From: Halomonas sp. CH40 | GTDB taxonomy: Bacteria; Pseudomonadota; Gammaproteobacteria; Pseudomonadales; Halomonadaceae | Direction: 5' to 3' | Assembly (NCBI GenBank): GCA_041875495.1 | Contig: CP112982.1 | Span: forward strand, 3,410,001 to 3,474,000 | DNA: 64,000 bases | In this document: piece by piece, positions 1 through 64,000 of the stretch | How positions within the stretch are numbered: position 1 is the first letter of the stretch | Layout of the letters: every line of letters begins with the position of its first letter | The notes under the pieces: model-generated | Told to the model about the DNA's origin: nothing | The model's input: only the letters and a program-made list of their open reading frames with translations | The model's database searches: none | Program-made: the position numbers and the translations under genes

Positions 1-1440
1 GGTAATCGTATTCATTTCCACACGGAAAGCTGCGGTGTGATGAGATACATCAGGAAGACTTATCCGGCAGGGAAATTTTCCACCTGGAAGGCCTTTCCTC
101 CAGGTTGCATCGCTTTCCAGGCTGAATGTAGTGTCGCCATCATCACAGGCTGGGCTAACAGATTGAAGCTGCGATATTCCGTAGCGAACATACCCAAGCC
201 ATCTCGAACTCTTTTCCACTTGGAAAGTTGAGCCCTTATTGACTGAGTCCACAGGTACCAATCCGTGCTGCGCTGTTCCGTTTGGAAGGCGTTCCTGGTA
301 ATCGTATTCATTTCCACACGGAAAGCTGCGGTGTGATGAGATACATCGGGAAGACGGGTCAGGCAGGGAAATTTTCCACCTGGAAGGCATAGCTCCCAGA
401 TTGCATCGCTTTCCAGGCTGAATATGGCATCGCTATTATCACAGGCTGGGCTAACAGATTGAGGATGCGATATTCCGTAGCGAACATACCCAAGCCATCT
501 CGAACTCTTTTCCACTTGGAAAGTTGAGCCCTTATTGACTGAGTCCACAGATACCAATTCGTGCTGCGCTGTTCCATCTAGAAAGGTGTCCTTAATGATT
601 GTTTTCATTTCCACACGGAAAGCTGCCGTGTAATGAAATACATCGGGAAGACGGGTCAGGCAGGGAAATTTTCCACCTGGAAGGCATAGCTCCCAGATTG
701 CATCGCTTTCCAGGCTGAATGTATTGTCGCCATCATCCCAGGCTGGGCTAACAGATTGAGGCTGCGATATTCCGTAGCGAACATACCCAAGCCATCTCGA
801 ACTCTTTTCCACTTGGAAAGTTGAGCCCTTATTGACTGAGTCCACAGATACCAATTCGTGCTGCGCTGTTCCATCTAGAAAGGTATCCTTAATGATTGTT
901 TTCATTTCCACACGGAAAGCTGCCGTGTAATGAAATACATCGGGAAGACGGGTCAGGCAAGGAAATTTTCCACCTGGAAGGCCTTTCCTCCAGGTTGCAT
1001 CGCTTTCCAGGCTGAATGTATTGTCGCCATCATCCCAGACTGGGCTAACAGATTGAGGCTGCGATATTCCGCAGCGAACACGCTCAAGCTACCCCGGACT
1101 CTTTTCCGCCCAGAAAGTTGAGCCCTTTTCGCCTGAGTCCACAGGTACCAATCTGTGCTGTGCTGTTCAGTCTGGAAGGCGTTCCTGGTGATCGTATTCA
1201 TTTCCAAACGGAAAGCTGCGGTGTGATGAGATACATCAGGAAGACTTATCCTGCAGGGAAATTTTCCATCTGGAAGGCCTTTCATCCAGGTTGCATCGCT
1301 TTCCAGGCTGAATGTATTGTCGCCATCATCACAGACTGAGCTACAGATTGAGGATGTGATATTCCGCAGCGAACACGCTCAAGCTACCCCGGACTCTTTT
1401 CCGCCCCGAAAGTTGAGCCCTTACTGCCTAAATCCACAGG
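1..1440. repeat. Tandem array of about 297-bp units (4.8 copies)
   Basis: The same block recurs with the anchor ATTTCCACACGGAAAGC (last copy ATTTCCAAACGG) at 14, 310, 607, 904 and 1200, so the period is 296-297 bp and the fifth copy is partial. Copies 2 and 3 are almost identical; the outer copies differ by scattered substitutions. Each unit carries several short dyads of the form TTTCC-N3/4-GGAAR (in the first unit near 14-30, 77-93, 210-229 and 276-296), spaced irregularly. Because the period is a multiple of three, a long frame stays open on the minus strand (60-911), but its protein would simply be 99-residue repeats without recognisable features, and I do not call it a gene. The array may extend beyond the left edge. 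Its function is unknown. Confidence 0.9.
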
Positions 1441-1492
1441 TAAGTGCCTATGCAGATGTTTTCATACATGAAAACATCTGCATAGGCACTTA
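1441..1492. repeat. Perfect 25-bp inverted repeat with 2-nt centre
   Basis: Positions 1441-1465 and 1468-1492 are exact reverse complements around the dinucleotide AC. The dyad directly abuts the end of the 297-bp tandem array. No T-tract follows on either strand, so it is not a classical terminator. It could form a cruciform or a long RNA hairpin, or mark a rearrangement end. Confidence 0.92.
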
Positions 1493-1720
1493 GGCACTGG
1501 CAACGTTGAACCTGCCTTAAAGCCTGTTGCTCTGGTATCGCTTCATATTCCCAGTGTGGATAACGAGCTTATACATGTATGTCGGTATTTTGGAAGACAC
1601 CCCTGCTCAACGACGCGGCCTGATCAGAACGCTTGAGGAAAAGGGGCGAAGGAAGAGCAATCGATAAGCACACCTTGGAGCCGTTTCTCATTGCCCAAGA
1701 CACACGTGTGCTGTTTGTTG
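1493..1720. other. No gene seen
   Basis: I find no open frame with a plausible start and ribosome binding site here and no recognisable RNA gene. The stretch separates the repeat array from the terminator of the small membrane-protein gene. Confidence 0.6.
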
Positions 1721-1764
1721 AAAAAATAAAACCGGTGCATGGCTGCCTTAATGACCATGCACCG
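1721..1764 (-). terminator. Rho-independent terminator of the amt1 unit
   Basis: A 10-bp perfect stem (1733-1742 with 1755-1764, 12-nt loop) is followed on the minus strand by a T-rich run (plus-strand AAAAAATAAAA at 1721-1731). It lies 20 bp after the stop codon of the small gene at 1785-1958. Confidence 0.85.
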
Positions 1765-1784
1765 ATGTTTATCGCAATAATGCA

Positions 1785-1958
1785 TTATTGCTGAGTGGAC
1801 TCATGTTTTTTAAATGCCGCATTTTCGTGCTTTATAATACTGACCGTTAATAAAAGGCATAAACCTACGCCAACGATCAAACTCGCCGAGATAATAGCGG
1901 GATGACTGGAAAAGAACAGGTAATTAATGGCACTTTGCAAATCGGTACTGGTTTCCAT
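1785..1958 (-). CDS. Small single-span membrane protein next to amt1
   Basis: This 57-codon gene has an ATG at 1958 preceded by a strong GAGGAG ribosome binding site 7 nt upstream, and it ends just before a good terminator. The protein has a short polar N-terminus (METSTDLQSA), one strongly hydrophobic segment at about residues 21-42 (IISASLIVGVGLCLLLTVSI) and a charged, Lys/His/Glu-rich tail. It lies 99 bp downstream of the ammonium channel gene on the same strand, with no terminator visible between them, so the two are probably co-transcribed. I do not recognise a family. By position it may be an accessory subunit or partner of the channel, but that is inference only. Confidence 0.75.
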   Translation of the reverse strand: METSTDLQSAINYLFFSSHPAIISASLIVGVGLCLLLTVSIIKHENAAFKKHESTQQ

Positions 1959-2057
1959 TGTTGTCTCCTCAACGTTTCTTAGGATATGTCTGGCAACTAC
2001 TTTTTTACATGATCATTATTTAGCGCATGCTCGAGGTAAGATGCAGAGTTATCGCGA

Positions 2058-3410
2058 TTAACTAATATCCTGCCTTTTCGCCATGGGGAACGCTTTGTTT
2101 AATCCACCATGAACGCCCTGAGGCGAATGACCTTGTGGAGACTCGGTTTCAGGATAGGGCCTCGCCGATATTTCCACCAGGTCAAGCCCTAGTACTTCAA
2201 CATGTGGTGGTACACGCAGTAGGTTGAACTTTTTCAATGCGTAAGAGATTCCCCAACCTGGGATAAAGCCGGTTAACGCCATAACCACAGCGCCTACCAA
2301 CTGGCCGGTGAAAGAAATATCCGGCATCCCTTCTGCATTGGCAAACCCTGCCGCGAAGATACCCACCAGCACGACGCCGTAAAAACCGCAGAAACCATGA
2401 ACCGCAAAGGCGCCCACAGAGTCATCCAGGCCGCGCTGTTCAAGGAAGTTGCCCACTTTGGCCATTAACGCACCACCGCTGGCCGCCAGCGCAAACGCCA
2501 GGCCGGGATAGTAAAGATCCAGACCGGCTGCCACGGTGATGATACCGCCCAAGCCACCTGACATGGTCCAGAAGGGGTCTCTTGATATCAGGTAGGCTCC
2601 GATAACACCGCCTGCAAAACCCATGACAGTGTTGAAGGCAAAAGCCGACAGGTTGGTCTGGGTTCCATAAATGGTCGTCCAGCCAATATCGCCGGTATTG
2701 AAGATGATGCAGCCGCCGAGAAAACCGAAGAAACCGACAATGATCATCATCAGCCCAAGCAGCGACATGGGCATGTTGTGCGGTGGGATTGCCTGGGGCT
2801 TACCGTTTTTAAACTTGCCAATTCTGGCGCCCAGGTTCATCAATACTCCTAGGGCAAAGAACCCGGCAACCGCATGGACGACCCCTGCTGCCCCAACATC
2901 ATGATAGCCAAACTGGGTGAGTAGCCAGCCGCTTGGGTGCCAGCCCCAGGACCCGGCCAGTATCCATACGCCACCCCCCAATATGACGGCAAGTGTCAGG
3001 AAGGCACTCAAACGAATTCGTTCGATGACGGCTCCAGAAAGGATAGAGCCTGTAGTCGCCCCAAAAAGAGCGAACGCCGCGAAAAATATCCCTGTGCCCA
3101 TATCGTTGACATCAGGGCGCATACTGGCGCTCCAGGGAAGCGCCGCCGAGGCATCAATGGGAATCAGGCCATTGGGAAAGGCGTTGTAAATCCACCAGCC
3201 CACAAAATAGAAGGCCGGAATCACTGACGCCAGCGTAAGGATGTTTTTCATCCCTGATGCCAGCGCATTCTTGGTGCGCGAGGCACCAATTTCGTAAGAC
3301 AGGAAACCTGCGTGAATCAGGAACATAATGGCAATACACCACCAGTAAAACACCTCTATATTCATTGCCTGATGCATCTCGAAGATGCCTTTTAGTTCAT
3401 CGGTCGTCAT
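2058..3410 (-). CDS. amt: Ammonium transporter (Amt/Mep/Rh family), first copy
   Basis: This 450-residue polytopic protein matches the Amt family across its length, with about eleven hydrophobic spans. Both pore histidines are visible, in VVHAVAG (first half) and FAVHGFCG (second half). The family conducts ammonium, or ammonia plus a proton, and often methylammonium too, across the inner membrane. The C-terminal tail, which in AmtB contacts PII proteins, is about 50 residues long and ends with a Pro/Gly/His-rich stretch. Upstream there is a sigma-54-like promoter at 3616-3630 and an NtrC-like palindrome at 3818-3834. That fits induction under nitrogen limitation. A small membrane-protein gene follows. 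Position next to tdm suggests a role in capturing amines or ammonium released from them; a specific methylamine role is inferred, not shown. Confidence 0.93.
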   Translation of the reverse strand: MTTDELKGIFEMHQAMNIEVFYWWCIAIMFLIHAGFLSYEIGASRTKNALASGMKNILTLASVIPAFYFVGWWIYNAFPNGLIPIDASAALPWSASMRPDVNDMGTGIFFAAFALFGATTGSILSGAVIERIRLSAFLTLAVILGGGVWILAGSWGWHPSGWLLTQFGYHDVGAAGVVHAVAGFFALGVLMNLGARIGKFKNGKPQAIPPHNMPMSLLGLMMIIVGFFGFLGGCIIFNTGDIGWTTIYGTQTNLSAFAFNTVMGFAGGVIGAYLISRDPFWTMSGGLGGIITVAAGLDLYYPGLAFALAASGGALMAKVGNFLEQRGLDDSVGAFAVHGFCGFYGVVLVGIFAAGFANAEGMPDISFTGQLVGAVVMALTGFIPGWGISYALKKFNLLRVPPHVEVLGLDLVEISARPYPETESPQGHSPQGVHGGLNKAFPMAKRQDIS

Positions 3411-3615
3411 GTTGTTCCCCTATGTGTAAAGCGTGACAGTGAAATCACCTGGCTGTTTTAACCAGAGAGTTTTCGTAGTAATAAACCATTTTCTGTTGCA
3501 TTCAATGACGATGATTCTTTAACACTTACCTTTATAAACAGCATTAAAACGGCTACTAGCCAACGCTCATCCCAACATTAACAGCAGCCTTTTTAAATGC
3601 CTTAAGTTAAATAGA

Positions 3616-3630
3616 GCAACATGCATGCCA
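3616..3630 (-). promoter_or_regulatory. Candidate sigma-54 promoter of amt1
   Basis: The minus strand reads TGGCAT-N5-TTGC, one base from the sigma-54 consensus TGGCAC-N5-TTGC with correct spacing. It lies about 205 bp before the amt start codon. Confidence 0.6.
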
Positions 3631-3817
3631 AAACTCCATCAGCGCAGAAAAACATCTTATCCAGCCCATCAAACGATGCTTTATTGTCTAAAATATCGCG
3701 AAAACAAAACGTCACTGAACATTACCCTGGCAAATCAACACTTCCTTTTTACCAGCAAAACCCACTCTTCTGATTGGTCGAATTACCATTAAAAACGGGG
3801 GCACTCATTCTTTTACA

Positions 3818-3834
3818 TGCACTGTGACAGTGCT
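3818..3834. promoter_or_regulatory. Candidate NtrC-binding palindrome
   Basis: TGCACT-GTGAC-AGTGCT matches the NtrC consensus TGCACY-N5-RGTGCA at 11 of 12 positions. It lies about 190 bp upstream of the candidate sigma-54 promoter of amt1, a normal enhancer distance. Confidence 0.6.
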
Positions 3835-3843
3835 GACCTTCAC

Positions 3844-3872
3844 CAAGCCAGTGCGTTCTAATCACTGGCTTG
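3844..3872 (-). terminator. Hairpin after tdm
   Basis: A perfect 10-bp stem (3844-3853 with 3863-3872, 9-nt loop) begins 11 bp after the tdm stop codon. No T-tract follows on the minus strand, so termination would be weak or Rho-assisted. Confidence 0.5.
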
Positions 3873-3883
3873 ATGGAATTAAA

Positions 3884-6199
3884 TTAACTACGCACGCGAG
3901 TACGCTCCTTGTCATAAAACGGCAAGGCAACCACTTCCGCCGGCAGGCGTTTCTGGTGCCCATCAAGGCGACCCACTTCTAGCTGGGTACCAGAGCTTGC
4001 AAACTCGGGTGCCAGACGACAAAGGGCTATCGATTGCTTAAGCAGCGGTGATTGGGTAGCACTGGTCACCTGCCCCACCGGAAAGCGTCCATGAAAGATC
4101 TGATCCCCATGATCCACCAGTTCCGTACTATGAATGATCAGTCCCATTAACTTGTGGCGACTTTCCGGTGCCTGCCGTGCCATCGCCTCCCGGCCAACAA
4201 AGTCGTCTTCCTTGGTTTTCATTGGCACGGTGAAACCAATACCCGCTTCAAACGGATTGGTTTCCGGGCAGAATTCATGGTCAGCAAAAATCAGCCCCGC
4301 TTCGATGCGCAGCATATCCAGTGCATCCAGCCCTAAGGGCGCTAAGCCGAACGCTTGCCCCGCCTCCCAGATGGTATCCCAAAGACGTTCGCCATGGTCA
4401 GGGTGGCACCAGACTTCAAACCCCAGCTCGCCGGTGTAGCCGGTACGCGAGACCATAAGAGGAATGCCCTCCGGCCCGCCCAACCGGCCAATCATAAAAT
4501 GGAACCAGCTTAACTGCGCGACGCTCGTCTGGGTTTCAGCGTTCCACACAAGCTGGCTGAGCAGCTCACGGCTGAACGGCCCCTGGATCGCCAGGTTGTG
4601 CAGTTGCTGGGTGGACTCACGAATACTGACCTTATAACCCTGGCGGCTAGCCAGCTCACGCAGCCAGATACCACTATACGGGTCGCCGCAGATCCACCGG
4701 AACGCCTGTTCGCCCATCCGAAAAAGCGTGCCATCGTCGAGCATGCCGCCGGTTTCATTGCAGGCGGCTGAGTAAGCGACTTCGCCAACGGATAAACGCC
4801 GCACATTCCGGGTCAAGGCGTATTGCAGCAGGCGTTCAGCATCCGGCCCCACCACTTCAAACTTGCGCAAGGGTGTCAGGTCCATGACCGCAACCCGTTC
4901 ACGGCAGGCAAGGTATTCGGCACGCCGCCCCCAGCCTTCAAACTCGCTGGGTAGCCAGTAGCCGCGATATTCAATGAAGCGCTGGGTCAGGGCCGATGTC
5001 CGACGGTGAAAGGCGGTTTGCAGTGTCATGCGGGGCAGTTCCTCCGGGGTAGTCCGGTTAGCAATTGAACGCGGAAATTCATGCTCGGCTGAGTAGATGC
5101 GTACCTGTATATCGGTGGGCGTCCATCCGTTAGCGGAGTCAATGTCGTCCGGACACGCGGACGACGCACACACCAGGTCGCGCTTCGCGCGCAGCAGGAC
5201 ATAGTCGCCAGCTCGCGACCAGGGCTCATCTGCCGATAGCGTGCCGCAGGGTTCAACGTGCGTATTGAAAAAGAAATTGATGGCTGGCCAGCCAGCGCGA
5301 GGGGCGATGTTAAAGACCGCCAGTTCACGGTTAAAATTCTCGGTACAACTGATATGGCCAAAATAGCCGCTGTCTTCGTAGAATTTTGGCGTACATGCCA
5401 GCATAAAACTGTCATGCCGCCCGACTGTGTCCTGCACCACTTCAAGCATGGGCTGAAGACGTTGATCGGCAAAGCGCGAAAACAGGCCGGGCTGCGGCAT
5501 CGCGCAATTGGCCAGCGTGCGTGTTGCCGCCGCGTCCAGGGTCACCGTCTCGCCCAGGTCCAGGGCATCTTTATCAAAGGCAATAAAGTCCGAACACTGC
5601 TTGCCTGACACATCGATGATCTGAATCCACTCACCTGCACGAACCTGATAGGTACGCGCACTGCTATGCGGAATGTGGATGTCGTTAATAGGCTCGGCTA
5701 AAGGCGCTGGCAGGATCGGTAAATGCTCAGGCAAGTGCCAGTGAATCACGTCCAGTTCCGTGGCGGGTGACTGCTCGGAGACCGCCATGTCGTTGCCGGG
5801 GGCCACCAGCACCAACGTTAGCAGCGCGCTATCCAGAGGGCAGCTGAGTTCAAGAGGCAACTGCCGCCCGGGAATATGACCTCCCTGTGACAGCAGTTCA
5901 GTATCAATCTGCCAAGAATCGAACCGGGCTTTCAACCGCTTGGCAGCCGCATTACCCTGTTCAAGCTGGCGCTGTGTCAGCGCGGCGGACGGCTGCAGCG
6001 CTATCCCCATGGAAGCCGTCACGGCTTGGTTATCCTGGTCAAGCGCCAACAAATCGCAGCCCTGCTCCCCATCTGGCGACGTGATGCTCAGACGCTCCCC
6101 CGGTAATAGCGGTAAACGCAGGGCATGCTGGCCAGCGATACGATAGCGCCGGCAAGGCGTTTCCAGCGCCTGCTGCTTAGAGTGATGCCAACTACCCAT
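3884..6199 (-). CDS. tdm: Trimethylamine N-oxide demethylase (DUF1989-GcvT fusion)
   Basis: This 771-residue protein joins an N-terminal DUF1989 region (about residues 1-380) to a C-terminal GcvT/aminomethyltransferase region (about 390-765), the architecture of the Tdm enzymes described in Methylocella and marine Rhodobacteraceae. Tdm splits TMAO into dimethylamine and formaldehyde in the cytoplasm; the C-terminal domain binds tetrahydrofolate, which can take up the formaldehyde. DUF1989 hallmarks are seen at SCTENFNRE and EPCGTL, with a further cysteine in SSACPDD; the cysteines are likely metal ligands. The start is supported by a GAGG site 8 nt upstream of ATG 6199. The gene is divergent from the kinase operon and lies in the same cluster as tmm, dmm and the N-methylglutamate genes, which makes a generic aminomethyltransferase role unlikely. 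Confidence 0.87.
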   Translation of the reverse strand: MGSWHHSKQQALETPCRRYRIAGQHALRLPLLPGERLSITSPDGEQGCDLLALDQDNQAVTASMGIALQPSAALTQRQLEQGNAAAKRLKARFDSWQIDTELLSQGGHIPGRQLPLELSCPLDSALLTLVLVAPGNDMAVSEQSPATELDVIHWHLPEHLPILPAPLAEPINDIHIPHSSARTYQVRAGEWIQIIDVSGKQCSDFIAFDKDALDLGETVTLDAAATRTLANCAMPQPGLFSRFADQRLQPMLEVVQDTVGRHDSFMLACTPKFYEDSGYFGHISCTENFNRELAVFNIAPRAGWPAINFFFNTHVEPCGTLSADEPWSRAGDYVLLRAKRDLVCASSACPDDIDSANGWTPTDIQVRIYSAEHEFPRSIANRTTPEELPRMTLQTAFHRRTSALTQRFIEYRGYWLPSEFEGWGRRAEYLACRERVAVMDLTPLRKFEVVGPDAERLLQYALTRNVRRLSVGEVAYSAACNETGGMLDDGTLFRMGEQAFRWICGDPYSGIWLRELASRQGYKVSIRESTQQLHNLAIQGPFSRELLSQLVWNAETQTSVAQLSWFHFMIGRLGGPEGIPLMVSRTGYTGELGFEVWCHPDHGERLWDTIWEAGQAFGLAPLGLDALDMLRIEAGLIFADHEFCPETNPFEAGIGFTVPMKTKEDDFVGREAMARQAPESRHKLMGLIIHSTELVDHGDQIFHGRFPVGQVTSATQSPLLKQSIALCRLAPEFASSGTQLEVGRLDGHQKRLPAEVVALPFYDKERTRVRS

Positions 6200-6285
6200 A
6201 GTGTAACCTCGTGTTGTCCGTTCCGGTTTTGTTCAGCCTGGGGCTATAAAGGTGCGTCGCGGTCGTCTGATACTCCCTTTATGGT

Positions 6286-6300
6286 GCAGGTGGCGTGCCC
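6286..6300 (-). promoter_or_regulatory. Weak sigma-54-like promoter of tdm
   Basis: The minus strand reads GGGCAC-N5-CTGC, which keeps the GG and GC core dinucleotides but misses two consensus bases. It lies 87 bp before the tdm start codon. Treat as tentative. Confidence 0.3.
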
Positions 6301-6488
6301 GCCCCCACCGGAGAACCGTGATGCGCCAACAATTTTCTTTCTGATAAAAATACTTTACTCGCAGTAGGAAGCTGCACAATCGGCCATGGGGGGTAATCAC
6401 GAAGGAGTAACCAGCCTGTACTGGCATGAAACCTGCTAGTAACAGGGCTAACGCGCGTAAGGCATGAACGTCGGTGATGGGAGGAGGT

Positions 6489-7655
6489 ATGGCTATCAGT
6501 CTCAGTGGCTGGATTGAACGTCGGGTAATTCAACCTGAAAAAACGTCTCAGCCGGAACCGCTCATAAGCGACCAGGTACTCAACGGGCTTACCTTGCGCC
6601 TCGCCGCATGCCACCACCTGGCGGTTGACTTACCGACGGTTCTTACCTGGTTGCAACGTCAGCTTCCAGCCACCTACACCGCTACCGAAGGTTCATGTTT
6701 ATGCCTCGCCTTGCGAATGTCGCAGGCCCACTCGCTGACCCTGGTGACGCCTTCCGGCATTACCCTGACAGCAGATCAGGCCACCGCTATGGAAGCGGCG
6801 TTAACCACGCGCTATCGACGTACAGACGACCTCGTCAATGGGAGCAGGGAAATACCCTCACAGCGTCAGCTTCCATGCTGGCCCCACCCCCTATACGCAC
6901 AGCAGCTTACGCTGGATAAAAAGGCGGAGGCTTGGTTATTGCTACCAGGCGGATGGCCGCAGAACCCGTTTTTCGAGCCGTTACGCAGAGCCTTCATGGA
7001 AGGCTTAAAGATTTGCCTGGCGCACCATCAGCACCTCGAACAGGCGGTGGAAGAAGAGCGTCGCGACTATGCCGCCGGCTTACACGACACCATTGCCCAA
7101 GAGCTGGGGTATTTGCGGCTGCGCACCTCGCGCCTGGAGAAGGCTTGCCGACAGCTTGCGCCGGAACTTGAGACGCTGGCCAGCGATATCCACCTGCAAA
7201 CCCAGCGAACCTACCGCCAAACCCGCGAATTGATCACCACCGCCAGGCTCACTCTGGAGGATGATTCACTCCACTTGGGGCTAGTACGCACAGTAGAGGA
7301 ATTCGAGCAGCTTTCAGGGCTGGTATTCGAACTGGACAATCGAGCCCAACCAGAAGGCTTATCCAGACAGACCGCCATTCAGGTGCTTCTGATTGTGCGC
7401 GAAGCTCTCAGCAACAGCGTGCGTCATTCTCACGCCTCGCATGTTCGTATTCAGCTTTTCCCGCAGGTTAAAGGGGAGTTGCTGGTGCGTGTCGATGACA
7501 ATGGACAGGGCATCATTTCGGAAGATGCTGGCAGCGGCAGTTTCGGGCTGGGCATCATGCACGAGCGTGCCCAAAAGATAGGTGGCCACCTGCACGTAGG
7601 ATCACTATCCAGTGGCGGTACCCGTGTCGAATTGATCGTTACGGATGACAGATAG
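6489..7655 (+). CDS. Soluble NarX-type sensor histidine kinase
   Basis: The C-terminal half is a HisKA_3/HATPase kinase of the NarX/DegS type. The phospho-acceptor histidine is in AAGLHDTIAQELG (about residue 199), and the ATP-binding boxes are REALSNSVRHSHA, VDDNGQG and GSFGLGIMHERA. The N-terminal 190 residues match no domain I recognise and contain no membrane span, so the kinase should sense a cytoplasmic signal. I chose ATG 6489, which has a GGGAGG site 4 nt upstream; GTG 6474 and ATG 6477 are alternatives. The gene leads a tight three-gene operon (gap of 9 bp to the regulator) placed between tdm and tmm. A role in sensing TMA, TMAO or a product is inferred from that position. Confidence 0.9.
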   Translation: MAISLSGWIERRVIQPEKTSQPEPLISDQVLNGLTLRLAACHHLAVDLPTVLTWLQRQLPATYTATEGSCLCLALRMSQAHSLTLVTPSGITLTADQATAMEAALTTRYRRTDDLVNGSREIPSQRQLPCWPHPLYAQQLTLDKKAEAWLLLPGGWPQNPFFEPLRRAFMEGLKICLAHHQHLEQAVEEERRDYAAGLHDTIAQELGYLRLRTSRLEKACRQLAPELETLASDIHLQTQRTYRQTRELITTARLTLEDDSLHLGLVRTVEEFEQLSGLVFELDNRAQPEGLSRQTAIQVLLIVREALSNSVRHSHASHVRIQLFPQVKGELLVRVDDNGQGIISEDAGSGSFGLGIMHERAQKIGGHLHVGSLSSGGTRVELIVTDDR

Positions 7656-7664
7656 AGAAATGCG

Positions 7665-8342
7665 ATGAACCCTACACGAGTTGTTTTAGTCGATGACCAT
7701 CCTTTATTTCGACGTGGTGTTGCACAACTGCTCAGCGAAAGTCAGCGCTTTGATATATTGGAAGAGTTCGGCAATGCTGAAGAGCTCCTCCAGAACCTGG
7801 AGCGCCTGGATCCTGAGCTATTACTGATCGATCTGCAAATGCCGGGCACCAGCGGCTTATCCCTGCTGGAGCAGATCAAGGCCAGGTGTGAAGATACCTG
7901 GGTCGTAATGCTGACCGCGTCAGACGACAGCCATGACTTACTGAAAGCCATTCAGCTTGGCGCTGATGGCTACCTGCTCAAAGATACCGATCCGGATATC
8001 ATTCTCGAGCGTCTTGATGCTCTCCTGCATGGCAAGATAGCGCTCAATGATGATGTTGTCATGATGCTGGCGCAGCACTTGCGTGCCGATCGCCTGGATA
8101 TTATGGATGACATGCCCGCTTCCTCAAGCTGGGCGGAAGGCTTGACCGAGCGCGAACGCCATACCTTGATGTGGATTACCAAAGGACTTAGCAACAAGCT
8201 GATTGCCCGTGAACTGGGCATCAGTGACAGCACCGTCAAAGTGTATGTCAAAAACCTGCTGCGTAAGCTCAATGTCAACTCGCGTCTCGAACTGGCCGCC
8301 TGGGTACACACGCATCCTTTACCTGATGAGGATGCGCCATGA
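7665..8342 (+). CDS. NarL/FixJ-type response regulator
   Basis: This 225-residue protein has an N-terminal receiver domain with acidic pocket VDD (residues 9-11), phospho-acceptor Asp56 in LLIDLQMPG and the conserved lysine in GYLLKD. A LuxR-type helix-turn-helix lies at about residues 155-215 (LTERERHTLMWITKGLSNK onward). It is the obvious partner of the kinase just upstream. Its stop codon overlaps the start of the PAS gene (ATGA), which implies translational coupling. Targets are unknown; the divergent tdm and the following tmm are the nearest candidates. Confidence 0.93.
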   Translation: MNPTRVVLVDDHPLFRRGVAQLLSESQRFDILEEFGNAEELLQNLERLDPELLLIDLQMPGTSGLSLLEQIKARCEDTWVVMLTASDDSHDLLKAIQLGADGYLLKDTDPDIILERLDALLHGKIALNDDVVMMLAQHLRADRLDIMDDMPASSSWAEGLTERERHTLMWITKGLSNKLIARELGISDSTVKVYVKNLLRKLNVNSRLELAAWVHTHPLPDEDAP

Positions 8343-9145
8343 TGTGCCTTTTGATGCCATTCACCTTCAGGAAGCGTCCCCCCAACACACCGCCTTGTTC
8401 AAGCTTGCTGGATAGCCTGAACGAAGCCGTACTGGTCGTAAATGACAACAGTGAAATCTTGTTTGCCAACCGTAGCTGGCAGCATTTGATTGGCGCCGAC
8501 AGTGAGGCTACACCGTCCCACCTGCTGGAGTATGTTCACCCTGCTGACCGAGATGTCTGGCAACAGGTGTGCTGTCAGGTAAATCGTCAGGAAAGTCCCG
8601 CACCGTTATGGTTGAGAGTGATGGGGGCCGGCCATGAGCTACGCTGGTGTGAGTTACGCGCCCAACCCCTCGGGGTTGGCTCTGCCTGGCCTGCCAGCTT
8701 ATCCCTCTGTGATATTACGCCTCAGGTACAACGTAATCAGGTTCTCTCTGCTAGCCATCGCAGCCTGTCGCAACTGGTGAATGGACTTCCTGTGATGGTT
8801 TATCGAGCCCGTAACAATCGCCGCTGGACCATGGAATACGTTAGTGACGGTTGCTACGGATTGACCGGCTACACGGCCGAAACGCTGCTTAACCATTCCC
8901 TGATCAGCTACGGAGACATGATCCACCCCCAGGATGCCGACCAGGTCTGGGAAGAAGTTCAGGATGCCTTGCGTGAACACCGCAGCTTTGAGCTGGATTA
9001 TCGTATTCAGTGCGCCGATGGACATCTGCTTCGTGTGAACGAAAAGGGACATGGCGTTTACTCACATAACGCCGCTGTGCTTGGCGTCGAAGGCGTTATC
9101 ATCGCCTTTGACGCCGACCCATCGACCTCTCATACCGATAGATAA
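8339..9145 (+). CDS. Stand-alone double-PAS protein
   Basis: The 268-residue protein holds two PAS-like modules, about residues 22-130 (LDSLNEAVLVVNDNSEILFA) and 145-262 (GLPVMVYRARNNRRWTMEYV, with a PAC-like segment FELDYRIQCADGHLLRVNE), joined by a short linker. There is no kinase, cyclase, phosphodiesterase or DNA-binding output domain and no membrane span. It overlaps the response-regulator gene by 4 bp. It may be a separate ligand-binding input for the kinase, which lacks a recognisable sensor domain. That is inference from operon structure. Confidence 0.85.
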   Translation: MMCLLMPFTFRKRPPNTPPCSSLLDSLNEAVLVVNDNSEILFANRSWQHLIGADSEATPSHLLEYVHPADRDVWQQVCCQVNRQESPAPLWLRVMGAGHELRWCELRAQPLGVGSAWPASLSLCDITPQVQRNQVLSASHRSLSQLVNGLPVMVYRARNNRRWTMEYVSDGCYGLTGYTAETLLNHSLISYGDMIHPQDADQVWEEVQDALREHRSFELDYRIQCADGHLLRVNEKGHGVYSHNAAVLGVEGVIIAFDADPSTSHTDR

Positions 9146-9284
9146 CTCTTTTTGACTACCCTCTCTGAGTAATTTTGTTGTCTGTGCCGATCCACTAGGT
9201 TGGTAGTGAGCGAGCGAGAGGTTTTCTCGCCTCCTATCACGACATTTCGTTCAAATCTGTCAGGACACGTACAGGAAACTAGCT

Positions 9285-10667
9285 ATGAAAAAGCGTATCG
9301 CAATCATCGGCGCCGGCCCAAGCGGTCTGGCACAGCTTAGAGCCTTTCAATCGGCACATGAAAAGGGCGGAGAGCCACAGGAGCTGGTCTGTTTTGAGAA
9401 ACAGTCTGACTGGGGTGGGCTTTGGAACTACACTTGGCGCACCGGCCTTGATGAAAACGGTGAGCCGGTTCACGGCAGTATGTACCGATACCTTTGGTCC
9501 AACGGGCCGAAAGAATGCCTGGAGTTCGCCGACTACTCTTTTGAAGAGCATTTTGGTCGTCCTATTGCCTCTTATCCGCCACGGGCTGTGCTCTGGGATT
9601 ATATAAAAGGCCGCGTTGAGAAAGCCGGTGTTCGTAAGTTCATCCGCTTCAATTGTCCAGTGCGCCACATCAGCTACGACGAGGCCAACGGGACTTTTAC
9701 CGTCATTGCCCACGACCACACTACGGATACGCTCAGCACTGAGACATTCGATCATGTCATCGTCGCTTCCGGGCATTTCTCTACCCCTAACGTGCCGGAA
9801 TTCGAAGGTTTCGAAAATTTTGGCGGACGCATTCTCCATGCCCATGATTTTCGCGATGCGTTGGAGTTCAAAGACAAGGATCTGTTACTGGTGGGCAGTA
9901 GCTATTCTGCCGAAGATATTGGCTCTCAGTGCTACAAATATGGTGCTCGAACGATCACCACCAGTTACCGCTCTCGACCTATGGGCTTCAAGTGGCCTGA
10001 TAACTGGGAAGAAAAACCACTACTATTGCGAGTAGATCGCGATAGAGCATACTTTGCGGACGGCACCTCAAAACCTATCGACGCTATTATCCTGTGTACC
10101 GGTTACTTGCACCACTTCCCCTTCCTTGAAGAGTCACTGCGCTTGAAAACCAGCAATCGTATGTGGCCGCTGGATCTTTACAAAGGCGTTGCCTGGGAGC
10201 ACAACCCCAAGCTGTTCTACCTAGGCATGCAAGATCAGTTTTATACCTTTAATATGTTTGATGCACAGGCCTGGTACGTACGCGACATCATTCTTGGGCG
10301 TATTCCGCTGCCAAGCCAAAATGAAATGCGCAGCGATAGTGCCGCTTGGCGAGCACGCGAGGAAACACTGGAAAGCGATGAAGACATGATTGTTTTCCAG
10401 GGGGATTACGTGAAGTCCCTGATTGATGAAACCGACTATCCCAGCTTTGACATTGACGGCGTTAACAAGACGTTTCTGGAATGGGAGCATCACAAGCATG
10501 ATGACATCATGGCCTTCCGTAACCACTCCTACCGCTCCTTGATGACAGGCACCATGGCACCTTCCCACCACACGCCCTGGTTACACGCGATGGACGACTC
10601 ATTGGAGGCCTATCTGGCCACGCATGACGATGCCACCACCGCCCAAGCGGATGCAATGGAAACCTGA
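9285..10667 (+). CDS. tmm: Trimethylamine monooxygenase
   Basis: This 460-residue flavin-containing monooxygenase has the FAD motif GAGPSG at residues 8-13, the FMO-type segment [13 protein letters not shown], the NADPH motif [10 protein letters not shown] and a late [10 protein letters not shown] motif. These, the length and the start [15 protein letters not shown] fit bacterial Tmm, which oxidises trimethylamine to TMAO with NADPH and O2. Tmm-like FMOs may also act on dimethylsulfide. An AGGA site precedes ATG 9285. The neighbouring tdm consumes the product, which supports the call. A stand-alone FMO of other specificity is the main alternative. Confidence 0.88.
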
Positions 10668-10687
10668 CAGTAAGCGTATAAAAGCAA

Positions 10688-10717
10688 CCGGCAGCTGGCC
10701 CATGGGGCAGCTGCCGG
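10688..10717. terminator. Hairpin between convergent tmm and fdsD
   Basis: A perfect 10-bp GC-rich stem (10688-10697 with 10708-10717) lies 20 bp past the tmm stop. It has no clear T-tract on either strand, so it may be a bidirectional barrier or a Rho-linked site. Confidence 0.5.
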
Positions 10718-10793
10718 AAGTCTGACGAACTGTCTGTCTTTATTAACTTGGCTCTCGCGCCTGCCTGTTTGCTCTCAACGTTCACCCTACCCT

Positions 10794-11054
10794 TCAGGCT
10801 TTTCCTTTTATCTCGTCTTCAAGCACCGGCGAGAGGCTTGTCTCAATGGCCTCAAGCACTTCCGGCAGCATGACCTCCTTATAGCGCAGCAGATCCGCAA
10901 CGGTTTCCGGCAGCTCGGCCAGGCCGTTCGCCTTGTAGACGCAGGCAGCGATTTCGGCTAAGTCAGCGGGGCTGGCGTCCACCGGCGGCACCAGCCCAAT
11001 ACTGATCAGGCGCTGGCGAAAATCTTCGCCATCCACCAGCTCAGTGATCATCAT
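10794..11054 (-). CDS. fdsD: Formate dehydrogenase delta subunit
   Basis: This 86-residue cytosolic protein matches FdsD, a small subunit of NAD-dependent molybdenum formate dehydrogenases needed for assembly or stability. It is the last gene of fdsGB-fdsA-fdsD and overlaps the fdsA stop codon by 4 bp (ATGA). No fdsC/fdhD chaperone gene is present in the window, so that function must be encoded elsewhere. Confidence 0.85.
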   Translation of the reverse strand: MMITELVDGEDFRQRLISIGLVPPVDASPADLAEIAACVYKANGLAELPETVADLLRYKEVMLPEVLEAIETSLSPVLEDEIKGKA

Positions 11055-13885
11055 GAGGTGACCTCCTCTTTTTCGACGGCGGCCAGGCGGCAGGCGGCGT
11101 ATTTGAACTCGGGGATCTTGCCGTCCGGGTCCAGCGCGGGGTTGGTCAGCAGGTTGGCGGCCGCTTCGGCATAGGCGAAGGGTATAAATACCATGCCATC
11201 CGGCATGCCCGGGTCAACCCGTACGGCCAGTGTGATACGGCCACGCCGAGTGGTGATGGTCAGGCGGTCTCCCGGCGCCAACTTCAGCCGCTGCATTTCA
11301 TTGATGGAAAGGCTGGCCACGGCTTCAGGCTCCAGCTCATCCAGCACCTTGGCACGCCGGGTCATCGAGCCGGTGTGCCAGTGCTCCAGCTGACGGCCGG
11401 TGGTGAGCACCGTTGGGTAGTCATCATCCACCGGTTCATCCGGCGGAATGGGACGGGTGGCGGCGAACTTGGCCTTGCCGCCTTCGCGGGGGAAGGCATC
11501 GCCAAAGACGACGTCCTGGCCGGGGGCGTCGTCACTCGGGCAGGGGTAGGTCACCGACTGTTCGCGTTCCAGGCGTTCCCAGCTGATATGGTCCAGCGAG
11601 GCCATGCCCTGCTTCATTTCCGCAAACACCTCGCTGGGGTGCTGGTAGTGCCAGCCCAGGCCGAAGCGGTTGGCCAGCTGCTGGATGATCCACCAGTCCG
11701 GGCGGGCATCGCCGGGCAGCGGCATGGCCGCACGGCCCAGCTGCACCTGACGGTTGGTGTTGGTCACGCTGCCGTCTTTCTCGGGCCAGGCCGAAGCCGG
11801 CAGAATCACGTCGGCGAACTGGGCGGTTTCGGTCACGAACAGGTCCTGCACCACCAGATGCTCCAGCTTGCCGAGCGCCTCACGGGCGTGGGTGAGATCG
11901 GGGTCAGACATGGCCGGGTTTTCACCCAGGATATACATGCCGCGAATGGTGCCGTCATGAATGGCATCCATGATCTCGACCACGGTCAGGCCGGGCTGAT
12001 TATCCAGCGGCGTATTCCACAGCTCCTCGAAGGCGGAGCGCAGTTGATCATCGCCGACCGGTTGATAGTCAGGCATCACCATGGGGATCATACCCGCATC
12101 TGAGGCGCCCTGAACGTTGTTCTGGCCACGCAGCGGGTGCAGGCCGGTGCCAGGCCGCCCGGTATGGCCACAGGCCAGGGCCAGCGAGATCAGGCAGCGG
12201 GCGTTGTCGGTGCCGTGGGTATGCTGGGAGATGCCCATGCCCCAGAAGATCATGGCGCGCTCGGCATTGGCATACAGGCGCGCCACCTCGCGAAGGGTCT
12301 CGGCGTCTACGCCACACTGCTCGCTCATGGCCTCTGGGGTCATGTCGACCACATGAGTCTTGAGGGCCTCGAAGCCTTCGGTATGCTCGGTGATATAGGT
12401 CTCATCAAAGAGACCTTCAGTGACGATGACATTGAGTAGCGCATTGAACAGCGCCACGTCAGAACCGGGTTTAAAGCGCACGCTCAGGTGGGCGTAGGCA
12501 TCCAGCGCCTGGCCCCGCGGGTCGATAATGATGAACCGGGTGCCGCGCTTGGCGGCCTGTTTGAAGAAGGTGGCCGCGACCGGATGGTTTACCGCCGGGT
12601 TGCAGCCGGTGAGAATCACCACATCGGCGTTGGCCGCCTGCATAAAGGACGCGGTAACCGCACCGGAGCCCAGGCATTCCATCAGCGCCGCCACTGAACT
12701 TGCGTGGCACAGCCTTGTGCAGTGATCGACGTTATTGGTGCCAAAGCCGGTGCGGATCAGCTTCTGGAACAACCAGGCTTCTTCGTTGGAGCATTTGGCG
12801 CTACCGAAACCGGCCAGCGCCTGCGGCCCTTGTCCTTTTTTCAGGTTGATCAGGCCGGTGGCGGCAAATTCCAGCGCTTCTTCCCAGCTGGCCTCACGGA
12901 AGTGAGTCAGCGGCTGGGCGGGGTCGAAGTCCGGATCAAGCCCCTTGGCCACACCCTCACGGCGGATCAGCGGGGTGGTCAGGCGTGACGGATGGCGTGG
13001 GTAGTCAAACCCAAAGCGACCTTTCACGCACAGGCGATTATGGTTGGACGGCCCGTTGCGGCCTTCCACATAGACAATCTCGTCGTTCTTGAGGTGGTAG
13101 GTCAGCTGGCAGCCGACGCCGCAATAGGGGCAGACGGAGTCGACCTGTTTATCGGTCGCGGCACTGTCCCCCACGCCGTGTTCGTCAACCAGAGTGGCGG
13201 GCATCAGGGCCCCGGTCGGGCAGGCCTGCACGCATTCGCCACAGGCCACACAGGTGCTGTCGCCCATGGGGTCATCAAAGTCGAAAACGATTTTTGAGGC
13301 ACTGCCACGATGGGCCAGCCCGATGACGTCGTTGACCTGCACTTCACGGCAGGCGCGTACACACAGGTTGCATTCAATGCAGGCGTCGAGGTTGACCGCC
13401 ATGGCACTGTGCGAGCGGTCTTTGACGACGGCGCTTTCGCGCTCGGCCACATGGTGCACGGTGGGCGTAGTTCGTTCGCTGCGCTTGGGTAAGCGCTGAC
13501 TTACCTCACCGACATCAATCGCCAGTTGATCGGCCATGGCCCAGAAATGGCTGGAGGCGTCCGGACTCTGCTCCCGGGGCGGTTGATCCACGGCGAGCAT
13601 TTCCAGCACGCCTTCGCGGGCCACCCGCGAGCGTTCAGAGGTGGCACTATGCACCACCATGCCGGGCTTGGCCTCACGCAGGCAGCTGGCGACCAGGGCG
13701 CGTTCGCCTTGCACCTCGACCATGCAGGCGCGGCAGTTGCCGTCGGCGCGGTAGCCCTCGGCATCCTTGAAGCACAGGTGCGGAATGGTTTCTCCGGCGC
13801 GCTTGGCAACCTGCCAGAGGGTGTCGCCGGGGTAAGCCGTCACGGCTGCACCATCCAGCGTGAGGGTAAAGGTCTCTTGGTTCAT
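11051..13885 (-). CDS. fdsA: NAD-dependent formate dehydrogenase alpha (catalytic) subunit
   Basis: The 944-residue protein starts with a [2Fe-2S] plant-type ferredoxin domain (CFKDAEGYRADGNCRACMVE), then 4Fe-4S motifs (CIECNLCVRACR, CVACGECVQACPTG), the proximal cluster motif CPYCGVGCQL, and the molybdopterin-guanine-dinucleotide domains. The metal ligand appears to be a cysteine (HCTRLCHASS), not selenocysteine. I start it at ATG 13885, which has AAGGAG 6 nt upstream; the frame is open further upstream but without support. It oxidises formate to CO2. Formate here would come from PurU, so this is the terminal step of methyl-group oxidation. Confidence 0.93.
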   Translation of the reverse strand: MNQETFTLTLDGAAVTAYPGDTLWQVAKRAGETIPHLCFKDAEGYRADGNCRACMVEVQGERALVASCLREAKPGMVVHSATSERSRVAREGVLEMLAVDQPPREQSPDASSHFWAMADQLAIDVGEVSQRLPKRSERTTPTVHHVAERESAVVKDRSHSAMAVNLDACIECNLCVRACREVQVNDVIGLAHRGSASKIVFDFDDPMGDSTCVACGECVQACPTGALMPATLVDEHGVGDSAATDKQVDSVCPYCGVGCQLTYHLKNDEIVYVEGRNGPSNHNRLCVKGRFGFDYPRHPSRLTTPLIRREGVAKGLDPDFDPAQPLTHFREASWEEALEFAATGLINLKKGQGPQALAGFGSAKCSNEEAWLFQKLIRTGFGTNNVDHCTRLCHASSVAALMECLGSGAVTASFMQAANADVVILTGCNPAVNHPVAATFFKQAAKRGTRFIIIDPRGQALDAYAHLSVRFKPGSDVALFNALLNVIVTEGLFDETYITEHTEGFEALKTHVVDMTPEAMSEQCGVDAETLREVARLYANAERAMIFWGMGISQHTHGTDNARCLISLALACGHTGRPGTGLHPLRGQNNVQGASDAGMIPMVMPDYQPVGDDQLRSAFEELWNTPLDNQPGLTVVEIMDAIHDGTIRGMYILGENPAMSDPDLTHAREALGKLEHLVVQDLFVTETAQFADVILPASAWPEKDGSVTNTNRQVQLGRAAMPLPGDARPDWWIIQQLANRFGLGWHYQHPSEVFAEMKQGMASLDHISWERLEREQSVTYPCPSDDAPGQDVVFGDAFPREGGKAKFAATRPIPPDEPVDDDYPTVLTTGRQLEHWHTGSMTRRAKVLDELEPEAVASLSINEMQRLKLAPGDRLTITTRRGRITLAVRVDPGMPDGMVFIPFAYAEAAANLLTNPALDPDGKIPEFKYAACRLAAVEKEEVTS

Positions 13886-13895
13886 CAGGTGCTCC

Positions 13896-15638
13896 TTACC
13901 CTTTGATAATGACGTTCTGGGCGGCGAGCTCAGTGCGGAAATCGCGCAGCAGGCCCAGCACTGGATTGGGGGCGGCTTGCCCCAGGCCGCAGATGGACGC
14001 ATCCATCATCACCTGGGAAAGCCGTTCCAGCGTGTCGACATCCCAGGTACTGCGTTCCAGCAGGGTGAGCATTTTCTCGGTACCCACGCGACAGGGCGTA
14101 CACTGGCCACAGGATTCATCGGCGAAAAAGCCCAGCAGATTGGTCGCCACATTACGCAGGCTGTCCTGATCGGAGAGCACTACCACCGCCGCCGAGCCGA
14201 TAAAACAGCCGTGCTCCTGCAGGGTGTCGAAATCCAGCGGAATATCCGCCTTGCTGGCAGGCAGAATACCGCCCGAGGCACCGCCAGGCAGATACCCGGC
14301 CAGGGTGTGGCCGTTCTGCATGCCACCGGCGTATTCGTTAATCAGTTCGTTCAGGGTGATGCCGGCCGGGGCCAGATGCACGCCGGGCTTGTTCACCCGG
14401 CCAGAGACCGAAAAGCTGCGCAGGCCGCTGCGCCCATGGCGGCCGTGACTGGCAAACCATTCGGCACCCTGGGCATAAATGGCCGGAATCCAGTAGACGG
14501 TTTCGACGTTATTGACCAAGGTCGGGCGGTCAAATAATCCACGCTGGGCCACAAACGGCGGCCGATGGCGAGGCTTGCCGGGCTTGCCTTCCAGCGATTC
14601 GATCATCGCCGACTCTTCCCCGCAGATATAGGCGCCTGCTCCACGGCGCACCACGATATAGCCCGGCGCCACCAGCCCGGCGGCTTCCAGCTCCGCAATG
14701 GCCTGATGCAACACCGTATGCAGCGCTGGGTATTCATCACGCAAGTAGATGTACAGAGCGTCTGCTTCCACCGCCCAGGCGCTGATCAGGGCGCCTTCGA
14801 GAAACTGATGGGGGGCGCGCTCCAGGTAATAACGGTCCTTGAAGGTGCCCGGCTCGCCTTCATCGGCGTTGATGGCGCAATAGCGCGGCCCGGCCTCGGC
14901 GCGGACGAAAAACCATTTTTTAAAGGTCGGGAAACCCGCGCCCCCCAGCCCGCGCAGCTTGGCCTTTTCCAGGGTGTCCATCAGGCTTTCAACACTCATC
15001 TCCCCCGCCCGGCAGGCGTTGAGCAGGGCGTAACCACCGGTTTGCCGGTACGCGTCAAAGCGTGGCCAGTCCAAGGGTTCAGGGTGAGTGTGATCGGCAG
15101 CGATGGCCGCCTGAACGCGCTCAACACTGGCATGGCCCAGATGGTAATGGCCCACTTCCACCACAGGCGCTGTATCACAGCGGCCCATGCAGGGGGCGCG
15201 CAGCACGCGCACCTCGGCGGGGTCGGTGCCTGCCGCAAGTGCATTGCGCAAGGCATCAGCACCGGCCAGCTGGCAGGACAGGGAATCACATACCCGCAGC
15301 GTCAGCGCCGGGGGCGGCGATTGATCGTCGTGGATGACATCAAAGTGGGCGTAGAAGGTGGCGGTTTCATATACCTCGGCCATGGGCAGGTTCATATAGC
15401 TGGCCAGCGCCCGTAGATGGGTCAGCGGCAAGTGGCCAAGGGCATCCTGAATCACGTGCAGATGTTCGATCAACAGATCACGTTGGCGCCGCTGCGGCTG
15501 CTCGCGTTCATCACCGAGCAGTTGACGCAAGGCATCCAGGGCGTCCGGGGCAAGTGAGCGGCCACGTGGCTTGCCGCGGGCTTTACCACGAAAGGGCGGG
15601 AAATGGGTTGGTTGCTGCGGGGCCATACTGTCAGTCAC
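13896..15638 (-). CDS. fdsB: Formate dehydrogenase fused gamma-beta subunit (NuoE-NuoF-like)
   Basis: The 580-residue protein fuses a NuoE-like thioredoxin-fold [2Fe-2S] domain (about residues 30-175, cysteines in RVCDSLSCQLAG and RAPCMGRCD) to a NuoF-like domain (about 190-575). The NuoF part shows the FMN/NADH-binding segments RGLGGAGFPTFKKW and INADEGEPGTFKDR, and the 4Fe-4S motif ESCGQCTPCRVG. FdsG and FdsB are separate proteins in Cupriavidus and Rhodobacter; here they are one chain. It passes electrons from FdsA to NAD+. Translation probably starts at GTG 15638, with AAAGG upstream. The gap to fdsA is 10 bp. Confidence 0.9.
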   Translation of the reverse strand: MTDSMAPQQPTHFPPFRGKARGKPRGRSLAPDALDALRQLLGDEREQPQRRQRDLLIEHLHVIQDALGHLPLTHLRALASYMNLPMAEVYETATFYAHFDVIHDDQSPPPALTLRVCDSLSCQLAGADALRNALAAGTDPAEVRVLRAPCMGRCDTAPVVEVGHYHLGHASVERVQAAIAADHTHPEPLDWPRFDAYRQTGGYALLNACRAGEMSVESLMDTLEKAKLRGLGGAGFPTFKKWFFVRAEAGPRYCAINADEGEPGTFKDRYYLERAPHQFLEGALISAWAVEADALYIYLRDEYPALHTVLHQAIAELEAAGLVAPGYIVVRRGAGAYICGEESAMIESLEGKPGKPRHRPPFVAQRGLFDRPTLVNNVETVYWIPAIYAQGAEWFASHGRHGRSGLRSFSVSGRVNKPGVHLAPAGITLNELINEYAGGMQNGHTLAGYLPGGASGGILPASKADIPLDFDTLQEHGCFIGSAAVVVLSDQDSLRNVATNLLGFFADESCGQCTPCRVGTEKMLTLLERSTWDVDTLERLSQVMMDASICGLGQAAPNPVLGLLRDFRTELAAQNVIIKG

Positions 15639-15794
15639 TTCGTTTCACCTTTCGTAGGCATGTCGGGGCAGAGCACCGTAGGGATAATCCGTAGATTTTC
15701 GAGCAAAAACAGCGGTGCCGACGGGCGACCCCACTGTTTTGTACACGGATTTCTGTTGGAATAAGCAGGAAACGCAAGCCTCGCTAAAAAGGAG

Positions 15795-16133
15795 CTATAA
15801 CGCCGCCTCGTCAGTTTCACCACTGCGTATGCGTATAACATTGGAAAGTGGATAGACGAATATTTTTCCATCTCCAATACGACCAGAGTATGCGGCTGTT
15901 TTAATCGCTTCGATCACTGTGTCGATCTGGGAATCACAGGCTCCCACTTCGACTTTCATCTTGTTCACAAAGTCCACAGTGTACTCCGCCCCCCTGTAAA
16001 GCTCGGTATGCCCCTTCTGCCTTCCAAACCCTTTAACCTCAGTCACAGTGAGCCCTTGAACATTGATATCAGATAACGCTTCTCTGACATCTTCAAGCCT
16101 ATGGGGTTGAATAATAGCTGCGATCATATGCAT
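15795..16133 (-). CDS. glnK: PII signal protein (GlnK type)
   Basis: The 112-residue protein is a canonical PII: the T-loop GHTELYRGAEY places the uridylylation tyrosine at residue 51 when counting from ATG 16133, which confirms that start. The C-terminal signature is at GRIGDGKIFVYPL. PII trimers sense ATP/ADP and 2-oxoglutarate and block Amt channels when nitrogen is ample. The gene follows amt2 by 84 bp, reversing the common glnK-amtB order, and lies between the dimethylamine monooxygenase and formate dehydrogenase genes on one strand. Confidence 0.96.
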   Translation of the reverse strand: MHMIAAIIQPHRLEDVREALSDINVQGLTVTEVKGFGRQKGHTELYRGAEYTVDFVNKMKVEVGACDSQIDTVIEAIKTAAYSGRIGDGKIFVYPLSNVIRIRSGETDEAAL

Positions 16134-16217
16134 GGTATGGCCTCTAGGTTTTCATCATCAGTTCACGAAAAGCCAAGACCCGTGTTTATCTAATGGGCCT
16201 TGGCCTCGGAGAATCAT

Positions 16218-17549
16218 TTAACGTTGAACAGGTTTCCGGCTGGCCAGCAGGCCGTCGGCCGCTGCACTGCTCCGCTGGGGGGTGCCATCCATGTCCGATG
16301 TATTGGCCGAAACGAACTCAGGGTAGGCGTGCATACCGCATTCGTGGGCATCCATGCCCTCAAACTCGTCCTGCTCGCTGACACGCAGCCCCATTACGGC
16401 ACGTATAATGAAAAGCACCACCAGACTGGCACCGAACATCCAAGCGAAAATAATCACGGTGCCGAGCAGCTGGATGCCTAGCGTGGCGTCAGGGTTAGTG
16501 AATACAACGGCGACAATCCCCCAGATACCCGCACTGCCATGTACCGAAATGGCACCCACGGGGTCGTCGATCCTGAGGCGGTCCAGCCCGAGTACAGAGA
16601 GCACGACCACCACACCACCGATCGCACCGACCAGCATGGCCATTCCCGGCCCAGGCAGAAGCGGCTCAGCCGTAATGGACACCAACCCGGCCAGCGCGCC
16701 GTTCATGACCATCGTCATATCGGTCTTGCCGAACAAGGCACGGTACAGCAGAGCGGCCGCTACCATGCCCGAGGCTGCGGCAGTATTGGTATTGACGAAA
16801 ATACGTGCCACTGCATTGGCATCATCCAGGCTGGCAATTTTCAGCATCGAGCCGCCATTGAACCCGAACCAGCCCATCCAGAGAATAAACATGCCAAGCA
16901 TGGCAATCGGCAGATTGGCGCCCGGAATGGCTCGTACCTCACCATTGGGACCGAAACGGCCTTTACGTGCGCCAACCATCAATACAGCGGCCAGTGCTGC
17001 GGCACCGCCTGCCATATGCACCACAACGGAGCCGGCAAAATCCTGGAAGCCCATTTCATCCAGGAAGCCACCGCCCCATTTCCAGAACCCGTTCACGGGG
17101 TAAATCACTCCGACCATGAAGACCGCAAACACCAGGAAAGGCCACAGTTTCATACGCTCGGCAATTGCCCCGGAAACAATCGACATGGTGGCAGCGGCAA
17201 ATACCGCCTGGAAAATAAAGTCAGCCATGGAAGAGTAATAAGGTGAGCCTTCTCCCGCCGAAATATCGGCCATGCTGTTATCACTGCCCAGCATGAAATC
17301 CAACCCGGGAATAAAGCTGCTGACTGGGTTGGCGGGATACATCAGGTTGTAGCCAACCACCAGATAAACCAGGCACGCAACGGAGTACAGCATCGCGTTT
17401 TTGGTCAGTATCTCGACCGTGTTCTTTGACCGGACCAACCCTGATTCAAGCATGGCAAAACCACAGGCCATGAACATGACAAAGGCGGTACAGACTAGAA
17501 AATAGAAGGTATCGAGCGCATAACTCAGCTCTAGCGTTATCTCGTTCAT
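16218..17549 (-). CDS. amt: Ammonium transporter (Amt), second copy
   Basis: This 443-residue channel carries the pore histidines in SVVVHMAGG and AISVHGSAGIWG and the C-terminal tail typical of Amt proteins regulated by PII. It differs substantially from the first Amt at 2058-3410, so this is not a recent duplication. A GAGAGGA site precedes ATG 17549. It is only 24 bp from the end of dmmA and is followed by glnK. It therefore appears to be expressed with the dimethylamine monooxygenase, recovering ammonium or methylammonium during amine breakdown (inference). Confidence 0.94.
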   Translation of the reverse strand: MNEITLELSYALDTFYFLVCTAFVMFMACGFAMLESGLVRSKNTVEILTKNAMLYSVACLVYLVVGYNLMYPANPVSSFIPGLDFMLGSDNSMADISAGEGSPYYSSMADFIFQAVFAAATMSIVSGAIAERMKLWPFLVFAVFMVGVIYPVNGFWKWGGGFLDEMGFQDFAGSVVVHMAGGAAALAAVLMVGARKGRFGPNGEVRAIPGANLPIAMLGMFILWMGWFGFNGGSMLKIASLDDANAVARIFVNTNTAAASGMVAAALLYRALFGKTDMTMVMNGALAGLVSITAEPLLPGPGMAMLVGAIGGVVVVLSVLGLDRLRIDDPVGAISVHGSAGIWGIVAVVFTNPDATLGIQLLGTVIIFAWMFGASLVVLFIIRAVMGLRVSEQDEFEGMDAHECGMHAYPEFVSANTSDMDGTPQRSSAAADGLLASRKPVQR

Positions 17550-17573
17550 GAGTGTCCTCTCGGCTAGCAGGTT

Positions 17574-18605
17574 TCAGGTTTGTGGTTGGAGTTCGTGGTC
17601 GTATTCGCTTAACCACTCCACGACAGTGTCGCGGTAGCGTGTCATCCCTTTGTAATCCACCAGTGCCTCGGGCAGATTGGCCAACACGCGATGCAGTCGC
17701 TTGGCCCAGGCCTTATTGGTTGTGAGGTCGTCCATGCTGATCAGATAAGTGCGGATGCCAAAGAACAGCGCATGGCTTCGGGGCATACGTACCAGTGTCT
17801 GTAACTCGACACGCAGAAAGACATCCCTGCCTACGTTCTCGGGGGTAATCGTGGTTCGGTCTGCCCCCCATTGGTGATAGGTTTCAGGAGAACTGTCCAT
17901 GCGTGGATGGATCGTCATCGTCCAGTTCAAACGACGAATCGGGCTGCCCACCTTAATGGCGCACAGATATTTAAGGACCCGATCAAAAATACCCATCTCA
18001 TGAGCCAGCGGCACAGGGCCATGCCACTGTTTGAAGCTCATTCCGGCATCAAAGGCCAGCGACCAGTCAGCCGGTGATGTGATTACACCTGCGTCCATGA
18101 AGAGGTCTGCATCACGTTGATCAAGTAACGCAAAATCCCCCTGCATCTGGCGTCCGATAAACTCCATCGGCGGCATGGGCAAGGTACTTGCATCACCCAT
18201 CACAAAGGTCTGATGAATGCCGAGGGGGCGATTAATCCACTCGTATTGATCGCCCTGTCGGGTGAAGGAAAAATGTTCGGGATAATCCTGGGCATAGTGT
18301 GTCATGACAAATTCAAGCAGGTCCCAGCACGCCTGTTCCATGTGGGGCATGGCAAGGCAGCGAGCGGGGTCCTCTTCCAGCACCATCGCCCTTTCTGCTG
18401 TTTCACACAGATAATGTTCATCGATATCGAGCATATGCTCGTAAACACTGCCCTTGGGACCCGGCAGCGTATGCGGCTCAGTATTGACTGAGTACATATA
18501 GTCATCTTCCGGAAACGGGAAGGGAAAGCGGCTCACGGCCTCGGGACTATTGCGGTAGGTAAACTGGCCTCGGAAAGCCTGGGTATCTCGCGGTGCAAGT
18601 TGCAT
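17574..18605 (-). CDS. dmmA: Dimethylamine monooxygenase haem subunit (DUF3445/HODM alpha)
   Basis: The 343-residue protein resembles the DUF3445 family, whose studied member is the haem-binding PAS-fold alpha subunit of the oxidative N-demethylase of Pseudomonas mendocina. That enzyme demethylates dimethylamine to methylamine and formaldehyde. The DmmA letter follows the Ruegeria dmmDABC nomenclature and its assignment is less certain than the function. Its neighbours encode the matching reductase and small subunit, in order dmmC-dmmB-dmmA, with an 18-bp gap after dmmB. It has no signal peptide or membrane segments, as expected for a cytosolic enzyme. Confidence 0.8.
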   Translation of the reverse strand: MQLAPRDTQAFRGQFTYRNSPEAVSRFPFPFPEDDYMYSVNTEPHTLPGPKGSVYEHMLDIDEHYLCETAERAMVLEEDPARCLAMPHMEQACWDLLEFVMTHYAQDYPEHFSFTRQGDQYEWINRPLGIHQTFVMGDASTLPMPPMEFIGRQMQGDFALLDQRDADLFMDAGVITSPADWSLAFDAGMSFKQWHGPVPLAHEMGIFDRVLKYLCAIKVGSPIRRLNWTMTIHPRMDSSPETYHQWGADRTTITPENVGRDVFLRVELQTLVRMPRSHALFFGIRTYLISMDDLTTNKAWAKRLHRVLANLPEALVDYKGMTRYRDTVVEWLSEYDHELQPQT

Positions 18606-18623
18606 GGTGTTTTCCCCCTTGAT

Positions 18624-19562
18624 TTATAGATCCAGCACCAGGTAGTCGCTCGATGAGCGTGACACGCAAGGCATGATGCAGCGCTGGCTGGCTTTCTCCT
18701 GATCATCGAGAAAGGCATCCCGATGCTCGATGTCACCGTCCACCACCGAGGTTTTACATTGGCCGCATACACCGCCACGACACATATTGGGTATCTCAAG
18801 GCCATGGGCTTCCAGAGCGTCAAGCAGAGGCGTATCCCCCGCGACGGCGACGTCCTGCTGCGAGCGTGAAAGCCTGGCCACAAAAGGCTTGCCTGGCTGA
18901 GGAGCCGTGAAGGCTTCGTAATGAACCCGCTGAGGTGACCAGCCCAGCGCACTCGCTGTGGCTTTGACGTCCTGAATCATCGCCTCAGGGCCGCAAACAT
19001 AGACGTGGGTGCCAAGCGGCTGGTGTCCGAGCAGGGTGTAAAAATCGGGACGTTCGCCGGAATAGCAGTAAAGCCTGTTGCCAAAACGCTCCGTCAAGGC
19101 CTCACGAAAGGCCCCTGTTTCGGCATTGCGATACACGTAGTGCACTTCAAAGGAAGCTTGACGTTGTTCCAGCTCATAGCCGTAAGAAAGAAACGGCGTT
19201 ATTCCGATGCCACCGGCAATCAATATGTGGTGCCGCGCCTGCCAATCCGGTAGAAACATGTTGGCGGGCGGAGAAATAAACAGCCTGTCCCCTGGGCGAA
19301 ACTCACCATGCATGAACTGAGAGCCTCCTCGGGAGCGCTCCTGCAACCGCACCGCGATGCGATAATGACTGCTGTCAGCCGGGTTGCTGATCAAGGAATA
19401 CGCATTGCGGAAACGCTTCCCCTCACCTTCCATCTGCACCACCACGTGACTACCGGCAGAAAACGGCGGCAGGGGCTTTTCATCAGCAACAAACGTAAAC
19501 TGTTTGATAATCGAGCTGATCTGCTCGATCTCGGCGACACGTACCGGAATCAGGTCACTCAT
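18624..19562 (-). CDS. dmmB: Dimethylamine monooxygenase reductase subunit
   Basis: This 312-residue protein has a ferredoxin-reductase-type flavin domain (RNAYSLISNP motif), an NAD(P)H-binding domain (HILIAGGIGITPFLSY) and a C-terminal plant-type [2Fe-2S] domain with ligands in MCRGGVCGQCKT and RCIMPC. This order is that of phthalate-dioxygenase-reductase-type proteins and of the HODM beta subunit. It would carry electrons from NAD(P)H to the haem subunit. Its start overlaps the dmmC stop by 4 bp (ATGA), implying translational coupling. Confidence 0.85.
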   Translation of the reverse strand: MSDLIPVRVAEIEQISSIIKQFTFVADEKPLPPFSAGSHVVVQMEGEGKRFRNAYSLISNPADSSHYRIAVRLQERSRGGSQFMHGEFRPGDRLFISPPANMFLPDWQARHHILIAGGIGITPFLSYGYELEQRQASFEVHYVYRNAETGAFREALTERFGNRLYCYSGERPDFYTLLGHQPLGTHVYVCGPEAMIQDVKATASALGWSPQRVHYEAFTAPQPGKPFVARLSRSQQDVAVAGDTPLLDALEAHGLEIPNMCRGGVCGQCKTSVVDGDIEHRDAFLDDQEKASQRCIMPCVSRSSSDYLVLDL

Positions 19563-20173
19563 GAGTCAAACACCTCCTCGCGGGGAACCTCACCGGGCAC
19601 CTCGGCATCTATCCGCACGCCCATATAGGCCCCCAGGCGTCGTGAAAAATGATCGCGAACTTCCAACGTGAGCCCACACCCCTGGCAGCGGGTGGGTGAC
19701 GCCGTGACAGGCTCGCTCATAAAACGGCAGTGCGTGCAAAACACGCGTCGGGCGTTATCTGCTGAAGGCAGCAAGGTGATTTCAGCGTCGAGCAGCCCGT
19801 GTGCCAGGGCCAGGGTATGTACATCCCATAAAAACGCTTCGCTGCCCGCCACAATCACATGGCAACCTTGGGTCAATGTTTCCAGCTGGGTCGCCAGCGT
19901 GGTGGAAAGTGCGTCACGGTCGCAGCATTGCAGTGGCACGTTCTGCCACTCAGACGGCAACCCCGCCGGGGGCGCGTCAGCGCGATCAGCACAGATAATG
20001 AAATGAAACGGCGTCCGGTGTTTATCAATCGGCGCCACATGTTTCATGATGAGATTTACCGCGTCTGGCTCAGCCACACACACATAGTAGTTAGCTGTTG
20101 CGGGATGCTCAGGCGTTACATATATCGGCCTGCTTTTTATCCTGTCATCATCAGGAAGAGCGTTATGCTGCAT
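19559..20173 (-). CDS. dmmC: Dimethylamine monooxygenase small subunit
   Basis: The 204-residue protein has no familiar enzyme fold I can name, but its C-terminus carries a two-knuckle metal-binding motif, CTHC and CQGC, spaced by about 15 residues. It is the first gene of the dmm operon and corresponds by position to the gamma subunit of the N-demethylase complex. I chose ATG 20173 because AAGGGGA lies about 9 nt upstream; the frame is open to 20245 without ribosome-binding support. Symbol assigned from context. Confidence 0.7.
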   Translation of the reverse strand: MQHNALPDDDRIKSRPIYVTPEHPATANYYVCVAEPDAVNLIMKHVAPIDKHRTPFHFIICADRADAPPAGLPSEWQNVPLQCCDRDALSTTLATQLETLTQGCHVIVAGSEAFLWDVHTLALAHGLLDAEITLLPSADNARRVFCTHCRFMSEPVTASPTRCQGCGLTLEVRDHFSRRLGAYMGVRIDAEVPGEVPREEVFDS

Positions 20174-20334
20174 TGACTTTTTCCCCTTGATAAATACCCG
20201 GTTAATGGATGCCAGCGCGACAGAGACGGAATCGAAAGACATCAAGGTTTTATATATGAAACCTAAATATCACCAGTGATACTGAAGCCGCTCCATTTAG
20301 TTCTTGTGGTGATATTTTATTTACTGTAGATAAA

Positions 20335-20349
20335 GCACGTTTCATGCCA
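20335..20349 (-). promoter_or_regulatory. Candidate sigma-54 promoter of the dmm operon
   Basis: The minus strand reads TGGCAT-N5-GTGC, with correct spacing and two mismatches to the consensus. It is 162 bp before the dmmC start. The same variant occurs before gmaS. Confidence 0.5.
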
Positions 20350-20403
20350 AAAACAAAAATCATCTTAATTTCATAGATTTATAAAAAAAGAACAAAAAGA
20401 GGC

Positions 20404-20451
20404 CGCGCTGTAATAGTGCAGATGACGCTTTAAAAAGCCTGTATTAGTGCA
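20404..20451. promoter_or_regulatory. Candidate NtrC sites upstream of dmm
   Basis: CGCGCT-GTAAT-AGTGCA at 20404-20420 matches the NtrC palindrome with one perfect half. A second perfect half-site AGTGCA lies at 20446-20451, 31 bp (three helical turns) away. Both are 55-100 bp upstream of the sigma-54-like promoter. Confidence 0.45.
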
Positions 20452-20680
20452 TCCGCTGACCTTTATCTGGATAGAAATTAAATAGTGAATATTTCTTTTT
20501 ATATATACACTAAAGAAACCACTCATCACGCCAACTAAACACACTGGGCGCGCGCTCTTTTTAAGCGATATCCTGCACAACAATTAAAAAGTTATTTTTT
20601 AAAACCCTGCTTGGCATTTCTGTTTAAAAGCACTTGACGCTACCGCATCGAAGGCTTGATAGGTGTTGCTGAAGAGCATA

Positions 20681-20719
20681 AAAAAACCCGAAGCCTGGAA
20701 GGGGTATCCAGCCTTCGGG
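20681..20719 (-). terminator. Terminator of the gmaS-mgs operon
   Basis: A 13-bp stem with one mismatch (20687-20699 with 20707-20719) is followed on the minus strand by a T6 run (plus-strand A6 at 20681-20686). It lies about 65 bp past the mgsC stop. Confidence 0.85.
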
Positions 20720-20783
20720 GTAGCGTTTAATGATGCAGGCAGCTACCTGTCACCAGATAGCAGATTGACCTTCCAATGCCAGC

Positions 20784-22109
20784 CTAAAACGTTTGACCAG
20801 GCACCCAGGTGGTACCCGCCAGGGGCACTCGCGCCATGGCAGCCGCTTCGATATTCAAGGCCACCAGATCTTCCGGTTCCAGGTTATGCAGGTGGGATTT
20901 CCCACAGGCTCGGGCCAACGTCTGCGCTTCCAGAGTCAGCACACGCAAGTAGTTGGCCAGCCGCCTGCCACCTTCCACCGGGTCAAGGCGTTGGCTCAGC
21001 TCCGGGTCCTGCGTCGAGATCCCCGCTGGGCATTTTCCTTCCTGGAAGTCATCGTAATAGCCAGACGCTGAACCCAGCTTGCGGTACTCTTCTTCAAAAC
21101 GTGGGTGGTTATCCCCCAAGGCGATGAGGGCAGCCGTACCAATGGCCACGGCATCCGCACCCAGGGCAATGGCTTTGGCAACGTCAGCACCGTTACGGAT
21201 CCCGCCCGAGACGATCAACTGCACCTCACGGTGAACGCCCATTTCCTGCAGGGCCTGTGTGGCTTGAGGAATCGCCGCCAGGGTGGGAATACCGACATGC
21301 TCGATAAACACATCCTGAGTGGCTGCCGTGCCGCCCTGCATACCATCCAGCACCACAACATCCGCGCCGGCTTTCACCGCCAGCTTGACGTCGTAATACG
21401 TGCGCGTCGCGCCAATCTTGATAAAGATGGGCACCTGCCAGTCGGTAATTTCACGCAATTCGGCAATCTTGATGGCCAGGTCGTCGGGCCCCGTCCAGTC
21501 CGGGTGGCGGCAGGCGCTACGCTGATCAATACCTTTGGGCAGCGTGCGCATGTGGGCGACACGATCCGAAATTTTCTGGCCCAGCAGCATCCCGCCGCCA
21601 CCCGGCTTGGCGCCCTGCCCTAAGACCACCTCGATGGCATCGGCTTTGCGTAAATCATCCGGGTTCATACCATAGCGTGACGGCAGGTACTGATAGACCA
21701 GTTTGGATGACTGACCGCGTTCTTCTGCGGTCATGCCGCCATCACCTGTGGTCGTCGATGTGCCGACTTCCGATGCTCCGCGCCCCAGCGCTTCCTTGGC
21801 TTGTGCTGACAAGGCACCAAAGCTCATACCGGCAATGGTCACCGGGGTATCAATCACCATCGGTTTTTTGGCGTAGCGGGTGCCTAATACCACCTCGGTG
21901 TCGCATTTTTCCCGATAGCCTTCGAGCGGGTAGCGCGACATGCTCGCACCGAGAAACAAAAGATCATCAAAATTTGGCACCTTGCGCTTGGCACCCCAAC
22001 CGCGAATGTCGTAGATGCCTGTTTCGGCGGCACGCTGAATTTCGGCGATGACATCTCGACCAAAGGTAGCGGACTCTCTCAGTGCCGGATTAATCGTGTT
22101 ATCTGTCAT
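20784..22109 (-). CDS. mgsC: N-methylglutamate synthase FMN subunit (GltB central-domain-like)
   Basis: The 441-residue protein matches the FMN-binding synthase domain of glutamate synthase. Visible family segments include GMSFGALSAQAKEALGRGAS, KPGGGGMLLGQK, VVLDGMQGGTAATQ and SGGIRNGADVAKAIALGADA. GltB proteins bind a 3Fe-4S cluster with three cysteines near CPVGVATQ; here I see only the one in GKCPAGISTQ. The subunit should join methylamine to the glutamate skeleton to form N-methylglutamate together with MgsA and MgsB. I start it at ATG 22109 (GGAG 7 nt upstream, 13 bp after mgsB); the frame also allows 22178, which would overlap mgsB by 56 bp. Confidence 0.85.
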   Translation of the reverse strand: MTDNTINPALRESATFGRDVIAEIQRAAETGIYDIRGWGAKRKVPNFDDLLFLGASMSRYPLEGYREKCDTEVVLGTRYAKKPMVIDTPVTIAGMSFGALSAQAKEALGRGASEVGTSTTTGDGGMTAEERGQSSKLVYQYLPSRYGMNPDDLRKADAIEVVLGQGAKPGGGGMLLGQKISDRVAHMRTLPKGIDQRSACRHPDWTGPDDLAIKIAELREITDWQVPIFIKIGATRTYYDVKLAVKAGADVVVLDGMQGGTAATQDVFIEHVGIPTLAAIPQATQALQEMGVHREVQLIVSGGIRNGADVAKAIALGADAVAIGTAALIALGDNHPRFEEEYRKLGSASGYYDDFQEGKCPAGISTQDPELSQRLDPVEGGRRLANYLRVLTLEAQTLARACGKSHLHNLEPEDLVALNIEAAAMARVPLAGTTWVPGQTF

Positions 22110-22122
22110 GTCAGGCTCCAGA

Positions 22123-22809
22123 TCAGTAGGCCGAGGCATTGGTGACTTTGAAGTGGTAGAGCTGGCGTGCTGATCCATAGCGCGTAAAGTCGCCAGGGTT
22201 TTCGTCGCTACCTGCCTGTTTGAGTAAATCTGCCAGCTCGTCCAGGTGCTCCTGACGCATTTCCTTGGCGACGCAATCCGCCCCCAGAGACGCCACTTCC
22301 CCTTTTACATAGATGTGCACTTCGTAGAGCGAGTCGCCCAGCGCCTCACCGGCATCGCCGCACACCACCAGCCTGCCGGCTTGCCCCATGAAAGCGCTCA
22401 TCGGGCCGATATTACCCTTGACCACGATATCCACCCCTTTCATGGAAATACCGCAGCGCGCCGAGGCATTGCCTTCAATGACCAACAGGCCACCGTGAGC
22501 GGTAGCGCCCGCCGACTGGGACGCATCGCCTTTGACATGCACCTTGCCCGACATCATGTTCTCGGCCACGCCAACCCCGACATTTCCGTTCACGGTGACA
22601 TGCGCTTTCTGATTCATGCCCGCGCAGTAATAGCCGGCATGCCCATCAATTTCGACGCTGATCTGCTCATTGAGTCCGCAGGCAATATTGTGCGCCCCGT
22701 TGGAATTACTGACACGCCACTCACGCTCGCTGGCGGTCATTTGCGGATCATGCAGTGCCTGGTTGAGTTCTCGCAGACTGGAACTCGCAAGGTCGTAATG
22801 TTTCATCAT
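22123..22809 (-). CDS. mgsB: N-methylglutamate synthase beta-helix subunit (GltB C-terminal-like)
   Basis: The 228-residue protein corresponds to the GXGXG beta-helix domain that forms the C-terminus of glutamate synthase large subunits. It shows the repeating pattern of Gly turns (VTVNGNVGVGVAENMMSG, VVKGNIG, VCGDAGEALGD). In GltB this domain is structural and helps shape the ammonia tunnel. Here it is a separate polypeptide, as in N-methylglutamate synthases. Its ATG directly follows the mgsA stop codon. Confidence 0.85.
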   Translation of the reverse strand: MMKHYDLASSSLRELNQALHDPQMTASEREWRVSNSNGAHNIACGLNEQISVEIDGHAGYYCAGMNQKAHVTVNGNVGVGVAENMMSGKVHVKGDASQSAGATAHGGLLVIEGNASARCGISMKGVDIVVKGNIGPMSAFMGQAGRLVVCGDAGEALGDSLYEVHIYVKGEVASLGADCVAKEMRQEHLDELADLLKQAGSDENPGDFTRYGSARQLYHFKVTNASAY

Positions 22810-23727
22810 TTAGGCAGCCTCCACCTTTATACCGTCACGTTCCCACACATAGATTTTTGCCGGCTCCGGCTCCCAGACAGTTGCCTCCTTGATACCCGGA
22901 AGGTCAGCCAGGGCGCGGTACTCGGATGCCATTGCCACGTAGTCATCGGTTTCAGCAATAACGGCGGGTTTACAGGAAATCGGGTCGCGCACGACCGCAA
23001 ATCCATCCCGTGTGCCGATCGTGAACGTGAAGAAACCGTCCAGGTCTTTGAGCGCTCCGGTCAGGGCCTGATTAAGGGATTCACCCTTGGCCATCCGCCA
23101 GGTCAAATAGCCAGCGGCAACTTCAGAGTCGTTATCGGTCTGGAAAACAATGCCCTGACGCTTGAGCTTGTCGCGCAGGCGGTTGTGGTTGGACAGGGAG
23201 CCGTTATGCACCAGACACAGATCCAGCCCGGTTGAAAAAGGATGGCTGCCCTGCAGCGTGACGGCACTTTCGGTAGCCATGCGGGTATGCCCGATCGCGT
23301 GGCTGCCGCGCATGTTGCTCAATTTGTAACGGGTTGCCACTTCACCGGGCAGGCCGACACCTTTGAGAATCTCGATGCTTTTTCCGGCACTCATCACGCG
23401 AAGGTCAGCCGCATGATCCGCCAGCCAACCCAGCACGCGGCTTTCTTCTTCGGCTATCTTGAACACCCCCACGTTGGCATTCTGAAACCATGACGCCAGG
23501 CTGCCGAAGGCGGTTTGCAGCCTGTCGGCGAACGCCTGCCAATCGTAATCGGCATCATCACATTGCAGGGTCAGCTTGACGCCATCATCATATTCGTCGC
23601 CATACACCGCAAAACCGGCACTGTCCGGCCCACGGTCTGTCATGGCAATAAGCATCGGCTCAAACAGCTCACCCAAGCGGCTTTCCAGCTGCGGGTTTTT
23701 CAGATAAAGCCCGACAATTCCACACAT
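22810..23727 (-). CDS. mgsA: N-methylglutamate synthase amidotransferase subunit
   Basis: This 305-residue protein is a class II glutamine amidotransferase. It starts MCGIVGLY, so Cys2 would be the N-terminal nucleophile after Met removal, and it contains the family segments DRGPDSAGFAVYG, GHTRMATES and LVHNGSLSNHN. In the N-methylglutamate pathway this subunit takes methylamine from gamma-glutamylmethylamide rather than ammonia from glutamine. A GAGGT site precedes the start. It follows gmaS by 81 bp in the order gmaS-mgsA-mgsB-mgsC. Confidence 0.88.
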   Translation of the reverse strand: MCGIVGLYLKNPQLESRLGELFEPMLIAMTDRGPDSAGFAVYGDEYDDGVKLTLQCDDADYDWQAFADRLQTAFGSLASWFQNANVGVFKIAEEESRVLGWLADHAADLRVMSAGKSIEILKGVGLPGEVATRYKLSNMRGSHAIGHTRMATESAVTLQGSHPFSTGLDLCLVHNGSLSNHNRLRDKLKRQGIVFQTDNDSEVAAGYLTWRMAKGESLNQALTGALKDLDGFFTFTIGTRDGFAVVRDPISCKPAVIAETDDYVAMASEYRALADLPGIKEATVWEPEPAKIYVWERDGIKVEAA

Positions 23728-23808
23728 AGCATTACCTCGATAGATTCACGCTGAGGCGTCATGGGCGCCTAAGCACGCAAAAGAACGTATGAAAAAAATA
23801 AAATGACG

Positions 23809-25149
23809 TTAGAAAAACTCTACATAGCGCTGAACTTCCCATTCACATACCTGGCGGCTGTACTCTTTCCACTCCTCACGCTTGACCTTGATAAACTCGT
23901 CAACGATCTCGACGCCCATGCCATCGCGCAGATGGGTATCCGCTTCCAGGGCATCAATCGCCTCTTTAAGCGACTGCGGCAGAATCTCGATGCCTTGCGC
24001 TTGGCACTGCTCTGGCGTGAGCTCGTAAAGGTTGATGTTCTGCGCCTTGCCGGGGTCCAGCTTGCGCTCGATGCCATCCATTCCCGCCGCAATCAGGGCG
24101 GCGTGAACCAGATAAGGATTGCAGCCAGCATCGGGGAGACGGAATTCAAGACGGCCATAAGGCACGCGCACCATGGCCGAACGGTTGTTATCGCCATAGG
24201 CAATGAATACCGGTGCCCAGGTCGCCCCGCTCGCCGAACCGCCGGCCACCAGGCGTTTGTAGGAATTCACCGTTGGGGCAGCAAAGGCACATAGCGCCGG
24301 GGCGTGATGAAGTAACCCGCCCAGAAAATGGTAAGCCGTCGTCGACAGGCCAAGATGCTGGGGGTCGCTGTCATCGCCAAAGACGTTATTGCCGTCTTTA
24401 TCAGCAATGGAAAGATGGATATGCATGCCGTTGCCAGGCCGATCAGCATGCGGCTTGGGCATAAAGGAACACACCATGCCAAGCTCGTTGGCGATTTCAC
24501 CGGCGGCCATGCGCACAAAGGTAAAGCGGTCAGCAGAGGTCAGGGCGTCACTGAAGGTGTAATTGATCTCGAACTGGCCGTTGGCATCTTCGTGATCAAT
24601 TTGGTAGATATCAAAGTCCACCGCCTGAAGCGCTTCGACCAACCTTTCCAGAAACTCGCGTGAGCGCGACAAGCCTTTATAGTCGTAGCAGGGCTTGGCC
24701 AGCGTATCGCTCTCATCAACCGGCAGCAGCTCACCGGACGCTCCCCGCTTGAACAAGGAAAACTCAGGCTCCAGGCCGGTGTTCAACGTCCAGCCCAGCT
24801 CGTTTAGCCGCTCTAACTGACGCATCATGACAACGCGGCTGTCCAGCGCGTGCGGGGCATCATTGACGTAACCGCAGCACGCCATGCGAGCGTAGTGTTT
24901 CTGCCACGGCACCAACGACAACGAGTTCAAATCACCTTTGGCCATAAAGTCCGGCCCATGGGGCTGCATGCCAAGGCCCGACACCGCAAAGCCAGCGAAC
25001 CCCGCGCCTTTCTCAACGACATCCATCAGGCAGTTAGCCGGCACTGACTTGGTTTTGGCCGCACCGTGTATATCCACGAACTGGGCCAGCAGATAACGGA
25101 TGTCATGCTCTTTGATCAACTCAACAGCAGCTTCTGGAGACATACTCAA
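23809..25149 (-). CDS. gmaS: Gamma-glutamylmethylamide synthetase
   Basis: The 446-residue protein belongs to the glutamine synthetase superfamily, with the catalytic segment [21 protein letters not shown] and the Arg-rich substrate loop [10 protein letters not shown]. Its N-terminus ([20 protein letters not shown]) and the mgsABC genes directly downstream identify it as GmaS, not ordinary GlnA. GmaS uses ATP to join methylamine to glutamate, the entry step of the N-methylglutamate pathway. A sigma-54-like promoter lies 48 bp upstream at 25197-25211. Confidence 0.92.
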
Positions 25150-25196
25150 CCCTCTTAAAAATTCTTTTCAAGAAACTATATTTCTCAAAAAGAAAG

Positions 25197-25211
25197 GCAC
25201 ATAGCATGCCA
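25197..25211 (-). promoter_or_regulatory. Candidate sigma-54 promoter of gmaS
   Basis: The minus strand reads TGGCAT-N5-GTGC, the same variant found before dmmC, 48 bp upstream of the gmaS start codon. Confidence 0.5.
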
Positions 25212-25342
25212 GAATGTCTCGTCGACCGTTAAAAACCTCCTCAAATACCTACAAAACACTGATTTAAATGAAATAAATATTTAATTCAGGATTTCAAGAA
25301 AGCATTTCCCATCTTTTCTCCTATTGGTTTCTGTGCCTTGAC

Positions 25343-25359
25343 CGCGCCATAACGGTGCA
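25343..25359. promoter_or_regulatory. Candidate NtrC site in the gmaS-dmmD divergent region
   Basis: CGCGCC-ATAAC-GGTGCA has one perfect NtrC half-site and a 4/6 second half, the same pattern as the site upstream of dmmC. It lies between the two divergent sigma-54-like promoters, about 135 and 165 bp away, so it could serve both. The rest of the 494-bp intergenic region is AT-rich with no gene. Confidence 0.45.
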
Positions 25360-25522
25360 AATTTGCCAAAACGCGCGCCCATAAAGAACAAATGACACGC
25401 ATATAAAAACCTGGAGGAAAATATGGCGAATATATCGACCTAAAAATTCAAAAAATAAGTAACTGTTTTTTATATGAAATAAACCTGTGTCTCATGCATT
25501 TTCTGTATGCACTGACACGTCA

Positions 25523-25537
25523 TGGCAAGCTTATTGC
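25523..25537 (+). promoter_or_regulatory. Candidate sigma-54 promoter of dmmD
   Basis: The plus strand reads TGGCAA-N5-TTGC, one base from consensus, followed by T. It lies 107 bp before the dmmD start codon. Confidence 0.6.
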
Positions 25538-25643
25538 TTCACTACAAGGAAACATAATTTCTTTTAAAGAATCCATAAAGAGCGACAGCCACTTCTGGTT
25601 TCTTTTGGAAAACCTGCCCTAACCGACTGGAAGGAGAATTGAT

Positions 25644-26777
25644 ATGACAACGTTATGGCGTACTTCTGCCCTTGCCGAACGCCACCATGCACTCGGTGCG
25701 ACACTGGAAGACTGGAACGGCATGGGGACTGCGTTTCGTTACGCGGGAGCGGATACCGCCGATCACCACGCCGCCATTCGCACCCAAGCAGGCTTGATGG
25801 ATGTCTCTGGTCTGAAAAAGATCCATTGCGTTGGTCCGCATGCCAAAGTGCTGCTAGACCATGCCACCACGCGGGATATGTCAAAGCTTTACCCGGGAAA
25901 ATCTGTCTATGCCACCATGCTCAACGAGGCTGGCAAGTTCGTGGATGATTGCATTGTCTACTGCCTGGCGCCGAATGCGTACTTGGTGGTGCATGGCACC
26001 GGCCTGGGCCAGGAAATGCTCACTCTAGGTGCCTTGGGTCGTAACGTCAGCCTGATGTTTGACGATGATCTTCACGACTTGTCACTGCAAGGGCCATTGG
26101 CCGTCGACTTTCTTGAAAAGCATGTTGAGGGTATTCGCGACCTGCGTTACTTCCACCATTTGCAGACCCGCCTGTTTGGCTTTGATGTGATGATTTCACG
26201 CACCGGCTATACCGGTGAGCGCGGCTATGAGATTTTTTGCAAGGCCAAGGATGCTCCCTCTGTGTGGGACGAAATCCTCGACAAGGGTGCCCCCATGGGC
26301 ATCGTGCCATGCGGTTTCGAGACACTCGATTGGCTACGCGTGGAAAGTAACCTGCTGTTCTATCCCGTTGATAACTCCGAGACATACCCCTTCCCCGACC
26401 AGCCCGCCGGCGACACGCTATGGGAGCTGGGGCTGGACTTCACCGTCTCCAAGGACAAGAACGAGTTCCGGGGGGCAGGCGAACACTTCCGCCTCAAGGG
26501 CAAGGAGCGCTTCAAGATCTTTGGTGTATTGATTGACAGCGAGGAGGCGGCAAGCGCTGGGGACACCCTCTGGGCAGATAACAAGCAGGTCGGCATTGTT
26601 ACCGAAGGCATGTTTTCAAGGCTCAGTGGCCGCTCCATGGCACTGGCGCGCCTTGATGTTCCTTATGCCGAGCACGGTGTGCCGTTGGAAATACGTGGCA
26701 GCCTGCAAGCCACTGCCAGCAGCCATAGCTTGCCTTTTGATGACCCTGACAAACAAAAGCGCATTGCCAAAGGCTAG
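25644..26777 (+). CDS. dmmD: GcvT-like tetrahydrofolate subunit, dimethylamine monooxygenase-associated
   Basis: The 377-residue protein is a full-length GcvT-family aminomethyltransferase-like protein (SRTGYTGERGYEIF, a C-terminal barrel at about residues 285-375). No gcvH or gcvP is nearby, so a glycine-cleavage role is unlikely. The Pseudomonas N-demethylase has a tetrahydrofolate-binding GcvT-like subunit, and dmm loci of marine bacteria include dmmD, so I assign it as the folate partner that captures formaldehyde from dimethylamine. It has a GGAAGGAG-type ribosome binding site and its own sigma-54-like promoter, is separated from dmmCBA by the mgs genes and stands ahead of purU-folD-mgd on the same strand. 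Confidence 0.75.
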   Translation: MTTLWRTSALAERHHALGATLEDWNGMGTAFRYAGADTADHHAAIRTQAGLMDVSGLKKIHCVGPHAKVLLDHATTRDMSKLYPGKSVYATMLNEAGKFVDDCIVYCLAPNAYLVVHGTGLGQEMLTLGALGRNVSLMFDDDLHDLSLQGPLAVDFLEKHVEGIRDLRYFHHLQTRLFGFDVMISRTGYTGERGYEIFCKAKDAPSVWDEILDKGAPMGIVPCGFETLDWLRVESNLLFYPVDNSETYPFPDQPAGDTLWELGLDFTVSKDKNEFRGAGEHFRLKGKERFKIFGVLIDSEEAASAGDTLWADNKQVGIVTEGMFSRLSGRSMALARLDVPYAEHGVPLEIRGSLQATASSHSLPFDDPDKQKRIAKG

Positions 26778-26814
26778 ATGAAACGATCAATAAAAAGGAA
26801 AATCCATATCGACA

Positions 26815-26862
26815 AAAGCCAAATATGAAGTCAATCTATTATATAGAGATATATTTGGCTTT
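26815..26862 (+). terminator. AT-rich hairpin between dmmD and purU
   Basis: A perfect 12-bp stem (26815-26826 with 26851-26862, 24-nt loop) follows dmmD by about 40 bp. The T-rich stretch only begins some 10 nt later. It may partly terminate dmmD transcripts or act as an RNA-processing site before purU. The downstream 26863-26912 is extremely AT-rich. Confidence 0.5.
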
Positions 26863-26924
26863 AAATCGATAAATTTCTTATTTTTTATTTATATTTAAAA
26901 TTTTAAATTTATATAGGAAAGAAA

Positions 26925-27791
26925 ATGAAGGATTCTTGTGACAGTTACATCATCCGCGTTTCTTGCCCGGCTACCTCCGGCATCATTTCGGCGGTGACCT
27001 CGTTTTTGAGCGAGCATGACTGCTATATCAGTGAACTGGCCCAATACGATGATGAAGAGCTGCAAAACTTCTTTCTGCGTGCCAAGTTTCGCTTCAATGA
27101 AGGCGTGAGTGGGGATATCGAGACATTGCGTGATGAATTTGCCGCCATCGCCAAGGACTTTGAGATGGAGTGGCAGATTTACAGCAGTTCCAAACCCATG
27201 CGCGTTTTGCTGATGGTCAGCAAGTTCGATCACTGCCTGAGCGATTTGATGTATCGCCAGGCGCAAGGTGAGCTGGACATGGAAATCACCGCCATCGTCT
27301 CGAACCATCGCGACCTTCGCCCCATGGCCGAGCGCGAAGGCATCCGCTTTGTTTACCTGCCGGTCACTAAAGAGACCAAGGCCAAGCAGGAAGCCGCGCT
27401 GATGGATATCGTCGAAGAGACCGGTACCGAGCTTGTCGTGCTGGCACGTTATATGCAGATTCTGTCTGACAACCTGTGCCGCCAACTGTCCGGGCGCGCC
27501 ATCAATATTCACCACTCCTTCTTACCGGGGTTCAAGGGGGCCAAGCCTTATCATCAGGCACATACGCGAGGCGTCAAACTGATTGGTGCCACCGCGCACT
27601 ACGTGACCTCTGACCTTGATGAAGGCCCGATCATCGATCAGGAAGTTCAGCGCGTTAACCATACCTATCGCCCTGAAGACCTGGTCGCCGTGGGGCGTAA
27701 CACGGAAACCATCGCGCTTTCCCGTGCGGTCAAGTATCACCTGGAGCACCGCATCTTCCTTGATCAGAACAAAACGGTGATTTTCCAATGA
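26925..27791 (+). CDS. purU: Formyltetrahydrofolate deformylase
   Basis: The 288-residue protein has an N-terminal ACT domain (about residues 8-85) and a C-terminal formyl-transferase-fold hydrolase domain with the family catalytic signature in [20 protein letters not shown]. It hydrolyses 10-formyl-tetrahydrofolate to formate and free folate. AGGAAAG precedes ATG 26925. It overlaps folD by 4 bp, and the two make up the route from methylene-folate to formate for the amine pathway, rather than their usual balancing role in purine metabolism. Confidence 0.95.
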
Positions 27792-28705
27792 CCCTCACAA
27801 CGCAAACATCTGCCGCCTTGATTGACGGCAAGGCCTGGGCCGAGCGGGTACTGGTTGAAGTGGCCGACAGCGTGGCGCAACTGGAAGCGGAAGGCACCAC
27901 ACCGGGGCTTGCTGTGGTGTTGATCGGTGAAGATGCCGCCAGCCAGGTATATGTGCGCAACAAGATCCGTAAGGCTGAGGCGGTCGGGATCCGTTCGCTT
28001 GAGTATCGCTTCGACACCTCCTTGACCCAGGCCGAACTGCTGGCACTGATCGACAAGCTGAACCAGGACCCTGAGGTCAACGGCATTCTGGTGCAGCTGC
28101 CGCTTCCCGACACCATCAGCGAGGACGCCGTGATTCAGGCGATTTCCCCGCTCAAGGACGTCGACGGGTTTCATCGTGAAAACGTGGGAGGGCTGGCACA
28201 GGGCGCTGACGTGCTGACTCCCTGCACGCCTACCGGCTGCCTGCGTCTTCTGCAGGAAACCTGCGGCGACCTGAGCGGAAAACATGCCGTGGTTGTCGGG
28301 CGCTCCAATATCGTCGGCAAGCCCATGGCCGCGCTGCTGCTTCAGGCCAACTGCTCGGTCACGGTGCTCCACTCACGCAGCGTTAACGCCGAAGCCATCG
28401 CGCGCCAGGCGGATATTGTCATCGCGGCGGTAGGTCGCCCGAAGATGATCAATGCCGACTGGCTCAAGCCAGGTGCGGTGGTGATTGATGTGGGCATTAA
28501 CCGCATCGAAGAGTCAGTCAATGGCGAGCCAAAGACGCGTCTTGTCGGGGATGTAGACTTTGCCAGCGCCAGTCAGGTGGCCAGTGCAATCACCCCGGTA
28601 CCCGGCGGTGTCGGCCCGATGACCATCGCTTACCTGATGCAGAACACGGTGGTCGCCACCCGGCTTCAGCAACACCACAAAGCGGCTCAGCCAGCACTTA
28701 TCTGA
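27788..28705 (+). CDS. folD: Methylene-tetrahydrofolate dehydrogenase/cyclohydrolase
   Basis: The 305-residue bifunctional enzyme shows the FolD segments [46 protein letters not shown] and [15 protein letters not shown]. It converts methylene-tetrahydrofolate to 10-formyl-tetrahydrofolate with NADP+. It is translationally coupled to purU and 22 bp ahead of mgdA. This is probably a pathway-dedicated copy; a housekeeping folD may exist elsewhere, but the window cannot show this. Confidence 0.96.
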
Positions 28706-28727
28706 TCTACCACAGGAGGGCGTTGTC

Positions 28728-29969
28728 ATGCCTTTTGGATTATTGAAATACGGTTTGTCCTCGGAGTATCCCGTCGATGTGGACTTGCCTCCCCCCAAAG
28801 AGCTCAAGCCCTCCTACGATGTGGTGATCATCGGTGGCGGTGGCCACGGGCTGGCCATTGCCTATTATCTGGCCAAATACCACAACATCACCAAGGTAGC
28901 CGTGCTTGAAAAGGCTTACCTGGGGGGCGGCAACACGGCGCGCAATACCGCCGTTATCCGCTCTAACTACCTGACCTCGGAAGGGGTCAGGTTCTATAGC
29001 GAGTCGGTCAAGCTGTTCCAGAACCTCTCGAACGAATTTGACTTCAATATCATGTATTCCGAGCGCGGTCAGTTAACCCTGGCACATACCGATGCCACGG
29101 TACGTGCCTTCCGCCAACGCGCAGAGGTTAACAAACATTTCGGCGGACGCACCGAAATGATCGACCGTCAGCAGATCAGTGAGTTGGTGCCAACGCTTAA
29201 CCTCGACCCGGGGCACTTGCCGGTTCTGGCCGGTTTGTGGCACCGCGACGGCGCCACAGCGCGCCATGATGCCGTGGCCTGGGGCTATGCCAAGGAAGCC
29301 GCCAAGCGCGGCGTTGAAATCCATCAGCTCACTGAAGTGCAGGAGCTGATCATTGAAGGCGGGCGCATTACCGGGGTGAAGACCAATCGCGGCACTATCC
29401 AGTGCGGTTGCGCCGTGCAAGCGGTTGCCGGGCACAGCTCGATCCTGGCCAAAAAAGCCGGCTTCCGCCTTCCGATTATCAGCTACCCGCTGCAGGCGAT
29501 GGTCACCCAGCCGGTCAAGCCATTCCTGAACCCGCTGGTCAGCTCTTCCGCCCTGCATTGCTACGTTCAGCAAACCAGCCGTGGCGAAGTAGTGTTCGGG
29601 GGCGGCTCCGACCCCTACCCGCTTTACAACACGCGCTCTACGCTGGAAATGAAGGAAAGCCTGATTGCCAGTGGCATCGAGATGTTCCCGTTTCTGGCCA
29701 AGGCCAAGCTGATGCGCCAATGGGGCGGGATTACCGACATGACCCCGGATTACAGCCCCATCATGGGGGAAAGCCCGGTTGAGAATTACTACCTGGATGC
29801 TGGCTGGGGCACCTGGGGCTTCAAGTCAACGCCCATCTGCGGCAAGACCATGGCAGAGCTGGTAGCCAACGGCGGAAAAGTGCCGGCGCTGATTCAGCCA
29901 TTCCGCCTGGAACGTTTTGCCAATTTCCAGCAAGTCAATGAAATGGGCGCGACAGCGGCCAGTCATTAA
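28728..29969 (+). CDS. mgdA: N-methylglutamate dehydrogenase FAD subunit (SoxB-like)
   Basis: The 413-residue flavoprotein has a DAO-type Rossmann motif VVIIGGGGHGLAIAYYLAKY (about residues 31-50) and the signature GGGNTARNTAVIRSNY, matching the beta subunit of heterotetrameric sarcosine oxidases. Here gmaS and mgsABC share the cluster, so N-methylglutamate is the expected substrate. The complex oxidises it to glutamate and methylene-tetrahydrofolate. Sarcosine oxidase is the main alternative and needs substrate testing. An AGGAGG site precedes the start. Confidence 0.87.
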   Translation: MPFGLLKYGLSSEYPVDVDLPPPKELKPSYDVVIIGGGGHGLAIAYYLAKYHNITKVAVLEKAYLGGGNTARNTAVIRSNYLTSEGVRFYSESVKLFQNLSNEFDFNIMYSERGQLTLAHTDATVRAFRQRAEVNKHFGGRTEMIDRQQISELVPTLNLDPGHLPVLAGLWHRDGATARHDAVAWGYAKEAAKRGVEIHQLTEVQELIIEGGRITGVKTNRGTIQCGCAVQAVAGHSSILAKKAGFRLPIISYPLQAMVTQPVKPFLNPLVSSSALHCYVQQTSRGEVVFGGGSDPYPLYNTRSTLEMKESLIASGIEMFPFLAKAKLMRQWGGITDMTPDYSPIMGESPVENYYLDAGWGTWGFKSTPICGKTMAELVANGGKVPALIQPFRLERFANFQQVNEMGATAASH

Positions 29970-30034
29970 CGTCAGCCGCTTATGTCAGCCACCGTCTCAG
30001 CCACCGTCTCAGCGACTATGTGAAGGCACGCTCA

Positions 30035-30325
30035 ATGAAAGTCATGAACTGCCCGCTCAACGGGCTACGCAATATCAGTGAGTTCATCTATGGCGGAGAA
30101 CTCAAACCGATGCCCGGTCAATGCAGCGACCGGGAATGGGCCCACTATGTGTTTTATAGCGACAACACAGCAGGCGTTATTACCGAATGGTGGATGCATG
30201 CCGCCTCCAGCTACTGGTTCCTTGCTGAACGCCATACTGTTACCGATGAAATACTGCGTACGTTCGATCCCAAGGAAGTTTTCCAGGAACGTGTCGAGTT
30301 TTCCTCTGAGGAGACACGCAAATGA
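30035..30325 (+). CDS. mgdB: N-methylglutamate dehydrogenase delta-like subunit (SoxD-like)
   Basis: This small protein (96 residues from ATG 30035, with GAAGG 8 nt upstream; GTG 30020 is an alternative) resembles SoxD in length and in the segment CSDREWAHYVFYSDNTAGVITEWW (shown in part: DNTAGVITEWW). SoxD of sarcosine oxidase binds zinc with cysteines; only two cysteines are seen here. It overlaps mgdC by 4 bp. Between mgdA and this gene a 12-bp sequence (TCAGCCACCGTC) is repeated head to tail at about 29987-30012. Confidence 0.82.
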   Translation: MKVMNCPLNGLRNISEFIYGGELKPMPGQCSDREWAHYVFYSDNTAGVITEWWMHAASSYWFLAERHTVTDEILRTFDPKEVFQERVEFSSEETRK

Positions 30326-33267
30326 ACCGCACCCAACCATCAGGCAATACACAGACGATGGATAACCGCCTTCCCGCTCCCATGGGGCTCTATATCGACC
30401 GTCAACAGCCTATCAGCATGACGTTTGAAGGGCAGACCCATCAGGGTTTTTGCGGAGACTCGATTGCCAGTGCGCTGGCGGCTGATGGCCGTTATCTGCT
30501 GTCCCGCTCGTTCAAGTACCACCGCCCGCGCGGCCCGCTCACCATGGCCGGGCAAGATGCTAATACGCTGGTGCAGCTGCCCGATGAACCGAACGTACTG
30601 GCAGATACCTGCCTTGCCTACGAGGGTTTGAACGTTACAGGCCAGAACTACAGCGGCAGCCTTGACCACGACAGCGACATGAAGCTGGGTAAGTTCTCGA
30701 AATTCATGCCGGTGGGCTTTTATTACCGTTCTTTCTATAAGCCGAAAGGTGCCTGGAAATACTGGGAGTCCCTGATTCGCAAGAAAGCCGGGCTGGGTCG
30801 CTTTGACCTCAAGGCGAAGGGCGATTATCACGACAAAGCCTACCTGTTCAAAGACGTTGTGGTGGTGGGCAGTGGCCCCGCCGGGCTTAAGGCTGCCTTG
30901 ACGGCTGCAGAAGGCGGCGCCCAGGTACTGCTGGTTGAGCAGGAACCCTTGCTGGGCGGCGCGCTGACCTACGCCCGCTTTGATGAACAGGGGGTGCGTG
31001 CCACGGCATTGCGTGATGAACTGGTGCCGGCCGTGGAAGCACACGCCAATATCCATGTGCTGTGCAACGCCACCTGTAACGGCTGGTTCACTGACAACTA
31101 TTTGCCGGTCATCCAGGACAAGCGGATGTACAAGGTGCGCGCCAAGGAATGCATCGTCACCGCCGGGGCCTTTGACCAGCCGGTCATCTTCCGCAACAAC
31201 GACCTGCCGGGTATCATGCTGGCCAGCGCCGCCCAACGCCTGATACGCCATTACGCGGTGCGCCCAGGCAAGCGGGCCGTTGTGTTAACCGGCAATGATG
31301 ACGGTTATCTGACCGCCCTCGACCTGCACGAACAGGGCGTGGATGTAGCGGCCCTGGTGGATATGCGCGCGGGGCCAACCGACAGCCAGCTAAGCCAGGC
31401 CATCAAGCAGCGCGGTATCACCCTGCATCTTGAGCATACCGTTTTCGAAGCGCTGTGCGACAAGACAATGCACCGCGTTAACGGGGTCGATATCCGGCGT
31501 ATTACCCAACGCGGTGAAGTGGACAAAGAAAGCGTGACTCTGGAATGCGACCTGCTGTGCATGAGCGCAGGCTATATGCCTGTCTACCAGCTGTTGTGCC
31601 AGGCTGGCGGCAAGCTGACCTACAACGACGATGTCGCCGAGTTTTCGCTTTCCAACCTGCCCGAACACCTGCATGTAGCAGGCTCGGTCAATGGTTTGCA
31701 CGACCTTGAGCAGGTGCTGCAGGACGGTATCTTTGCCGCCAGCCAGGCACTGGCTAATCTGGGGTTATCCGCACCGAAAGCCGACCCTGTGACCGAAGCG
31801 CCCAGGCAAGTGAACTTCCCGTGGCCCATTTTCGCTCACCCCAAAGGCAAGGAATTCGTCGATTTTGACGAAGACCTTCAGATCCGCGATATCATCAACG
31901 CCACCCGCCACGGTTACCGCGATGTCCAGCTGGTCAAGCGCTTCTCCACCGTTGGCATGGGGCCGTCACAAGGCCGCCACTCTGCGCTGCCCACTGCCCG
32001 CCTGGTGGCTGATGCTACCCAGCGTTCAGTCAGTGAAACCGGGGTGACCACCGCACGCCCGCCGTTTACCGCCGAAACCCTGGCGCACCTTGCCGGACGC
32101 AGCTTCGACCCTTTCCGGGTGACCACCATGCAACAGCGTCACCTTGAACTGGGTGCCGTCATGATGCCTGCCGGCGACTGGCAGCGCCCGGCCTATTATC
32201 CCAGTGCCGACGGCCGCCTTGACCGCCACCACTCGATGCAGGAAGAAGCCCGGCACGTCCGCGAGCACGTTGGCCTGATTGATGTCTCGACCCTGGGTGG
32301 CCTTGAAATACGCGGCCCAGACGCAGCAGAATTTATCAACCGCATCTTCACCTTCGGCTTCCTCAAGCAGCCGGTTGGCCGCACGCGCTACGCGGCCATG
32401 ACCAACGAACAGGGGGTGGTCATTGATGACGGGGTTTCCTGCCGCCTGGCTGACGATCACTTTTATGTGACCGCCACTACCAGCGGTGTCGGCCGCGTGT
32501 TTCAAAGCATGCTGCAGTGGAATGCTCAGTGGCGCCTGGACGTGGATATCGCTAATGTCACGTCTGCCTTTGCGGCGGTAAATATTGCTGGCCCCTTATC
32601 ACGTCAGGTACTTGAAACCGTGTGCACGGGCGTCGACCTTTCCGCCCAGGCGCTTCCCTACCTGGAGTTGCGCGAGGGCTATGCCGGCGATGCGCCAGCT
32701 CGCCTTATGCGTACAGGGTTTGTGGGTGAGCTAAGTTATGAGCTACACGTGCCAGCGCGCTATGGCGAATATCTCTGGGATCTGCTGATGGAAGCCGGCA
32801 AGGCTTTTGGCATTCGCCCCTTCGGTGTTGAGGCACAGCGCCTGCTACGCCTTGAAAAAGGCCATGTCATCATCGGCCAGGATACCGACGGCATGAGCCA
32901 CCCTGGCGAGATTGGCATGAGCTGGGCGGTTAACCGTACAAAGCCGTTTTTCGTCGGCCGCCGTGCGGTGGACATCCTTGACGAACAGCCCGCCAAACGG
33001 CGCCTTGTCGGCTTTCAGCTACCCGCTGGCAGTGCCAAACCGATGGAAGGGCATCTAGTGCTCGACGGTACGGATATCACCGGTAACGTGACGTCCTGTG
33101 AATACTCCACCACTCAGAACGCCATTATCGGCCTGGCTTATGCCGGGGCGGACAAGGCCCCCCCCGGCAGCCAGATCACGATTCGGGTCGAAGGGGGAGC
33201 AGAAGTCAGCGCCGAGGTCGTCAAGCTACCTTTCTACGATGCCAACAACAGTCGACAGGAGATGTAA
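30322..33267 (+). CDS. mgdC: N-methylglutamate dehydrogenase alpha-like subunit (SoxA-like)
   Basis: The 981-residue protein has a ferredoxin-like N-terminal domain (about residues 25-110), an NAD/FAD-binding domain starting at VVVVGSGPAGLKAALTAAEG (about residue 175), and a C-terminal GcvT-like tetrahydrofolate domain (about 600-975, with MRTGFVGELSYELHV). This is the alpha-subunit layout of heterotetrameric sarcosine oxidase and of MgdC. The GcvT part takes the methyl group as methylene-tetrahydrofolate, delivered to FolD. The following mgdD starts 3 bp after its stop. Confidence 0.9.
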   Translation: MNRTQPSGNTQTMDNRLPAPMGLYIDRQQPISMTFEGQTHQGFCGDSIASALAADGRYLLSRSFKYHRPRGPLTMAGQDANTLVQLPDEPNVLADTCLAYEGLNVTGQNYSGSLDHDSDMKLGKFSKFMPVGFYYRSFYKPKGAWKYWESLIRKKAGLGRFDLKAKGDYHDKAYLFKDVVVVGSGPAGLKAALTAAEGGAQVLLVEQEPLLGGALTYARFDEQGVRATALRDELVPAVEAHANIHVLCNATCNGWFTDNYLPVIQDKRMYKVRAKECIVTAGAFDQPVIFRNNDLPGIMLASAAQRLIRHYAVRPGKRAVVLTGNDDGYLTALDLHEQGVDVAALVDMRAGPTDSQLSQAIKQRGITLHLEHTVFEALCDKTMHRVNGVDIRRITQRGEVDKESVTLECDLLCMSAGYMPVYQLLCQAGGKLTYNDDVAEFSLSNLPEHLHVAGSVNGLHDLEQVLQDGIFAASQALANLGLSAPKADPVTEAPRQVNFPWPIFAHPKGKEFVDFDEDLQIRDIINATRHGYRDVQLVKRFSTVGMGPSQGRHSALPTARLVADATQRSVSETGVTTARPPFTAETLAHLAGRSFDPFRVTTMQQRHLELGAVMMPAGDWQRPAYYPSADGRLDRHHSMQEEARHVREHVGLIDVSTLGGLEIRGPDAAEFINRIFTFGFLKQPVGRTRYAAMTNEQGVVIDDGVSCRLADDHFYVTATTSGVGRVFQSMLQWNAQWRLDVDIANVTSAFAAVNIAGPLSRQVLETVCTGVDLSAQALPYLELREGYAGDAPARLMRTGFVGELSYELHVPARYGEYLWDLLMEAGKAFGIRPFGVEAQRLLRLEKGHVIIGQDTDGMSHPGEIGMSWAVNRTKPFFVGRRAVDILDEQPAKRRLVGFQLPAGSAKPMEGHLVLDGTDITGNVTSCEYSTTQNAIIGLAYAGADKAPPGSQITIRVEGGAEVSAEVVKLPFYDANNSRQEM

Positions 33268-33270
33268 GTC

Positions 33271-33984
33271 ATGGCGACCCTCAAAGACACGCTCACTCCC
33301 AAACGTACGCCGCTTTATCACCTTCATCAGGCGGACGCTTCCCGTGCCGAGGGATGGCAGGCGCTGAATGGCTATGCCATTGATGGTGGGGACAACACAA
33401 GCCTTGACGCTGACTTCACCTCGGCGGCGCATTGTGCACTGGTGGATGTATCGGCGCTGGCCCGCCTTGGCGTGCGCGGCAGCCATGCTGCCAGCTTTCT
33501 CGACGAACATGGTTATCAGCTGCCTGATGTGCCGAACCAGGCAACTCGCCAGCCGGATGGCAGCCTGGTCGCGAGACTTTCTGCCAGCGAGTATCTGCTG
33601 CTTGGCAGTCTCAACGCTCAGGAGCAGCGGATCAGCCAGCAGGAAGCTACCTGGCCACCCGCTCAGGCGGGCGTTTACCTGCTGCCTCGCCAGGATACCC
33701 ATGCCTGGCTGGCCCTGACGGGCACCCATGCGAGCAACGTCATGGCCAAATTGTGTGGGGTTGACCTGAGCCCTGCTGCCTTTGCCCCCGGCCAGGTCGC
33801 ACAGACCTCTGTGGCTCGGGCGAATGCCATCGTCATCAACGCCAGCCAAACGGAGCTTACCTGCCTGTATCTGCTGGTTGATAGCGCCTCGGCCAGCTAT
33901 TTCTGGCCGGTGCTGCTGGATGCCATGCAGGAATTTGGCGGAAAGCCATTGAGCATCAAGGCATTTATGAACAAGGTATCTTGA
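33271..33984 (+). CDS. mgdD: N-methylglutamate dehydrogenase gamma-like subunit (SoxG-like)
   Basis: The 237-residue protein resembles SoxG, a GcvT-related fold without obvious catalytic residues, with the segments ALVDVSALARLGVRG and YLLPRQDTHAWLALTG. It completes the mgdABCD set in the standard order soxB-D-A-G. Start and preceding stop are almost contiguous, showing a single transcript from purU or earlier. Confidence 0.85.
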   Translation: MATLKDTLTPKRTPLYHLHQADASRAEGWQALNGYAIDGGDNTSLDADFTSAAHCALVDVSALARLGVRGSHAASFLDEHGYQLPDVPNQATRQPDGSLVARLSASEYLLLGSLNAQEQRISQQEATWPPAQAGVYLLPRQDTHAWLALTGTHASNVMAKLCGVDLSPAAFAPGQVAQTSVARANAIVINASQTELTCLYLLVDSASASYFWPVLLDAMQEFGGKPLSIKAFMNKVS

Positions 33985-33997
33985 CGGATAATGCACC

Positions 33998-34034
33998 TTA
34001 ACGGCCCGACGGTGGTTAACACCGGGGCCGTTAA
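33998..34034. repeat. Nested dyad after mgdD
   Basis: A perfect 10-bp outer stem (33998-34007 with 34025-34034) encloses a second short stem (GGTG...CACC around GTTAA). It lies between mgdD and the IclR gene. There is no T-tract, so it could be a Rho-type terminator or an operator for the IclR protein 34 bp downstream. Confidence 0.5.
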
Positions 34035-34067
34035 ACATCGATCCCTTTCAGCAAGGCCTTAACACGT

Positions 34068-34850
34068 ATGGCGAAACCATCCACTAAAGACAACGATTAT
34101 ACGGTTCCCGCGCTTTACCGGGGTCTCAGAATCCTCGAGTTGTTCAACAGCCAACAGCGTATTCTGACGACTCAGGATTTTGCTGATGCACTAGAGGTCA
34201 GCACCTCGTCGATCTATCGTATTGTGACCACACTGACCGAGATGCACTATCTCGATAAAGTGGCCAAGAATACCTATCAGCTTGGCCCCCAGGTGATTTC
34301 CCACGGTTTCAGCTATCTGGCCAGCCGCGATATTGTCGATATCGTCATGCCGCATTTGAATGCACTGCGCAACCGCGTATCAATGTCCTGCCACCTCAGT
34401 GTGCGTGAAGGCCAAGATACTGTGTATATCTACCGCTCGTTTGCGTCTCAACGGCTGTCGGTGAACATCCCGGTGGGCACCCGCATCGCTTGCCACAGTT
34501 GCGCCATGGGTCGCATTCTCCTCACCGCTCTGGACGAAACCGAGCTCGACGCGCTTTATCACCACGTGCGCCTGGACGGCTATCCTGCCCCCGCGCCGCG
34601 CACCTTGCCAGAGCTTAAACACACGATTGCCAATGACCGTGACGCAGGCTGGGTAATGCATCGCTCCGACCACGCCACGGCCATCGCCACCGGGCTAAAA
34701 GATTATCAGGGGCGGATTGTCGCGGCGATCAACATCTCAGGCCCCGACGCTATGATGGACAACGATGCCTATATCAACGACCTCAAAGAACAATTACAGG
34801 TCACGGCCGAACGCATCTCTTTTGAACTGGGTAATATAGGACGGCGCTGA
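34068..34850 (+). CDS. IclR-family transcriptional regulator
   Basis: This 260-residue protein has an N-terminal winged helix (GLRILELFNSQQRILTTQDF, about residues 17-75) and a C-terminal IclR effector domain (about 85-255, with RIACHSCAMGRILLTALDE and the closing region AAINISGPDA). It lies 83 bp after mgdD on the same strand. By position it probably controls the N-methylglutamate or methylamine genes in response to a pathway metabolite; the ligand is unknown. Confidence 0.92.
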   Translation: MAKPSTKDNDYTVPALYRGLRILELFNSQQRILTTQDFADALEVSTSSIYRIVTTLTEMHYLDKVAKNTYQLGPQVISHGFSYLASRDIVDIVMPHLNALRNRVSMSCHLSVREGQDTVYIYRSFASQRLSVNIPVGTRIACHSCAMGRILLTALDETELDALYHHVRLDGYPAPAPRTLPELKHTIANDRDAGWVMHRSDHATAIATGLKDYQGRIVAAINISGPDAMMDNDAYINDLKEQLQVTAERISFELGNIGRR

Positions 34851-35046
34851 CTCGCCGGTGAGCAATGCATATCGACCACTGTGGATGCCGTAAATAGCTT
34901 TACATTTCCGCTTATGCTTTCATGTCAATATTGTCTAACTTTTATATCACCTCGGGTGGCTGGCACTCCTGCCCCCGAGGGCGGCAACATAATGGTTTCA
35001 ATATCAACAGGCGTCATGAACACCAAAATCATAAGCGAAGGCACTC

Positions 35047-35664
35047 ATGAGCGAAAAGATCACCACTGATAAACAGGACACGCGCCTAAGTCTGGAACAG
35101 CACATCGCCAGGGCACTGAAGCGTAAACGGATTTCGCAGGGATACAAAATATCAGACGTCGCTCGTATCGCAGAGCTTAGTCAGGGCATGATCAGTAAAG
35201 TGGAAAATGCCCAAGTATCCACTAGTCTGGACACGCTGAGCCGCCTCTGCAATGCCATTGACCTGCCGATATCCAAACTTTTCAGCGATTTTGATCTTGG
35301 AGGGCGTGGTGCCCAGCACGTCAAGGCTGGCGAAGGCATGGAAGTTGTGCGCACTGGTACGGAAGTTGGCCACACCTATCAGTTATTGAGTTACCGCCAG
35401 GGACCAAATAAGCGATACGAACCGTTTTTGATCACCATGGACGATGCCAGCGAAGTCTTTCCCAACTTCTGCCATGCCGGGCACGAATTTATCTACCTGC
35501 TCGAAGGCAAGCTCGTTTACCGGCACGGGGAGCATTTCTATACCATGAACGCCGGCGACAGCCTGGCCTTTGATGCTGCTGTGCCGCACGGGCCCGAACA
35601 GCTGATAGAAGTTCCCATCAAGCTGCTCTCGATCATTCATTACGACAAAGAAGATCAAGGGTAA
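35047..35664 (+). CDS. XRE-family regulator with cupin sensor domain
   Basis: The 205-residue protein has a helix-turn-helix_3 domain (about residues 18-75: KISDVARIAELSQGMISKVE) and a C-terminal cupin_2 domain (about 125-195: NFCHAGHEFIYLLEGKLVYR). Such proteins regulate polyamine, amine or amino-acid catabolism in several proteobacteria. It has a GAAGG site 7 nt upstream of ATG 35047. It is the last gene of the amine island and its target is inferred to be in the island. Confidence 0.92.
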   Translation: MSEKITTDKQDTRLSLEQHIARALKRKRISQGYKISDVARIAELSQGMISKVENAQVSTSLDTLSRLCNAIDLPISKLFSDFDLGGRGAQHVKAGEGMEVVRTGTEVGHTYQLLSYRQGPNKRYEPFLITMDDASEVFPNFCHAGHEFIYLLEGKLVYRHGEHFYTMNAGDSLAFDAAVPHGPEQLIEVPIKLLSIIHYDKEDQG

Positions 35665-35902
35665 GCCGACCCGGCGGACAGGTCACCTTACGGTGTCACC
35701 CGCCAGAGCTCAGCCCAGTACCGCGATGAAATCGACATTAATTTTTAACGATGTGTCCAAATCAGGTTGACAGGTTCCGGCCCTACCAGGAGACCCTGGC
35801 GGGGCGGTTTCGCGTAAAGAAATTGTGTAAATTTTTCTATATGCAGAAAGGGGCTGCCTCCTTTTCATGTTCCCTATAAAACAGGCATTCACTACTTTGG
35901 GC

Positions 35903-36520
35903 TTACCCACTCACCTCCAAAGTGATACCGCACTGATTTTCTACTGAGGCCTTAACAGCCTCGTAGCATGCCTCCAATAAATATGGGCTTGGCTCCTGTC
36001 GCTCTGGAGCTTGGCCATAGAGAAAAACATCACCGATACCGATGTCTCTATAGTGCTCTCGTGCGTCAGCGATCAGATTTTCTTCATCAGCCTCAGGATC
36101 AGCATCCAGATAATCGTTTATCACCTCGCTCGGTATAGACCCATCGATTAGTGCGATCAATTTTCCTGGCGCCGGGTATTGTCCGTAGAATAGATGGCCT
36201 TGCGGGATATCAACTCTGAGGCGCCAACCAGGGACGTTTTGATCATCGAAGACTACTGTGAGATCTCCGAAGTTGGCAGCTCGTTTTGCGAAGAGAGTTG
36301 GTGATCTAATTGTCTTGAAAAGACTCTGAAAGAGCTGAATGGCCAGGTTTTCGATGGCTATCAGCGCAATGTCTGGGCGCTCTTGGCACAGAGCTTTCAG
36401 CTCCATATCGTAGAGCATAGAGTGCTCAGAATCGGGGATATCTAGTCCAGAAAGCCTCGGAAAATTTGCTCCATTAGCTTTCTCTGTTACGTAGCAAAGA
36501 TGTTGCCAGTCACGGCAACC
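35903..36520 (-). pseudogene. Unknown protein gene, 5' end removed by IS1380-type insertion
   Basis: The annotated-looking start at ATG 36418 has no ribosome binding site. Reading upstream on the minus strand, the same frame stays open without a stop for another 34 codons (ending DIPDSEHSMLYDMELK) right up to the left inverted repeat of the IS element at 36520. The simplest reading is that the gene once began further right and was cut by the IS. The remaining 205-odd codons encode an acidic soluble protein with DIPQGHLFYGQYPAPGKLIA and PEADEENLIADAREHYRDIG. I do not recognise the family. I could not find its 5' part beyond the right IS end at 38085. Confidence 0.7.
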
Positions 36521-38084
36521 TAACCCGAATTTCTCACAGGGTATAAAAGAAAGCGGCTGAAAATGTTAAAGTTTCAGGACCTTACACCAAAAACCAACAT
36601 CAACAGCCGCTTCCAAAATGGTACCTGAAAAACTGACCTTCTCGCCACTCTCACGCCGCCAGATTGAAGCCGATTTCTCCGGTGGCCACATTACCTCCGA
36701 TGCTGGGTTGCTTCTGCTTCGTGAAATCGACAAACAACATCGCCTGACGCGCCGCTTGGCATCGGTACTGCATGATCCTCGGGCACCGGAGCAGATTCGC
36801 CACAAACTCGACACCCTGGTTCGTCAGCGGGTGTTCGGTGTCGCCGCTGGCTACGAAGATTTTAACGACCATGAAGCCCTGCGCTATGATCAGGCCCTTC
36901 AGACGGCACTGGATGAAAATGAGGTGCTGGCGGGCAAGTCAACGCTGTCCCGGATAGAGCAGAACGCTGATCGACAAGCGATAGTGAAGGCCCATGAGCT
37001 ACTCTGGCATCACTTCATCGAGCAGCATGACGAACCACCCAAAGAGATTGTGCTGGACTTTGATGGCACTGATATTCCCGTGCATGGCGACCAACCCGGC
37101 AAGTTCTTTAACCGCTATTACAATCACCATTGCTACTTCCCACTGTATGTCTTCTGTGGCCACCATCTGCTGGTGAGCTATCTGCGCACCAGTGACCGCA
37201 GCGACAGCCGCCACAGCTGGGCCATCCTCGCCCTACTTGTCCGCTTTATCCGTCAATACTGGCCCGACACCCGCATTGTATTACGCGGCGATAGCCATTT
37301 TTGTCGCCCCCGGATGCTGAACTGGTGCGATCGGCATCACGTCGACTACATCGTGGGTATTGGCAAGAACAGTCGGCTGCTCAAGGAAGTGGACGTTCCC
37401 ATGATGCTGGTACGCAAGACCCAGTGGCAGGTAGGAGGGAAAGTGGCAGAGACGTTCCGCTTCCAATATCAAGCGCACTCTTGGAAGTACCCGCGCTGGG
37501 TGGTGGCCCGCCTGGAAGAAGGCGAGCTTGGCTCCAATCCCCGGTTTATCGTCAGTTCCCGTTACGACGATGGCTTCAAGCTTTACTACGAGCAGTACTG
37601 TGCTCGGGGCGACATGGAGAACCGAATCAAGGATCAACAACTGAGCTTGTTTGCTGACCGCACGTCCAGCACGCACTGGTGGGCTAATCAATGGCGGCTG
37701 ATCTTATCAGGCTTTGCCTATACGCTGTTCGAGCGGTTACGGGCTTACCTGAAGAACACGCCCTTCGCACGCATGAGCCCAAGTAGCCTCAGGCTCAAAC
37801 TCATCAAGGTGGGCGCGGTTATCATCCGCAATACGCGCCGAGTCCGAGTACTCATGAGTGACAGCTATCCCTATAAAACGGCGCTATCCGATCTCGTCAG
37901 ACAGTTGGTGCCGAACTGAATGCTCGGGCGCCCCCGGCCCGATGCAATGGGGGAAAGGGGGAAGTGTGCCTGAATGACGGAAAATGGTTAAAAAGTAGGC
38001 TATTTAAGCCGTGCCAATAGGTGTTTAGCGATATTATGGTCTGAGTGCGGTGCTGGCTGAGGTGCTATGAGAAATCCGGGCTAG
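36520..38084 (+). mobile_element. IS1380-family insertion sequence
   Basis: Imperfect 20-bp terminal inverted repeats (17 of 20 identical) lie at 36520-36539 and 38065-38084 and bracket a single transposase gene, giving an element of 1565 bp, normal for IS1380. The 4-bp flanks (CAAC left, TAGC right) do not match, so no target duplication is seen; the insertion may be old or followed by a rearrangement. Confidence 0.85.
36618..37919 (+). CDS. IS1380-family DDE transposase
   Basis: The 433-residue protein is a full-length IS1380-type transposase. Catalytic acidic residues are probably in LDFDGTDIPVHG, VLRGDSHF and the ENRIKDQQ segment (the family ENxIKE-like site). No frameshift or internal stop is seen, so it may still be active. 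Confidence 0.93.
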   Translation: MVPEKLTFSPLSRRQIEADFSGGHITSDAGLLLLREIDKQHRLTRRLASVLHDPRAPEQIRHKLDTLVRQRVFGVAAGYEDFNDHEALRYDQALQTALDENEVLAGKSTLSRIEQNADRQAIVKAHELLWHHFIEQHDEPPKEIVLDFDGTDIPVHGDQPGKFFNRYYNHHCYFPLYVFCGHHLLVSYLRTSDRSDSRHSWAILALLVRFIRQYWPDTRIVLRGDSHFCRPRMLNWCDRHHVDYIVGIGKNSRLLKEVDVPMMLVRKTQWQVGGKVAETFRFQYQAHSWKYPRWVVARLEEGELGSNPRFIVSSRYDDGFKLYYEQYCARGDMENRIKDQQLSLFADRTSSTHWWANQWRLILSGFAYTLFERLRAYLKNTPFARMSPSSLRLKLIKVGAVIIRNTRRVRVLMSDSYPYKTALSDLVRQLVPN

Positions 38085-38228
38085 TAGCTGTGTGAATTGC
38101 ACGTTGTTTCCTCATCCTTGGTGTGACGATCACAATATATGCCGCTGTGTCCAACATCCCTCAAAGGCCGAAGGTCATTTCAGGCTACCATAGTGCTTAA
38201 TTTTATTGAAACCAAGACAACGTAAATA

Positions 38229-38334
38229 TGTGACCACACTGGTGGCTAGAAAAAGCCAAAGGTCATAATAGGATAGATATAAAAGGAATGTTATGTAGAG
38301 ATTGTGGCCACAATTTGGTCACAGGATGGTCACA
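38229..38334. repeat. Cluster of TGTGRCCA motifs beside tRNA-Arg
   Basis: TGTGACCACA occurs at 38229-38238 and TGTGGCCACA at 38303-38312, and the complement TGGTCACA occurs at 38316-38323 and 38327-38334, 11 bp apart. The stretch 38085-38380 holds no gene. Clustered short repeats next to a tRNA 3' end resemble integrase arm-type sites, so this may be the remnant of an integrative-element attachment region. No integrase gene is present in the window. Confidence 0.45.
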
Positions 38335-38335
38335 A

Positions 38336-38372
38336 GCAAAAAATAAGGGCCTACGAATTAACGTAAGCCCTT
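38336..38372 (-). terminator. Terminator of tRNA-Arg
   Basis: An 11-bp stem with one mismatch (38345-38355 with 38362-38372, loop AATTAA) is followed on the minus strand by a T-rich run (plus-strand AAAAAATAA at 38338-38346). It lies 9 bp after the tRNA 3' end. Confidence 0.8.
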
Positions 38373-38380
38373 GAAATAAT

Positions 38381-38457
38381 TGGCGCGCCCAGCAGGATTC
38401 GAACCTGCGACCCTCGGCTTCGGAGGCCGATACTCTATCCAACTGAGCTATGGGCGC
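38381..38457 (-). tRNA. tRNA-Arg (anticodon CCG)
   Basis: The minus strand folds as a complete cloverleaf: acceptor GCGCCCA paired with TGGGCGC, D-arm GCTC/GAGT, anticodon arm TCGGC-CTCCGAA-GCCGA giving anticodon CCG, T-arm GCAGG-TTCGAAT-CCTGC, and an encoded 3' CCA at 38381-38383. Its 3' end points towards the IS1380 element. Confidence 0.97.
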
Positions 38458-38617
38458 ACAGTCGTTGCGTATGCTACCTGTGTGGGCGGTTGGTGTCCAG
38501 CGGTGTGGGGGAGATGTGTTGCCAGATTGGTGCGCGCTGGTGCATTCTTTCAGGGTGTTAAATGATATTGATCTACCTTATCGAAAACATGAGATTCCTT
38601 TGACGTCCTCTCCCCGC

Positions 38618-39685
38618 CTAAAGTCGGGGGATTCCAACGGCTTGAGGGCAACGTCCTGCCCCGAGACGCAGGATATTTCGGGCTGCATTCACATCCCGGT
38701 CATGCGAGGCACCACACTCGCTGCATATCCAGTCTCTTATTCCAAGACCTGCGATACCTTTCGGCCTTTCCTTGGGCAGTGCGCCACAATTCGAGCAGGT
38801 CTGGGTAGTGTAGGCTTCATTGACTTCTTTGAAGACGGTGCCTGCGTGATCGCATTTGTATTCCAGCATCGTCTTCAACTGATGCCAGCCAGCGTCCAGC
38901 ACTGACTTGGCCATATGGGTTTTTGTCAACTTTGAGGCGCTGACATTACCTACGACGATAGTGCCGTACTGGCGGGTCAATTTGCGGCTGAACTTGTGGT
39001 TGGCATCCTTGCGACGATTCTTGATCTTGGCATGGATCGCTTTCACACGCCGCTTGTTCCCCGCTCTCTGGGCCGCTGCCAGTTTGGCTTCCAAGACGCG
39101 ATAGAAGCGTCCTGCCTCCAGCTTTTGGCCGTCGCTGCATGTCGCGGTATCTTTAAGGCCAAGATCAATGCCAACCTCGCCCTGGGCCTTATTAGGCGGA
39201 ATATCCACCTCAACCACGACATTAAAGTACCAGCGGCCACGGGCATCTTCATTGAAACTGCCTGAACGGAATTTGTAGTGGCTAAGGCCGTAGCTATCCC
39301 AGACCTTGAAGTAAGTGCCATTGTGGAACACCTGACCGTTTTTCCACTTCGCCGCGCCGGTATTCACTGGAATCCAGCCGAGTGAGCGACGAACACCGCC
39401 GGACTTGCGCCACGCCAACCGCGACTTCTTGAACTGTTTGCGGCGTGTTGTGTATTCACGGGCGACTTCCTGCAACGTTTGACTGTGCAGACCCAGGTCC
39501 TTACCTGCACCTCTGGTGTAGGGGTGCATATCGTAGGCTGATAGAAACAGACCTCGCTCACGAATCGCTCGTGAACTCAGTTCGTTAAGGTAGTTCCAGA
39601 CAAAGTTCACGCGGCGTGCCATACGATTGAGTTGGTCGACGTGCTTGTCTTTGACTCGAACCTTGAGGGTCTTGGTCTGTTTCAT
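38618..39685 (-). CDS. tnpB: TnpB RNA-guided nuclease of an IS605-type element
   Basis: The 355-residue protein has the TnpB/Cas12-type RuvC residues in GIDLGLKDTATCSDG (Asp), FKEVNEAYTTQTC (Glu) and DRDVNAARN (Asp), and the zinc ribbon CSNCG/CSECG. All key residues are present, so it may be functional. TnpB proteins are guided by an RNA made from the transposon right end; its scaffold would overlap the end of this gene and the hairpin at 38612-38629, and the guide would come from the flank left of about 38600. I chose ATG 39685; the open frame reaches 39721, which would overlap the promoter gap to tnpA. Confidence 0.92.
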   Translation of the reverse strand: MKQTKTLKVRVKDKHVDQLNRMARRVNFVWNYLNELSSRAIRERGLFLSAYDMHPYTRGAGKDLGLHSQTLQEVAREYTTRRKQFKKSRLAWRKSGGVRRSLGWIPVNTGAAKWKNGQVFHNGTYFKVWDSYGLSHYKFRSGSFNEDARGRWYFNVVVEVDIPPNKAQGEVGIDLGLKDTATCSDGQKLEAGRFYRVLEAKLAAAQRAGNKRRVKAIHAKIKNRRKDANHKFSRKLTRQYGTIVVGNVSASKLTKTHMAKSVLDAGWHQLKTMLEYKCDHAGTVFKEVNEAYTTQTCSNCGALPKERPKGIAGLGIRDWICSECGASHDRDVNAARNILRLGAGRCPQAVGIPRL

Positions 39686-39706
39686 GCTTTGGAGTATAGT
39701 TGGCCT

Positions 39707-40132
39707 ATGAACACTAAACAAGAATTACGCACGGGCAGGCACTGCGTTTTTATGATTCACGCCCACTTGGTCTTTGTGACAAAATTCCGTGGCAGAATCT
39801 TTAACGCTGAACACCTCGATTCCCTCGAAGCGCTTTTTCGGCGGGTATGCGCTGACTTCGAAACAGCGTTGGTGGAATTTAATGGCGAGACGGATCACGT
39901 TCACCTGCTGGTGAACTACCCGCCAAAAATGGCGCTATCCAAGCTGGTGAACAGCCTGAAAGGCGTATCAAGCAGGCGTATGAAGCTATTGCACCCTGAG
40001 CTGGCGAAATCGGCATACCTGAAAAACGCCCTATGGAGTCCCAGTTACTTTGCAGGAAGTGTCGGTGGGGCACCTATATCGGTCGTCCGTCAATATATTG
40101 AGGAACAAAACCGCCCTAACAAGTCGCCCTAG
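39707..40132 (+). CDS. tnpA: TnpA Y1-HUH transposase of an IS605-type element
   Basis: The 141-residue protein from ATG 39707 has the HUH motif in ETDHVHLLVNYPP and the catalytic tyrosine in VVRQYIEEQ. It catalyses single-stranded peel-and-paste transposition. Upstream in-frame codons (from 39632) run through the start region of the divergent tnpB and are not likely to be translated. Only 21 bp separate the two start codons. Confidence 0.92.
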   Translation: MNTKQELRTGRHCVFMIHAHLVFVTKFRGRIFNAEHLDSLEALFRRVCADFETALVEFNGETDHVHLLVNYPPKMALSKLVNSLKGVSSRRMKLLHPELAKSAYLKNALWSPSYFAGSVGGAPISVVRQYIEEQNRPNKSP

Positions 40133-40192
40133 CGGGCGACGCGCTCTACATCCCCGCAATAGAAGTACGGGGTTTTCCGCGCAAATCTGATA

Positions 40193-41191
40193 ATGAAAAA
40201 ATTTGCACTGAACACGCTGGCACTGTCTGTTTCCCTGGCCATTGTTGGCACTGCCAACGCGGCTGAATTTGATGATATGGATCCGGTCACCCTGCGCCTG
40301 GCGCATGTGGTGAACGAGCAGGATGGCTTTCATATCGCCGCGCTTAAGTTTGAAGAACTGGTGGAAGCGCGCCCCGATGGCAAGGTGGATGTCGAGATCT
40401 ACCCCAACGCCTCGCTGGGTGATGAGCGCACCCTACTGGAAGGTATGCAGATCGGCACTGTGGATATGGGTGTAATTACCAACGGCCCGGTGGCCAACTT
40501 TGTGGAAGAAATGGCGGTGTTTGAGCTGCCCTTCCTGTTCCCCTCCAATGAAGCCGCGTATGAGGTGCTGGATGGCCCGATTGGCCAGGAGCTGCTCGAC
40601 AAGCTTTCCGAGGTGAATCTCAAGGGACTGGCCTATGCCGAGCGCGGTTTTCGTAACCTGACCAACAGCGAGCGCGCCGTTAACTCGCCTGCCGATCTGG
40701 ATGGCCTGCGCATCCGTGTGATGGAAAACCCGGTATACACCGATACCTTCCGAGAGCTGGGTGCCAACGCTATTCCCATGGCCTGGACCGAAGCGCTGAC
40801 CGCCATGCAGCAGGGCACCATTGATGGCCAGGAAAACCCGGTGAACGTGATTCACTCCTTTGACCTGAATGAAACCCAGACGCATATGACGCTTTCGCGC
40901 CATACCTATGCGCCCGCGATTTTTGTGATGGGCATGCCGGTATGGAACCAATTGCCGGAGGCCGCGCAAACCGTTATTGAAGACGCTGCCCAGGAAGCCG
41001 CTGAGCACGAGCGCCAGATGAATGCCGAGATGGAAGCTGACCAGCTGGCCGCTCTGCGTGAAGCGGGGATGCGGATCAATGATTCGCCGGATCTGGGCGC
41101 CTTCCAGGAAGCCGTAGCGCCGGTGTATGAGAAATACGGCGAACAGTTTGGTGATTACCTGCCCCGCATCCAGGAGGCGCTGGCACAGTGA
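40193..41191 (+). CDS. dctP: TRAP transporter substrate-binding protein (DctP family)
   Basis: The 332-residue protein starts with a Sec signal peptide (about residues 1-23, cleavage after ANA) and has the DctP fold, with the conserved arginine segment LRIRVMENPVYTDTFRELGA and GQENPVNVI. It binds a carboxylate in the periplasm and delivers it to DctQM. The IS605-type left end lies only about 20 bp before the ATG, and no Shine-Dalgarno is visible in that gap, so the insertion has probably replaced its native leader. The ligand is not predictable from the sequence. Confidence 0.92.
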   Translation: MKKFALNTLALSVSLAIVGTANAAEFDDMDPVTLRLAHVVNEQDGFHIAALKFEELVEARPDGKVDVEIYPNASLGDERTLLEGMQIGTVDMGVITNGPVANFVEEMAVFELPFLFPSNEAAYEVLDGPIGQELLDKLSEVNLKGLAYAERGFRNLTNSERAVNSPADLDGLRIRVMENPVYTDTFRELGANAIPMAWTEALTAMQQGTIDGQENPVNVIHSFDLNETQTHMTLSRHTYAPAIFVMGMPVWNQLPEAAQTVIEDAAQEAAEHERQMNAEMEADQLAALREAGMRINDSPDLGAFQEAVAPVYEKYGEQFGDYLPRIQEALAQ

Positions 41192-41712
41192 TGGCCAAAG
41201 CACAGCCGCTATTGGCGCTGTTGCAACGCATTGAACGCGGGCTGGATGCCATCATCCAGCCCGCTGTTTTTGCCTGCATGGCGGCCTTGATTGGCGTTAT
41301 TACCCTGCAGATTGTCTCCCGGGTGCTGTTTACTGCCGTGGGCTGGACAGAGGAAGTCGCCCGCTTTCTGCTGATATGGATGACCTTTCTGGCGGCCACC
41401 CTGGCCTTTCAGCGCGGCCGCCATATTGCCGTGACCTTTGCCGTCGATGCCCTGCCCCTGGCCGCACGGCGGATTGCCCGGCTGGTGGCGCTAGCCGTGG
41501 TGCTGGCCTTGCTGGTCAGCCTGATCGTGATCGGCTATCGCTATATGCAGGTGCAGAGTTTTCAGAAATCCGCTTCGCTGCGTGTCTCGATGACCTACAT
41601 CTATGCGGTGATGCCGCTATGTGCCGCCCTTATGGCCTGGTATACCCTGGTGGATATGCTTGAAACCCTGATTCATGGAGAGCCTCAAGTGGCAAAGGAG
41701 GACACCCTATGA
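41188..41712 (+). CDS. dctQ: TRAP transporter small permease (DctQ)
   Basis: This 174-residue membrane protein has four hydrophobic spans (starting near residues 25, 60, 98 and 140) and the DctQ-type segments GWTEEVARFLLIWMTFLA and FQRGRHIAV. Its start overlaps the dctP stop, and its end overlaps dctM (ATGA), as is usual for TRAP operons. Confidence 0.92.
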   Translation: MMAKAQPLLALLQRIERGLDAIIQPAVFACMAALIGVITLQIVSRVLFTAVGWTEEVARFLLIWMTFLAATLAFQRGRHIAVTFAVDALPLAARRIARLVALAVVLALLVSLIVIGYRYMQVQSFQKSASLRVSMTYIYAVMPLCAALMAWYTLVDMLETLIHGEPQVAKEDTL

Positions 41713-42970
41713 CGCTGGTACTGTTCGGGCTGTTTTTCCTCTTCATGCTGCTCGGTGTGCCCATTGCCTTTGCGATTGGCGCCAGCACCTTATATGCCCT
41801 GCATCAATCCGGCGTACCGCTGATGGTGGTGACCCAGCAGATGTTTCAGGGCATCAACTCCTTTGCGTTGGTGGCCGTGCCGATGTTTATCCTTGCCGGT
41901 GACCTGATGGCCCAGGGCAAGGTCAGCGAGAAACTGGTCAACTTTGCCGATGCACTGGTGGGCTTTATGCGCGGCGGGTTGTCGATAGTTTCGGTGATGG
42001 CGGGGATGTTCTTCGCCGCTATTTCAGGCTCTGGCGCCGCTACCACAGCAGCGGTAGGTTCAAGCCTGGTACCGGAGCTCAGGCGCAAGGGTTATGACCC
42101 AGCCTCAGCGGCCAGCCTGATTGCCGCCAGCGGCACTATTGGTGTCGTCATTCCGCCTTCAGTGCCAATGATCATCTACGCCGTGATTGCCCAGCAGTCA
42201 GTATCCAAGCTGTTTCTGAACGGTTTTATTCCCGGTGTGGCCATGGGGTTGGGGCTGATGGCGATTGCCACTGTGCAGGCTTACAAACGCCAGTACCCCA
42301 TGGCACGGCGCTGTCATTGGCAACGATCTGGTACACCTTCAAGGATGCCAGCTGGGGGCTGATGACGCCGGTGATTATCCTCGGGGGTATCTTCTCGGGG
42401 ATTTTTACGCCGTCAGAGGCGGCGGTGGTAGCGGTCAACTATGCCCTGCTGGTCTCGCTATTTGTCTACTGCGACCTGACCCCGAAGGCGATCTACCATG
42501 TGCTGATCCGCTCGGCGATCACTACGTCGGTCATCATGCTGGTGATTGCCATGTCGGCGGTGCTGAGCTGGACGCTTTCCAGCTGGCAGGTGCCCGGTGC
42601 GATTGCTCAGGCGGTGCTGTCACTGTCGGAGAACCCTTACGTCATCATGCTGCTGATTGTTGGTGTGATCCTGCTGACAGGGGTGTTTATCGAGACCGCC
42701 AGTGCCCTGATTATTCTCACCCCGGTACTGCTGCCGCTGATCCTGCAACTGGGTATCGACCCGATTCATTTCGGGCTGATTATCGTCATGGGGCTGGCCA
42801 TCGGCATGATTACCCCGCCGGTAGCAATTAATCTGTATGTAGCCTCATCGGTTACCCGGCTGCCGCTGGAGCAGATCACCCGAGCGATCATTCCGTATCT
42901 TCTCGGGCTGATCGGCGTGCTGCTGCTGGTGGTGTACGTGCCCATGCTGGTGGGCTGGTCAGGCAGCTGA
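41709..42970 (+). pseudogene. dctM: TRAP transporter large permease (DctM), single-base frameshift
   Basis: The first part (41709-42362 frame) reads as normal DctM to AYKRQYPM at about 42302 and then goes out of frame. The frame two bases over continues with GTALSLATIWYTFKDASWG and runs to 42970 as normal DctM. Adding one base near 42301-42304 (ATGGC instead of ATGGGC) restores a single protein of 420 residues, the usual DctM length. This is either a genuine one-base deletion, which would abolish the transporter, or a sequencing error in a short G run. Confidence 0.85.
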
Positions 42971-42980
42971 CGCTAAGCGC

Positions 42981-43943
42981 CTATTCGACGGTCATTTCGG
43001 CTAAATAGCCTGTCTTGTCCAGACGGTATTCCGCCAGATCCCGGGCCAGATGCAGCGCTCCTGAATAGACGCTGGCGGCTTCCTGGCGGATATCCTCGAT
43101 AGAGGGCGCCCCTTGGCTGCCCAGCTGATAGCGCGGGCTGAAATGGGTCAGCACCAGGTTTGGAAGCCGCGCCGATTCAGCAAAAGCCGCCACGCGTTGG
43201 GCATCGCTATGCCCTACGTCACTGGCTTTCTGGGCCAGGGCCTGGCTGTAGGTGGCTTCATGCACCAGCACCTGGGCCCCTTGGCAGGCTTCACGCAGTA
43301 ATGCCGGCTGATCATTGTCTCCCGCGATCACGATTTTCCTTGGCGGATGACTGAACGTCAGAAACGCATCGCTTTTCAGGCGTTCACCTGCCACCTCGAT
43401 ATCCATCCCCTGCTTTAGCTGGCCCCATAAAGGGCCTCTTGGCACCCCTTTCTGGCGCAGTTTTTCGATATTCAACACCGCATCAGGGTGTTTTTCCGTG
43501 AAACTGTAGCCGTAGCAAGGCACCCGGTGTGACAGCCGGGTGGTGGTCACGGCGATGCTTTCGAATTCAACGGCGGGCAACTGATCGGAACAGATGAATT
43601 CCAGCGCAAAGGGTAGCCATAGCTGTGTGTGTTCAAAGGTGGCTTCCAGCCACGCCCTGACACCCGCAGGGGCCACAATTGTCAGCGGCGCTTGCCGGCT
43701 GTGCATGGCCGCACTGGCCAGCAGGCCGGGCAGCCCATAGCAGTGGTCGCCGTGTATATGGCTGATAAAAATGGCTTTTAATGAGGTAAGCGACAGTCTG
43801 GTACGCAGGATCTGATGTTGGGTGCCCTCACCACAGTCCACCAGGTACCACCTCTTCCCCTTGCTTTCCCGCAGGGCGAGACCGGACACGTTTCTTACCT
43901 TGGTGGGCACCCCTGCCGATGTGCCGAGAAATACCAGATTCAT
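42981..43943 (-). CDS. rnz: Ribonuclease Z
   Basis: The 320-residue metallo-beta-lactamase-fold nuclease has the zinc motif HIHGDHCYGLPG and later ligands in IAGDN and LTHFSPRY. It trims tRNA 3' trailers. The start MNLVFLGTSAGVPTKVRN is canonical. It is convergent with the TRAP operon with only 10 bp between. Confidence 0.95.
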   Translation of the reverse strand: MNLVFLGTSAGVPTKVRNVSGLALRESKGKRWYLVDCGEGTQHQILRTRLSLTSLKAIFISHIHGDHCYGLPGLLASAAMHSRQAPLTIVAPAGVRAWLEATFEHTQLWLPFALEFICSDQLPAVEFESIAVTTTRLSHRVPCYGYSFTEKHPDAVLNIEKLRQKGVPRGPLWGQLKQGMDIEVAGERLKSDAFLTFSHPPRKIVIAGDNDQPALLREACQGAQVLVHEATYSQALAQKASDVGHSDAQRVAAFAESARLPNLVLTHFSPRYQLGSQGAPSIEDIRQEAASVYSGALHLARDLAEYRLDKTGYLAEMTVE

Positions 43944-44018
43944 TGCCTGCTCCCCTGACGTTGCGGCTGTATGGCTCGACTTACGTCTAACAGCTTGTTA
44001 TCATTATGCACGAAATCC

Positions 44019-44047
44019 GCGCCATTCAATGAATGGCGCTTTTTTTT
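44019..44047 (+). terminator. Strong plus-strand terminator with no upstream gene
   Basis: A perfect 10-bp inverted repeat (44019-44028 with 44030-44039) is followed by eight T residues at 44040-44047. The minus strand has no T-tract after it. The nearest plus-strand gene upstream (dctM) ends at 42970, and rnz lies on the other strand. It may end a short RNA starting within 43944-44018, or act as an attenuator in the BCCT leader. Confidence 0.8.
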
Positions 44048-44190
44048 ACACGTCTTTTCTGACGACGTTTTTTAACGGCTGAACCGCAGAAAGGCCGTTA
44101 TCCGCTCTTTGGTCTTTTTCAAGACCCGCCTGAAGCCTTATCGCTTACAAATCCCCTGCTTTAAACAAACCAACCTAAAGGGTGGCCTTG

Positions 44191-45747
44191 ATGCCTCACT
44201 CCCCGAACGAACCTCCTCAACCTGGTGGCCTACGCGCCTTGGGTGATCCTATTGTTCTGCTACTCAGCGTTGGCTTTATTGTCGCCTTTCTGCTGATGTC
44301 GTTGTTTGATATCGACCTGGTGGCCGACAGCATCAGTTCAGGCTTTGCCTGGACAGCGCTGACCCTGGGCACCTATTTCCAGCTGCTGCTGATCGCGACC
44401 TTCTTTATCGCCATTGGCCTGGCGCTAACGCCTGCCGCCAAGGCCAAGATCGGTAATCTTGATACGCCAGAAATGAGCACTTTCAAGTGGCTCTCCATCA
44501 TTCTGTGCACCCTGCTGGCCGGCGGCGGTGTCTTCTTTGCTGCGGGTGAGCCGGTGTATCACTTTGTGGTCACGCCGCCCGCCTTTGATACCGAAGCCGG
44601 TACGGCGGAAGCGGTCAGCGATGCTCTGGCCCAGTCGTTCATGCACTGGGGCTTTCTGGCCTGGGCGGTGCTCGGCTCGCTGACAGCCGTGGTTCTGGCC
44701 CATGCTCACTATGTAAAGGGCCAGCCGCTGCAGCCGCGCACCCTGCTTTTTCCGGTATTCGGCAAGCGTTTGATGCAAGGCCCGCTGGGCGGTGTTGTTG
44801 ATGCCTGCTGTGTGATCGCCCTGGTGGCCGGTACCGTCGGGCCGATTGGATTTCTGGCCACCCAGGTCAGCTTCGGCCTGCATGAGCTGTTTGGCCTGCC
44901 GGAAGGCTATATCGGCCAGCTGATTATCCTTGCCCTGCTGGCCAGCGTCTATGTGGCGTCGTCATTGAGCGGTGTGCACAGGGGCATTCAGATGCTTAGC
45001 CGCTTTAATGTGTTTCTGGCTCTGGCGATTGGCGCGGTGATTTTCATCTTTGGCCCGACGCTGTTTCTGGTGAACACCTATGCCGCCAGCATGGGGGCCT
45101 ATGTGAGTGAATTCTTCAACATGGCCACCATGACGGCGGATACCGCACCGGCCTGGTGGATGCAGTGGTGGACGGTGTTCTTCTTTGCCTGGTTTATCGG
45201 CTATGCGCCACTGATGGCGATTTTTGTGGCACGCATTTCTCGTGGGCGCACCGTGCGCGAGATGATTCTGGCGGTCGCCGTTCTGGCGCCGATTGCCACT
45301 ACCGTATGGTTCACCCTGCTGGGCGGCTCAGGTATCTATTATCAGCTGACCGGAGTGATTGACCTGACGGAAGCGCTCAACAACTTCCAGTTTGATGTCG
45401 CGACCCTGACCGTCGCCCAGGCGCTGCCCGGCGGTACCCTGATGGCACTGGCGATTCTGCTGTTGACCACCATCTTCGTGGCCACCACCGGGGATTCCAT
45501 GAGCTATGCGATTGCCATGGTCAGCGCTGGCCACGACCAGCCCAACTCAGCACTGCGGGCTTTCTGGGGCATTGCCATGGCGCTGATGGCGGCCATCCTG
45601 CTCTACATGGGCGCGGGCCAGATTGGCGTGCTGCAGCAGTTTATCGTGATCACCGCCATTCCGGTGTCGCTGATCATTCTGCCGTCGCTGTGGAAAGGCC
45701 CTCAGGCGGCCTACGCCATGGCGCGTGAACAGGGCATTATCGACTGA
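44191..45747 (+). CDS. BCCT-family betaine/choline/carnitine-type transporter
   Basis: This 518-residue protein has about twelve membrane spans and the BCCT signature around WWTVFFFAWFIGYAPLMAIF followed by VARISRGRTVREM. BCCT carriers import betaine, choline, carnitine or related quaternary and tertiary amines with sodium or protons. The classic substrate-box tryptophans are only partly kept (FFFAWFIGYAP in place of YWAWWISWAP), so substrate is open. I start it at ATG 44191, with AAAGGG 8 nt upstream. It is not in the amine cluster, but TMAO or betaine uptake cannot be excluded. Confidence 0.92.
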   Translation: MPHSPNEPPQPGGLRALGDPIVLLLSVGFIVAFLLMSLFDIDLVADSISSGFAWTALTLGTYFQLLLIATFFIAIGLALTPAAKAKIGNLDTPEMSTFKWLSIILCTLLAGGGVFFAAGEPVYHFVVTPPAFDTEAGTAEAVSDALAQSFMHWGFLAWAVLGSLTAVVLAHAHYVKGQPLQPRTLLFPVFGKRLMQGPLGGVVDACCVIALVAGTVGPIGFLATQVSFGLHELFGLPEGYIGQLIILALLASVYVASSLSGVHRGIQMLSRFNVFLALAIGAVIFIFGPTLFLVNTYAASMGAYVSEFFNMATMTADTAPAWWMQWWTVFFFAWFIGYAPLMAIFVARISRGRTVREMILAVAVLAPIATTVWFTLLGGSGIYYQLTGVIDLTEALNNFQFDVATLTVAQALPGGTLMALAILLLTTIFVATTGDSMSYAIAMVSAGHDQPNSALRAFWGIAMALMAAILLYMGAGQIGVLQQFIVITAIPVSLIILPSLWKGPQAAYAMAREQGIID

Positions 45748-45800
45748 CCAGCGTACTACCCGCCCATCCTGCAGGCGCTGTGGGGTGGGCACCCCTTTCT

Positions 45801-46232
45801 TCATGAATCAAGCAGTTCACGGCCTGCTTGTGCCAGCAGATCATCCACGGGCTTGCGCACGTAGTCATGCTGGTGGTAGCCGTCATCCACCACCTTGCCG
45901 TCCCAGGCCACAATATCCAGATCCATGGTCCGCGGGCCGGATTTGATCGGGCCACGCACTCTCCCCAAACGATCTTCAACCTTTTTCAGATACGCCTTGA
46001 AGGCTGGGCGCTCAAGGGAGGTCGCGACAAGCACGGCGCTGTTGAGGAAGTCTGGCTGGGCCTGGAACCCCACCGGTGTGGTGCGAATCGGCTGTGTACG
46101 CGCCAGCAGGTCGCATTCCGTCTCCAGAATCTCGATGACCTGTGCAAAATGGTAGTCAGGGTCAATATTCGACCCAATCGAGATGACGCATTCGTGCCGT
46201 TCTGGGTGGGCCTGTGCGGGCGCTTGCGACAT
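45801..46232 (-). CDS. folK: Hydroxymethyldihydropterin pyrophosphokinase
   Basis: The 143-residue protein has the HPPK segments SIGSNIDP, TTPVGFQAQPDFLNSAV and GPRTMDLDIVAWDG. It activates the pterin for dihydropteroate synthesis in folate biosynthesis. Start ATG 46232 has GAGGA upstream; ATG 46241 lies too near that site. The C-terminal part diverges from E. coli FolK, so it may belong to a variant clade of the family. Confidence 0.88.
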   Translation of the reverse strand: MSQAPAQAHPERHECVISIGSNIDPDYHFAQVIEILETECDLLARTQPIRTTPVGFQAQPDFLNSAVLVATSLERPAFKAYLKKVEDRLGRVRGPIKSGPRTMDLDIVAWDGKVVDDGYHQHDYVRKPVDDLLAQAGRELLDS

Positions 46233-46382
46233 GATCAACATCCTCGAAGATTGGAAGGAATATTAGCCTAACGATTCCTGCTTTTTGTGCAAGTGCTGTA
46301 CAACTTATTGACAAACGCTTGCCTCACGCTGAAAGTATGGCTCACTTTTGAATGCATCTTCTTACCCGATGAGGAAACCGTC

Positions 46383-47141
46383 ATGAGCGCTCAGGCAGCA
46401 CTGATTACCGGCGGCGCCACGCGTCTTGGCCGCCACTTTGCAGAGGCATTGGCATCGGCTGGCTACGATATCGCCCTGCACGTCAACAGCTCTCGCCAGG
46501 AGGCAGACGAGGTGGCAGGGGGCATCCGCGCATCCGGCCGCGATTGCGAGGTGTTTAGCTGCAACTTTCTAAGTAACGCCGCTGAAGACGATCTGGGCGG
46601 GCTTGTTCAGCGCGTCAAAGCACGTTTCCCGCACTTGAACGTGCTGGTCAACAGCGCTTCCGCCTATGAACCAGCCCCCATCGCCGAGACAGAGCTGGCC
46701 ATGCTGGAAACCCAGTTTCGCGTCAATATGTTTACTCCGCTGCTATTGACCCGCCACTTTGCTAACGCTGTCGATGAGGGCCGTGTGGTCAACATCATCG
46801 ATAATAAAGTGGCCTATCACCAGTATCCCTATGCCGCCTATCTGCTGTCAAAGAAGAGCCTGGCCGATATGACCCGCATGGCGGCGCTGGAGTTTTCCCC
46901 ACGCCTGCGCGTCAATGGCATCGCCCCTGGTGTGGTGTTGCCAGCCTCCCAGCGCACCAGCGATTATATCCAGTGGCGTATCGAGGGAATTCCCGCCGAC
47001 CGCCAGGGTCATCCGGATCATCTGGTCCAGGCCCTGCACTATCTGCTGGATAACGCCTTTGTAGTCGGCCAGATCCTGTTTGTGGATGGCGGCGAATCCA
47101 TCAACCTGGAAGGCCGCCACTCGGAAAATTACCCTGGCTGA
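46383..47141 (+). CDS. folM: SDR-family pteridine/dihydromonapterin reductase (FolM-like)
   Basis: The 252-residue short-chain dehydrogenase has the cofactor motif TGGATRLGRHFAEAL and the catalytic YLLSK. It resembles FolM, which reduces dihydromonapterin or dihydrofolate with NADPH. Divergence from folK (151 bp apart) supports a pterin role. GAGGA lies just upstream of ATG 46383; the frame is open further upstream without support. A different SDR substrate is possible. Confidence 0.8.
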   Translation: MSAQAALITGGATRLGRHFAEALASAGYDIALHVNSSRQEADEVAGGIRASGRDCEVFSCNFLSNAAEDDLGGLVQRVKARFPHLNVLVNSASAYEPAPIAETELAMLETQFRVNMFTPLLLTRHFANAVDEGRVVNIIDNKVAYHQYPYAAYLLSKKSLADMTRMAALEFSPRLRVNGIAPGVVLPASQRTSDYIQWRIEGIPADRQGHPDHLVQALHYLLDNAFVVGQILFVDGGESINLEGRHSENYPG

Positions 47142-47152
47142 TGAGACTCACC

Positions 47153-47190
47153 AACCAACAAGGCCGCCCAATCGGGCGGCCTTGTTGGTT
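47153..47190. terminator. Bidirectional terminator between folM and mscS-type gene
   Basis: A perfect 17-bp stem (47153-47169 with 47174-47190, loop AATC) lies between two convergent genes. It is GC-rich at the tip and ends in TTGTTGGTT / its complement, so it can act on both strands. Confidence 0.85.
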
Positions 47191-47214
47191 CAGTGGCGAG
47201 GTAGCAGCAAAACG

Positions 47215-49536
47215 CTAGATATCATCGCCTGATGGGTTGGCGTTTGATGGATCGGAGTAGCTTTGCAGGCTCTGCTTTGGATCATCATGGCGCACCTCGA
47301 CCTTCTTGTTGTCAGGCATGGCATCCAGCACGCGGATATTGGCGGCTGGAGACTTGCCGGCTTTGTCTTCACCGAAATACATGGTGGTATGCGGGAAGGG
47401 AATCTCGATACCGGCCTGATCAAAGCGCAGCTTGACCAGACGGTTGTAGGCGCGCCCTACCGACCACTGATCGCCAGGGGTGGTCTTGATGACCACCCGG
47501 ATATTGACCGAGCTGTCGGCCAGAGCCACCACGCCGGGCACATCCAGAGGTGCCAGCAGTTTAAAGCCATGATCCTCGCTGGCTTTAAGATCCTCAAAGG
47601 CCAGATGCAGCTGTTCAACCGCTTCATCAATGCTTTCACGGTAGGCAATACCGTACTCGCCAATATGGTTACCGTATTCACGCATATAGTTGGAGACGGT
47701 ATCCACGCTGGAAAACGGCACAATATGATAGGTGCCGTAAAGATCACGGATACCCACCGAGCGGATGCTGAGCCTTTCCGCCGTACCAGTAACGCCGCCC
47801 ACGGTGACCACATCGCCAGCATTCATGGCATTTTCCACCTGGATGAAGATACCGGTAATCACATCCTGCACCAGCTTCTGGGCACCAAAACCAATCGCCA
47901 AACCCAAGACACCGGCACCGGCGATCAAGGGGCCAATATTAATGCCGATTTCCGACAGCACTATCATGCTGGTCATGGTGACTACGGCAATTGCCAGGGC
48001 ATTACGGAACAGGCTAAGCAACGTCTTGGCCCGTGCCGATGGCTCACCGCTGCCAGTATCCGGGTTCAACTTATGCTCGATCAGGCTGGCAAGCCCTAAC
48101 CAGGTACCAATCGACAGGATCAGGATAAAGGCAACATTAATCAGCTTGTTGATCAGTTGGGTACCGCTTTCCGAGGCATACCAGGTGGGCAGATCAAAGG
48201 CCCCCCAGGCGTCCAGCACCACCATGATCACCAGAATGGCGATAATGGTGCGCAATACCCGCAGCGCATTGGGCACGTAGCTGTTCAGGCGTTTTTCCAG
48301 CAGCGGCAGTTTCTGGCGCAGTTCGCTGGACAGGGTGATACGCCGCCCGATGGTCTGGGTCAGGAAAGACGAGACCAGAATGCCTGCCACTACGGCTGCC
48401 AGGGTTTGCAGAGTGGCAAAGAGCACATAGGGCAAGGCATCGACTGGGCGTGTCAGGGTCAATACAAAGACCATCAGGAAGTAGAGCAAGGCAAACAGGT
48501 GCCAGGTACGGGCAAACAGTTGCAGCGTGACACGGCTGGCAGTAAAGCTGGCGTTGCGCGCCAAGGCATTGATGTTATCGCGCAGGCGCGCGCGGTTTTT
48601 GAGTATCACCGCCACCGCATAAATAAAGGCAAACACCATGATAAGCGTGCCCAACGCCTGCCCCAAGGTAGGTGCCAGGTAGTAATTGACCAGCGGCACC
48701 GCCACCATCAACCCGTAGCCGACCATACCGACTAACCGCGCCAGCCAGCGGTTCCAGTAGGAGGCTTCATTGGCGGAAATCGGCAACAAGCGCAGCCCTT
48801 CATAGCGGGAGGAGAACAGCATTCGCACGGCAGCCTTGATAAGCTCAATCACCAGAAAGGCATTCAGAAAGAGGGATGCTCGGGTGGAAAGACCACCCGT
48901 TTCGCCAATGGCAAAGGTGGCAATCAAATTACCGCCCACATAGGCAAAGGCCACGATCAACACATCAATCAAGGCGGCCACAGCCACGCAGAGAATCAGG
49001 CGCAGCACGGGTGTCAGCCCATAGCCATCCCGTGACCACAGGCTAAGCTTGGTGAACAGTGGACGACTCACCTGACGAAAAACAACAAACAGAATAAAGG
49101 TCGCCAGCACCACCAGCCCCAGATTGATACTGGCGCTAATAAAAGCAGACGAATCAAAGGTCCCAGCATCTTCTCCTGTAAACAGGCCGGTGACGATATA
49201 GAGCGTCTGCTCCAGCTGTTCGCCGACATCACCGACAACCCCACTGGTCATTTCAGCAATCTGGCGAGGAATGGAAACATCCTCGGCGTCCATATCACTG
49301 CCTTGCGCAGCCGATGCCTGCACATCTTCCGCAACGCCCGATGCCTGGTTACGCAGCAAGTTGATCAGTTCCTGACGGGACTGCTCATTTTCGAGCAGAT
49401 CCGCCAGCGTGCTGTAAGAAGCTTGATCGCTCTGAGCAGTATTATCTGCAGTTTGCGCCAGTACTGGTGTTGTTATGGTAACGAGCGTCATCAACAGCCA
49501 GATGCCTAGCCAGGGCAAAAGTCTTAGTGGCATCAC
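47215..49536 (-). CDS. MscS-type mechanosensitive channel, large form
   Basis: The 773-residue protein has a signal peptide or first span (residues 5-28), a periplasmic segment to about 130, roughly ten hydrophobic spans, and a C-terminal MscS domain with the pore-lining helix GVLGLAIGFGAQKLVQDVI followed by GIFIQVENAMNAGDVV. Such channels open under membrane tension during osmotic downshock, which suits a halophile. The C-terminal tail is charged and extends about 50 residues beyond the MscS fold. Confidence 0.92.
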   Translation of the reverse strand: MMPLRLLPWLGIWLLMTLVTITTPVLAQTADNTAQSDQASYSTLADLLENEQSRQELINLLRNQASGVAEDVQASAAQGSDMDAEDVSIPRQIAEMTSGVVGDVGEQLEQTLYIVTGLFTGEDAGTFDSSAFISASINLGLVVLATFILFVVFRQVSRPLFTKLSLWSRDGYGLTPVLRLILCVAVAALIDVLIVAFAYVGGNLIATFAIGETGGLSTRASLFLNAFLVIELIKAAVRMLFSSRYEGLRLLPISANEASYWNRWLARLVGMVGYGLMVAVPLVNYYLAPTLGQALGTLIMVFAFIYAVAVILKNRARLRDNINALARNASFTASRVTLQLFARTWHLFALLYFLMVFVLTLTRPVDALPYVLFATLQTLAAVVAGILVSSFLTQTIGRRITLSSELRQKLPLLEKRLNSYVPNALRVLRTIIAILVIMVVLDAWGAFDLPTWYASESGTQLINKLINVAFILILSIGTWLGLASLIEHKLNPDTGSGEPSARAKTLLSLFRNALAIAVVTMTSMIVLSEIGINIGPLIAGAGVLGLAIGFGAQKLVQDVITGIFIQVENAMNAGDVVTVGGVTGTAERLSIRSVGIRDLYGTYHIVPFSSVDTVSNYMREYGNHIGEYGIAYRESIDEAVEQLHLAFEDLKASEDHGFKLLAPLDVPGVVALADSSVNIRVVIKTTPGDQWSVGRAYNRLVKLRFDQAGIEIPFPHTTMYFGEDKAGKSPAANIRVLDAMPDNKKVEVRHDDPKQSLQSYSDPSNANPSGDDI

Positions 49537-49634
49537 TGAGCTACCTCATGGGTGATTGAAATGGGTGATTGAATTTTACTATTTAGCCTAACATGCTCTT
49601 ATGTTGGGTTTGCATACCATACGGGCAAAAACAC

Positions 49635-50063
49635 TCAGCAAAGTGGCGCTAACCAGTGGTGGGCCAATAGCAGCACCAGTGCATAGCGGCCCCCTTTGGC
49701 AACCAGTATCCATACAACTGCTCGCCACCAGGGCAGGCGGAACACACCGGCCAGCACCGTCAAGGGGTCACCGACGACTGGCAGCCAGGAAAGCAGCAGG
49801 CTGGCTTCACCTAGCCGATGATACCAGCTCTCGGCCCTGGCCAGGCCCTCAGGAGTAGCAGGGAACCAGCGCCGATGCTGAAAGCGCCGGGCATAGCGGC
49901 CCATCCAGACGTTAACCAGGCTGCCCAGGGTATTGCCCAAGGTCGCCACCACCCACAGCCAGACAACCGGTTCCCCCAGACACCACAGCCGCGCCAGCCA
50001 GATTTCCGACCCACCCGGCAGCAAGGTGGCACTTGCCAGGGCCACCAGAAACAGGCTCAGCAC
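49635..50063 (-). CDS. yqaA: YqaA-family inner-membrane protein (DedA/VTT-like)
   Basis: The 142-residue protein has three to four hydrophobic spans and the VTT-type pattern TLGNTLGSLVNVWMGRYARR and SWLPVVGDPLTVLAGVFR. The family is related to DedA membrane proteins of uncertain function. It starts MLSLFLVALASATLLPGGSE, typical of YqaA. Confidence 0.88.
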   Translation of the reverse strand: MLSLFLVALASATLLPGGSEIWLARLWCLGEPVVWLWVVATLGNTLGSLVNVWMGRYARRFQHRRWFPATPEGLARAESWYHRLGEASLLLSWLPVVGDPLTVLAGVFRLPWWRAVVWILVAKGGRYALVLLLAHHWLAPLC

Positions 50064-50106
50064 GCCGATATGCTCAGTTTGGCAGCAGCATCATGCATAT
50101 TATTTT

Positions 50107-50934
50107 TTACCAGGACGCAGGAAGATGGCCACCCAGCTGAGCGGTCACTTCTGCAGCCGTTGAGCGTACCAGTTGGCCAAGCTCAGCCAGGCGGGTATCC
50201 GGAATCCGCGCCACCGGCCCGGACACCGAAATGGCCGCCAGCGGGTGGCCGTGCTCGTCGTGGATACATGCCGCGACACAGTGCAGGCCAATGGCATGCT
50301 CTTCACGGTCACAGGCAAACCCCGCGCGCCGGATGCTGGCCATTTCCTGCTCCAGGGCACTGGGCGTTGCCAGTGTATTGGCAGTGACCGGCGTCAGCTT
50401 ATGATTCGCCAGCAGCTGATTGCGCTCATCATCGGCCATCCAGGCCAGCAGTGCCTTGCCCACCCCGGAGGCATGTAAAGGTGCCCGCGAGCCGAGGCGG
50501 GTAATCATACGCATCATTTGCGGGGATTCATGCTGGGCGAGAAACACTGCCGCAGTACCATCACGAATGCCGAGGTTGGCGGTTTCCCCGCTGTCGCGGG
50601 TCAGTCGGCGCAGATAGGGGCGGCTGGTGGCAACAAAATCCCGTGCTTCCAGAAAACTGTTGCCGATACGGAATGTCTTGACGTCGATCCGCCATAGGCC
50701 CTGTTCGTTTTCCTGGCTGACAAACCCCTGACTTTGCAACGCCTGCAGCAGCCGGTGGGTGGTGGAAGGCGCTAGCTCGGCCATTTCCGCCAGCTCAGAA
50801 AGTGCCAGCCCACGCGGGCTTAACGCCAGGTATTCAAGCAGTGTCAGGCCACGCACCAATGATTGACTATGGCCACCGCTGACCTTGTTGCTGCCAGCAG
50901 GTCGCCCGGCGGTTCTGCGCTTTACCTCATTCAC
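50107..50934 (-). CDS. IclR-family transcriptional regulator
   Basis: This 275-residue protein has an N-terminal winged helix (LVRGLTLLEYLALSPRGLAL, about residues 27-90) and an IclR effector domain (about 100-265, with HASGVGKALLAWM and AISVSGPVARI). It lies downstream of the enoyl-CoA hydratase gene on the same strand but separated from it by a strong hairpin. Target unknown. Confidence 0.93.
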   Translation of the reverse strand: MNEVKRRTAGRPAGSNKVSGGHSQSLVRGLTLLEYLALSPRGLALSELAEMAELAPSTTHRLLQALQSQGFVSQENEQGLWRIDVKTFRIGNSFLEARDFVATSRPYLRRLTRDSGETANLGIRDGTAAVFLAQHESPQMMRMITRLGSRAPLHASGVGKALLAWMADDERNQLLANHKLTPVTANTLATPSALEQEMASIRRAGFACDREEHAIGLHCVAACIHDEHGHPLAAISVSGPVARIPDTRLAELGQLVRSTAAEVTAQLGGHLPASW

Positions 50935-51020
50935 TCCGCTGTCTCCTTTAAAATGTTCCCTTGGCGCTGCTGTCTAAAGAGGTATCAGCCCCTTTGCAGG
51001 CGACGAAATAGGGACAGGAT

Positions 51021-51048
51021 AACGCGACAGCTCTCGAGCTGTCGCGTT
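51021..51048. terminator. Hairpin between the enoyl-CoA hydratase and iclR genes
   Basis: A perfect 12-bp stem (51021-51032 with 51037-51048, loop CTCG) lies 43 bp after the hydratase stop on the minus strand. The T-tract is short, but the stem is very stable. Confidence 0.7.
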
Positions 51049-51091
51049 TGCGGAAATGTTTTCCATTCGAGGCAGCTGAGCGGCCGAATGC

Positions 51092-51919
51092 CTAGCGGTG
51101 CTTCCACTCGGGGTGACGCTTGGCAATAAAGGCATCAATGCCTTCTGCTACGTCTTCTGCCAGCATGTTGCAGGCCATGGTCTCACCTGCAAAAGCGTAG
51201 GCTTCTTCCAACGGCATGGCCAGCTGGCGGCCAAACATGGCCTTGCCGGTACGTACCGCCACCGCACTCTTGGCGCAGATTTTGTCGGTCAGTTCCGCCA
51301 CGGCCGCATCCAGCTCGGCATCCTCGGCCACCCGGTTGATCAGCCCCCAGTCAAGCGCGGTGTCGGCAGTGATAAAATCGCCGGTCAGCAGCATTTCCAT
51401 GGCGCGTTTGCGTGCCACATTGCGTGATAGCGCCACCGCTGGGGTGGAACAGAACAGGCCAACGTTAATCCCTGAGACGGCAAAGCGGGTGCTTTGTGCC
51501 GCCACCGCCAGATCACAGCTGGCCACCAGCTGACAGCCTGCCGCCGTGGCAATACCCTGCACACGGGCAATCACTGGCACCGGCAGGTTAACAATTGCCT
51601 GCATCACCTCGCTGCAACGCGCAAACAGCGTCTGGTAATAGGCTTTTTCCGGGTTAGCACGCATCTGCTTAAGGTCGTGGCCAGCGCAGAAGGCCTTGCC
51701 TTCGGCGGTCAGCACCACGCAGCGCACGCTATCATCTTGTGCAATATCACTCAGCGCCGTGTGCAGGGCTGCCAACATATCTTCAGACAGCGCATTGAAG
51801 CTTTTCGGCGCATTCATGGTCAGCGTGGTCACGCCGTTGCTGTCTTCACGCAGCAGCAATGCAGCCGGAGCCTCATCGCTGGTCGCAGTAGTCGAGGGTG
51901 TCATTGTCGTTGTTGTCAT
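51092..51919 (-). CDS. Enoyl-CoA hydratase/isomerase family protein
   Basis: The 275-residue crotonase-fold protein has the CoA-binding and oxyanion segments GKAFCAGHDLKQM and VQGIATAAGCQLVASCDLAVA. It resembles the ECHDC3-like subgroup. The first 18 residues are Thr/Ser-rich and probably unstructured, so translation may start later. Substrate is not predictable. Confidence 0.9.
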   Translation of the reverse strand: MTTTTMTPSTTATSDEAPAALLLREDSNGVTTLTMNAPKSFNALSEDMLAALHTALSDIAQDDSVRCVVLTAEGKAFCAGHDLKQMRANPEKAYYQTLFARCSEVMQAIVNLPVPVIARVQGIATAAGCQLVASCDLAVAAQSTRFAVSGINVGLFCSTPAVALSRNVARKRAMEMLLTGDFITADTALDWGLINRVAEDAELDAAVAELTDKICAKSAVAVRTGKAMFGRQLAMPLEEAYAFAGETMACNMLAEDVAEGIDAFIAKRHPEWKHR

Positions 51920-52051
51920 CAGGCGTTACTCCATCAACGGATAGCGGATTGAGCTGCTAGTCTAGCCCGTTGAGCCAGTCCTGCGGGCAACCTACGACGA
52001 AAGGCGAATAGGCGCCTTAAAACGTTAAGTGGATGCCTTTGGCAGCGGCTT

Positions 52052-53026
52052 TCAAGACGTGCGGCGGACGCTCTTGCTCAGGTCACGCCCAATGGGATGC
52101 GGCTCGCCCCGCGCCTTGGCCAGATCAATCTGGCGCTGGCGGGCACGCGCCGCTGCGCGGGTCTTTTCAGGCAGCGTATCAATGCAGTGGGGGCAGCTGA
52201 TGCCCAGCTCAAACGCCGCGCTGGTACGGTCATCCGCCGACAGCGGCTGGCGGCAGGCATGACACAGGGTGTGATCCCCTTCACTGAGGTCATGGCGCAC
52301 GCTGACCCGGTTATCAAACACAAAGCAGTCGCCGCGCCACAGCGACTGTTCTTCAGGCACTTTTTCCAGATAGCTGAGTACGCCCCCCTTGAGATGGTAG
52401 ACGTTTTCAAAGCCTTCTTTGAGCATGAAGCTCGACGCTTTTTCACAGCGGATGCCACCGGTGCAGAACATGGCGACTTTCTTGTGCTTCTCGGGATCAT
52501 AGTGCTCCCGCACATAGTCGGGAAACTCCCGGAAAGACGCCGTTTGTGGGTCAATGGCCCCTTCAAAGCTGCCGATGCCGACTTCGTAATCGTTGCGGGT
52601 GTCAATCACCAGCACTTCGGGGTCGCTGATTACCGCATTCCAGTCTTCCGGCTCAACGTAAGTCCCCACGGTGTCGTTGGGGTCGATGCCCGGCACACCC
52701 AGCGTGACGATCTCTTTTTTCAGCTTGACCTTGGTGCGATAGAAAGGCGGCTCATCGCAGAAGGACTCTTTGTAGAAGGCCGGATTGTGGGCTATATCCG
52801 CCAGGCGTGGGTCCCGGCTCAGCCAGTCTATCAGAGCGTCGATATTCTCACGGCGGCCCGCTACCGTGCCGTTGATACCTTCCTTGGCCAGTAGCAAGGT
52901 GCCTTTTATGTGATTATCCAACATCACCTGATAGAGCGGCTCGCGCAGCTCGGCGGTGTTGTCCAGGGTGACGAATTTATACAGGGCTGCCACCACAATC
53001 GGCGGCGTTGACGTCTTAGGGTTCAT
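52052..53026 (-). CDS. trhO: tRNA uridine(34) hydroxylase (rhodanese-type, YceA)
   Basis: The 324-residue protein has an acylphosphatase-like N-terminal domain ([17 protein letters not shown]), a rhodanese domain with the catalytic loop [15 protein letters not shown], and C-terminal cysteine pairs (CHACRQ, CPHC). This is the TrhO layout; the enzyme makes 5-hydroxyuridine at tRNA position 34. I start it at ATG 53026 (GGAG 7 nt upstream) instead of the longer frame to 53071. Confidence 0.93.
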
Positions 53027-53114
53027 CAAGGGCTCCAGGTGGTCGCCCGCGTAAAGGGCGGACCGGATCAAAAAACGCGCATTTTACGCGGAACAGACCG
53101 CTCTCGCACCCCCC

Positions 53115-53162
53115 AAAAAACAGCAAGGCCCCAACTGCCAGATAACAGCAGCGGGGGCCTTG
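53115..53162 (-). terminator. Terminator of serA
   Basis: A 9-bp stem (53124-53132 with 53154-53162) is followed on the minus strand by T6 (plus-strand A6 at 53115-53120), about 50 bp after the serA stop. Confidence 0.8.
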
Positions 53163-53213
53163 TGAACGGACGACTATCCGCCGTTTTATACCTTGGATAT
53201 CCCGCCTTGGGTA

Positions 53214-54458
53214 TCAGGTATTCTGCGAAGAATACAGCGCACGCAGTTTCAGGGTGTGATCAACCTGCTTGAGGGCTTCCAGCGCTGGCGGGCCATAGGC
53301 CTTGTCAACGTCAATCACCACATAGCCGACCTTGTCGTTGGTCTGCAGGTACTGACCGGAGATATTGATGTCATTTTCTGACAGCACGCGGTTGATCTGC
53401 GACAGCACGCCCGGCACGTTGTCGTGAATATGCAGCAGGCGGTGCTTGTCGGGGTGGGCTGGCAAGGCGACTTCCGGGAAGTTGACCGACGTCACGGTGG
53501 TGCCGTTATCCGAGTAGGTAATCAGCTTCTCGGAGACTTCGATACCGATGTTTTCCTGGGCTTCCAGGGTGGAGCCACCGATATGCGGCGTCAGGATGAC
53601 ATTTTCCAGGCCACGCAGCGGGCTTTCGAACTCTTCGTCGTTACCTTTGGGTTCCACCGGGAACACATCGATAGCCGCACCGTTAAGCTTGCCCGCCTTG
53701 ATGGCTTCCGCCAGGGCGTCAATCACTACCACGCTGCCGCGCGAGGCGTTGATAAAGACAGCGCCAGGTTTCATGGCGGCGATCTCTTTCTCGCCAATCA
53801 GCCAGCGGGTGGACGACAGATCCGGCACGTGCAGGCTAATCACATCGGAGCGCCCGAGCAGTTCTTCCAGCGAACCGACCTGATTGGCGTTACCCATTCC
53901 CAGCTTGGTCACCACATCATAGTAGATGACGTTGAAGCCCAGGGATTCTGCCAGCACCGAAAGCTGGGCACCGATGTTGCCATAACCAACAATACCCAGA
54001 GTCTTGCCGCGGGCCTCATGGGAGTTCTTGGCCGATTTCAGCCAGCCGCCCTGGTGGGCGCGGGCGCTTTTCTCGGGAATACCACGCAGCAGCATGATGG
54101 CCTCAGCCAGTACCAGTTCAGCCACCGAGCGGGTATTCGAGTACGGGGCATTAAATACCGCTATACCGCGCTTGAGCGCTGCCTGAAGGTCAACCTGGTT
54201 CGTGCCGATACAAAAGCAACCCACCCCGACCAGCTTTTCCGCTGCCGCAAACACCCGCTCGTTGAGCTGGGTGCGGGAACGGATACCGATAAAGTGCACA
54301 TCACGGATTTTCTCGATCAACGCCTCTTCATCCAGCGATGTCGGCAGATGTTCGATGTTGTGATAACCCGCGTTATGAAAATTGTCCACCGCAGTCTGGT
54401 GGACGCCCTCAAGCAGCAGGATCTTGATCTTGCCTTTTTCCAGGGACGTTTTGGCCAT
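53214..54458 (-). CDS. serA: D-3-phosphoglycerate dehydrogenase
   Basis: The 414-residue protein has the D-isomer 2-hydroxyacid dehydrogenase fold with NAD motif GIVGYGNIGAQLSVLAESLG, catalytic residues in INASRGSVV and ILTPHIGGST, and a C-terminal ACT domain (about residues 340-414) for serine feedback. It starts serine synthesis. ATG 54458 starts the conserved protein; the frame is open to 54662 but that part is not homologous in appearance. Confidence 0.95.
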   Translation of the reverse strand: MAKTSLEKGKIKILLLEGVHQTAVDNFHNAGYHNIEHLPTSLDEEALIEKIRDVHFIGIRSRTQLNERVFAAAEKLVGVGCFCIGTNQVDLQAALKRGIAVFNAPYSNTRSVAELVLAEAIMLLRGIPEKSARAHQGGWLKSAKNSHEARGKTLGIVGYGNIGAQLSVLAESLGFNVIYYDVVTKLGMGNANQVGSLEELLGRSDVISLHVPDLSSTRWLIGEKEIAAMKPGAVFINASRGSVVVIDALAEAIKAGKLNGAAIDVFPVEPKGNDEEFESPLRGLENVILTPHIGGSTLEAQENIGIEVSEKLITYSDNGTTVTSVNFPEVALPAHPDKHRLLHIHDNVPGVLSQINRVLSENDINISGQYLQTNDKVGYVVIDVDKAYGPPALEALKQVDHTLKLRALYSSQNT

Positions 54459-54670
54459 GGCTGAATCAACCTCTTGGTCAGCGGCTCGCGCCGTGGTTAG
54501 GTTCACGAAGGGCCAATATATTAGCACACCCACAGCGGGCAAATAGCCGCCAAGGAATGAAAAGTCTGCGCTGCAGGCATGAAAACCGCACATATTGATG
54601 CCAAGGTGGGCAGACGCGGCATGGGGTCCTCGGTGTATACTGTGGCCAACGTAAGTTGGCACTTTCTCAG

Positions 54671-54726
54671 GTACTAACTCAAGTACTAACTCAAGTACTA
54701 ACTCAAGTACCCACTCAGGTGCTAAC
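54671..54726. repeat. 12-bp tandem repeat upstream of xseB
   Basis: GTACTAACTCAA occurs three times exactly at 54671-54706, then once as GTACCCACTCAG and as a partial GTGCTAAC. The array sits in the serA-xseB divergent region, 30 bp before the xseB start codon. Confidence 0.9.
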
Positions 54727-54755
54727 AGGATTCAGGCAGACACGGTAGGCTGGCC

Positions 54756-55073
54756 ATGAATGACCACAACACTTCTTCCCCACAAGATTTTGCCGCCACG
54801 GTCGAGCAGCTGGAAAGCCTCGTTGAGCGGCTGGAGTCCGGCGCCCTGTCGCTGGAGGATTCCCTGACCGCCTTTGAGCAAGGCATTCGCCTGACCCGCG
54901 AAGCCCAGCAGCGCCTGGATGAAGCTGAACTCAAGGTGCGCGCACTCAGCGAGGACAGCCAGGGCCGCCCGGCAATGGAACCCTTTGACCCTCTCGAACG
55001 CTCTGATCAGGCCAGCGACAGCGCATCTTCGCCTGACAACGACACCGGCCACAAGGATCACCCCCCATGGTAG
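54756..55073 (+). CDS. xseB: Exodeoxyribonuclease VII small subunit
   Basis: The 105-residue protein has the XseB helical hairpin (FAATVEQLESLVERLESGAL, about residues 9-70) and a disordered acidic tail. With XseA (not in the window) it degrades single-stranded DNA. It heads the classical xseB-ispA-dxs arrangement and overlaps ispA by 7 bp. Confidence 0.95.
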   Translation: MNDHNTSSPQDFAATVEQLESLVERLESGALSLEDSLTAFEQGIRLTREAQQRLDEAELKVRALSEDSQGRPAMEPFDPLERSDQASDSASSPDNDTGHKDHPPW

Positions 55074-55957
55074 CCGCTACCTCCCCCCTTGCTGCTCTGC
55101 GCCTGAATGCCCAGACGCGCGTTGACGCCACCCTGAACGGGCTGTTTGAGGCGCGTAACCCTGCCGCGCCGCGCCTGGATGCGGCCATGCGTCACGGCCT
55201 GCTGGTGGGCGGCAAACGCCTGCGCCCGCTGCTCGTCTACCTTTCGGGCCGGGCGCTGGGCGCTGATGACTCAGCACTGGATGCCCCAGCGGCCGCCATC
55301 GAGTTGATTCATGCCTACTCGCTGATTCATGATGACCTGCCGGACATGGATGACGACGATTTACGCCGTGGCCAACCCACGGTACACAAAGCCTATGACA
55401 ACGCGACGGCCATTCTGGCCGGTGACGCCTTACAGGCCCTGGCGTTTGAAGTGCTCGCCCGCCAGCCGCATCCTCGGCTGGGCCCTATGGTTTACACCCT
55501 GGCCCAGGCATCCGGGCGGGATGGCATGGTGGCTGGCCAGGCGCTGGATCTTGAAGCCGTAGGTGGCCACCCGGATGTGGAGGCGCTTGCCTATATGCAT
55601 GCCCACAAGACCGGCGCGCTGATTGAAGCGGCGGTGCGCCTGGGTGGGCTGGTGGCCGTTGAGGCAGACGACCCGCGCCTTAACGCCCTGAACCTTTACG
55701 CCCAGCGTATTGGTCTTGCGTTCCAGATCCACGATGACATTCTGGACGTCACCGGTGACACAGCGACTCTCGGAAAGGTATCCGGCGCTGATGCCGCCCG
55801 TGCCAAGCCCACTTATCCGGGGCTACTCGGGCTTGACGGCGCGCAGCAAAAGGCCCGCCTGCTGACTGAAGAAGCGCTGGCTGCACTGGCACCCCTCGGC
55901 GAGACCGCCGCTCCGCTGGCCGAACTGGCCCATTACATGATCGAGCGCGACCATTGA
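55067..55957 (+). CDS. ispA: Farnesyl diphosphate synthase
   Basis: The 296-residue prenyltransferase has the two aspartate-rich motifs in IHDDLPDMDDDDLRRG and FQIHDDILDVTGD. It condenses isopentenyl and geranyl diphosphate to farnesyl diphosphate for quinone and undecaprenyl synthesis. It sits between xseB and dxs as in many Gammaproteobacteria. Confidence 0.95.
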   Translation: MVAATSPLAALRLNAQTRVDATLNGLFEARNPAAPRLDAAMRHGLLVGGKRLRPLLVYLSGRALGADDSALDAPAAAIELIHAYSLIHDDLPDMDDDDLRRGQPTVHKAYDNATAILAGDALQALAFEVLARQPHPRLGPMVYTLAQASGRDGMVAGQALDLEAVGGHPDVEALAYMHAHKTGALIEAAVRLGGLVAVEADDPRLNALNLYAQRIGLAFQIHDDILDVTGDTATLGKVSGADAARAKPTYPGLLGLDGAQQKARLLTEEALAALAPLGETAAPLAELAHYMIERDH

Positions 55958-56041
55958 AAATGACCACCGTTAGCAACACGACATCGTTACCAAAGGTCTT
56001 TGAAAGCGGTTCCTAAAAACGGTCCTTACAAAAGAGTGCCC

Positions 56042-57958
56042 ATGAAGCTGTTCGATGAGATTCCCCGCGAGCGCCCGGCCACGCCGCTGCTCGACTCCTT
56101 TGACCATCCCGCTGCCTTGCGGGCCATGAACCTTCACCAGCTGGACCAGCTGGCCGATGAGCTACGCGCCTATCTGCTTTATAGCGTAGGTGTTTCCGGC
56201 GGCCATTTTGGTGCTGGCCTGGGCGTGGTAGAACTGAGTGTTGCCCTGCACCACGCCTACCATACCCCTGAAGACCGTCTGGTGTGGGACGTCGGCCATC
56301 AAGCCTATCCCCACAAGATCCTGACCGGACGCCGCGAGGCTATGACCAGCATCCGCCAGCACGGCGGGCTGGCAGCTTTCCCACGCCGCGCCGAATCCGA
56401 ATACGATACCTTTGGCGTCGGGCATTCCAGCACCTCAATTTCCGCTGCTTTGGGTATGGCTCTGGCTGCCAAGGCCCAGCAACAGCCCCGGCGGGTGTGT
56501 GCGATTATCGGTGATGGCGCCCTGACCGCTGGTATGGCCTTTGAAGCCCTGGCCCACGCTGGCCATGTGGACGCCAACCTGCTGGTGATTCTCAACGATA
56601 ACGAGATGTCGATCTCCGAGAATGTCGGCGGTATCGCTACCTATCTCGCCCGGATGCTGGCGAGCAAGCCTTACCTGAAGATGCGCGAAGAAAGCAAGAA
56701 GGTACTCTCGCATCTACCCGGCGCGCTGGAGCTGGCAAAGCGCACCGAAGAACACATGAAAGGCATGGTCAGTCCCGCGACCCTGTTTGAAGAAATGGGC
56801 TTTAACTATGTTGGCCCGATTGACGGCCACGACCTCGATACCCTGACCCAGGTGATTGAGAACCTGCGTGATCTGGACGGCCCCCAGTTCCTGCATATCA
56901 AGACCTGCAAGGGCAAAGGGTTTCTACCGGCCGAGGCCGACCCCATTGGCTATCACGCCATTACCAAGCTTGAGCGCCCGGATGCCAGCAAAGCCAAGCG
57001 CCAGGCCTCCAAGTCCTCGCCAGCCCAGCCAGTGCCACGCAAATACTGCAACGTTTTTGGTGACTGGCTGTGCGATATGGCGGCAAAAGACAGCCGCCTG
57101 ATGGGCATTACCCCAGCCATGCGCGAAGGCTCCGACCTGATACGCTTTTCCCAGGAATACCCGCAGCGCTATTTTGATGTAGCAATTGCTGAACAGCATG
57201 CGGTCACCCTGGCAGCAGGGATGGCCTGCGAAGACATGAAACCGGTGGTAGCCATCTACTCCACCTTTCTGCAGCGCGGCTATGATCAGCTGATTCATGA
57301 CGTCGCCGTACAGAATCTGGATGTTACCTTTGCCATCGACCGTGCTGGCCTGGTCGGCGAGGATGGCCCCACCCACCACGGCAGCCTGGACATTTCCTAC
57401 CTGCGCTGCATTCCCGGCATGGTGGTGCTGACCCCGGCGGATGAAGCCGAATGCCGCGCCATGCTCAGCGCCGCCTACTACCACCCTGGGCCTGCCGCCG
57501 TGCGTTACCCACGGGGAACAGGGCCTGGCAGTGAGATCCCGGCGCACCTCGACCCCATCCCTCTGGGGGAAGCCCAGCTGCGGCGTACCAGCCAGGCAGA
57601 CGGCATGCGTATTGCCTTACTGGCATTCGGCAGCCTCAACACCGCCGCCGCCGAAGTCGCTGAGCGTATGGATGCCACCCATCTGAATATGCGCTCGGTC
57701 AAGCCGCTGGACCGCAAGGCTGTGCTGCACGCCGCGGATGAACACGAGCTCCTGGTGACTCTGGAAGAAAACGTGGTCGCCGGAGGGGCTGGCAGCGCCG
57801 TCAATGAACTGCTTGCCGCTGAAGGTGTCCAGGTGGAAGTTCTCAATCTGGGCCTGCCGGATGCCTTTGTGGAACACGGCACACCTGCTGAACTGCTCCG
57901 CGATTGCGGCCTGGATGCTGACGGCATTGAACGCGCCATTCGCGCGCGACTGGCCTAA
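56042..57958 (+). CDS. dxs: 1-deoxy-D-xylulose-5-phosphate synthase
   Basis: The 638-residue thiamine-diphosphate enzyme has [20 protein letters not shown], the ThDP motif [14 protein letters not shown] to ILNDNEMSI, and the transketolase pyrimidine domain [17 protein letters not shown]. It is the first enzyme of the MEP isoprenoid pathway and precedes use by IspA. ATG 56042 gives the canonical N-terminus (MKLFDEIP). Confidence 0.96.
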
Positions 57959-57996
57959 GCGTTCAACTTTTAACTTTTTAGATAGCTGAGAATGTC

Positions 57997-58758
57997 ATGA
58001 TATTTCTGATCATTGTGTTTGGCCTGATCGGCCTGGCCTTTGGGGGTTTTATTGGCCTGCTGATCGGCGCGGGGCTTGGCTGGGGCCTGGGCCGATATAT
58101 TGGCCGCCGTCTGAACGCCGCTCGCCGCCAGATCCAGGAGGGCTTTCTGGAATCGATCTTCTCGGTGATGGGCTGTCTATGCCAGGCCGATGGCAAGGTC
58201 ACCGACGATGAGCTGAGCGTTGCGGAAAAGCTGTTCGACCAGATGCACCTGCAGGGAGAAGCCCGAGCTAAAGCCAAGGCGGCGTTTGAACGCGGCCGCG
58301 CTGACAGCTTCAACCTGGAGGCGGAGTTAGCCAAGGTTAACCGCCTGACCCAACGCCAGCCGACTTTACGTCAGGTCTTCCTGCAGGTGCAGCTCACCGC
58401 CATTGCGGCGGATGGCGAACTTCACCCCGCCGAGCATGAGATGATTTTGCGGGTCGCGCGAGGAATTGGCTGCAGCGAAGCCGAAGTGCAGCAGATTGAA
58501 GCCATGCTCCACGGTGCAGCCGCCAATTCAAAGGGTACCAGTAAGGAAGCGCTTGAGGATGCCTACCGGGTACTGGGCGTTTCTGAACAGGCCAGCGACG
58601 CGGAAATCAAAAAAGCCTATCGCCGCCTGATGAGCCAGAACCACCCGGACAAACTGGCCGGCAAAGGCCTACCCGAAAGCATGCGCGAAGTAGCCCAGGC
58701 CCGCACCAGCGAAATCGGCAACGCCTATGAGCGGATTCGCGAGGCGCGCGGCACCTGA
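57997..58758 (+). CDS. djlA: DjlA-type co-chaperone (TerB plus J domain)
   Basis: The 253-residue protein has an N-terminal membrane helix rich in Gly (residues 2-34), a TerB-like helical domain (about 50-160) and a C-terminal J domain with the HPD motif in MSQNHPDKLAG. This is the DjlA layout; it stimulates DnaK at the inner membrane. Confidence 0.95.
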   Translation: MIFLIIVFGLIGLAFGGFIGLLIGAGLGWGLGRYIGRRLNAARRQIQEGFLESIFSVMGCLCQADGKVTDDELSVAEKLFDQMHLQGEARAKAKAAFERGRADSFNLEAELAKVNRLTQRQPTLRQVFLQVQLTAIAADGELHPAEHEMILRVARGIGCSEAEVQQIEAMLHGAAANSKGTSKEALEDAYRVLGVSEQASDAEIKKAYRRLMSQNHPDKLAGKGLPESMREVAQARTSEIGNAYERIREARGT

Positions 58759-58796
58759 ACTGTGTTGCTTCACCTGCGCTCAAGTCGACAGGCTTT

Positions 58797-59468
58797 TCAG
58801 GGAGCAGTGTAAGGTAACACGGCGCTGTAAACAGCAAAGTAGTGGCACACGCTTCCGCCCATGACAAACAGATGCCATATCGCGTGGTTATAGGGAATCG
58901 CGCGGACAGCGTAAAAGATGACGCCCAGGGTATAGACAATGCCACCCGCCGCCAGCAGCACAATGCCTGTCGACGATAAGCTGGCGGCCATTTCGTCCCA
59001 GACCAGCACAATCATCCAGCCCATGGCCAGATAGACCGTCACGCGCAGCAGCGCCAGACGTTTTGGCCAACGCAGTACGCAAAAAATACCGGTAAATGCC
59101 AGCGACCATACCAGGGCAAACAGCACCCAGCCCGTGGGGCCACGCATATTGACCAGCAGGAAAGGCGTGTAGGTGCCAGCAATGAGCAAGTAGATCGCAC
59201 AGTGATCAAGCAGTTGAAAGCGCTGCTTCCAAAGTCGTTGAGGCAAACCGTGATAAAGACTTGAGGTGATATAAAGCACTACCAGTGTGGTGCCGTATAA
59301 GCTCAGGCTGACTATCTTCCACGGGTTGATGTGCGTTGCCAGGCTCGCGGTTATCACAAGGGTAAGCAGGCCCACCAGGCTGAGGACAGCACCAATGGCG
59401 TGGGAAATGCTGTTCAGGCGCTCTTCAATAACGCTGAACTCACCCTGTGTTTCTGGCGCGTTGCGCAT
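58797..59468 (-). CDS. Hemolysin III/PAQR-family membrane protein (YqfA-like)
   Basis: The 223-residue protein has seven hydrophobic spans and PAQR metal-binding residues in TSSLYHGL (His) and the final PYNHAIWHLFVMGGSVCHY (His residues). Bacterial members are putative membrane hydrolases; the haemolysin name is historical and no toxicity should be inferred. Confidence 0.92.
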   Translation of the reverse strand: MRNAPETQGEFSVIEERLNSISHAIGAVLSLVGLLTLVITASLATHINPWKIVSLSLYGTTLVVLYITSSLYHGLPQRLWKQRFQLLDHCAIYLLIAGTYTPFLLVNMRGPTGWVLFALVWSLAFTGIFCVLRWPKRLALLRVTVYLAMGWMIVLVWDEMAASLSSTGIVLLAAGGIVYTLGVIFYAVRAIPYNHAIWHLFVMGGSVCHYFAVYSAVLPYTAP

Positions 59469-59486
59469 TGATCACTCCTGGTGGCC

Positions 59487-59550
59487 AATTCTCCGCGACC
59501 CTAATTCTTCACGACCCTAATTCCCCACGACTCCAATTCTCCACGACCCT
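59487..59550. repeat. Four 16-bp direct repeats at the ribA 3' end
   Basis: The unit AATTCTCCACGACCCT occurs four times in register at 59487, 59503, 59519 and 59535 with one to three changes per copy. The last copy overlaps the ribA stop codon. Confidence 0.88.
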
Positions 59551-60184
59551 AGCCCTTGCGTTCGATATCCAAATCGCTGGCGTGTTTGAAATCTTCCAGC
59601 GCCATCATGTGGCCAAGCTTGCCCGCCTTGGTGGTCAGGTAGTGCTCGTTGTGGGGGTTCAGGCCGGTGGTGATCGGCAACCGCTCAACTACGTTCACCC
59701 CGTCACGGGTCAGCGCATCCACCTTGCGGGGGTTATTGGTCATCAGCTTGAGGGCCGTGATGCCCAGATGATCGAGCATCGGCACGCATAAGTCATAGCG
59801 GCGCATATCGGCACCAAAGCCCAGCCGCTCGTTGGCTTCGACCGTATCCGCCCCTTCATCCTGCAGATGATAGGCGCGGATCTTGTTGAGCAAGCCAATC
59901 CCCCGGCCTTCCTGGCGCAGATAGAACAGCACTCCTCGCCCTTCCTCGGCAATGCGCTTGAGCGCTTCCTGCAACTGATAGCCACAGTCACAGCGCATCG
60001 AAAACAGCGCATCGCCGGTCAGGCATTCAGAGTGAACACGCCCCAGTACCGGAGGGTCGCCGGATACATCGCCCAACGTCAGCGCAATGTGATCCTTGCC
60101 CGTTGCTTCATCTTCGAAGCCATGCATGGTAAATGTGGCCCAGGGAGTGGGCAGCCGGGAAGCAGCAATAAAACGAATCGTCAC
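59549..60184 (-). CDS. ribA: GTP cyclohydrolase II
   Basis: The 211-residue protein has the zinc site [20 protein letters not shown] and the catalytic [15 protein letters not shown]. It begins riboflavin synthesis. Stand-alone RibA, not fused to RibB. Confidence 0.95.
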
Positions 60185-60377
60185 AGGTTACCTCGGTGTC
60201 AGCACACCCGTTTCAGGTCTGGCGGTGTCTAAAGTTGCCAAGCATGTTATCAGGAAGTTGACGTCTTTGCCGCGCATTCCCCTGCGCCTGGCCATATCAT
60301 CCGGCGCCCCTGCTGCCCTATAATTGCGCCACTGTTTACTTTCCAAACGCCTTACTACTTTTTCAAGAGCCTTACTT

Positions 60378-61460
60378 ATGACGTCAGTGTTAAAAAATGA
60401 CCGTTTCCTGCGCGCCCTGGCCCGCCAGCCAGTCGACCGCACCCCCGTCTGGATGATGCGCCAGGCCGGGCGTTACCTGCCGGAATACCGCGCCAGCCGC
60501 GCCGATGCCGGAAGCTTCATGGATCTGTGCCGCAATCAGGATCTGGCCTGCGAGGTCACTATGCAGCCGCTGGAGCGTTACCCGTTAGACGCCGCCATCT
60601 TGTTTTCCGACATTCTGACCATTCCGGATGCCATGGATCTGGGCCTGTATTTTGTCACTGGCGAAGGCCCTAAATTCAAGAAAACCGTGCGTACTCCTGC
60701 CGAGGTAGAGGCACTGAAAGTACCTGACGCCGAGCGCGACCTTGATTACGTTATGAATGCCGTCTCCACCATTCGCCGTGAGCTTAATGGCAGCGTGCCA
60801 CTGATCGGTTTCTCTGGCAGCCCCTGGACGCTGGCCACTTACATGGTGGAAGGCAGCTCCAGCAAGGATTTCCGCCACGTCAAAACCATGCTGTACGATA
60901 CGCCGGATGCCATGCATCAGCTGCTCGACAAGCTGGCCCATGCGGTGACGGACTACCTCAACGCCCAGATTCGCGCCGGTGCTCAGGCGGTGCAGATTTT
61001 TGATACCTGGGGCGGCACCCTGTCGACCCCGGCTTATCGTGAATTTTCACTACGTTATATGGAACAGATTGTTTCCGGCTTGATTCGCGACCACGACGGT
61101 CGTCGTGTGCCGGTGATCCTGTTCACCAAGAATGGCGGTCAGTGGCTGGAGGATATCGCCTGCGCTGGCGCCGATGCCCTGGGGCTGGACTGGTCAACCG
61201 AGCTGTCTGATGCCCGCGCCCGGGTCGGGCATAAGGTGGCTTTGCAGGGTAACCTTGACCCCAACGTCCTGTTTGCCCGCCCATCGGCCATCCGTGCTGA
61301 AGTCGCGCGGGTGCTGGAAAGTTATGGCCACGGCCCCGGCCATGTGTTCAACCTGGGCCACGGCATCAGCCAGTTCACCAACCCGGACAACGTGACCGCC
61401 TTTATGGAAGCGCTGCACGAACTCAGCCCCCAATATCACAGGGAGATCAGCGTTAAATGA
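60378..61460 (+). CDS. hemE: Uroporphyrinogen decarboxylase
   Basis: The 360-residue enzyme has the substrate-binding segments [32 protein letters not shown] and HVFNLGHGI. It makes coproporphyrinogen III in haem synthesis. Conserved residues begin at ATG 60378. Its stop overlaps the speE start. Confidence 0.96.
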
Positions 61461-62329
61461 GCCCGCTTGCTGACAACCAGTGGTTTACCGAAGTCTTTGA
61501 TCGCCACGGCAGTGCCTTTTCGCTGAAAGTCAGCGAAAAGCTGCTGGATGTACACAGCCCCTACCAGCACCTGGAAGTCTACGCCACCGAGACGTTTGGC
61601 AACCTGATGGTGCTGGATGGCTGCGTGATGCTGACCGATCGCGACAACTTCCTTTATCATGAGATGATTGCCCATCCGGCCCTGTTCACCCATCAGCAAC
61701 CTGAGCGGGTGGTGATTATTGGCGGCGGCGACTGCGGCACCCTGAAAGAAGTGTTGCGCCATCCGGGCGTTCGGCACGTCACTCAGATCGACATTGATGA
61801 AGAAGTCACCAAGGCAGCCGAGCGCTTCTTCCCAGCCTTGGTGGACGCCAATGACGACCCCCGCGCTGAGCTGCTGTTTGCTGACGGCGTCAAGTGGGTC
61901 GACGAGGCGGAGGATGAGAGCATTGATGTGCTGATTATTGACTCCACCGACCCGGTTGGCCCCGCTGAAGGGCTGTTCAAGACCGAGTTCCTGACCCGCT
62001 GCCACCGCATCCTCAAGCCGGGCGGCGTCATGGTGCAGCAGAGTGAATCACCGCTTTACCACAGTGGTTCCATCATTCGGGAACTGCGCCGAGATATGCG
62101 TGAAGCCGGTTTTTCCAGCGTCGCTACCCTGCCGTTCCCCCAGCCGGTTTATCCCTCTGGCTGGTGGAGCGTCACTCTGGCAGGCAAGCAGTGTTCGGTT
62201 GAGAGCTTTCGTGAAGAGGCAGTTGCCGAACACACAATGCCGCTTCAGTACTATACGCTGGCGGCCCACCGCGGCGCCCTGACACTCCCGCCCTTCATGC
62301 GCCAGGCATTGGATGAAACACCTGCCTGA
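61457..62329 (+). CDS. speE: Spermidine synthase
   Basis: The 290-residue aminopropyltransferase has the decarboxy-SAM site [18 protein letters not shown] and catalytic [14 protein letters not shown]. It makes spermidine from putrescine. It overlaps hemE by 4 bp, an arrangement suggesting co-expression. Confidence 0.95.
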
Positions 62330-62475
62330 TGAATCTTTTCTGGCTAAGCCTTGCACCTTTTTGGTGAAGACAAACGTCTAAATGGCACACTTGTGAGCAG
62401 CAATGTTTCGCAGGTGTGTCTTTTGCAGAGAATAATTTGCGTTGAAAAGCGCTGAATTCAGAACCATACCCTTGA

Positions 62476-62490
62476 TGGCACTTTCCTTGC
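62476..62490 (+). promoter_or_regulatory. Consensus sigma-54 promoter of aapJ
   Basis: TGGCAC-TTTCC-TTGC followed by T is an exact match to the sigma-54 consensus with exact spacing, 76 bp before the aapJ start codon. Confidence 0.85.
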
Positions 62491-62565
62491 TAGGTTTTAG
62501 TGACATGCCTTGGCATGCGTTTATCAAAAGACGTAACGACACTTAACCACGTAAGGTGAATTCCC

Positions 62566-63591
62566 ATGCTAAACAAGAAGAACCTGGTTCTCGCAGTGTC
62601 CACGAGTGCACTGGCCCTGGCCAGTATTTCCAGTGCCCATGCTTCTACTCTGGAAGATACAATGGAGCGTGAGGCTGTGCGCTGTGGCGTCAGCGATGGT
62701 CTGCCCGGCTTTTCAGCACCCGACGACGATGGTAACTGGCAAGGCCTGGACGTGGATGTCTGCCGCGCGGTCGCCGCTGCTGTGCTAGGCGATGCGGATG
62801 CCGTTGACTATGTATCCCTCAACGCCGTTGAGCGTTTCACTGCACTACAGTCTGGCGAAGTCGATGTGCTGTCGCGTAACACCACCTGGACAACCACCCG
62901 CGATACCACCTTGGGAATCAACTTTGCAGGTGTCAGCTTCTACGATGGCCAGGGCTTTATGATCAGCCGTGACCTGGGTATCTCTAGCGCTTCTGAGCTC
63001 GGCGGTGCCGCCATCTGTATTCAGGCAGGTACGACTACCGAGCTTAACCTGGCAGACTATTTCCGTGCCAACGACATGGAATTTGACCCCATCGTATTTG
63101 ATACCTCAGAGCAGACCGTTGGCGGCTATCAGGCCGGCCGCTGTGATGTCCTGACCTCTGATACCTCCCAGCTGGCGGCACTGCGTATCCAGTTGGATGA
63201 CCCGGATGCTTCCGTGATCCTCAGCGACGTTATCTCCAAGGAGCCGCTCGGCCCTTCCGTGCGCCAGGGCGATGACGAATGGTTCAATATCGTCAAATGG
63301 TCGCTGTTTGCCCTGCTGAATGCAGAAGAACTTGGCATCAGCAGTGAAAACGTTGACGAGATGCTTGAATCCGAGAATCCCAATATCGTGCGTCTACTCG
63401 GCCAGGACGGCAACTACGGCGAAGGCATGGGGCTGGAAGCCGACTGGGCTTACAACATCATCAGCCAGGTCGGCAACTACTCAGAAATCTATGACCGCAA
63501 CGTCGGCATGGATTCACCGCTGCAGATTGAGCGCGGTGTCAACGCACTCTGGACCGATGGCGGCCTGCAGTACGCACCGCCCATCCGTTAA
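62566..63591 (+). CDS. aapJ: General L-amino-acid ABC transporter binding protein
   Basis: The 341-residue protein has a Sec signal peptide (about residues 1-26, cleavage near AHA-S) and the solute-binding family 3 fold with VRCGVSDGLPGFSAPDDDG and DVDVCRAVAAAVLGDADAV. It matches AapJ, a broad amino-acid binder. A permease gene follows. The sigma-54 promoter indicates nitrogen control. Confidence 0.93.
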   Translation: MLNKKNLVLAVSTSALALASISSAHASTLEDTMEREAVRCGVSDGLPGFSAPDDDGNWQGLDVDVCRAVAAAVLGDADAVDYVSLNAVERFTALQSGEVDVLSRNTTWTTTRDTTLGINFAGVSFYDGQGFMISRDLGISSASELGGAAICIQAGTTTELNLADYFRANDMEFDPIVFDTSEQTVGGYQAGRCDVLTSDTSQLAALRIQLDDPDASVILSDVISKEPLGPSVRQGDDEWFNIVKWSLFALLNAEELGISSENVDEMLESENPNIVRLLGQDGNYGEGMGLEADWAYNIISQVGNYSEIYDRNVGMDSPLQIERGVNALWTDGGLQYAPPIR

Positions 63592-63609
63592 GCGTCCCGT
63601 GTAATCCAG

Positions 63610-63627
63610 GCCCGCCGCAAGGCGGGC
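63610..63627 (+). terminator. Partial terminator between aapJ and aapQ
   Basis: A 7-bp GC stem (63610-63616 with 63621-63627, loop GCAA) is followed by TTCTTG and later TTTTT. It probably lowers expression of the permease genes relative to the binding protein, as is common in such operons. Confidence 0.65.
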
Positions 63628-63664
63628 TTCTTGATCGTGTTTTTGTGCCACGGAGACGCCACCC

Positions 63665-64000
63665 ATGTCTGTAAAACCCACTCCTCGCCCGGCAGGCCAA
63701 AAGCCCCCGTTCTGGCGAGACAGGGCCAAACGAGCGCTTATCTTTCAGCTGTTGCTGATTGCCGCCGTTGCTGCCTTTCTGCTTTATATTGTCGGTAATA
63801 CTCAGGACAACTTATCCGAACGTGGCATCACCACCGGGTTTGGTTTCCTGAGTAATACCGCCGGTTTCGGCATTGTTCAGAGCCTGATCGACTATTCCTC
63901 GCAGAGTAGCTATGGGCGCACCTTTGTGGTTGGCCTACTGAATACCCTGCTGGTTGGCGGCCTGGGCGTGTTGGCAGCGACGATTATTGGCTTTACCGTC
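63665..64000 (+). CDS. aapQ: General L-amino-acid ABC transporter permease (partial)
   Basis: The first 112 codons of an AapQ-like permease are present: ATG 63665, first membrane span near residues 26-43, then the family segments GITTGFGFLSNTAGF and IDYSSQSSYGRTFVVGLLNT. The rest is beyond the window. Placement right after aapJ supports the assignment. Confidence 0.9.
   Translation, partial: MSVKPTPRPAGQKPPFWRDRAKRALIFQLLLIAAVAAFLLYIVGNTQDNLSERGITTGFGFLSNTAGFGIVQSLIDYSSQSSYGRTFVVGLLNTLLVGGLGVLAATIIGFTV

Follow-up and report, generated by a model that had tools for sequence, protein, structure and literature searches.

A conserved kinase, NarL-type regulator and double-PAS protein linked to trimethylamine catabolism genes in Halomonas sp. 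CH40 and its relatives

Three genes for a signaling system lie between the divergent genes for trimethylamine N-oxide (TMAO) demethylase, tdm, and trimethylamine monooxygenase, tmm, in Halomonas sp. CH40, which raises the question of what they sense and which of their neighbors they control. We analyzed a 64,000-nucleotide stretch (the window) of this genome, which is 3.67 Mb in one contig. A first-pass annotation made from the letters alone had read the trio as a histidine kinase, a NarL-type regulator and a stand-alone double-PAS protein forming a split cytoplasmic system. Open reading frames, domains and matches of the neighboring genes confirmed this arrangement (Table 1), and Tdm aligned almost end to end with its family model. 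Also encoded in the window are FolD, PurU, a P-II protein, the alpha subunit of a formate dehydrogenase (702 bits, cut-off 666) and a type III glutamine synthetase (655.6 bits, cut-off 469.6). There are dmm genes as well (HODM alpha-like; DmmA family at 108 bits, cut-off 60), together with glutamate synthase-like and sarcosine oxidase-like genes that both scored below their cut-offs.

Table 1 Features of the kinase-regulator-PAS locus (positions count from the first nucleotide of the window)
Feature	Position	Strand	Details
Kinase gene	6489..7655	+	388 aa ORF; GTG at 6474 is a possible alternative start upstream
Regulator gene	7665..8342	+	225 aa ORF
Double-PAS gene	8339..9145	+	268 aa ORF; ATGA overlap with regulator gene
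tmm, trimethylamine monooxygenase	9285..10667	+	NF058570, 841 bits against a cut-off of 675; proposed target
tdm, TMAO demethylase	3884..6199	-	Divergent; NF053776, 1063 bits, below the cut-off of 1100
Sigma54-type promoter TGGCATGAAACCTGCT (GG-N10-GC)	6422..6437	+	Upstream of kinase gene
Tentative NtrC-like half site ACTCCCTTTATGGTGCA	6272..6288	+	4 mismatches to consensus
Weak NarL-type element ATAACTCTTTTTGACTACCC	9142..9161	+	Directly after PAS gene, upstream of tmm; 6/16 mismatches to E. coli site
Sigma54-type site TGGCATGCATGTTGCT	3615..3630	-	Upstream of ammonium transporter gene 2058-3410

The kinase contains HisKA_3 (29 bits, cut-off 24) and HATPase_c domains, both above the Pfam cut-off. 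An alignment of 34 kinases showed no variation at His199 of the DHp domain, at Asn309 of the kinase or at any glycine checked. The nearest named families were NarQ (157.8 bits, cut-off 553) and NarX (138.4 bits, cut-off 578), both far below cut-off and with similarity limited to the C-terminal ~200-230 residues. No membrane span was found, in keeping with the earlier claim, since the highest 19-residue Kyte-Doolittle mean was only 1.14. The claim that the kinase also has no recognizable sensor domain held for Pfam, which gave no match to the N-terminus, but it fared less well against the predicted model, in which residues ~28-180 run helix-helix-strand-strand-helix-strand-strand-long helix and resemble a degenerate GAF module. 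Mean pLDDT was 81.8 for the whole model, with residues 111-124 below 50. A profile alignment with NarX, NarQ and four related kinases begins in the last part of the GAF-like module, and structure matches to the model span residues 183-388 only. The model is suggestive of a cryptic, degenerate GAF-like module, which the N-terminus may represent. This is the least conserved part of the kinase (mean majority 0.35), and cysteine is absent among the invariant or near-invariant columns of the 34 aligned kinases.

The regulator consists of Response_reg and GerE domains (Pfam). Its nearest family is NarL (214.5 bits, under the equivalog cut-off of 250), and it shares 40% identity with E. coli NarL, with the receiver Asp56 kept. 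The recognition segment reads STVKVYVKNLL, compared with STVKVHVKHML in E. coli NarL, and the NarL recognition residues are retained. A separate NarL (319.7 bits, cut-off 250) is encoded in the genome and, with a NarX-like kinase (435.8 bits, cut-off 578), adjoins two narK-like genes.

The third protein has two PAS folds and a hydropathy maximum of 1.28, and the domain search found no output domain. In the open reading frames of the window its start shares the ATGA with the regulator stop, which fits the description of a third gene coupled to the regulator gene. The nearest named PAS proteins belong to Vreelandella arctica (77%) and Halomonas (76%). An alignment contained 53 invariant columns among 32 relatives. 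The mean majority was 0.77 in the linker, 0.72 in PAS-B and 0.52 in PAS-A. The motif GXNCRFLQ marks the PAS domains of LOV photoreceptors, and it was not found when the PAS alignment was inspected by eye. Foldseek matches among the rows shown included LOV-PAS, HIF/ARNT, DosP and similar proteins, all with TM <0.5; they are generic PAS matches and give no pointer to a ligand or to a haem or FAD cofactor.

A scan of a genome collection yielded 65 related loci. In 58 of them the trio was contiguous, in order and on one strand, and this recurrence argues that the arrangement is more than chance, in agreement with the proposed three-part cytoplasmic unit; the loci are related, so that such counts are not independent. 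The PAS start lay -25 to +18 bases from the regulator stop across the 58 trios, with a 4-base overlap in 28, as measured from the start codon nearest the regulator stop. The remaining seven loci comprised six with long proteins (L059 and L061-L065; Kapabacteria, Ignavibacteria and Bacteroidota) and one in Paraburkholderia ribeironis (L066), where a partial GGDEF match of 44.7 bits comes after the PAS part. Among the 58 trio loci, tmm was present in 55 (not seen in 3), tdm in 52 and dmm in 22, and none was without all three.

The linkage could reflect tmm itself or the pathway as a whole. A sample of 250 genomes from the window's family gave matches to the PAS protein (E 1e-40) in six, from three genera, and the same six matched Tdm (E 1e-150; all six matches fall below the family cut-off), while Tmm occurred in 23. 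By this co-occurrence the trio tracks TMAO breakdown, not tmm alone. A Psychrobacter paper notes tmm without the remainder of the pathway. Across the class (369 genomes), Tmm was found in 11 and the PAS profile in 42 (E 1e-20), mostly within long proteins. Four genomes hold both kinds of tmm, one beside the trio and one elsewhere.

Most trio loci fell into three layouts. In layout A (27 loci plus the window), tmm lies downstream on the same strand; in layout B (24 loci; Pseudomonas, Stutzerimonas, Nitrincola) it is divergent; and in layout C (4 loci; Paraburkholderia, P. panipatensis) dmm lies between the trio and tmm. One locus with a sigma54 pattern (L053) was inadvertently omitted from these lists. 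An unsupervised motif search of layout A tmm upstreams returned tTAcCCCTTTTggnnTACCC, with a log-likelihood of 244 at width 16 and 329 at width 20, compared with 50-53 and 63-68 for shuffled sequences (three mononucleotide shuffles per width, with fewer restarts than the real search). The shuffle comparison was confined to layout A; for layout B, the same search of tmm upstreams returned TACCCCcAAgggGGTA. The NarL heptamer has been given as TACYYMT (PMC6152468), and TACCCCTAAAGGGGTA is an engineered NarL site from the literature (PMC4549865). By sequence, both motifs are NarL-type heptamer pairs in a 7-2-7 arrangement and candidate operators.

As PWM scores are partly circular, we used the published site in their place and counted a site where the closest match, no farther than 200 bp from tmm, differed from it at four positions or fewer. 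Sites were present upstream of 22 of 28 layout A and 21 of 24 layout B tmm genes (43/52 together), and base-composition shuffles gave a site rate of 0.7-2.1%. Layout A tmm upstreams also held 28 TACYYMT heptamers, against 6.2 in dinucleotide-preserving shuffles (largest 18). None of the 27 tmm genes examined away from a trio had a site, including the four second copies in trio genomes; these 27 are the ones with a fetched locus, judged on ~1.5-kb flanks, with G442, G460 and G607 left out. In layout C, where tmm lies away, no site was found in the four tmm upstreams, and in all four loci a site was present between dmm and the kinase. Three of these four sites fall clear of both reading frames or precede every possible kinase start, and the placement at L057 is ambiguous. 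Kinase starts are extrapolations from a single aligned stretch and may be inexact.

The genome's own NarL could also read the 7-2-7 sites, in which case nitrate would control tmm and the trio would do something else. The separate NarL and the NarX-like kinase beside the narK-like genes would provide the means. We consider this quite improbable, however, as the sites accompany the trio: layouts A and B have them at tmm and layout C in the dmm-kinase gap, and they are missing from the 27 tmm genes away from the trio, NarL presence in those genomes aside.

In the window itself, the tmm element is weak and would fail the threshold alone, and it sits at the conserved position of the relatives' sites. 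Within the window, a match to the NarL site with no more than four mismatches occurs just once, inside tdm at 4669. Across related loci, such sites occurred in 2 of 29 tdm upstreams, which argues against tdm as the main target, and in none of 35 upstreams of the ammonium transporter gene (amt). On the kinase side of the region shared by tdm and the kinase, sites were present in 10 of 30 loci within 200 bp and in 11 within 300 bp, so control of tdm or autoregulation of the operon may also occur. No site was found in 19 Dmm2 upstreams, which form a weak negative control because Dmm2 is inside an operon. Three site matches and two sigma54 matches at Dmm1 were dropped, because the locus ended within the gene and more than 10 kb had been taken. 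The first-pass annotation had tied the trio to both flanking amine genes, with TMA, TMAO, formaldehyde or redox state as the possible signal. The linkage to TMAO breakdown and the NarL-type operators at tmm in relatives sustain that tie, but the sites favor tmm, or dmm in one group, over tdm. A sigma70 and terminator scan of 6150-9400 found a promoter ahead of neither tmm nor the kinase and no terminator between PAS and tmm, with counts no higher than in shuffles, and read-through into tmm is therefore possible.

Expression of the trio may itself be tied to nitrogen supply. Sigma54 promoters carry GG at -24 and GC at -12, 10 bp apart, and the window promoter TGGCATGAAACCTGCT has this spacing. 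An unsupervised search of layout A kinase upstreams returned TGGCAcaaaanCTGCT, a sigma54-type promoter, and the fixed pattern was present in 25 of 30 layout A loci compared with 0.17% of shuffles. It was absent before the kinase in layouts B (0/24) and C (0/4) and from 56 tdm and 55 tmm upstreams. Of the 19 dmm upstreams, two have it (L017, L056), and it occurs six times in the 64-kb window, both strands counted. NtrC-like sites with at most three mismatches, scored mostly as half sites against a general consensus, were present in 18 of 30 layout A loci compared with 2.7% of shuffles. Of 35 related amt upstreams, 28 carried the sigma54 pattern, and both RpoN and NtrC are encoded in the genome.

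Together, the conserved trio, its intact catalytic residues, the Tdm/Tmm linkage, the NarL-type sites of relatives and the sigma54-type promoter suggest that the trio is a split system of NarXL descent, comparable to NreABC, which regulates tmm and is made under nitrogen limitation. In this account, a cytoplasmic system of the NarX/NarQ-NarL kind would govern the breakdown of methylated amines in Gammaproteobacteria and in some Paraburkholderia. Where the layout is that of the window, the sigma54 promoter, probably driven by NtrC, would transcribe the operon under nitrogen shortage. The double-PAS protein would sense a signal linked to the pathway and set kinase activity in trans, much as the GAF protein NreA acts on NreB. 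The kinase would then phosphorylate the regulator, which would bind the 7-2-7 heptamer pairs upstream of tmm, or beside a neighboring dmm, and activate transcription of that gene. We infer the PAS-kinase contact, the ligand, activation over repression, the role of NtrC and binding at the window's weak site. The mechanism as a whole seems to us probable, and with it control by the trio over the first step of trimethylamine breakdown.

The same parts could instead repress tmm, a variant that we regard as unlikely. NarL represses frdA as well as activating narG (PMC4549865), and TmoR represses tmm in Ruegeria (PMC13390433). The sigma54-type promoter of the operon would nevertheless fit an activator that is made when amines are needed.

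In the activating mechanism, sequence evidence bears on the first step, nitrogen-limited synthesis, and on the last, binding of the sites. The middle step, from the PAS signal to the kinase, rests on linkage, on the conservation contrast and on the NreA-NreB precedent. It is plausible that the PAS protein is the input of the system, because it is conserved and the kinase N-terminus is not, a contrast that would be expected if PAS provided a constant input or docking surface. The possible GAF-like N-terminus would also suit an ordinary two-component pair that takes its input through the kinase's own N-terminus while the PAS protein acts elsewhere. This seems unlikely, given that the PAS gene is kept in 58 of 58 trios at tight spacing to the regulator and that the N-terminus is the most variable part of the kinase.

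The PAS module has relatives in larger proteins. In a tree of 84 rows, 60 (58 loci, the window and one duplicate) formed one group with support of 99/97, and the nearest rows were L098, L099, L100, L102 and L105 (fork 93/82, midpoint root). All five long proteins scanned (L069 = L098, L100, L102, L104 and L105) had the architecture PAS-PAS-GGDEF-EAL, and each comes after a NarX/NarL-like pair; at L099 the pair is ~6 kb away. TorF porins are encoded at L098, L101, L102, L104 and L105, and, below cut-offs, permease-like and GcvT-like genes at L100 and a glutamine synthetase-like gene at L105. The regulator tree (68 rows) needed two label changes, one of them L103, where the PAS gene is of another kind. 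Two PAS reading frames of 703 aa (L029, L032) were rejected as cases of a kept GGDEF-EAL; a stop follows ~258 aa, and the rest of the frame belongs to an unrelated gene.

Loss of GGDEF-EAL is likelier than gain, since the long form has the broader distribution, although the midpoint rooting does not amount to proof. We tentatively propose, as a possibility that falls short of probable, that a nitrate-type system was rewired to methylated amines. Its double-PAS module would have been cut from the c-di-GMP enzyme that formerly followed and kept as a free receptor for an intermediate of trimethylamine breakdown, and in the marine layout the nitrogen-controlled sigma54 promoter would make tmm answer both nitrogen lack and amine presence. 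These tree relatives would also suit a PAS protein that serves as a c-di-GMP adaptor, a partner or competitor of PAS-GGDEF-EAL enzymes. This we judge very unlikely, as the PAS gene is linked to the kinase-regulator pair and amine genes, and the only match to the PAS protein in its own genome at E 0.001 is the one in the window.

If the proposed mechanism is right, TMAO-degrading Methylophaga, Marinobacterium, Amphritea, Pseudomonas and Halomonadaceae would have a conserved non-AraC regulator with named candidate sites, and a sensor module may in this case have split from a c-di-GMP enzyme. Natural controls exist in the tmm genes with and without the trio, and four genomes hold both kinds. The earlier interpretation is, as a whole, partly supported.

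Its statement that no methylamine regulator of this layout had been described applies to methylamines, and a close precedent, NreABC, exists elsewhere. Searches of an open-licence library listed no paper recognized as an account of the trio (subscription papers were outside the scope), and the available parts of PMC13352529, PMC6548844, PMC6514802 and PMC4543880 do not mention it. In Ruegeria pomeroyi, TmaR and TmoR control tmm and tdm (PMC13390433); the main text of that paper does not use the terms "histidine kinase" and "response regulator". TmaR is of AraC type, whereas the trio is a two-component pair plus PAS. Seven AraC-domain genes (E 1e-5) were found in the genome, none of them inside the window (3410001-3474000). 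To our knowledge, the nearest C1 two-component system is FlhRS. In Paracoccus denitrificans it controls C1 and methylamine oxidation (PMC8879981), and it is set apart by its description in the available text, which includes other targets and no separate PAS protein. The PAS-PAS-GGDEF-EAL proteins (L098, L100, L102, L104, L105) share a homologous double PAS after a NarX/NarL-like pair, but have GGDEF and EAL, mostly larger gaps and other neighbors. NarX/NarQ-NarL of E. coli are the closest named families, and the window's relatives share their operator type; NarX and NarQ, however, have a membrane sensor, whereas the window kinase has none and scores below the curated cut-offs. NreABC of staphylococci is similarly built from a separate sensor protein, a sensor kinase and a response regulator, and its sensor protein inhibits the kinase when ligand is absent (PMC8139620). 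NreA is a nitrate-binding GAF protein in place of a double-PAS protein, NreB carries an oxygen-sensitive Fe-S cluster whereas conserved cysteines are absent from window-type kinases, and the pathways differ, the trio adjoining amine genes. With so close a precedent in another pathway, the trio is new for methylamines and not in kind.

Two tmm copies were found in each of four genomes (loci L155, from a Cobetia-like genome, and L112-L114 and L117). The copy adjacent to the trio of kinase, regulator and double-PAS protein genes has NarL-type sites (7-2-7 heptamer pairs within 200 bp of tmm) in these four genomes, and the other copy, located away from the trio, has no NarL-type match at ≤4 mismatches to the published NarL site. 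A second conserved candidate element, AAattttnTTTCTTttcaGT, was identified in trio loci of the Pseudomonas/Nitrincola group with a divergent tmm (layout B, L029-L054), where it lies about 25-105 bp from the kinase start as extrapolated from one aligned stretch.

In L103, which is the same gene as L075, the dmm cluster includes a 482-aa protein with PAS domains at its end, and a 617-aa NarX-like kinase and a regulator are encoded on the opposite strand; this arrangement is a cousin layout of the trio. In Paraburkholderia ribeironis (L066), the PAS protein encoded next to the dmm genes has a partial GGDEF domain after it, which covers profile positions 3-94 of 161; this may be an intermediate form.

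In the window itself, a 377-aa protein (25644-26777) resembles the GcvT-like C-terminal half of TMAO demethylase, with a score of 240 bits against the profile of that family (NF053776), below its cut-off of 1100.

Coordinates of additional features in the window
Feature	Position	Description
Tandem array	1-1442	297-bp unit, 4.9 copies, 89% matches; gives rise to repetitive minus-strand ORFs
GcvT-like protein gene	25644-26777	Adjoined by purU and folD
Mobile element genes	36618-39721	IS1380-family transposase and TnpB-family protein, downstream of methylamine genes

Five loci (L098, L101, L102, L104 and L105) encode a kinase, a regulator and a long PAS protein (PAS-PAS-GGDEF-EAL in L098, L102, L104 and L105), each near a putative TorF-family porin. 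Such loci represent a broader signalling family that deserves a survey.
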